From a virus: DNA of 22,860 nucleotides. Each line of letters opens with the position of its first letter. The first letter of the stretch is position 1. This document shows positions 1-22,860 of this stretch, one piece after another. The position numbers and the translations under genes are program-made. A model generated the notes under the pieces. The model saw nothing but the letters and a program-made list of their open reading frames with translations, was not told where the DNA came from and did no database searches. The DNA lies in the IMG/VR virus record IMGVR_UViG_3300017783_004048, positions 1 through 22,860 of that record, one strand, 5' to 3'.

Positions 1-207
1 AGTGGAAGAGAAGCTGCTGATATCTTAGAGAAACATCGTATTACAGTCAATAAGAACGGTATTCCTAATGATCCTCGAAACTTTAAAGAGACAAGTGGAA
101 TTCGTATCGGAACAGCCGCGGAAACAACTCGTGGCAAAACTAAAACTGAATGGGAAGAACTCGGTCATCAAATCGTTTCTATCCTTGAGGATCCAACACA
201 ATGGTAG
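1..207 (+). CDS. glyA: Serine hydroxymethyltransferase, C-terminal part (5' end outside window)
   Basis: The open frame from base 1 to TAG at 205-207 encodes 68 residues matching the C-terminal end of SHMT. It contains the segment ITVNKNGIPNDPRNF and then TSGIRIGT, which correspond to conserved GlyA segments (ITVNKN..PNDP and TSGIRxGTPA in bacterial enzymes). SHMT is a cytoplasmic PLP enzyme converting serine plus tetrahydrofolate to glycine plus 5,10-methylene-THF, the one-carbon donor for thymidylate synthesis. The PLP lysine and most of the fold lie upstream and cannot be checked. In a T4-like phage the likely role is feeding dTMP synthesis for phage DNA (inference). The last 7 bases overlap the next small ORF. 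Confidence 0.9.
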   Translation, partial: SGREAADILEKHRITVNKNGIPNDPRNFKETSGIRIGTAAETTRGKTKTEWEELGHQIVSILEDPTQW

Positions 208-338
208 ACCACCCAACAATGGAAATCATATTTAGACAGTTACAAGATCCAATGATCTTTGGTCTCTTAGCAATATTTCTAACGCCAATGATCTTTGGTG
301 CAATCACTGTTTATTACAGTTTAAAAAATTCAGGATGA
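201..338 (+). CDS. Small membrane protein (45 aa), unknown function
   Basis: ATG at 201 overlaps the end of glyA by 7 bases and the ORF ends in TGA at 336-338. The 45-residue product begins MVDHPTMEIIFRQLQDP. It then has a hydrophobic stretch of about 20 residues from MIFGLLAIFLTP through the second MIFGAIT, consistent with one membrane segment. The short motif PMIFG occurs twice, 12 residues apart. No family is recognised. The overlap with glyA and with the next ORF suggests translational coupling. It could be chance coding, but the hydrophobic pattern and the tight overlaps on both sides argue for a real gene. Confidence 0.55.
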   Translation: MVDHPTMEIIFRQLQDPMIFGLLAIFLTPMIFGAITVYYSLKNSG

Positions 339-427
339 AATACAACAGATTAGCTTCCGCATCTTACGGCGAAGGTCGTAGGTATTTTAAATGGTGGTTA
401 ACAGTTTGGTGCCGTAGAAATGTATAA
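335..427 (+). CDS. Basic 30-aa peptide, unknown function
   Basis: ATG at 335 overlaps the preceding TGA (ATGA arrangement) and the frame ends with TAA at 425-427. The product is short and rich in Arg, Lys and Trp (for example GRRYFKWWLTVWCRRN), suggesting an amphipathic, possibly membrane-associated peptide. The stop codon lies inside the TATAAATA box at 423-430. No homologue is recognised. It is called mainly from the overlap and composition. Confidence 0.4.
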   Translation: MKYNRLASASYGEGRRYFKWWLTVWCRRNV

Positions 428-430
428 ATA
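423..430 (+). promoter_or_regulatory. T4-type late promoter box TATAAATA
   Basis: This is an exact match to the T4 late promoter octamer. In T4 the last A of the box lies near -6, which puts the expected start at about 436, the A of the iscU ATG. The box could be coincidental in AT-rich DNA because it overlaps the stop of the preceding mini-ORF. Confidence 0.5.
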
Positions 431-435
431 GTTCT

Positions 436-879
436 ATGGCTTATTCTAAAAAAGTTTTAGACAGATTCGAAGCAGTAACTAATAATCCTGCCGCACATGG
501 AGTTGGAAGGTTTGATCCTAACGACCCTAATGTTGCTACAGGAATGACAGGTGCACCTGCTTGTGGAGATGTAATGAAACTCGATCTCAAATTAAATCCT
601 GAGACCGAAGAAATCGTTGATGTTAAATTTAAAACTTATGGTTGTGGTTCAGCAATCGCAAGTTCATCAATGTTTGTTGAGATGTTAATTGGTAAAACAG
701 TAGAAGAAGCAAAACTAATTAAAGATCGTGAAATCGCAGAAGCTTTAGAACTACCGGCTATTAAGATACATTGTTCTGTATTGGCAGAGGACTCAATTAA
801 GAAAGCAATTGAAGATTGGGAAGAAAAGAAAGCAGGTCGTAATGAATCGTGGATTGAGCGTCATACCAAAAGGACATAA
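436..879 (+). CDS. iscU: IscU-type Fe-S cluster assembly scaffold
   Basis: This 147-residue protein aligns closely with bacterial IscU. It contains GAPACGDVMKL (Cys43, Asp45), KTYGCGSAIASSS (Cys70) and KIHCSVLAED (His112, Cys113), which are the three cluster-ligand cysteines and the aspartate of the family. The segment LPAIK (106-110) corresponds to the LPPVK motif that binds the HscA chaperone in E. coli, so interaction with host Isc machinery is plausible. Differences are a few extra residues near position 15-22 and a longer charged C-terminus. IscU receives sulfur from IscS and hands assembled clusters to client proteins in the cytoplasm. No Shine-Dalgarno sequence is visible before 436. 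The start follows a T4-late-type box directly. No partner isc genes are in the window. Confidence 0.95.
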   Translation: MAYSKKVLDRFEAVTNNPAAHGVGRFDPNDPNVATGMTGAPACGDVMKLDLKLNPETEEIVDVKFKTYGCGSAIASSSMFVEMLIGKTVEEAKLIKDREIAEALELPAIKIHCSVLAEDSIKKAIEDWEEKKAGRNESWIERHTKRT

Positions 880-884
880 CTCAA

Positions 885-1367
885 ATGTATGAATATAAAA
901 CAAAATTAATTAAAGTGGTGGATGGAGATACTGTAGATGTCGATATTGACTTGGGCTTTGGTGTTTGGCTTCGCAACGAGCGTGTACGTATTATGGGAAT
1001 TGATACACCTGAGTCTCGTACGCGTAACAAGGTTGAAAAACTATTTGGAAAAGCAGCAAGCAAAAGACTCAAAGAACTATTAGGTAAATCACCAGTTCTT
1101 AAAACACAAATTGCCAGAAACGGCGAAGATATGAAAGGTAAGTTTGGTCGTATCCTCGGAGACTTTGATGTATATTGTCCAACAACAGATGGATGGAGAC
1201 CAGTAACTATAGTGATGGCTGAAGAAGGTCATTGTGTACCATACTTCGGTGGATCTAAAGGTGATACTGAAGCTGCTCATTTAAAGAATAGAGAAAAGCT
1301 ATTGTCAGAAGGTGTTGTTGACCAAAAGGCTTACGACAAATTAATGGCAACAGGCAAGTATAGTTAA
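885..1367 (+). CDS. Staphylococcal-nuclease-like (thermonuclease family) protein
   Basis: This 160-residue protein has the SNase fold signature. VVDGDTVDVDIDLGFG is followed by RVRIMGIDTPES, giving Asp20/Asp22, Arg35, Asp40 and Glu43, and then GRILGD with Arg89. These match the catalytic Arg35/Glu43/Arg87 arrangement of Staphylococcus nuclease, a calcium-dependent enzyme cleaving DNA and RNA. No signal peptide is visible, so it probably acts in the infected cell. Degrading host DNA or processing phage DNA are both possible (inference). It starts 5 bases after iscU and is probably co-transcribed with it. All key residues are present. Confidence 0.9.
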   Translation: MYEYKTKLIKVVDGDTVDVDIDLGFGVWLRNERVRIMGIDTPESRTRNKVEKLFGKAASKRLKELLGKSPVLKTQIARNGEDMKGKFGRILGDFDVYCPTTDGWRPVTIVMAEEGHCVPYFGGSKGDTEAAHLKNREKLLSEGVVDQKAYDKLMATGKYS

Positions 1368-1384
1368 AATAATGAAAATAACCA

Positions 1385-1413
1385 TTGACATTTTGAGTAA
1401 ACTATAGTATAAT
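1385..1413 (+). promoter_or_regulatory. Sigma70-type promoter for the 1423 gene
   Basis: TTGACA at 1385-1390 and TATAAT at 1408-1413 are separated by exactly 17 bases. The expected transcription start is about 1420, only a few bases before the ATG at 1423, with no ribosome binding site between. Confidence 0.88.
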
Positions 1414-1422
1414 ATACAGTAT

Positions 1423-1713
1423 ATGAGATATAATAATAACAATGGTGGGCTGTCAGTCGACTTGACTCCAAGAAAAAGACATCCAAAAGATAAAAGACCT
1501 CCAACTCCAATGCCATTTGATATTGGGTTGAGAAAGTTTAAGAAGAATGTTGAAAAGGCAGGAATCTTAAAAGAACTTAGAGCAAGGGAGTATTACGAGA
1601 AACCTACTGCGAAAAGGAAAAGAAAAAAGGCTGAGGCTGTAAAAAGACATCAGAAGAAATTGCAGAGCGAAATGAGAAGTTTCAATGCAAGAGGTCAAAG
1701 ACATTACAGATAA
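1423..1713 (+). CDS. Small highly basic protein (96 aa), unknown function
   Basis: This 96-residue protein is very rich in Lys and Arg. It has a Pro-rich N-terminal third ([15 protein letters not shown]) and a long charged helical C-terminal part with [16 protein letters not shown]. Such composition suits nucleic-acid binding, but no domain is recognised. The ATG lies about 3 bases after the predicted start of its own promoter and has no Shine-Dalgarno sequence, so the mRNA should be leaderless or nearly so. A downstream start at the internal Met around residue 29 would remove the Pro-rich segment and also lacks a good ribosome site. Confidence 0.75.
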
Positions 1714-1736
1714 CTGAAATTATTTCGTAAAAACTA

Positions 1737-1765
1737 TTGACATTCTCTAATATCTTTGTTATAAT
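1737..1765 (+). promoter_or_regulatory. Sigma70-type promoter for the structured RNA and 1987 gene
   Basis: TTGACA (1737-1742), a 17-base spacer and TATAAT (1760-1765) are preceded by the shared ACTA and an A-run. The predicted start, about 1772, falls at the first base pairs of the closing helix of the structured RNA. Confidence 0.9.
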
Positions 1766-1771
1766 ATAATT

Positions 1772-1961
1772 TGAGACGGTGGGAATTAAACCATGACGGC
1801 GAGATGGAATCACGGAGTTAATAGCTCTACCATTTAGGACCCACGACGGCTACCGAGTTCAGGAGCAACTTTTGAACTACCGACCGACTTACCGAACGAC
1901 GAAAGTTTTGAGGTAGGTCAACTGAGTAGGGATCTAACGCCAACGAACCAACCACTGTCTC
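1772..1961 (+). ncRNA. Candidate structured RNA (~190 nt), unknown class
   Basis: The stretch has no meaningful ORF and is about half G+C (30 of 60 bases at 1801-1860), well above its AT-rich surroundings. Its ends pair: GAGACGGTGG (1773-1782) with CCACTGTCTC (1952-1961), 10 pairs with one G-U, and the 5' strand begins where the promoter predicts the transcript start. Internal helices that can coexist are GACTTACC (1886-1893) with GGTAGGTC (1912-1919) around a CGAAAG loop, and AGTTCA (1856-1861) with TGAACT (1873-1878). Others are GGAGT (1814-1818) with GCTCT (1824-1828), nested in AGATGG (1802-1807) with CCATTT (1830-1835). There is no U-run after 1961, so it may be a leader of the 1987 gene or be released by processing. 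It does not resemble tRNA, tmRNA, 6S or RNase P RNA as far as can be judged by eye. Confidence 0.72.
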
Positions 1962-1986
1962 CCCTTATTTGAATAGAGTTTATAAT

Positions 1987-2403
1987 ATGGCATTAGCAAG
2001 AGGTCTATCAACGATTTCCACTCGGAAACGTAAAGTAAAATTAACAAAAGCAAAATTGGCTCAGTATGAGATTGATTGGCGCAAGCATAATAAATGGTGT
2101 AAGTCTAAAGGTCTTCACGATTTGCGTTACTCTACTCTGAATGAATATATAAATTATTGTCTAGGAAAGGTCAAACCTAAATCTGAATTTAAGCCTTATC
2201 AGCCACCTAAAACTTATCGTAGAGAGGATCCAAAATATCCTAGTATGGAAATTTCTGCGAATTCTGGAGGTCAAGGTACAAAGAAAGAATCTCCTAGATA
2301 TACTGGTACATTAATAAAAGGTATTGCCACGATGCATAAATCAAACGCAGTTCCTGTTATTAATCAAAAGGAAGCAACAGAAATAGCGAGGATGGCAAAG
2401 TAA
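1987..2403 (+). CDS. Conserved phage protein of unknown function (138 aa)
   Basis: The product begins MALARGLSTISTRKRKVKLTK and is basic, with a Trp/Lys-rich centre (IDWRKHNKWCKSKG) and a Pro/Tyr-rich middle (KPYQPPKTYRR). It resembles small hypothetical proteins of marine T4-like phages from memory, with no known function. The ATG at 1987 is preferred over an upstream in-frame TTG at 1969, which would add six residues and has no ribosome site. The ATG itself has only a weak AGAG upstream. It lies 25 bases after the structured RNA, which may therefore act as its leader. The stop overlaps the next ATG (TAATG at 2401-2405). Confidence 0.75.
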   Translation: MALARGLSTISTRKRKVKLTKAKLAQYEIDWRKHNKWCKSKGLHDLRYSTLNEYINYCLGKVKPKSEFKPYQPPKTYRREDPKYPSMEISANSGGQGTKKESPRYTGTLIKGIATMHKSNAVPVINQKEATEIARMAK

Positions 2404-2609
2404 TGACCTATTGGGAATATAAATTTGAGATCAATGAACAAGGTATCAAACTAACCGATAAGGCAGACCCTAACGAAACATATATGGTCTGCATAGATAA
2501 AACTCCACTTAATGTTGGAGATACATTCACATTAGAATTGGATGAACACAATCGTATGTTCTTTAAGAAAGACGGACCTGTTCAGACTCAATTAAATTTT
2601 GGATTTTAA
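2403..2609 (+). CDS. Small protein (68 aa), unknown function
   Basis: The start overlaps the preceding stop (TAATG), indicating translational coupling. The 68-residue sequence has alternating hydrophobic and charged residues (YWEYKFEINEQGIKLTD, FTLELDEHNRMFFKKDG) suggesting a compact beta-strand-rich fold. It ends in QLNFGF. No family is recognised. It is followed without a gap by the next gene at 2610. Confidence 0.7.
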   Translation: MTYWEYKFEINEQGIKLTDKADPNETYMVCIDKTPLNVGDTFTLELDEHNRMFFKKDGPVQTQLNFGF

Positions 2610-2879
2610 ATGGCAACAAAGAACGACATAACGGGTGATTCTCTAACAAGCAAAACATCTACCAAAGCGTATGATGATGGTTGGGATAGAATCTTTGGTA
2701 AAAAGGATGACGCCGATTTAGGTCTCGAAGGAGATACAAGAGAAGCAGTCCATCCTGCTGAAGTACGATATCCTCATTTGAGAGATAAAGACTTTAGGTA
2801 TAAACAACAGGACTTAACGGAACTGAACGCTGACGGCAACGAAGAACGTGGTCGTTACGGTGAAGATTTATCTAAATAA
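2610..2879 (+). CDS. Small conserved phage protein (89 aa), unknown function
   Basis: The product starts MATKNDITGDSLTSK and contains WDRIFGKK around residues 25-32. That combination resembles short hypothetical proteins of marine T4-like phages (recognition from memory, not a search). The rest is polar and charged, probably partly disordered. It begins immediately after the stop of the preceding gene and ends just before the -35 box of the ligase promoter. Confidence 0.72.
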   Translation: MATKNDITGDSLTSKTSTKAYDDGWDRIFGKKDDADLGLEGDTREAVHPAEVRYPHLRDKDFRYKQQDLTELNADGNEERGRYGEDLSK

Positions 2880-2882
2880 CTA

Positions 2883-2911
2883 TTGACATTCATTATGATT
2901 TAGATTATAAT
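2883..2911 (+). promoter_or_regulatory. Sigma70-type promoter for the DNA ligase gene
   Basis: TTGACA at 2883-2888, a 17-base spacer and TATAAT at 2906-2911, followed by GGTTC and TATAAATT (2917-2924). The predicted start is near 2918, giving a leader of about 25 bases before the ATG at 2943. Confidence 0.9.
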
Positions 2912-2942
2912 GGTTCTATAAATTTGATAAAGTAATTATAAT

Positions 2943-4220
2943 ATGAAAACAGATCCATGGAAATTAATACAGTTACTTGAGAGAGATAACAGTCGACTAT
3001 ATAAAGAAGATATGTTGTCTCAATATATTGATGATGAAGGTCTCGTCAAAGGTTTATTATATTGTTTAGATAATATGATAACCTTTGGTGTTGCCGATAT
3101 ACCTACAAGTCAAAACGACGGTCCTGGTCTTTCTGCTGAGGATTTCTATGTCCTCGCGGACCAGCTTCGTAATCGTGAATTAACAGGTCATGCTGCTCGA
3201 GATGCAATTGTTGCCTTAAGAGAACAAGCAACAAACGAACAATGGAATGATTGGTACCGTAGAATCTTAATTAAAGACCTTAGATGCGGTGTATCTCTTA
3301 AGACAGTTAACAATGTCAGGAAAGGAACCATCCCTGTATTCACTTGTATGCTTGCCCACAGTGGTGACAACAATCCTAAAAAGATTACAGGAGATTGTGT
3401 TGTAGAATATAAGTATGATGGAGTAAGAGCCATTATTATTGTAGAAAATTCTAACGCAACGATCTATTCTCGAAATGGTAAACAACTCAAAAACTTCCCA
3501 CATATAGAAGAAGCATTCAGCAATAAAATGTTTGATGATCTTGTCTTCGATGGTGAAGTTATGTCTGCTGATTTCCAAACACTAATGAAACAAGTACATC
3601 GTAAAGAAGGTGCTGAAACTCATGATGCTTATTTTGCATTATTTGATTTCATACCTCTTGATGAATTTAAGACAGGCAGAAGTTCATTGCCTTTATTGAA
3701 GAGAAAAGAATTATTAAAAGGATTTGAAATATCAGAATATTTTAAAGATTGTATTTTATTAACTGACTATACAGTTCTTAACATCGAAGATGATGCTGAT
3801 AAATTCAAAGAGATTAATAATATAGCAATAGAAAAAGGGTACGAAGGTATCATGGTCAAACCTATTAATGGAATGTATGAATGTAAACGTTCCTATGGTT
3901 GGTTGAAAATGAAACCTTATATTGAAGTAACATTAACAGTAACAGACATTGAAGAAGGAACTGGTAAAAATGAAGGAAGCACAGGAGCACTTGTATGCGA
4001 AGGTCTCGACGAGGGTAAACATATCAAAGTTAATGTTGGCACAGGTCTTAGCGATGCTAACAGGGATGATATTTGGAATAATGCTGACTCTGTACTTGGT
4101 CAACTAGTTGAGATAAGAGCTGATGCAGTTACAATAAGCCAAGATTCAGATGATATATACAGTTTAAGGTTTCCGCGATTTAAATGTTTTAGAGGTTTTG
4201 AACCAGGAGAAAAGCTATGA
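2943..4220 (+). CDS. ATP-dependent DNA ligase (T4 gp30-like)
   Basis: This 425-residue protein seals nicks in double-stranded DNA through an enzyme-AMP intermediate. The nucleotidyltransferase motifs are in order. Motif I is EYKYDGVR with the adenylated Lys157, then YSRNGK with Arg177, motif III FDGEVM with Glu205, FALFDF near 233, motif IV EGIMVK with Glu301, and motif V WLKMKP with Lys322 and Lys324. An N-terminal region of about 145 residues and a C-terminal OB-type region (from about 327) flank the core. The length is somewhat shorter than T4 ligase (487 aa). It has its own strong promoter and leads an ATGA-coupled series (4217, 4480, 4572). All catalytic residues look intact. Confidence 0.96.
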   Translation: MKTDPWKLIQLLERDNSRLYKEDMLSQYIDDEGLVKGLLYCLDNMITFGVADIPTSQNDGPGLSAEDFYVLADQLRNRELTGHAARDAIVALREQATNEQWNDWYRRILIKDLRCGVSLKTVNNVRKGTIPVFTCMLAHSGDNNPKKITGDCVVEYKYDGVRAIIIVENSNATIYSRNGKQLKNFPHIEEAFSNKMFDDLVFDGEVMSADFQTLMKQVHRKEGAETHDAYFALFDFIPLDEFKTGRSSLPLLKRKELLKGFEISEYFKDCILLTDYTVLNIEDDADKFKEINNIAIEKGYEGIMVKPINGMYECKRSYGWLKMKPYIEVTLTVTDIEEGTGKNEGSTGALVCEGLDEGKHIKVNVGTGLSDANRDDIWNNADSVLGQLVEIRADAVTISQDSDDIYSLRFPRFKCFRGFEPGEKL

Positions 4221-4483
4221 CACAATATGATGAAACAGTAGAGAAGCAAAGAGTTATGCTCGAAGCTGAAGAATGGTCGATGCACGTAAAGTCGATTCAT
4301 GTTCATTCTTTTAGTTCTATGTACTACGACGACCATCCTGAAGATACTGAAGGAAATAAAATGGTCACCGATGTAGAATACAATTGTGGATTAATTAAAA
4401 GGTCTCAAGGTGGAGATTTTGTTCGTAACTTTGGAAAAGAACTCAAAGGTGAACAATTATACGACCTGTATACAAGACAATGA
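4217..4483 (+). CDS. Small protein (88 aa), unknown function
   Basis: The ATG overlaps the ligase stop (ATGA), so it is likely translated by coupling. The acidic 88-residue sequence has a His-rich patch (HVKSIHVHSFSSMYYDDH, residues 23-40) that could bind metal, but no family is recognised. Its stop overlaps the start of the next small ORF in the same ATGA fashion. Confidence 0.75.
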   Translation: MTQYDETVEKQRVMLEAEEWSMHVKSIHVHSFSSMYYDDHPEDTEGNKMVTDVEYNCGLIKRSQGGDFVRNFGKELKGEQLYDLYTRQ

Positions 4484-4575
4484 TTAAAAAGTTTTTAAAC
4501 GATATTAAAGAAGAACTTAAATCTGCTCACTGGTTATGGTGGGTAGGACTATTTTGTTTATTGGTACTTTTATGA
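4480..4575 (+). CDS. 31-aa single-span membrane peptide, possible lysis accessory
   Basis: The ORF runs from ATG at 4480 to TGA at 4573-4575 and overlaps both neighbours by ATGA. The N-terminal half is charged (IKKFLNDIKEELK). The C-terminal half is a hydrophobic span rich in Trp and Leu (WLWWVGLFCLLVLL). That is the plan of a single-pass membrane peptide with a cytoplasmic N-terminus. Immediately downstream is a secreted cell-wall hydrolase, so a holin-like or regulator-of-lysis role is possible (inference from position only). It is too short to be assigned by homology. Confidence 0.6.
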   Translation: MIKKFLNDIKEELKSAHWLWWVGLFCLLVLL

Positions 4576-5078
4576 TTAAATACATATCAGCAGCAAGCGT
4601 ATTGCTTGTATCAGTATATGCCTATGCAGTAGATTATGATTATGTCACTACTCAAGATGAACATTGTATGGCAAAGAATATCTATCACGAATCTCGTTCT
4701 GAAAACTTAGCAGGTAAATATGCCGTTGCTGATGTTGTTTTAAATCGTGTACGTGACGATAGATACCCAAACTCTGTCTGTTCAGTTGTATATCAAGGTA
4801 AACATAAACCTTCTTGGAAAGACTCAGGTAAACTTGTACCTATAAGAAATGCATGTCAATTCAGTTGGTATTGCGATGGTAAGTCTGATGACGCCATGGA
4901 TGGTGATGCTTGGGCTGATGCATTGTATATTTCTTATCAGATAATTAATGAAGGTAAGCATCGCGGAATCACAGAAGGAGCAACTCATTATCATACGACT
5001 TGGGTTGATCCGTATTGGGCTCCATCTTTACAACAAGTAGGAACGATAGGATCTCATATCTTCTACCGTGCAGACTGA
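4572..5078 (+). CDS. SleB-type cell-wall hydrolase, candidate endolysin
   Basis: The start at 4572 overlaps the preceding stop (ATGA). It gives a 168-residue protein with an N-terminal hydrophobic segment (ISAASVLLVSVYAYA) ending in AYA, a probable signal peptide or signal-arrest-release anchor. The hydrolase domain shows NIYHESRSE (Glu40 is the likely catalytic acid), CQFSWYCDG (95-103) and ATHYHTTWVDPYW (137-149), all typical of the SleB/CwlJ family of peptidoglycan lytic enzymes. It would act on the cell wall from the periplasm. An earlier in-frame start at 4536 would add 12 residues before the hydrophobic segment and is less likely. It probably serves as the lysin, with the 31-residue peptide just upstream. 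Confidence 0.88.
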   Translation: MIKYISAASVLLVSVYAYAVDYDYVTTQDEHCMAKNIYHESRSENLAGKYAVADVVLNRVRDDRYPNSVCSVVYQGKHKPSWKDSGKLVPIRNACQFSWYCDGKSDDAMDGDAWADALYISYQIINEGKHRGITEGATHYHTTWVDPYWAPSLQQVGTIGSHIFYRAD

Positions 5079-5116
5079 ATAAATAATACCATAATATATT
5101 AGTTATGGAGTTAGTT

Positions 5117-5686
5117 ATGAGGGTAGCAGGTGTGGATTATAGTTTAAGTAGTCCAGCTATTTGTGTACATGAAGGTGAAGAATGGAGTTACGACAATTGT
5201 ACTTTTTACTATTATGTAAAACAAAAGAAGTTATTGATTGGAGAGAAAGGACAGTATCAAGCAACAATGTATCCAGATACATGGTTCAATGATCAAGACA
5301 GATATGATATTATTGGATCGTGGTCTCAAGAAAAATGTTTTGAATGTGACTTTGTTGGAATTGAAGGATACGCATTTGGAGCAGTCGGTAGAGTATTTCA
5401 AATAGCAGAGAACTGTGGTTTATTTAAACATAAGCTATGGGAAAGAGATATACCATACGATGTATATCCACCAACAATGATTAAAAAGTTTGGTTGTGGA
5501 AAAGGTAATGCTGGTAAAGATTTAATGATTGAAGCGTTTGAAAAAGAAAATTCTATTGACATTCGCGAAAAATGTGGTATAATAAACAAATCGTGGAATC
5601 CTATTACTGATATCGTAGATGCCTACTATATCTGTAAATATGGTTTCACTCAACTTAAAGAGAAGAAAGATGATAGTAATATTTAA
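5117..5686 (+). CDS. RuvC-like Holliday junction resolvase
   Basis: The 189-residue protein has the RNase H-fold resolvase pattern: GVDYSLSSPA with Asp7, FVGIEGYAFG with Glu83, and PITDIVDAYYI with Asp165 and Asp168. A basic, Gly-rich stretch (KKFGCGKGNAGK) lies before the last helix. RuvC-family enzymes cut four-way DNA junctions using metal ions held by four acidic residues. In a T4-like phage this would resolve recombination and replication branches before packaging. The ATG at 5117 is chosen because GGAG at 5107-5110 sits six bases upstream. An ATG at 5105 lacks a ribosome site. The gene contains a promoter near its end (5556-5583) and overlaps the next gene by 17 bases. Confidence 0.87.
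   Translation: MRVAGVDYSLSSPAICVHEGEEWSYDNCTFYYYVKQKKLLIGEKGQYQATMYPDTWFNDQDRYDIIGSWSQEKCFECDFVGIEGYAFGAVGRVFQIAENCGLFKHKLWERDIPYDVYPPTMIKKFGCGKGNAGKDLMIEAFEKENSIDIREKCGIINKSWNPITDIVDAYYICKYGFTQLKEKKDDSNI
5556..5583 (+). promoter_or_regulatory. Promoter inside the resolvase gene, upstream of dNMP kinase
   Basis: TTGACA (5556-5561), a 16-base spacer and TATAAT (5578-5583) lie within codons of the resolvase (Ile-Asp-Ile ... Gly-Ile-Ile-Asn). It carries the same CTATTGACATT context as the intergenic promoters. The predicted start is near 5590, about 80 bases before the kinase ATG. Confidence 0.75.
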
Positions 5687-6290
5687 CGGACCCCCAGCTT
5701 CAGGTAAAGATGAAGCAGCTAGTTTATATAAAGAAAAGTTTGGTTTCGGAAATCTATCTTTCAAGTATCAACTCTTCAAGGAAACGATTAAACACTTTGA
5801 GGTTGATGAAAGATGGTTCATGGAAGGATACAACGACAGAGACCAAAAAGAGAAAAAGGAATTTGCCTTAGAAGGTATGTCTCGTAGAGAAGCAATGATT
5901 CATGTATCAGAAGATATTATTAAACCAAAGAAAGGTTTAGATTATTTTGGTAGATCAGTTGCTGAAGAAATCGAAGAAGATAATAACTATGCATTAGCCG
6001 ACGGTGGATTCGTTGAAGAATTAGAACCTATTATTGAAAAGGTAGGTGCTGAAAATATTGTCATAGTTCAATTAACAAGAGAAGGTCATGATTATTCTTC
6101 TGATAGCAGAAAGTATTTCAATGGCAATATAATTAGTGAAACAACAATTGGTCATCAAACTGAAGTTGATAAAGCATATGTTCTGAAAGAAGAAATGGAC
6201 ATTAGAACATATCGTATACATAATAATGGATCCTTACACAATTTACAGAAGGCATTAGAAAGTATACATAATGAAATTATTGGAGAATAA
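5670..6290 (+). CDS. Deoxynucleoside monophosphate kinase (T4 gp1-like)
   Basis: This 206-residue P-loop protein starts MIVIFNGPPASGKDEA, giving a Walker A (residues 7-14) directly at the N-terminus. GMSRREAMIHVSEDIIKP and ADGGFVEEL follow and resemble phage dNMP kinases. The T4 enzyme phosphorylates dTMP, dGMP and modified dCMP to diphosphates, supplying DNA precursors. The ATG at 5670, with AGAGAAG before it, is preferred over an upstream in-frame start at 5619 that would add 17 residues lacking similarity. It overlaps the resolvase gene by 17 bases and can be transcribed from the promoter inside that gene. Confidence 0.87.
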   Translation: MIVIFNGPPASGKDEAASLYKEKFGFGNLSFKYQLFKETIKHFEVDERWFMEGYNDRDQKEKKEFALEGMSRREAMIHVSEDIIKPKKGLDYFGRSVAEEIEEDNNYALADGGFVEELEPIIEKVGAENIVIVQLTREGHDYSSDSRKYFNGNIISETTIGHQTEVDKAYVLKEEMDIRTYRIHNNGSLHNLQKALESIHNEIIGE

Positions 6291-6292
6291 AA

Positions 6293-7261
6293 ATGAGTGT
6301 TATATATAAAGGTGAAGTAATCGAGTCAGAACTATCTAAGAATTCAAAAGGTGGAACTGAACTGATGAGACAGAGATTAATTGATAACATGGGTGAAGGT
6401 GTACTCGAAAAGGTTGCAGTACATTTATCAAGACCAAGAGAACTATATGATGATGTTCCAAATATACTTTGGTGTCATGATTTATCAGAAGACCCTGAAA
6501 ACAAGATACTCAAAGATAGCGGATGGCAAAAGTTTTCTCACTTTGTATTTGTAACTGCATGGCAAAGAGATCAATACATTATGCGTTTTGGTATTCCTTA
6601 CGCAATGTGTTCTGTTATTCATAATGCAGTTGAAGTCAAATACGATCCAAAAGAAAAAGATATGGAAACTATTCGTTTCGTATATCATACAACACCACAT
6701 CGTGGTTTAGAATTACTTGTTCCTATTTTTGTTTCTTTGGCAAAAGAGTTTGATAATATTCATCTTGATGTTTATTCAGGATTTGAAATTTATGGCTGGG
6801 AAGAACGTAACGAAGCGTATAAGCCACTCTTTGCACAAATCGAAGAACATCCTAATATGACTTATCATGGAGTTAAATCTAATGAAGAAGTTGTTGCTGC
6901 TTTAAAAGAATCTCATATTTTCTTATATCCTAATATATGGAAAGAAACATCTTGTATTGCATTACTTGAAGCAATCAAATCGCAAATGATTTGTATTCAT
7001 CCAAATTATGGAGCTTTACCTGAGACAGGTGCTAATGCTACAATTATGTATGATTGGAATGAAGATATGAATCATCATGCAAATTATGCTTTTTCAGTAA
7101 CAAAACAAGTCTTAACACAAATGAAAGAAGATCCTAATTATTTCCATGGATTTACTTTCTCTGACAGATTTAACTTGGCAAGAAATTCAATTGCCTCATT
7201 TGCCACAATGTGGAATACTCTACTAAGGAACATCGGAGATGCCTACCAAGAACAAGGATAA
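6293..7261 (+). CDS. GT-B-type glycosyltransferase (family 1/GT4-like)
   Basis: The 322-residue protein has an N-terminal half with GGTELMRQRL, WCHDLSED and FVFVTAWQRDQY. Its C-terminal half carries IRFVYHTTPHRGLELLVPIF, MTYHGVKSNEEV and ETSCIALLEAIKSQ. The last is the E-x7-E motif of retaining GT-B glycosyltransferases. Such enzymes move a sugar from a nucleotide-sugar donor to an acceptor. The acceptor is not evident and could be phage DNA, a virion protein or host surface glycan. GGAG lies 7 bases before the ATG. The FkbM methyltransferase at 11923 and the epimerase at 16184 may belong to the same sugar theme (inference). Confidence 0.85.
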   Translation: MSVIYKGEVIESELSKNSKGGTELMRQRLIDNMGEGVLEKVAVHLSRPRELYDDVPNILWCHDLSEDPENKILKDSGWQKFSHFVFVTAWQRDQYIMRFGIPYAMCSVIHNAVEVKYDPKEKDMETIRFVYHTTPHRGLELLVPIFVSLAKEFDNIHLDVYSGFEIYGWEERNEAYKPLFAQIEEHPNMTYHGVKSNEEVVAALKESHIFLYPNIWKETSCIALLEAIKSQMICIHPNYGALPETGANATIMYDWNEDMNHHANYAFSVTKQVLTQMKEDPNYFHGFTFSDRFNLARNSIASFATMWNTLLRNIGDAYQEQG

Positions 7262-7625
7262 CTTAATACATTTTCCTAAGATACATTCAAACCCACCGAT
7301 TAATGAAGAAAGCGTTTCAGAAAGAATACGAGAATATAAAGAATCGTATTCTACAGAACTTGCGGAAATTATATGGGAAAATGTATTAGGAGAAATGGCA
7401 AGAGCAGGTTGTGAATTTGATTCTGACTTTGAAACTTATTTTCCGAGTATGATTTTAATCTTTGAAGCAATTCGTTCTTTACATCTACAAACAATGGGAG
7501 AAGAACATCAACTGCAACCATTTGCATTACAGAACGTTGTGATAATGGATTCTAACGAAGAACGTGTAGCTGGTGGCCTCAAAAAGAATTTAGATGAAAC
7601 CATTGACATTGACGAAGATCTTTGA
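7239..7625 (+). CDS. Conserved phage protein of unknown function (128 aa)
   Basis: The start overlaps the glycosyltransferase end by 23 bases. The sequence is acidic and mostly helical, with KNKDNLIHFPK at the N-terminus and a central FDSDFETYFPSMILIFEAIRSLHLQTMG. This resembles short hypothetical proteins of T4-like cyanophages and marine phages from memory, with no known role. The 3' end doubles as a promoter: the codons for Thr-Ile-Asp-Ile encode a TTGACA box that drives the next gene. Confidence 0.78.
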   Translation: MPTKNKDNLIHFPKIHSNPPINEESVSERIREYKESYSTELAEIIWENVLGEMARAGCEFDSDFETYFPSMILIFEAIRSLHLQTMGEEHQLQPFALQNVVIMDSNEERVAGGLKKNLDETIDIDEDL

Positions 7626-7631
7626 TATAAT
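7603..7631 (+). promoter_or_regulatory. Promoter overlapping the end of the 7239 gene, for the RNase H gene
   Basis: TTGACA (7603-7608), a 17-base spacer and TATAAT (7626-7631). The -35 box is inside the coding sequence and the -10 lies directly after the stop codon (7623-7625). The predicted start is near 7638, with a leader of about 24 bases. Confidence 0.88.
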
Positions 7632-7661
7632 AATACTTGTAAATTAAATAATGGATAAATT

Positions 7662-8519
7662 ATGATACTAGTAGACTATAATCAGGTTATGCTTGCCTCA
7701 CTATTCGCAGGTATAGGTAACCACACTAACATGGAAGTAGATGAAAATCTTCTTCGTCACATGTTCCTAAACTCAATCAGATTCAATCGAAAGAAGTTCT
7801 CAGGAGAATACGGTGAAATCGTAATCTGCGCTGATAACACTAATGTATGGAGAAAAGATTACTTTCCATATTATAAAGCAAATCGTAAAAAGAACAGAGA
7901 CGAATCAGATCTTGATTGGAATGCACTGTTTGATGTCATTCATCAAATCCGTAGAGAGATTGAAGAATTCTTTCCATATAAGGTTGTATATGTTGATCGT
8001 TGTGAAGCTGATGACATTATCGCAACTCTATGTATGGAGCATGGTACTGAACTGAATAATGGATCTGAAAAGATTCTTGTTCTATCAGGAGATAAGGATT
8101 TCATTCAATTACAAAGGTACGCAAACGTAGATCAGTATAATCCTGTACTTAAGAAATGGGTAAGACATGCAAATCCTGCTCAATATATTACAGAACATGT
8201 TCTTCGTGGTGATACTGGTGACGGTGTTCCAAATATTCTTTCAGCAGACAATTGTCTTGCAGTTGGTGATAGACAAAAACCAATGACTAAGAAAAGAATT
8301 GAACTGTATAGTAAAACACCAGAAGAAATGGATGAAGAAACAAAACTAAGGTATAATCGTAATAAGCAAATGATTGACCTTACAATGATTCCTCAGGAAT
8401 ATAAAGATAATATTCTCGAGGCTTATAATAACCAAGAAGAAGTTGGCAGAGGTCATCTGTTCAATTACTTCGTAAAGAAAAAGCTGAAAAATCTAATCGG
8501 CGACCTACAGGACTTTTAA
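7662..8519 (+). CDS. 5'-3' exonuclease / RNase H (T4 Rnh-like)
   Basis: The 285-residue protein has the FEN/T4 RNase H arrangement of metal-binding acids. Asp5 (LVDYNQ) is followed by Asp58 in ICADNTNVWRKDYFPYYK, EADDII with Glu115, Asp117 and Asp118, SGDKDFIQL with Asp144 and Asp146, and then DTGDGVPNI. The Arg/Lys-rich YFPYYKANRKKNR matches the family's helical arch start. T4 RNase H removes RNA primers and adjoining DNA from lagging-strand fragments, which the ligase at 2943 could then seal. Length is close to T4 Rnh (305 aa). It has its own promoter and is followed two bases later by the next gene. Confidence 0.93.
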   Translation: MILVDYNQVMLASLFAGIGNHTNMEVDENLLRHMFLNSIRFNRKKFSGEYGEIVICADNTNVWRKDYFPYYKANRKKNRDESDLDWNALFDVIHQIRREIEEFFPYKVVYVDRCEADDIIATLCMEHGTELNNGSEKILVLSGDKDFIQLQRYANVDQYNPVLKKWVRHANPAQYITEHVLRGDTGDGVPNILSADNCLAVGDRQKPMTKKRIELYSKTPEEMDEETKLRYNRNKQMIDLTMIPQEYKDNILEAYNNQEEVGRGHLFNYFVKKKLKNLIGDLQDF

Positions 8520-8521
8520 TT

Positions 8522-8959
8522 ATGATTAGAGACTCAATTGCTGACATTCTAAATGCTACAGCTAAACTCAAAAGTGTTAAAGCTAAAGTCGAACACTTAC
8601 AAAAACACGACGCAGTACCAGTAAGACAAGTTCTTCGTTTAATATACGATGAAGATATTGAATTTTTGGTACCTGATAGCAAACCACCATTTAAGGAAAA
8701 TAATCTAATTGACCTTGATACTATGTTATATAGAGAAGCAAGAAGATTGAGAATTTTCTTCAAAGGTGGTGGTTATGACAACCTCAACAAAAATAGAAGA
8801 GAAATGTTATTCATTCAATTGTTGGAAGATCTTTATCCTGCAGATGCACTTCTGCTTTCAGAGAACTTGATTAGTCATACTCCGATTAAAGGATTAACAA
8901 AGAAAACAATTGAAACTGCGTTTCCAACTATATTTACCGACCCACTCAACTTCAAATAA
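8522..8959 (+). CDS. Conserved T4-like marine phage protein (145 aa), possibly DUF6433
   Basis: The largely helical protein has an N-terminal coiled-coil-like stretch (ADILNATAKLKSVKAKVEHLQKH), then VRQVLRLIYDEDIEFLVPDSKPPF, YREARRLRIFFKGG and KGLTKKTIETAFP. It resembles a family common in T4-like cyanophages and marine phages that I recall as DUF6433. The assignment is from memory and the function is unknown. It follows the RNase H gene by two bases, suggesting shared expression with replication genes. Confidence 0.78.
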   Translation: MIRDSIADILNATAKLKSVKAKVEHLQKHDAVPVRQVLRLIYDEDIEFLVPDSKPPFKENNLIDLDTMLYREARRLRIFFKGGGYDNLNKNRREMLFIQLLEDLYPADALLLSENLISHTPIKGLTKKTIETAFPTIFTDPLNFK

Positions 8960-8970
8960 GGTAGGACCAC

Positions 8971-9117
8971 ATGGCTAAGCGGACTAAAATTTCCGCCTCT
9001 TCCGACGAATGGAAAAGTATCAAACAAGAAGATCGTAAGCGCGAAAAGCAAAAGAACGCAACTCGATCTGCCACACGTAAACAAAAAATGTCTGAGAAAA
9101 GGACTTTTTTATCATAA
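8971..9117 (+). CDS. Small basic protein (48 aa), unknown function
   Basis: The ORF runs from ATG at 8971 to TAA at 9115-9117 and follows AAGGTAGGA. The 48-residue product begins MAKRTKISASSDEWKSIKQEDRKREKQKNATRS in two runs of charged residues, with many Lys and Arg and few hydrophobic residues. It is probably an extended, nucleic-acid-associated or disordered peptide. No family is recognised. It fits exactly between the preceding gene and the next promoter. Confidence 0.65.
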   Translation: MAKRTKISASSDEWKSIKQEDRKREKQKNATRSATRKQKMSEKRTFLS

Positions 9118-9123
9118 AAACTA

Positions 9124-9152
9124 TTGACATTACTGTGATTCTTTGTTATAAT
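9124..9152 (+). promoter_or_regulatory. Sigma70-type promoter for the HAD gene
   Basis: TTGACA (9124-9129), a 17-base spacer and TATAAT (9147-9152), preceded by CATAAAAACTA as at several other promoters. The leader of about 26 bases contains ATGGAG as ribosome site for the ATG at 9185. Confidence 0.9.
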
Positions 9153-9184
9153 ATTCTAGTAAATTAAATTAAATGGAGAAATAA

Positions 9185-9766
9185 ATGGATCACAGAGCAG
9201 AAAAATTGATCCTTGTAGATTGTGACGGTGTACTACTTGATTGGAAGTATGCATTCTATAAGTTTATGAATGAAAACGGTTATACCGTTATTGAAGAAGG
9301 TGTTTACGACGTAGCACAAACCTTTGGTATTACTAAGGAACAATCAAGACAACTTGTCAGACAGTTTAATGAGTCTGCAAGAATAGGATTTTTACCAGGA
9401 CTAAGGGACGCAATTAAATATGTCAAAAAACTTCATTCTGAAGGTTATGTTTTTCATTGTATTACTAGTCTCAGTACTGATTACTATGCCGGCAAACTAA
9501 GAGAACAAAATCTCGAAAGATTGTTTGGTAAAGATGTATTTGAGAGAGTGGTATGTTTGGACTGCGGAGCCGATAAAGACGACGGTCTATTACCTTACAA
9601 AGATAGTGGTTGTATTTGGGTTGAAGATAAACCTTCAAATGCTGAATGCGGACTTGATTTAGGTTTGAGATCTATTCTAATTGAACATGACTTTAACAAA
9701 GATTACGAAAATAATAATTTAGTAAAAGTTAAGAATTGGAAGGAAATCTACGAATCAATCGTATAA
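9185..9766 (+). CDS. HAD-superfamily phosphatase, possibly a 5'-nucleotidase
   Basis: The 193-residue protein has the HAD nucleophile motif LVDCDGVLLDW with Asp12 and Asp14. It also has a second motif with CITSLS near 93-98 and an acidic motif WVEDKPSNAECG near 150-160. A helical cap region sits between the first two, as in 5'(3')-deoxyribonucleotidases. The probable reaction is phosphate removal from a nucleotide or another small phosphate ester. The substrate cannot be read from sequence. GGAG lies 8 bases before the chosen ATG. A polynucleotide phosphatase role is an alternative. It is transcribed from the promoter at 9124. Confidence 0.8.
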   Translation: MDHRAEKLILVDCDGVLLDWKYAFYKFMNENGYTVIEEGVYDVAQTFGITKEQSRQLVRQFNESARIGFLPGLRDAIKYVKKLHSEGYVFHCITSLSTDYYAGKLREQNLERLFGKDVFERVVCLDCGADKDDGLLPYKDSGCIWVEDKPSNAECGLDLGLRSILIEHDFNKDYENNNLVKVKNWKEIYESIV

Positions 9767-9769
9767 ATA
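9762..9769 (+). promoter_or_regulatory. T4-type late promoter TATAAATA
   Basis: The exact octamer TATAAATA is followed by CTATTA. By T4 spacing the start would be near 9775, giving a 23-base leader with AGGATTGGA before the ATG at 9798. The last bases of the HAD gene overlap the box. Confidence 0.72.
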
Positions 9770-9797
9770 CTATTATGCAATATAGGATTGGAATTTA

Positions 9798-10043
9798 ATG
9801 CCGACATATATCTTTGAAGATACAAACACTGGTGAACAGTTTGAAAAGTTCATGTCTATCTCATCTCGAGAACAATACCTCAAAGACAACCCACAATTAA
9901 AAACAATTATTCTAACCGCGCCCGGTTTGAGTGATGCGGCGCGACTTGGACGGATGAAACCCGACCAAGGTTTTCGTGATATACTTACATCAATGAAAAA
10001 CAATAAATCATACACTGGAAACAAAATTAACGATTGGAAGTAA
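9798..10043 (+). CDS. FmdB-like small phage protein (81 aa)
   Basis: The sequence opens MPTYIFEDTNTGEQFEKFMSISSREQYLKDNPQ. This matches the N-terminal part of FmdB-type regulatory proteins and similar short proteins in T4-like phages. The paired-cysteine zinc ribbon of true FmdB proteins is absent, so metal binding is unlikely. The C-terminal half (GRMKPDQGFRDILTSMKNNK) resembles a short phage-specific tail. A T4-type late promoter just upstream suggests expression with virion genes, so a structural or assembly role is possible (inference). Confidence 0.75.
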   Translation: MPTYIFEDTNTGEQFEKFMSISSREQYLKDNPQLKTIILTAPGLSDAARLGRMKPDQGFRDILTSMKNNKSYTGNKINDWK

Positions 10044-10082
10044 TCTTTCAGATCGCTTCCTTGTTAATGCAAAGGAGGTTTT

Positions 10083-10838
10083 ATGTCAAGACAACGTCGT
10101 TTATCACCGAAGGAGAAAAGGAAGATTAAGCAGAAAAATGGACAACGCATGGATAGTAAATTTTCCATGAATCATATTTCGCCACTGACTCCGACTCAAG
10201 AGGAATTTTTCGACAGTTATAACGCTGGGTATAATATTGCTGCAATTGGAACAGCAGGCACAGGAAAAACAATGTGCGGATTATATCTTGGTCTTTGTGA
10301 TATTTTAGATGATGATAATTATGACCAGGTAATAATCGTTCGTTCAGCAGTACAGACAAGAGAGCAAGGTTTTATGCCAGGCACTCAGGCTCAAAAAGAA
10401 GCCGTCTACGCGGTACCCTACGCGGATATTACTAATAACTTATTTGGCAGAGGAGATGCTTGGGAAATACTCAAACAAAAATGCTCAGTTAAGTTTATGA
10501 CATCATCGTTCGTTAGAGGATTAACATTTGATAACTCTATCATAATTGTAGATGAATGTCAAAGTATGACTTATCACGAACTCGATAGTATTATTACACG
10601 AGTCGGAGATTCGTCAAAAATTATATTCTGCGGTGATACAGCACAAGATGATCTTGCCGGAACTAGACACAAACACGATACATCAGGACTTCGAGATTTT
10701 CTCAAAGTAATCCAACGCATGGATCATTCTTTCAAAGTAATTCAATTTGGAATTGAAGACATTGTTAGAAGTGGTTTAGTAAAAGAATACATTATAGCAA
10801 AGGAGAGAACAGAACTCAAACCACAACTCGTGGCTTAA
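10083..10838 (+). CDS. phoH: PhoH-like ATPase
   Basis: The 251-residue P-loop protein has Walker A GTAGTGKT (56-63), VIIVRSAV (83-90) and Walker B IIIVDECQS (153-161). FCGDTAQDD follows, the usual PhoH order. The basic N-terminal tail (MSRQRRLSPKEKRKIKQKNG) may contact nucleic acid. PhoH proteins are cytoplasmic ATPases related to superfamily 1 helicases and are widespread in marine phages. Their role in phage is unsettled, with suggested links to RNA metabolism and phosphate stress. A strong ribosome site, AAAGGAGG, precedes the ATG. A stable hairpin with a UUCG loop follows the stop. Confidence 0.93.
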   Translation: MSRQRRLSPKEKRKIKQKNGQRMDSKFSMNHISPLTPTQEEFFDSYNAGYNIAAIGTAGTGKTMCGLYLGLCDILDDDNYDQVIIVRSAVQTREQGFMPGTQAQKEAVYAVPYADITNNLFGRGDAWEILKQKCSVKFMTSSFVRGLTFDNSIIIVDECQSMTYHELDSIITRVGDSSKIIFCGDTAQDDLAGTRHKHDTSGLRDFLKVIQRMDHSFKVIQFGIEDIVRSGLVKEYIIAKERTELKPQLVA

Positions 10839-10843
10839 ACTCG

Positions 10844-10867
10844 AAGGGGGATCTTCGGGTCCCCTTT
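10844..10867 (+). terminator. UUCG-loop hairpin after phoH, weak terminator
   Basis: AAGGGGGATC (10844-10853), loop TTCG, and GGTCCCCTTT (10858-10867) form ten pairs with two G-U. The C(UUCG)G loop is exceptionally stable. The 3' side has only three T residues, so termination may be partial and some readthrough would feed the next gene, which has no promoter of its own. Confidence 0.65.
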
Positions 10868-10886
10868 CACTTCTAGGAAATATATT

Positions 10887-11582
10887 ATGAAATTATTTGA
10901 ACATAACTCAGAGGCACCTGTCCTCGAAAAACTAACAAGAGCTTCAGTGGATGGTAAACGTATTTACCAAACTCCATCTGGTGAAGGTTATCCATCTGTC
11001 ACAACTGTATTAGGTATTCTCGGTAAAGAGGATATTCAAAAATGGCGTGACCGTGTTGGACATGAAGAAGCCAATCGTATTTCAACTCAAGCCGCTCGAC
11101 GTGGTACTGCAGTTCATAAACTCTGTGAAGATTATTTAGATAATGATCCTGATTATTCTAAAAAGCATATGCCTGCGAATATACATATGTTCAATACAAT
11201 GAAACCAATTCTTGACGAACGAATAAATAATATTTGGTACCAGGAGTGTTTCTTATATTCAAACGATCTCCAAACAGCAGGTCAAGTTGACTGTATTGCT
11301 GAATGGGATGGAGAACTCGCGGTCGTTGATTTCAAAACATCAAAAAGACCAAAGAAAGAAGAATGGATATTAAATTATTATATGCAGGTTTCTTTTTACG
11401 CGAAAGCCTTCGAAGAAATGACTGGTAACCAGGTGAAGAAAGGTGTGGTCTTTATTGGAGTAGACGGTAATGAACCTCAAGTATTTGAGTTTGATACAAC
11501 CGAGTATATTGACCACTTTAAAGCAGTAAGAGAAACATATAAAGAGTTGTATGAAAAAGAAAAGACGGTACATAATATCTGA
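10887..11582 (+). CDS. PD-(D/E)XK exonuclease, RecB/Cas4-like
   Basis: The 231-residue protein has the RecB-type nuclease order. RRGTAVHKLCEDYL contains His77, GQVDCIAEW contains Asp135, VVDFKTSK has Asp148 and Lys150, and QVSFYAKAF gives the Q-x3-Y motif (Gln167, Tyr171). These residues bind metal and cut DNA in this superfamily. The four conserved cysteines of Cas4 are not evident, so an iron-sulfur cluster is unlikely. Expected roles are recombination or degradation of DNA ends. AGGAAA precedes the ATG. It lies after the phoH hairpin and overlaps the next ORF by 32 bases. Confidence 0.88.
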   Translation: MKLFEHNSEAPVLEKLTRASVDGKRIYQTPSGEGYPSVTTVLGILGKEDIQKWRDRVGHEEANRISTQAARRGTAVHKLCEDYLDNDPDYSKKHMPANIHMFNTMKPILDERINNIWYQECFLYSNDLQTAGQVDCIAEWDGELAVVDFKTSKRPKKEEWILNYYMQVSFYAKAFEEMTGNQVKKGVVFIGVDGNEPQVFEFDTTEYIDHFKAVRETYKELYEKEKTVHNI

Positions 11583-11904
11583 TACAAACATGGGTGTATT
11601 CTTAGGTACTTATAATGGATATGATCTTGGAATGGAAGACGATGGTAGAATCTATGCATGTTTTGCAGCCAACAATCCATTTGGTCTAACCACTGCTTGT
11701 TCCTTTAAAACAGAACGTGCCGCCCATACATATATCTCAGATATGTTCCCACCACGCAAAGCAAGAAATCTTCAAACATATGAAGTTGAAACAGACACAG
11801 AATTTCCAACAGTAGTAGATCTAATTAAAGCAGGATTTGGTACTGAACACACATTTGACATGATAGATGGATTAGTTGCTCAAGGTAGCCAAACTATCCA
11901 TTAA
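11551..11904 (+). CDS. Protein of unknown function (117 aa)
   Basis: The ORF overlaps the exonuclease gene by 32 bases. The sequence has a beta-type N-terminal part (YIISDTNMGVFLGTYNGYDLG), an acidic turn, then SFKTERAAHTYISDMFP and a C-terminal helix. No family is recognised. A second possible start at 11590 (MGVFLG) would avoid most of the overlap, but the residues before it continue the same strand pattern, so the first ATG is kept. Confidence 0.72.
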   Translation: MKKKRRYIISDTNMGVFLGTYNGYDLGMEDDGRIYACFAANNPFGLTTACSFKTERAAHTYISDMFPPRKARNLQTYEVETDTEFPTVVDLIKAGFGTEHTFDMIDGLVAQGSQTIH

Positions 11905-11922
11905 TAACAATAGGACTATATT

Positions 11923-12639
11923 ATGAATCATAACACACTTAACATTAACATGGACATGGGATTCCTCGACATGGATCATGTCTCTAATATGAGAAATGAA
12001 TTCTTTATTAATAAGGATTACGAATGGTGGGATCAACCTAAACCTGGAGATGTTGTAGTTGATGTCGGTACATGTGTAGGTATGTTTAGTTGTCTCGCGT
12101 TAGATTCTGGTGCAAGTAAAGTTTATATGATTGAACCAAACAAACACCTTCTTCATACAGCAATGAAAAATACAAGTCCTTATGTAATCAATGAAAAGGA
12201 ATCTAAAGTTGTTCCTTGTCATGCTGCTATTATGAATAAGCCTGAACATATCACTCACATCTACGACGAAGAAAGTGCAGGAGATTTTAAACCTCTTACA
12301 TTTATGGAATTCGTTGAATTTTACGACATTAAGAAAATTGATTTCCTCAAGATAGATTGTGAAGGTGGAGAATACGATATTCTAACAAAGGAAAACATTG
12401 ATTGGATCTACAAGAATGTTGGACATATCGCAGTTGAAATACATCGTCGTCATGATCCATCTGGTAATGATGATATGATTAAGTTCAGAAACGAATTCCT
12501 AAAAGGTTACGAAGATAAAGGTAAAGTTAAATACCAAAACGAATCTCATCGTAAAGGTATGTGGAACGACAAAGAGATATATGCTAACAATTGGCATAAC
12601 CTTCCTTCAGAATTTATGGTATACTTTACCAATAGATAA
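11923..12639 (+). CDS. FkbM-family SAM-dependent methyltransferase
   Basis: The 238-residue protein has the SAM-binding motif VVDVGTCVGMFSCLAL (45-60), an acidic residue after the second strand (YMIEPNKH), and DFLKIDCEGGEYDIL near 144-158, the family hallmark. FkbM enzymes O-methylate sugars or other small groups. In phage and bacterial clusters they often accompany glycosyltransferases, consistent with the GT-B enzyme at 6293. The acceptor is unknown. The usual C-terminal region is present, so the protein appears complete. It is followed at once by the promoter of the HD gene. Confidence 0.85.
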   Translation: MNHNTLNINMDMGFLDMDHVSNMRNEFFINKDYEWWDQPKPGDVVVDVGTCVGMFSCLALDSGASKVYMIEPNKHLLHTAMKNTSPYVINEKESKVVPCHAAIMNKPEHITHIYDEESAGDFKPLTFMEFVEFYDIKKIDFLKIDCEGGEYDILTKENIDWIYKNVGHIAVEIHRRHDPSGNDDMIKFRNEFLKGYEDKGKVKYQNESHRKGMWNDKEIYANNWHNLPSEFMVYFTNR

Positions 12640-12642
12640 CTA

Positions 12643-12671
12643 TTGACATTTCAAAATAAATAGTATATAAT
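12643..12671 (+). promoter_or_regulatory. Promoter abutting the HD-domain gene
   Basis: TTGACA (12643-12648), a 17-base spacer and TATAAT (12666-12671). The predicted start is 12678-12679, at the ATG itself. There is no room for a ribosome binding site. Confidence 0.9.
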
Positions 12672-12678
12672 AACTACT

Positions 12679-13203
12679 ATGAACGATAAACAATTAATAC
12701 AAGCTGCCTTGATGTTAGCCATTCGTGCGCATGAAGGACAACGACGAAAGTATACCGGAGAACCTTACTCTGTACATCCTATCGGCGTTTCAAAAATTGT
12801 AGAAACAGTTGACCATACACCAGAGATGGTAGCTGCTGCTTTATTGCATGATGTTGTTGAAGATACTCCTGTAACATTTACAGAGATTAAAGATACCTTC
12901 GGAACAACGGTAGCAGAGTATGTTCATTACTGCACAAACGTTTCAGAGCAATCTGACGGTAACAGATCCTTCCGTAAAAAGATGGATGCCGATCATTTTG
13001 CGATGGGTCCTGCTGAAAGTCAAACGATAAAGATTGCCGACTTAATTCACAACAGTCAAACAATCATTCCAAACGACCCTAAGTTTTTTCATAAAGCTTA
13101 CAAGTACGAAAAACAGTACTTATTGGATGTCTTAGTACTTGCAGACCCAATACTCAAGAGTCAGGCTCAATCGATGCTTGACCAGGCGTGGGATCCGTCT
13201 TAA
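12679..13203 (+). CDS. HD-domain hydrolase like MESH1/SpoT (putative (p)ppGpp hydrolase)
   Basis: The 174-residue protein consists almost wholly of the RelA/SpoT-type HD domain. RRKYTGEPYSVHP contains His33, LLHDVVEDTP has His57, Asp58, Glu61 and Asp62, and IKIADLIHNS has Asp121. All metal and catalytic positions of small alarmone hydrolases are present and there is no synthetase domain. MESH1-like enzymes remove pyrophosphate from the 3' end of (p)ppGpp and, in animals, dephosphorylate NADPH. A role in lowering host alarmone during infection is plausible but untested. Its start coincides with the predicted transcription start, so the mRNA should be leaderless. Confidence 0.88.
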   Translation: MNDKQLIQAALMLAIRAHEGQRRKYTGEPYSVHPIGVSKIVETVDHTPEMVAAALLHDVVEDTPVTFTEIKDTFGTTVAEYVHYCTNVSEQSDGNRSFRKKMDADHFAMGPAESQTIKIADLIHNSQTIIPNDPKFFHKAYKYEKQYLLDVLVLADPILKSQAQSMLDQAWDPS

Positions 13204-13258
13204 TCGGCGGATTTCATTCCATATTCTTTCCAGTTCTATCCATATAACGATTTAATCT

Positions 13259-13277
13259 AAAAAAGTCACACTTTTTT
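13259..13277. terminator. AT-rich hairpin, possible weak bidirectional terminator
   Basis: AAAAAAGT (13259-13266), loop CAC, and ACTTTTTT (13270-13277) pair perfectly over eight bases, with T-runs on both strands. It lacks a GC-rich stem, so efficiency is uncertain. It sits between the HD gene and the next promoter. Confidence 0.4.
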
Positions 13278-13288
13278 CACAAAAACTA

Positions 13289-13317
13289 TTTACATTCATA
13301 AAGAACTGTATTATAAT
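13289..13317 (+). promoter_or_regulatory. Sigma70-type promoter (TTTACA variant) for the 13350 gene
   Basis: TTTACA (13289-13294), a 17-base spacer and TATAAT (13312-13317), then AGTTG and TATAAATT (13323-13330). It is the only member of the set with a changed -35 hexamer. The ATG at 13350 has GGAG upstream. Confidence 0.87.
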
Positions 13318-13349
13318 AGTTGTATAAATTAAATTAATGGAGAATCAAT

Positions 13350-13664
13350 ATGGGAACTAAATTTATCAAAGAAGAATTCACTTGGGACGGAATGTACCTA
13401 ATGTATAGAGGTGGTTTTAAGAATGCACCTTTAATGAACGAGGTCCATCCTAACTGTCATCCTTCTTGGATAGGTAAAGTTAAACCTTCATTTATTGCTA
13501 GATTCAAGTACGGTGCAAAGCCTTGGAAATCTTGGGTCAATTGCTTAGTTGATAACTATACTGTTGAAGAATACCTTGCTGAGGTTGAAATAACTTCTCC
13601 TCTTCAGGCAGTTCAAAAAGTTGGTTATAAAGGCAGAGGCAGATACTTTTCAAAGGCTGCCTAG
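13350..13664 (+). CDS. Protein of unknown function (104 aa)
   Basis: The basic 104-residue protein is rich in aromatic residues (FTWDGMYLMYRGGF, KPWKSWVNCLVDNYT). It has a C-terminal GYKGRGRYFSKAA. No family is recognised. It has its own promoter and a clear ribosome site (TGGAGAA). It opens the block of small genes that each follow a strong promoter, a pattern usual for early host-takeover genes in T4-like phages (inference). Confidence 0.72.
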   Translation: MGTKFIKEEFTWDGMYLMYRGGFKNAPLMNEVHPNCHPSWIGKVKPSFIARFKYGAKPWKSWVNCLVDNYTVEEYLAEVEITSPLQAVQKVGYKGRGRYFSKAA

Positions 13665-13688
13665 TAAAATAAATGAAATTAATCTCAT

Positions 13689-13737
13689 AAAACTATTGAC
13701 ATTCTTTATGAAACCATATATAATGGTTGTATAAATT
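13689..13737 (+). repeat. 49-bp promoter repeat, copy 1
   Basis: This is identical at 48 of 49 positions to 17562-17610, including the variable spacer between the -35 and -10 boxes. The only difference is an A/G in the ACC(A/G)TATATA segment. Identity through the spacer points to recent duplication or gene conversion rather than selection on the hexamers alone. Confidence 0.88.
13696..13724 (+). promoter_or_regulatory. Sigma70-type promoter for the 13754 operon
   Basis: TTGACA (13696-13701), a 17-base spacer and TATAAT (13719-13724), then GGTTG and TATAAATT (13730-13737). The 49 bases at 13689-13737 match 17562-17610 except at one position. Confidence 0.92.
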
Positions 13738-13753
13738 GAAAAAAGGAAATATT

Positions 13754-14113
13754 ATGCAAAACTACATCGTCAAACAAATCGTCGTTCCAGAATCTGAAAA
13801 GGAATATCCTAACTTGTATGGTTGGGGTGGAGCTGAAGAAAAATCACCAGCATGGAAAGCAAAGCTTAACTACATGCATGGTTTGAAAAGGAATGAATTT
13901 GATGCTGCAGATCTTGAACTGTTTGAAGATACCTTTCAAGTTCAAGCAGTTAGTCTTGACCATGTTTTTGAAATAACAAATCTTTGGAATGATCCTGATG
14001 CTGTTCATTCGTTCAGGTCAGGTCACAGTACTTCTGTTGGAGATATCATCGTCGATACGATAACAGAAAAAATGTTTATGGTTGATAGCTTTGGCTTTAA
14101 GGAGGTAGCGTAA
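13754..14113 (+). CDS. Protein of unknown function (119 aa), YodL-like C-terminus
   Basis: The ATG at 13754 follows AAAGGAAAT. An upstream in-frame TTG at 13727 lies within the promoter's initial transcribed region and is rejected. The N-terminal part (YIVKQIVVPE) is followed by a polar middle. The C-terminal segment SVGDIIVDTITEKMFMVDSFGFKEV resembles the small YodL-type domain found in plasmid and phage proteins (recalled, not searched). No biochemical role is known. It is coupled to the next gene by TAATG at 14111-14115. Confidence 0.75.
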   Translation: MQNYIVKQIVVPESEKEYPNLYGWGGAEEKSPAWKAKLNYMHGLKRNEFDAADLELFEDTFQVQAVSLDHVFEITNLWNDPDAVHSFRSGHSTSVGDIIVDTITEKMFMVDSFGFKEVA

Positions 14114-14433
14114 TGAACGGTACATACTGGAATGGAAATGGAACCTACCAAGGTTTCGTAGATAAGCTTTCTGAAGAGATTCCTATTGAAGGTCCTGTTG
14201 AAGATAAAGCTATAGATCGTTTGCGTAGAGCAATTAATGCCTACTACGATATTTTTAATAACGGTGGATGTAACTCTGTAAGTCGTAAGGTTGCTTACTT
14301 CTTTCCTGGTGTTATGTCTTACATCAATTCTACTTACAAAATAGATTGGTCGGTGGTTGAAGAAATGACCGAACCAAAGATGGATGAAATCATTCTTAAA
14401 GTCGCAAAGAAAAAAGGATTAGTCAATGCTTAA
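14113..14433 (+). CDS. Protein of unknown function (106 aa)
   Basis: The start overlaps the preceding stop (TAATG), and AAGGAGGTAGCG precedes it. It opens MNGTYWNGNGTYQGFVDKL, a Tyr/Gly/Asn-rich start seen in many small plasmid and phage proteins, followed by helical segments (DRLRRAINAYYDIFNNGGCN). The function is unknown. The end overlaps the next small ORF by 8 bases. Confidence 0.75.
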   Translation: MNGTYWNGNGTYQGFVDKLSEEIPIEGPVEDKAIDRLRRAINAYYDIFNNGGCNSVSRKVAYFFPGVMSYINSTYKIDWSVVEEMTEPKMDEIILKVAKKKGLVNA

Positions 14434-14584
14434 AGAAATGTTTACTTTTTTAGATGATCTCCGTGCAAGTGGAACCATCAACATGTTTGGAGCTCCGAAG
14501 GTTTTACAAGAAGCCTTTGGTTTAACTAAAGCAGAATCGTTCGAGGTATTTACTGCCTGGACTAAACAATTTACTGAAGAGTGA
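14426..14584 (+). CDS. Small phage protein (52 aa)
   Basis: The ORF runs from ATG at 14426 (after AAAAAAGGATT) to TGA at 14582-14584. The 52-residue helical product contains LDDLRASGTINMFGAPKVLQ and ESFEVFTAWTKQF. The pattern of a short helix, N/MFGA-type turn and W-containing helix is one I recall from many small phage proteins of unknown function. It overlaps the preceding gene by 8 bases and ends just before a promoter. Confidence 0.72.
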   Translation: MLKEMFTFLDDLRASGTINMFGAPKVLQEAFGLTKAESFEVFTAWTKQFTEE

Positions 14585-14593
14585 AAAAAGTTG

Positions 14594-14622
14594 TTGACAT
14601 TCATTATGATATAGATTATAAT
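14594..14622 (+). promoter_or_regulatory. Sigma70-type promoter for the DUF932 gene
   Basis: TTGACA (14594-14599), a 17-base spacer and TATAAT (14617-14622). The spacer is nearly the same as at the ligase promoter (ATTCATTATGATnTAGAT). The leader ends with GAGGAAATAAATT before the ATG at 14659. Confidence 0.9.
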
Positions 14623-14658
14623 GGTTGTTCAAATTAAATATTAATGAGGAAATAAATT

Positions 14659-15612
14659 ATGCATGAATTAGAAATGGTAAATGGACAAGCTGCAATGGCA
14701 TACCGCGAATCAAAAGGTATCCCTTGGCATGGTCTAGGAGTTCCGGTATCAGATGATATGACTCCGATTGAAATGATGAAAGCTGCTAACCTTGATTGGA
14801 AAGTATCAAAGCAACCATCCTTTGTAGAAATTAATGGAGAAAAAGTACTTACTGGTCAAGAAGCCTTAGTACGTGAATCTGACGGAAAGATTCTTACGAA
14901 TGTTTCAGGTAATTGGAAACCATGTCAAAACGAAGATGCTTTTGAATTCTTTAATGAATTCGTATCTGCTGGTGATATGGTCATGGATACTGCAGGGTCA
15001 TTGAAAGATGGTCAAATGGTATTCGCTGCTGCCGATGTCAAAGACGGATTTACACTAAAGAACGATGATCAAGTAAAAGGTTATCTTCTATTCTCAAATC
15101 CACATGTATATGGTAAATCCATTGATGTCAAGTTCGTAATGACAAGAGTTGTTTGTAATAATACTCTTTCTATGGCTTTGACTGAACGTGGTCAACCTGC
15201 AGTAAGGTTATCTCATCGTAATCACTTCAATCCTGAAATGGTTAAAGAGTTACTTGGTATCTCACACAATCGTGTAGAGCAATTCCAACAAGCTGCTGAG
15301 TTCCTTTCATCTAAAAGGTATTCTGATAAAGCTTACAAGTTATTCCTATCGCAAGTATTCGGTACTTCTAATCAAGAAGGTAAGATCCTATCAAGGACTG
15401 CTGAACGTGCATTAGAAATCGTCGATACTCAACCAGGAGCTGATATGTCTCCAGGTACATGGTGGAATGCTTACAACTCAGTAACATATATGACTGACCA
15501 CGAAATGGGAAGGTCTGCTGATACTCGAGCTGCTGCAGCTTGGTTCGGACACAATGCAAAAAGAAAGCTTGATGCTCTCAATCTTGCAGTTGAAATGGCG
15601 GAGGTAGCGTAA
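14659..15612 (+). CDS. DUF932 phage/plasmid-like protein
   Basis: The 317-residue protein matches the DUF932 / phage-plasmid-like family. It shows the N-terminal AYRESKGIPWHGLGVPVS, YLLFSNPHVYGKSIDVKFVMTRVVCNNTLSMAL in two adjoining segments, and VRLSHRNHF. The C-terminal half has NSVTYMTDHEMGRSADTR and AWFGHNAKRKLDALNLA. The family is common on phages and plasmids and its biochemical role is not established. The length is typical. It has its own strong promoter and good ribosome site, and a hairpin covers its stop codon. Confidence 0.88.
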   Translation: MHELEMVNGQAAMAYRESKGIPWHGLGVPVSDDMTPIEMMKAANLDWKVSKQPSFVEINGEKVLTGQEALVRESDGKILTNVSGNWKPCQNEDAFEFFNEFVSAGDMVMDTAGSLKDGQMVFAAADVKDGFTLKNDDQVKGYLLFSNPHVYGKSIDVKFVMTRVVCNNTLSMALTERGQPAVRLSHRNHFNPEMVKELLGISHNRVEQFQQAAEFLSSKRYSDKAYKLFLSQVFGTSNQEGKILSRTAERALEIVDTQPGADMSPGTWWNAYNSVTYMTDHEMGRSADTRAAAAWFGHNAKRKLDALNLAVEMAEVA

Positions 15613-15619
15613 GCTACCT
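15602..15619 (+). terminator. Hairpin over the stop codon of the DUF932 gene
   Basis: AGGTAGC (15602-15608), loop GTAA (a GNRA-type loop) and GCTACCT (15613-15619) pair perfectly over seven bases. The stop codon TAA lies at 15610-15612 in the loop. There is no long T-run, so it may protect the 3' end or pause polymerase rather than terminate fully. Confidence 0.45.
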
Positions 15620-15651
15620 TCTAATTAATTAGTTTAATTTCATATATACTA

Positions 15652-15680
15652 TTGACATCATAAAGAAACTATGTTATAAT
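15652..15680 (+). promoter_or_regulatory. Sigma70-type promoter for the 15712 operon
   Basis: TTGACA (15652-15657), a 17-base spacer and TATAAT (15675-15680), then GGTTG and TATAAATT (15686-15693). GGAG precedes the ATG at 15712. Confidence 0.9.
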
Positions 15681-15711
15681 GGTTGTATAAATTAAAATAA
15701 TTGGAGTTATT

Positions 15712-16068
15712 ATGAAATTTGATAAAAATGGAAAACCTAGAACAGATGCTTATGTAGGAACCTTCAGTACGCAATGTGCAGGAGATATGCTTGAGATTGA
15801 AACGATTAAAGATCTTGTGAAAGATATGAATAAAGAACTTAAGTATTACGATGCAAAAGATAAGCATGGCAGACCTATCAGATTCAGAACATCTCTCAAA
15901 GGCAGAAAGCCAATCAACAAAGTAAAACATTTTAGAACTGGACAGCTCAGAGGATATACATACCACGGAGATGTTATCGGTGGAATGCAAAATGCAGGTG
16001 CTGTTGATGTTTACATTCACAGATATCTATCTGATGCAATGTGGAAGATGGGAAGAAATTGCAGCTAA
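15712..16068 (+). CDS. Protein of unknown function (118 aa)
   Basis: The basic 118-residue protein has a central RPIRFRTSLKGRKPINKVKHFR stretch in adjoining segments and a C-terminal GAVDVYIHRYLSDAMWKMGR. No family is recognised. It has its own promoter and leads to the small acidic ORF at 16078 and the epimerase. A basic small protein from an early-type promoter could bind nucleic acid, but nothing in the sequence proves it. Confidence 0.7.
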   Translation: MKFDKNGKPRTDAYVGTFSTQCAGDMLEIETIKDLVKDMNKELKYYDAKDKHGRPIRFRTSLKGRKPINKVKHFRTGQLRGYTYHGDVIGGMQNAGAVDVYIHRYLSDAMWKMGRNCS

Positions 16069-16077
16069 GGAATTGTT

Positions 16078-16191
16078 ATGAAAATTAAAATTGAAATTGA
16101 ACTGGATACTGTAGATGACGCTTCAGAAATTGAAGAGCTTTTACAGATCGCAGAAAAGATTAGAGAAAAGGCGGTGGAAGTAGATGAGTAA
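16078..16191 (+). CDS. Small acidic protein (37 aa), unknown function
   Basis: The ORF runs from ATG at 16078, preceded by AAGGAA, to TAA at 16189-16191. The product is acidic and helical (DTVDDASEIEELLQIAEKIREK) with an alternating MKIKIEIEL strand at the N-terminus. It overlaps the epimerase start by 8 bases, indicating coupling. No family is recognised. Confidence 0.65.
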   Translation: MKIKIEIELDTVDDASEIEELLQIAEKIREKAVEVDE

Positions 16192-17197
16192 GATACTTAT
16201 TACAGGTGGAACTGGATTTGTAGGTACGAATCTTCTTCCTTTATTAAATAGAGAAGGTCACGAGGTAGTACTTGTGGATAACCTCTCACAATCGGTCTAT
16301 GTACCAGAGTTCCATGATTCAGCTAAGTTCTATCTTGCTGATATTACTGATTCTAATACTTTAGACAAAATATTCACAACAGAGAAACCTGATGTGGTAT
16401 TTCACTTCGGTGGTTTAGTATCTATCTATGACTGCCATAACGAACCTGTCCATGCTGCTGAACAGAATATCATTGGTTCTATCAATGTATTTAATGCAGC
16501 TTTAAATAGTGGATGTGACAGAGTTATCTTTTCGGAAACATCTGCAGTATACGAAAACGTTGAGCTACCTGCAGATGGCTATAAAGAAGGTTCTTCAGAT
16601 CCTACAACATTCTATGCAGCTTCCAAAGCAGCAGTTGCCTTGATAGCAGATAGTTATGCAAGGACAAGAGGATTGAAGTATACTGCTTTAAGGTATTTTA
16701 ATATCGCAGGACCTATCCAAGATTATAAGAGAACTGTACCTCCTCTATTCGCAGGAGTTGCTATTCGTTTACTTGGTGGTAATAATCCAATCATATTTGG
16801 AGACGGTACACGTAGGAGAGATTTTATTCATGTAGATGATGTAAATAAATTCCACATACAATGTCTTTCAGATGAAAGGACCATTGGAGAAACATATAAC
16901 TTAGGTATGAATCAATCTCATTCGTTATTTGAAATAGCAGAGATCATATTTGATTATATCAAAGAAAAGACTCCAATGGATTTTCTTGACTACGATATGA
17001 TGGATGAAATCAACGGAGAAGCTCATACAATATTTGCGAATATTGATAAGGCCAAAGCGATTGGCTGGGTTCCTGAAAAGACGATAGAAGATGCCATTTT
17101 TGATACGATAGATTACCTTGAGAAGGAAATCGAAGTAGGCAATGTTAACCCTAATGACTTTATGAAGGCTTTAGATACATCAAAGGTAAAAATATAA
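16184..17197 (+). CDS. NAD-dependent sugar epimerase/dehydratase (GalE-like extended SDR)
   Basis: The 337-residue protein has the Rossmann motif ITGGTGFVG (6-14), an acidic end of strand 2 (VLVDN) and HFGGL for cofactor binding. FSETSAVYE holds Ser120, Y-x3-K is Tyr144/Lys148 (FYAASK), and RRRDFIHVDDV is near the substrate pocket. These features fit UDP-sugar 4-epimerases and related dehydratases acting on nucleotide sugars in the cytoplasm. Whether it is a true UDP-galactose epimerase cannot be decided from the sequence. It could supply donors to the glycosyltransferase at 6293 (inference). It overlaps both neighbours. Confidence 0.9.
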   Translation: MSKILITGGTGFVGTNLLPLLNREGHEVVLVDNLSQSVYVPEFHDSAKFYLADITDSNTLDKIFTTEKPDVVFHFGGLVSIYDCHNEPVHAAEQNIIGSINVFNAALNSGCDRVIFSETSAVYENVELPADGYKEGSSDPTTFYAASKAAVALIADSYARTRGLKYTALRYFNIAGPIQDYKRTVPPLFAGVAIRLLGGNNPIIFGDGTRRRDFIHVDDVNKFHIQCLSDERTIGETYNLGMNQSHSLFEIAEIIFDYIKEKTPMDFLDYDMMDEINGEAHTIFANIDKAKAIGWVPEKTIEDAIFDTIDYLEKEIEVGNVNPNDFMKALDTSKVKI

Positions 17198-17520
17198 TGA
17201 GTCCAAAATACGAAGAATCTGACGGCAGAAAAAGAAATAAAGGTGGAGATAGAAACTTCGACAAAGAAGCAAAAGCGTTACTTGTCGGATTGACTGAAAG
17301 ACAACTTTATAAACTATTTGAGATCGTCCATGAAGAAATGAAACGACCTTGTACTGAGGAAAGGAATCTAGAACTACAAGCAGTAAAAAAGGCTATTCGT
17401 AAAACACCAGGTGTTCAACCATATAGGTTTGATAGAATCATTAATGGTTATCAATCTGAAATGGCAAGGACTGGTCGACCAAAGGATGGTCAATTTACTC
17501 CTTATAAAAAGAAGACCTGA
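17197..17520 (+). CDS. Protein of unknown function (107 aa)
   Basis: The start overlaps the epimerase stop (TAATG). The protein is basic and helical, with a charged N-terminus (DGRKRNKGGDRNFDKEAK), TERQLYKLFEIVHEEMK and a C-terminal GRPKDGQFTPYKKK. No family is recognised. The epimerase and this gene may be co-transcribed from the promoter at 15652. Confidence 0.72.
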   Translation: MSPKYEESDGRKRNKGGDRNFDKEAKALLVGLTERQLYKLFEIVHEEMKRPCTEERNLELQAVKKAIRKTPGVQPYRFDRIINGYQSEMARTGRPKDGQFTPYKKKT

Positions 17521-17561
17521 TATAACAAAAAGTTCTATAAAAAAGTTAGTTTATTTTCATA

Positions 17562-17610
17562 AAAACTATTGACATTCTTTATGAAACCGTATATAATGGT
17601 TGTATAAATT
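17562..17610 (+). repeat. 49-bp promoter repeat, copy 2
   Basis: This is the partner of 13689-13737, with one difference in 49 bases. Confidence 0.88.
17569..17597 (+). promoter_or_regulatory. Sigma70-type promoter for the 17628 operon
   Basis: TTGACA (17569-17574), a 17-base spacer and TATAAT (17592-17597), then GGTTG and TATAAATT (17603-17610). It is almost identical to the promoter at 13696. Confidence 0.92.
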
Positions 17611-17627
17611 AAATTAATGGAGAAGAT

Positions 17628-18122
17628 ATGAAATTAGTAATTCAGACACAGTACAGAGAAAACTACGCGGCTCATAATGAGGATTATGTCCATGGAGTTT
17701 CCGATGCTTATTGGAAGTTCAAGGGTGGCGATACGTTCGTCGTTTCTTGTTCTATTGCTGATGCTCAGGATCCTGAGTTTAGGCAAGCTGCTTTTGATGC
17801 AGTGTCGTATTCCAACGAAGCTTCTGAGGAATATGTACTTGACTACAATTTCATTGATGACGCAGAGTTCAGAATGTCTGACCACGTTCAAGAGTGGGAG
17901 ACTCCTACTTTACTTTGGTTTGATGGAGAACACTTCTGCGCAACCAAGAAGACTGATAATACCGACATGGGTTATATGAGAAAGGAGATTCTTACTAAGT
18001 TTGAGTCTTGGATCATAACTGACTCAGACAGTAGAGCATTCTATCAGTCAACCTTCACAATGGAGGATGGTTCAGAGTTAAGCTATTCTGAACTGAGTGC
18101 TTATTTTCAGGAGGCAGCGTAA
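17628..18122 (+). CDS. Conserved phage/plasmid protein of unknown function (164 aa)
   Basis: The acidic 164-residue protein opens MKLVIQTQYRENYAAHN and contains YWKFKGGDTFVV. This N-terminal pattern recurs in small proteins of phages and plasmids (recalled, not searched). The rest is rich in acidic and aromatic residues (EWETPTLLWFDGEHF, ELSYSELSAYF). It follows a strong promoter and GGAGAAG. Its stop overlaps the next ATG (TAATG), leading a coupled run of small membrane proteins. Confidence 0.78.
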   Translation: MKLVIQTQYRENYAAHNEDYVHGVSDAYWKFKGGDTFVVSCSIADAQDPEFRQAAFDAVSYSNEASEEYVLDYNFIDDAEFRMSDHVQEWETPTLLWFDGEHFCATKKTDNTDMGYMRKEILTKFESWIITDSDSRAFYQSTFTMEDGSELSYSELSAYFQEAA

Positions 18123-18325
18123 TGAAAGATATTCTATATACTGCGATTTCAATCTTTATCATATCATTGATATTTGTTTTCGGTGTTTCAGTCTACGCTT
18201 CGACTCCTGATGTTTGGGTATCACATTCAACTAACGAATGTGTCAAAGTAATAAATTATACCGATGAGGCAACGTACTCTTGTGAGAACATGCCTACGAA
18301 GTATAATAAGGTATGGGTGAAATAG
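18122..18325 (+). CDS. Small secreted or membrane-anchored protein (67 aa)
   Basis: The hydrophobic N-terminus (YTAISIFIISLIFVFGVSVYA) ends in YAS, consistent with a signal peptide or a single membrane anchor. The remaining 40 residues contain two cysteines (ECVKVINY, YSCENM) that could form a disulfide in the periplasm. No family is recognised. AGGAGGCAGCG precedes the start, and the start overlaps the previous stop. Confidence 0.72.
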   Translation: MKDILYTAISIFIISLIFVFGVSVYASTPDVWVSHSTNECVKVINYTDEATYSCENMPTKYNKVWVK

Positions 18326-18543
18326 TGGAGATGATATTACAATATGCTGGAGGTTTTATCCTCCTATGGATTATGGGTCATGTAGTTTACATGCAAGTCC
18401 ACATGGAAGAAGAGAAACGTGCAGGTAAAGGAATGCCTTTATATTGGGAGAAAGGTGGTTGGTACTATAATTGGAAACATCGTAAAGATGGAGAAACCTT
18501 CGATAAATCTAAAGTAAAATATTTTGATGGAGATAACACTTGA
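18313..18543 (+). CDS. Small membrane protein (76 aa)
   Basis: The start at 18313 overlaps the preceding gene by 13 bases. Residues about 7-28 form one hydrophobic span (MILQYAGGFILLWIMGHVVY), followed by a charged, Trp/Tyr/Lys-rich tail (GGWYYNWKHRKDG). Its topology is probably a short outer N-terminus with the tail on the cytoplasmic side. No family is recognised. An alternative start at 18331 would shorten it by six residues. Confidence 0.68.
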   Translation: MGEIVEMILQYAGGFILLWIMGHVVYMQVHMEEEKRAGKGMPLYWEKGGWYYNWKHRKDGETFDKSKVKYFDGDNT

Positions 18544-18755
18544 GACCGTTAATTGAATACTATAATTCTGCAGCAGATGCTGTTGTAAGTACTGTCAAGT
18601 CAGTGAATTGGATACGAGTTAGTAAATTGTTATTGGTCTTGCCTTTAGCTCTTGTTTGGACACCACTCTATTATGTAATAGTTTATACCAATAAAGGTGC
18701 AGTGTGGTTCAATAAAGCTGGTGGAGATCTTATTGAGGAGTTTTTGAATGATTGA
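18540..18755 (+). CDS. Small membrane protein with a TTG start (71 aa)
   Basis: The TTG at 18540 overlaps the preceding TGA and has GGAG at 18529-18532, seven bases upstream, so a TTG start is well supported. The 71-residue product has one hydrophobic segment (KLLLVLPLALVWTPLYYVIVY). Short polar ends flank it. No family is recognised. It overlaps the next gene by 8 bases. Confidence 0.68.
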   Translation: MRPLIEYYNSAADAVVSTVKSVNWIRVSKLLLVLPLALVWTPLYYVIVYTNKGAVWFNKAGGDLIEEFLND

Positions 18756-19068
18756 GATATTGAAAGAAGTTACGGATTGGGGAGATCATACGATCACGAA
18801 TGGTTTCTATCATGTGAATGGTCAAACACAACTTGTTGCTTATCAAGCTCCAGGTGGAAAACTCAAAGTCTTCAATTCACCAATGAAGCAATTCTCAAAG
18901 TCAAGACGTAAGTTTGTTAAAGTTGGAGACTATCAGGAAAAAGGTAGTCTTGGTGGTATTCCTGTGCAAGGAAGTAATGGGAATACATATTATATTGTGG
19001 ATGGTAAATGTTCTTGTAAAGGATTTACCTTCCGTGGTGATTGTAAACATGTAAGGAGTGTAGCATGA
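18748..19068 (+). CDS. SWIM-type zinc-finger protein (106 aa)
   Basis: The C-terminal part has CSCKGFTFRGDCKH (about residues 88-101), the C-x-C-xn-C-x-H pattern of SWIM zinc fingers, which bind DNA or protein partners. The rest is basic and polar (SKSRRKFVKVGDYQEKG). Phage proteins of this size with a terminal SWIM finger are known, with no settled role. It lies within a run of membrane mini-proteins, overlapping both neighbours, so all are probably made together. Confidence 0.78.
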   Translation: MIEILKEVTDWGDHTITNGFYHVNGQTQLVAYQAPGGKLKVFNSPMKQFSKSRRKFVKVGDYQEKGSLGGIPVQGSNGNTYYIVDGKCSCKGFTFRGDCKHVRSVA

Positions 19069-19376
19069 AATTTGTGAAAAGAGCAATTATCTTTACCGTA
19101 GATAGTTGGAGATTAATTATGGATGCAAAGTATAATCCGTTAAGGCATATACCAGATCCTTCATTACAAACATACTTTATGATGGTATTGTTTGTTATGT
19201 GGAGCGCATTCTTTGGAATGGTTGCGATGTTCTATATGGGCTACATGGGATATTCAATTCCTGTAAGTATAATTGTGCATATGTCAATTCTTGTACCTAT
19301 CGCAATTACAAATGGTGTCTTTATTGATGCTGAAAGAAACGGTTCAAAATGGTTACAGCAATGGAGAAAGAAATGA
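19065..19376 (+). CDS. Two-span membrane protein (103 aa)
   Basis: The start overlaps the preceding stop (ATGA). After a basic N-terminus there are two hydrophobic spans, about residues 38-60 (YFMMVLFVMWSAFFGMVAMF) and 65-87 (IPVSIIVHMSILVPIAI), joined by a short loop with Gly and Tyr. The C-terminus is charged (ERNGSKWLQQWRKK). This hairpin topology is shared by some holins, but no lysis gene is adjacent. The function is unknown. Confidence 0.75.
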   Translation: MKFVKRAIIFTVDSWRLIMDAKYNPLRHIPDPSLQTYFMMVLFVMWSAFFGMVAMFYMGYMGYSIPVSIIVHMSILVPIAITNGVFIDAERNGSKWLQQWRKK

Positions 19377-19756
19377 GTGCAATGGATAACGCAATAAAAG
19401 AAGACATCTTAAGAGATTACTTCGAAGCATTTTCAAATAAAGATGTTGATACTTTGGAGACAATGTTCTCTAAGGATATTCAACTAACTGATAGCTTTGG
19501 TCATTGGACAGGTATAGAAGATGTAATTGAGGCTAACAAGACGATCTTTAAAAACTGTTTGCGAATAACCGCGATCATAGATGAAATTGTGATAGAAGGA
19601 GACTCAGCTTGTGCTATTATTGATATTGAAATTATGACACAAGGTAGTGATCCTTCAAACGACTTTAGAGAGAATCATCAAACACTTAAGGTAATAGATT
19701 ACTTTGTATTTGATACTGATCTTAAGATCAGAAAAATATCTGCATATAAGCAGTAG
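19373..19756 (+). CDS. SnoaL/NTF2-like fold protein (127 aa)
   Basis: The start at 19373 overlaps the preceding stop (ATGA), with GGAG upstream. An in-frame ATG at 19349 lies deeper in the previous gene and is less likely. The pattern DILRDYFEAFSNKDVDTLETMFSKDIQL in two segments, followed by FGHWTGIEDVIEANK and alternating strands, is typical of SnoaL-like NTF2 folds. These form a cone that binds small molecules or acts as an isomerase or hydrolase. The substrate is unknown. Confidence 0.78.
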   Translation: MSAMDNAIKEDILRDYFEAFSNKDVDTLETMFSKDIQLTDSFGHWTGIEDVIEANKTIFKNCLRITAIIDEIVIEGDSACAIIDIEIMTQGSDPSNDFRENHQTLKVIDYFVFDTDLKIRKISAYKQ

Positions 19757-19764
19757 GAGATATT

Positions 19765-19941
19765 ATGGACGAAAGAATCTTAAAAGAGATCCGTCTATCA
19801 AGACAACTCGCAAGAGAAATTCAATGGGTACTTGATTCTGGTGGTGTTATGCCAGTTCAGATTCATAACATGTATAAGCCATTGAAAAAGTTTTATGACC
19901 AATGTGTTGCTGACGAAGAACTTGAATTTTACGGAAAGTAA
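19765..19941 (+). CDS. Small protein (58 aa), unknown function
   Basis: The ORF runs from ATG at 19765, preceded by AGGAGATATT, to TAA at 19939-19941. The helical 58-residue product contains RLSRQLAREIQWVLDSGG, then PVQIHNMYKPLKKFYDQC. No family is recognised. The ribosome site is one of the best in the region. Confidence 0.7.
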   Translation: MDERILKEIRLSRQLAREIQWVLDSGGVMPVQIHNMYKPLKKFYDQCVADEELEFYGK

Positions 19942-19998
19942 AATATATCATATTTTTATTAAGCATTATCAATTCTGGTTATATATACTTTTATAGGG

Positions 19999-20017
19999 AA
20001 AAGAAAAATTCTTTTTT
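19999..20017 (+). terminator. AT-rich hairpin with T-run, weak terminator candidate
   Basis: AAAAGAA (19999-20005), loop AAA, TTCTTTT (20009-20015) with further T residues to 20017. The stem has one GC pair only. The 92-base gap 19942-20033 otherwise shows nothing recognisable. Confidence 0.3.
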
Positions 20018-20033
20018 CGTAACTGAGATAAAT

Positions 20034-20126
20034 ATGAACTTTGAAAAATTTAGAGATGGAATAGAATTATCAGCATTAGTTGGTATATTCATGCTGTCAC
20101 TATTAGGGGTAAATCCAAATGTTTAA
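20034..20126 (+). CDS. 30-aa hydrophobic peptide, unknown
   Basis: The ORF runs from ATG at 20034 to TAA at 20124-20126. The product has a charged N-terminus (MNFEKFRDGIE) and a hydrophobic C-terminal half (LSALVGIFMLSLLGVNP), consistent with membrane insertion. No ribosome site stands out. GATAAATA at 20027-20034, one base off the late box, overlaps the ATG. It overlaps the next peptide by 8 bases. Confidence 0.45.
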   Translation: MNFEKFRDGIELSALVGIFMLSLLGVNPNV

Positions 20127-20202
20127 AAGAGGTTGGGTAAAGACATTCTTTAAGTATTGGGTTCAACCCTGGCATCCAAAGGGGTGTATTAAAAACTCGT
20201 AA
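20119..20202 (+). CDS. 27-aa basic, Trp-rich peptide, unknown
   Basis: The ORF runs from ATG at 20119 to TAA at 20200-20202. The sequence MFKRGWVKTFFKYWVQPWHP is cationic and aromatic. It is followed by KGCIKNS. AGGGG lies 7 bases upstream. Such composition suits membrane or nucleic-acid contact, and no homologue is recognised. Confidence 0.45.
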   Translation: MFKRGWVKTFFKYWVQPWHPKGCIKNS

Positions 20203-20217
20203 CAATAGGAGAGGAAC

Positions 20218-20328
20218 ATGAGATCGTTCGCAAAGCGGATTGTTCTCAATAGTGAAATCTGTATCGAGTGCGTACTAATTTCCGTCTTTATGGGAATGAC
20301 GTTTTACAGCATAAGTACGATTGCATAA
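20218..20328 (+). CDS. 36-aa membrane peptide, unknown
   Basis: The ORF runs from ATG at 20218, with a strong ribosome site AGGAGAGG, to TAA at 20326-20328. The basic N-terminus (MRSFAKRIVLN) is followed by a hydrophobic stretch with two cysteines (ICIECVLISVFMGMTFYSIS). It is the last plus-strand gene before the terminator at 20353. Confidence 0.55.
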   Translation: MRSFAKRIVLNSEICIECVLISVFMGMTFYSISTIA

Positions 20329-20352
20329 CCTGAGTGCAATCCAAACCGGTTG

Positions 20353-20378
20353 AAGGTGGTCGAAAGGCCACCTTTTTT
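20353..20378 (+). terminator. Intrinsic terminator ending the plus-strand block
   Basis: GGTGGTC (20355-20361), loop GAAA, and GGCCACC (20366-20372) pair over seven bases with one G-U. AA/TT extends the stem, and six T residues follow at 20373-20378. This is a textbook rho-independent terminator. Its T-run overlaps the stop codon of the minus-strand gene. Confidence 0.92.
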
Positions 20379-21006
20379 ATCTTTTAAAACAGCGTGGGTT
20401 TCTTTTTGCTTCTTTTGTAACCTGAAAGTTATTCTGTACTACAATTCCTGTCGTATATGACGATACAGTTTGAAACGTACCCCACTCTCTTGGATAGGCA
20501 CCATAGATACTTTCTAATAAACTAATAATTGTAACTTTAAAAAGTATAAGCTTTAAGAGAGATGGATCTTTACCAACTATTGGATTTGCTTCTGAGATAC
20601 AATCATACTTTAATCCTTTATATGTTGAAAAGACATCGAGAGCGTGTATGAATAGAAACTCAGATTGATAGTTAAAGTCTCGTGATTGATTAAACTCTAA
20701 GTGTGATAGATCAATGCTTTCTTTATGTTGCCATTTAGGATCATTTTGCAGAGCATCAAACGATGGAAGCATATCAGGTCCATACGGTAAATTAACAATT
20801 GCACCATTTGGCATTATCCTTGCTTTACCAACAACGACTCTTTTTACAACTTCTTTATTATATGGTACGGTCATACCATTGCGTATTAGAAATTTCTGAG
20901 TATCGTTGAGACTTATATAAGTTAATTCGTCAGGTATATAAGCGTATGCAGGTAAGGCAATTAAGCCTATGATTAAACTACTTAGTAGTCGCGATAAAAA
21001 CTCCAT
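20377..21006 (-). CDS. Secreted or membrane protein with DUF5658-like C-terminus (209 aa)
   Basis: The N-terminus (SRLLSSLIIGLIALPAYAY) looks like a signal peptide ending in AYA. A polar region of about 90 residues follows. The C-terminal part has FIHALDVFSTYKGLKYDC, then EANPIVGKDPSLLKLILFKV. This is the pattern of DUF5658-like membrane proteins: a D-x-x-ST-x-x-G helix, an EANP turn, then a second helix (recalled family pattern). The function is unknown. Its first 29 bases overlap the end of the cyclase gene, so the two are almost certainly one operon. No promoter for it is seen inside the window. The short GIVVQNNF stretch near the end is not clearly membrane-spanning. Confidence 0.78.
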   Translation of the reverse strand: MEFLSRLLSSLIIGLIALPAYAYIPDELTYISLNDTQKFLIRNGMTVPYNKEVVKRVVVGKARIMPNGAIVNLPYGPDMLPSFDALQNDPKWQHKESIDLSHLEFNQSRDFNYQSEFLFIHALDVFSTYKGLKYDCISEANPIVGKDPSLLKLILFKVTIISLLESIYGAYPREWGTFQTVSSYTTGIVVQNNFQVTKEAKRNPRCFKR

Positions 21007-22860
21007 TCCAATCCTTGGGTAAATCTTGCGTCTTCATGTATTCACAACGCTCAATCCACATATTGTAGTATCCCTTCATTTGACCTTCGAAGCATTCCAT
21101 TAAATCATTGCATATTTTAATTGCTTTATCAAAATCTTGTTTCTGATAATTCATATGCATATCATGGTGCATCTGAGCCGGTTTAATATATTTATCTTTA
21201 TTTAAGTCAAGTACTGTATGTATTCCAACACCAACTGTTTTACCTTTCACTGCAAGATCATCAACCTTAAGGAAAAAGAAATCATTAGGACTACAACGAT
21301 TAACTGTTTCTTCTCCTACTAATAAAAGACAACCATATTCTTTACATTTAGATTCGATCCTTGCAGCAGTTGATACTGCATCTCCAAGAATGTCGTAACT
21401 GTGTCGTGATGTACTTCCCATTTCACCAACATAACCAAGACCGCTATTGATGCCAGCGCCCATACCAATGGGTGGTCTACCTTGCTTAGTAATATCTTCA
21501 TTAAATTTCTCTACCGCTCGTAACATATTAATACCAGTCATCACCGCAGTTTTAGCGTGGTCGGTATCTTCCATTGGAGCATTATGTATATGCATACTTG
21601 CGTCCCCAATGTATTTGATAATCATTCCATTTGCATCTAGAACAGGTTGTGTAATAGCGTCCATATAACCATTCATTAAAGTTGTAAGTCCTTTAACGTC
21701 ATTTCCGAAACTTTCGCCTAATGGTGTAAACCCTCGAAGATCACTAAAGACAATACTTACATCTTTTTTCATTCCGTCCTTGACAAGCTCTGGGTTTTGT
21801 TGTAAAATAGTAACAACTTCTGGAGAACAATACCCCGCGAACTGTTTCATGATTTCGCGCTTTTCCAAAAATGTTAAATAGTATTTGTTGAATGAAGATT
21901 GTGCAAAAACCACTAAGGAAGCTAATGAAACCAAAGATGCATCAACAAAGGTTAAGGAGGAAGACCAAAACCAGTGACTCACTCCGTATCCGGAACCAAC
22001 GAGAAGAAGACTTGTTATCACCCCAAGAGTTATGGGAAAAGCATAGACCGCTACAAGGATTCCTAGACAGCATAGGACCAGAAAGAAAAGCTCGAATATT
22101 GACTTCCAGTCGGGAATCGTTATTTGAACGCCTGAAAGGACGGTCTGAATTAACTGGGCTTGAACTTCGTGGGGATACATTGCACCCGTTGGGGTTGGTA
22201 CTGGATTAGAATAGCCTTCTGCGGTTATTCCAAAGACTAATACTTTACCACTAGGTAATGGTTCTGTTATTGACTGTGATGGAAATTTATTCCAAAAAGC
22301 AATTGGTATTTCGGCAAAACTATTTGTTACGATAGGATCTTGACGACCCATACGAATCCATTCAACACCATTGGTGCCTACTTTCATTTGATAACTTGGT
22401 TCTCCTGAATACACTCGTAGAGCGTCGAGCGCGATAGATGGATAGGGATTCCCGGCTGCTTTAACGACAAGAGGCGATCTTCGCACAACTCCTGTTGGTT
22501 CATCAGGTATAGCAACGGTGGCGCCAACACCAAAAGCGTAATTAGACAGATCATCAATAGGATATAATAAACCCGGAAATTCGTAAAGCCAGTTTTCATC
22601 TTGTTCTCCAAAAGTAGCAACACCAACAAAGGTACCAACTCCGTCTGATGTTTGTTGTGATGGAGCAGACGCAAGGACGACAGCTTTTTCTGCCATTGCT
22701 TCCGCAAGTAAATGATCTTCTTTAAATCTATCTTGTTCTGAATAAATTACATTTAATACATATAAAGAATCAGCAGGACCGTTCCGTATATAGTCAGCAA
22801 CAGAACCACGGGGCCACGGATACTGACCTTTGGCAGAGATTGCTTTTTCGTCGATGTTGA
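20978..22860 (-). CDS. CHASE2-domain class III adenylate cyclase (5' end outside window)
   Basis: The frame is open to the window edge: 54 more codons precede the Met at 22696 and contain IDEKAISAKGQYPWPRGSVA, typical of CHASE2 sensor domains. That Met is therefore internal. Counting from it, the CHASE2 region reaches about residue 195. Hydrophobic spans follow at about 202-220, 221-238 and 250-267, and then the cyclase domain. Its metal sites are Asp319 (VFSDLRGF) and Asp365 (IKYIGDA), the adenine-selecting pair is Lys361 and Asp435 (YDILGD), and Arg446 is present. The usual transition-state Asn is Ser442. The C-terminal tail (about 505-572) with RCEY..., DWNGV and TK at the end resembles the family's usual tail. 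The enzyme would make cAMP in the cytoplasm under control of a periplasmic sensor domain. A phage setting is unusual. Confidence 0.92.
   Translation of the reverse strand, partial: NIDEKAISAKGQYPWPRGSVADYIRNGPADSLYVLNVIYSEQDRFKEDHLLAEAMAEKAVVLASAPSQQTSDGVGTFVGVATFGEQDENWLYEFPGLLYPIDDLSNYAFGVGATVAIPDEPTGVVRRSPLVVKAAGNPYPSIALDALRVYSGEPSYQMKVGTNGVEWIRMGRQDPIVTNSFAEIPIAFWNKFPSQSITEPLPSGKVLVFGITAEGYSNPVPTPTGAMYPHEVQAQLIQTVLSGVQITIPDWKSIFELFFLVLCCLGILVAVYAFPITLGVITSLLLVGSGYGVSHWFWSSSLTFVDASLVSLASLVVFAQSSFNKYYLTFLEKREIMKQFAGYCSPEVVTILQQNPELVKDGMKKDVSIVFSDLRGFTPLGESFGNDVKGLTTLMNGYMDAITQPVLDANGMIIKYIGDASMHIHNAPMEDTDHAKTAVMTGINMLRAVEKFNEDITKQGRPPIGMGAGINSGLGYVGEMGSTSRHSYDILGDAVSTAARIESKCKEYGCLLLVGEETVNRCSPNDFFFLKVDDLAVKGKTVGVGIHTVLDLNKDKYIKPAQMHHDMHMNYQKQDFDKAIKICNDLMECFEGQMKGYYNMWIERCEYMKTQDLPKDWNGVFIATTK

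Follow-up and report, generated by a model that had tools for sequence, protein, structure and literature searches.

The window (the whole stretch of viral DNA analysed, 22,860 bp and the entire IMG/VR record) ends in two minus-strand genes, encoding a CHASE2-containing class III nucleotide cyclase and a DUF5658-like exported protein (Table 1). These genes appear to close a curli (type VIII secretion) operon carried by a T4-like marine phage, and our preferred reading is that a late-expressed inner-membrane sensor cyclase is coupled to a phage curli/FecR envelope module. We put the probability of this explanation, taken as a whole, at around 0.5. Among the points that count against it, the curli genes and the late promoter lie outside the contig and are taken from relatives, and the cyclase has Ser in place of the transition-state Asn.

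A phage curli/type VIII secretion system (T8SS) module with FecR and an adenylate cyclase is described for pelagiphages in passages of Wittmers et al. 2022 (PMC9599517). As the operon of the window's relatives matches the module of those passages, the window pair can be regarded as a new example of a known module. The same passages offer evidence that the module is expressed, infer that it came from alphaproteobacteria, and describe phage curli operons as widespread in ocean viruses. Curli genes are also discussed in PMC9004378 and PMC7029224, where the cyclase is never mentioned. Set beside the published passages, a sequence-only reading of the window was half right: the enzyme is phage-borne and probably cAMP-making and periplasm-sensing, but it appears to belong to a curli module already in print rather than to act as a cAMP weapon of its own.

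Table 1. Coordinates of features in the window and in related loci (L numbers)
Feature	Position	Strand	Remarks
IscU/NifU_N-like protein	436-879	+	E 4e-41
Sigma-70-like repeat family	1715, 2852, 7581, 9093, 13258, 13665, 14563, 15621, 17538	+	51-87 nt each
HD_4 protein	12679-13203	+	HD..ED and K.AD..HN motifs
SnoaL_2-like small protein gene	19349..19756	+	final + strand gene of notable size ahead of the junction
Rho-independent terminator-like stem-loop	20352..20375	+	10-bp stem, T-run
DUF5658-like exported protein gene	21006..20377	-	209 aa; start overlaps cyclase stop by 29 bp
CHASE2 + class III nucleotide cyclase gene	22858..20978	-	626 aa; 5' end cut by contig end
Paired small membrane proteins	L011:4009-4305, 4310-4579		example of the pair before csgF
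hemE	L005:5657-6598; also L006, L007, L010-L014, L016		uroporphyrinogen decarboxylase
hemC	L016:239-1066; L143:12937-13779		porphobilinogen deaminase; L143 assigned by close sequence likeness only
Ferredoxin or IscA-type Fe-S protein	L011:12429-12758; L014:12518-12844		just 3' of the DUF5658-like gene

A predicted membrane sensor cyclase of class III

The cyclase frame comprises a CHASE2 domain, transmembrane segments and a class III catalytic domain, in that order. Both domains score well over their Pfam cut-offs (CHASE2, 78.3 bits, E 9e-22, cut-off 26.3; Guanylate_cyc, 62.2 bits, E 6e-17, cut-off 21.9), which confirms the CHASE2-cyclase assignment made from the letters of the minus strand. 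Transmembrane helices follow CHASE2 in a structure model, at least two of them backed by hydropathy, and relatives have a hydrophobic N-terminal stretch that is cut off in the window. The protein thereby has the make-up of a CHASE2 receptor, a domain over cut-off with flanking helices. With full-length relatives measuring 681 aa, the window frame lacks about 55 residues at its N-terminus; as the window is the whole record, the truncation is no more than the end of the contig. The frame aligns to solved cyclases, e.g. 6fht and 3r5g, and ends in a conserved C-terminal tail of ~75 aa. A structure model of the cyclase domain was set aside as unreliable, with block-mean pLDDT values of 37-60 in the active site. 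Judged by its domains, the window enzyme is a real membrane sensor cyclase of class III, predicted to sit in the inner membrane with CHASE2 in the periplasm. A role in periplasmic sensing is plausible, and the large conserved sensor implies that the output of the cyclase is regulated.

Active-site residues suggest cAMP as the product

The metal-binding Asp residues of the window frame are D373 and D419, and the catalytic Arg is R500. ATP-specific cyclases carry Lys and Asp at the purine-specifying positions, where bacterial forms may have Thr/Ser, and a transition-state Asn is usual in class III cyclases without being obligatory. The window enzyme has K415 and D489, the adenylate-cyclase pattern, and S496 at the position of the usual Asn. 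Going by these residues, the product is probably cAMP.

Phage cyclases form two clades, split from each other and from the sampled bacteria with SH-aLRT values of 100 each, and the window cyclase falls on the phage side, in the type B clade, rather than among bacteria. In the HTVC008M type, all 77 readable sequences combine a Ser as second substrate residue with the usual transition-state Asn, a combination also found in 29/29 sampled alphaproteobacterial homologues. In the window/Melnitz type the two positions are Asp and Ser, which holds for 82 of the 83 phage sequences of the first set, the exception being HTVC008M itself; "phage-only", as applied to this type, means that the samples searched held no bacterial case. 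Both metal Asp residues, the Lys and the Arg are invariant in 83/83. Values of dN/dS of 0.05-0.13 in the catalytic domain and 0.13-0.16 over the whole cyclase gene point to strong purifying selection. Bacterial CHASE2 cyclases (the S. meliloti CyaD type and the Campylobacterota FecR-CHASE2 cluster) share the domain layout and a homologous C-terminal region with the window enzyme, but are at most 35% identical to it in the alphaproteobacterial sample, carry Ser/Asn and are set apart by a fully supported branch. FecR is sometimes adjacent to them (4 of the loci inspected); a CHASE2 cyclase with FecR is a bacterial gene cluster too (PMC9239204).

The replacement of an Asn that all sampled alphaproteobacterial homologues retain could mean that catalysis has been lost and that the protein serves the curli/FecR module as a membrane scaffold or receptor. 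We consider this rather unlikely, because all metal and substrate residues and the Arg are conserved and the catalytic domain is under strong purifying selection; a dead enzyme fits such conservation of sequence less well. Moreover, Ma1120 of Mycobacterium avium has the same Lys/Asp pair, retained Arg and spacing (Asp+7, Arg+4) as the window enzyme, with Ala where the window has Ser and no close relationship shown between the two. Ma1120 naturally lacks the Asn yet is active, and inserting Asn destroys its activity (PMC4215837). Thus, S496 does not exclude the window enzyme from the class III cyclases.

The joint change from Ser/Asn to Asp/Ser in a phage-only clade, together with weak PADLOC matches to PycC, could also suit type B cyclases whose product, a different cyclic nucleotide or a signal in competition with the host's, jams host cNMP-gated defence, e.g. 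Pycsar. Lys and Asp are, however, the usual ATP-specifying pair (PMC4215837), and the PycC score (58 bits) is no better than that of the general cyclase model (62 bits); the Pycsar matches reflect generic class III similarity. Pycsar cyclases share the class III catalytic domain with the window enzyme but are paired with effectors; no effector gene was seen here, and PF00027, the cNMP-binding domain, had no match in Melnitz, in HTVC008M or in any of seven related viral contigs. Such a counter-defence role is very unlikely, and the interference with host defence suggested by the sequence-only reading found no backing. With no PF00027 match in these phages and contigs, a phage-encoded cAMP receptor was likewise rejected; any receptor would be a host protein.

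Relatives place the pair in a curli/FecR operon

The operon context of the window phage rests on relatives that are 78-91% identical in the cyclase, the window itself ending inside that gene. Relatives of the cyclase were found on 470 stretches of viral contigs, the best 80 of which were fetched. Curlin and FecR genes lie upstream of the cyclase in 37/37 loci with at least 6.5 kb of upstream sequence, CsgG in 35 and CsgF in 33 of them; as these loci are mutually related, the counts should not be taken as so many independent events. Pfam matches obtained in relatives of the window are CsgG (2e-53), CsgF (1e-14), FecR (1e-8) and, weakly, Curlin_rpt (2e-4). The gene order of the window clade (L002-L016) is two small membrane proteins, csgF, csgG, curlin, FecR, curlin, an ORF of ~103 aa, often hemE, the cyclase and the DUF5658-like gene; as far as the cyclase, the annotations of the isolates Melnitz and HTVC008M show this order too. 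Most loci have the paired small membrane proteins of ~90-100 aa before csgF, and neither gave a Pfam match over cut-off. Passages of PMC9599517 report histidine kinases at that place in their phages; the small proteins seen here are too short to be kinases.

The csgF-csgG-csgA/B-FecR-csgA/B-AC order is shared with the pelagiphage module, in which the cyclase is likewise the last canonical gene (HTVC008M; PMC7029224; passages of PMC9599517). The HTVC008M-type cyclase, of ~611 aa, lacks the C-terminal tail of the window type, and the window clade adds to the module, as those passages present it, a DUF5658-like gene and often hemE. The Methylophilales phage Melnitz (PMC9004378; gp104) has a type B cyclase and the operon order of the window relatives; unlike the window clade, it lacks both the DUF5658-like gene and hemE beside the cyclase, and its operon is followed by convergent tail genes whereas that of the window faces an early block. 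Neither the DUF5658-like gene nor hemE appears in the main-text passages of PMC9599517 that describe the module. The Asp/Ser type, the recurrent DUF5658-like gene, the upstream hemE and the T4-type late promoter described below are apparently unreported, modest additions that make the function testable. The window adds a clade that conserves both the cyclase and its DUF5658-like partner and frequently carries hemE next to the cyclase.

Promoter motifs suggest late transcription

The T4 late promoter core TATAAATA stands 13-45 nt before the first gene in 10/10 operon starts examined from the window clade, of which about seven are distinct, and in Melnitz the distance to the first operon gene is 7 nt. 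It is found upstream of only 4% of control genes, and operon starts in other clades mostly lack the exact motif. On a 156-kb T4-like viral contig that carries the same cyclase/DUF5658-like pair, the majority of TATAAATA sites share their strand with the structural genes and the curli operon, and sigma-70-like sites are mainly on the opposite strand. The curli-cyclase operon is apparently transcribed late, to judge from a motif read in relatives, the operon start lying outside the window; the module would then belong to the final stage of infection. This core stands only 7-13 nt before the first ATG in L002, L005, L008 and L082, and at ~45 nt in other relatives; at the shorter distance a late transcript could have next to no leader. 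In the window itself, a sigma-70-like promoter recurs at the early genes on the + strand; its copies contain TTGACA...TATAAT in near-perfect form and have a TGGTTGTATAAATTAAATTAATGGAG-like tail in common, and this repeat family is probably the phage's early promoter set.

These data bear on the alternative that the cyclase floods the host with cAMP and reprogrammes its catabolism or global regulation independently of curli. The K/D residues and the intact metal site would fit ATP cyclisation, and other metabolic genes are present, namely an HD_4 alarmone-hydrolase-like gene in the window and hemE/hemC in relatives. Against this stand the curli/FecR linkage in every informative locus, a promoter motif that is late rather than early, and a large conserved sensor that implies regulated output. 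We therefore hold this alternative to be doubtful, early host takeover fitting operon and promoter less well. The stand-alone device for setting host cAMP that the sequence-only reading envisaged is likewise unsupported: relatives show the cyclase at the far end of a curli/FecR secretion operon, apparently a late one.

The DUF5658-like neighbour and the junction

The neighbour of the cyclase has a signal-peptide-like N-terminus and a C-terminal three-helix domain, the latter confidently modelled. Its match to DUF5658 (PF18902) is real but, at 22.7 bits, below the gathering cut-off of 25.2, so that the family name is kept as "DUF5658-like" only; a family member at L028 passes the cut-off with 27.5 bits. 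A fold search with the model gave no match at E < 1. Nine positions are invariant in 24 homologues (D124, C136, E139, N141, P142, P148, K157, N193, C206), and the protein diverges much faster than the cyclase. Together, the invariant positions, the signal-like N-terminus and the three-helix domain suggest an exported envelope protein. Its gene adjoins the cyclase on the downstream side in 15/15 window-clade relatives and lies upstream of it in a second clade. The 29-base overlap claimed for the window is exact, and a search of viral contigs found the same pair with the same overlap in 13/15 close relatives.

The stem-loop to the left of the pair faces the + strand genes and closes the phage block between convergent transcription units, bearing out the single terminator first proposed. 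That block is a T4-like early one, with DNA ligase, a RuvC-like resolvase, an exonuclease, PhoH and a nucleotide-sugar epimerase. A homologue of the SnoaL_2-like protein opposes the same curli-cyclase operon in several close relatives. From 20377 to ~21220, that is, over the C-terminal tail of the cyclase and the DUF5658-like gene, the window is nearly identical to L005 (dS 0.04-0.11), as against a dS of ~0.7 in the rest of the cyclase; on this divergence pattern the segment is a recent recombination tract.

Phage origin of the pair

CHASE2 cyclases and curli genes are of bacterial type, and Pseudomonadota commonly carry the homologous family. Another source of the pair would be bacterial DNA or an assembly join near 20380, which we find scarcely credible. 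The window aligns collinearly over its full length with a 54.9-kb viral contig, at 85% identity over 19357-22860, junction included, and the 156-kb contig also encodes tail sheath, tail tube, clamp, clamp loader, RNR and baseplate genes. The tetranucleotide distance of 20377-22860 is 0.204, within the range of the other window segments (0.150-0.238), so the composition check advised at the outset raised no suspicion; with the collinear contigs it rules out an assembly join or contamination. The recurring 29-bp overlap and the presence of the operon in the isolates Melnitz and HTVC008M add to the case. Among annotated phages the cyclase matches Melnitz at 51% identity over the full frame and HTVC008M at 33%, and it matches PHROG 35576 (E 4e-132).

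A scan of 84,980 species genomes with two short peptide patterns gave just three close matches, all on small phage-like MAG contigs where many genes have homologues on viral contigs, and apart from one of those MAGs, 289 alphaproteobacterial and 398 pseudomonadotan genomes yielded more distant homologues only. A bacterial origin of the close subfamily was rejected on these scans, and the pair is phage-borne, as first supposed. The curli-cyclase operon also occurs on contigs binned as bacterial MAGs, L085 and L086 (Rhodobacteraceae Water_Bin34) and L087 (a Pirellulales MAG), which are probably misbinned phage DNA. Two matches to an Acinetobacter "phage" (H7/H8) were disregarded: the contig CAKLQF020000009.1, labelled "Acinetobacter phage MD-2021a", surrounds its cyclase with isc, hsc and mfd genes, like a piece of bacterial chromosome. 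As a clue to the host, tRNAs were absent from the window and the 156-kb contig, and the few in L002, L007 and L014 were non-diagnostic. NCBIfam and Rfam searches returned nothing that altered the reading.

A possible late envelope circuit

We know of no established function for phage curli operons. Under our preferred reading, the phage would, late in infection, equip the host envelope with CsgG/F pores and curlin-like fibres, and the periplasmic CHASE2 domain would read the state of this module. FecR and the DUF5658-like protein would be candidate partners of CHASE2. CHASE2 would then switch the cytoplasmic cyclase to produce cAMP, which may tune the last phase of infection, either the surface fibres or the timing of release. 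Melnitz cultures showed no clumping (PMC9004378), which counts against this reading. An unlikely alternative would have the type B cyclases as a distinct, phage-evolved signalling enzyme with a rewired active site that forms, with FecR and the DUF5658-like protein, a late envelope sensor timing fibre display or lysis; it would report curli/T8SS assembly or the state of the host envelope through cAMP or another cyclic nucleotide. An envelope sensor, should it prove true, would mean that the phage brings along its own second-messenger circuit for the late stage of infecting abundant marine hosts.

Haem, Fe-S and alarmone-related genes

The hemE gene (PF01208, E 7e-65) lies upstream of the cyclase in 9/15 window-clade loci and usually overlaps its start by 8 bp; hemC is found near the operon in two loci. 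We found no report of hemE or hemC as phage genes in the literature, a related phage-gene paper being concerned with alaS/hemO (PMC11480375). Fe-S proteins are encoded in the window and just beyond the DUF5658-like gene in two relatives (Table 1), a theme of phage Fe-S/haem supply beside FecR. In the early block, the HD_4 protein has motifs like those of SpoT/Mesh1 alarmone hydrolases and is a possible phage ppGpp hydrolase.
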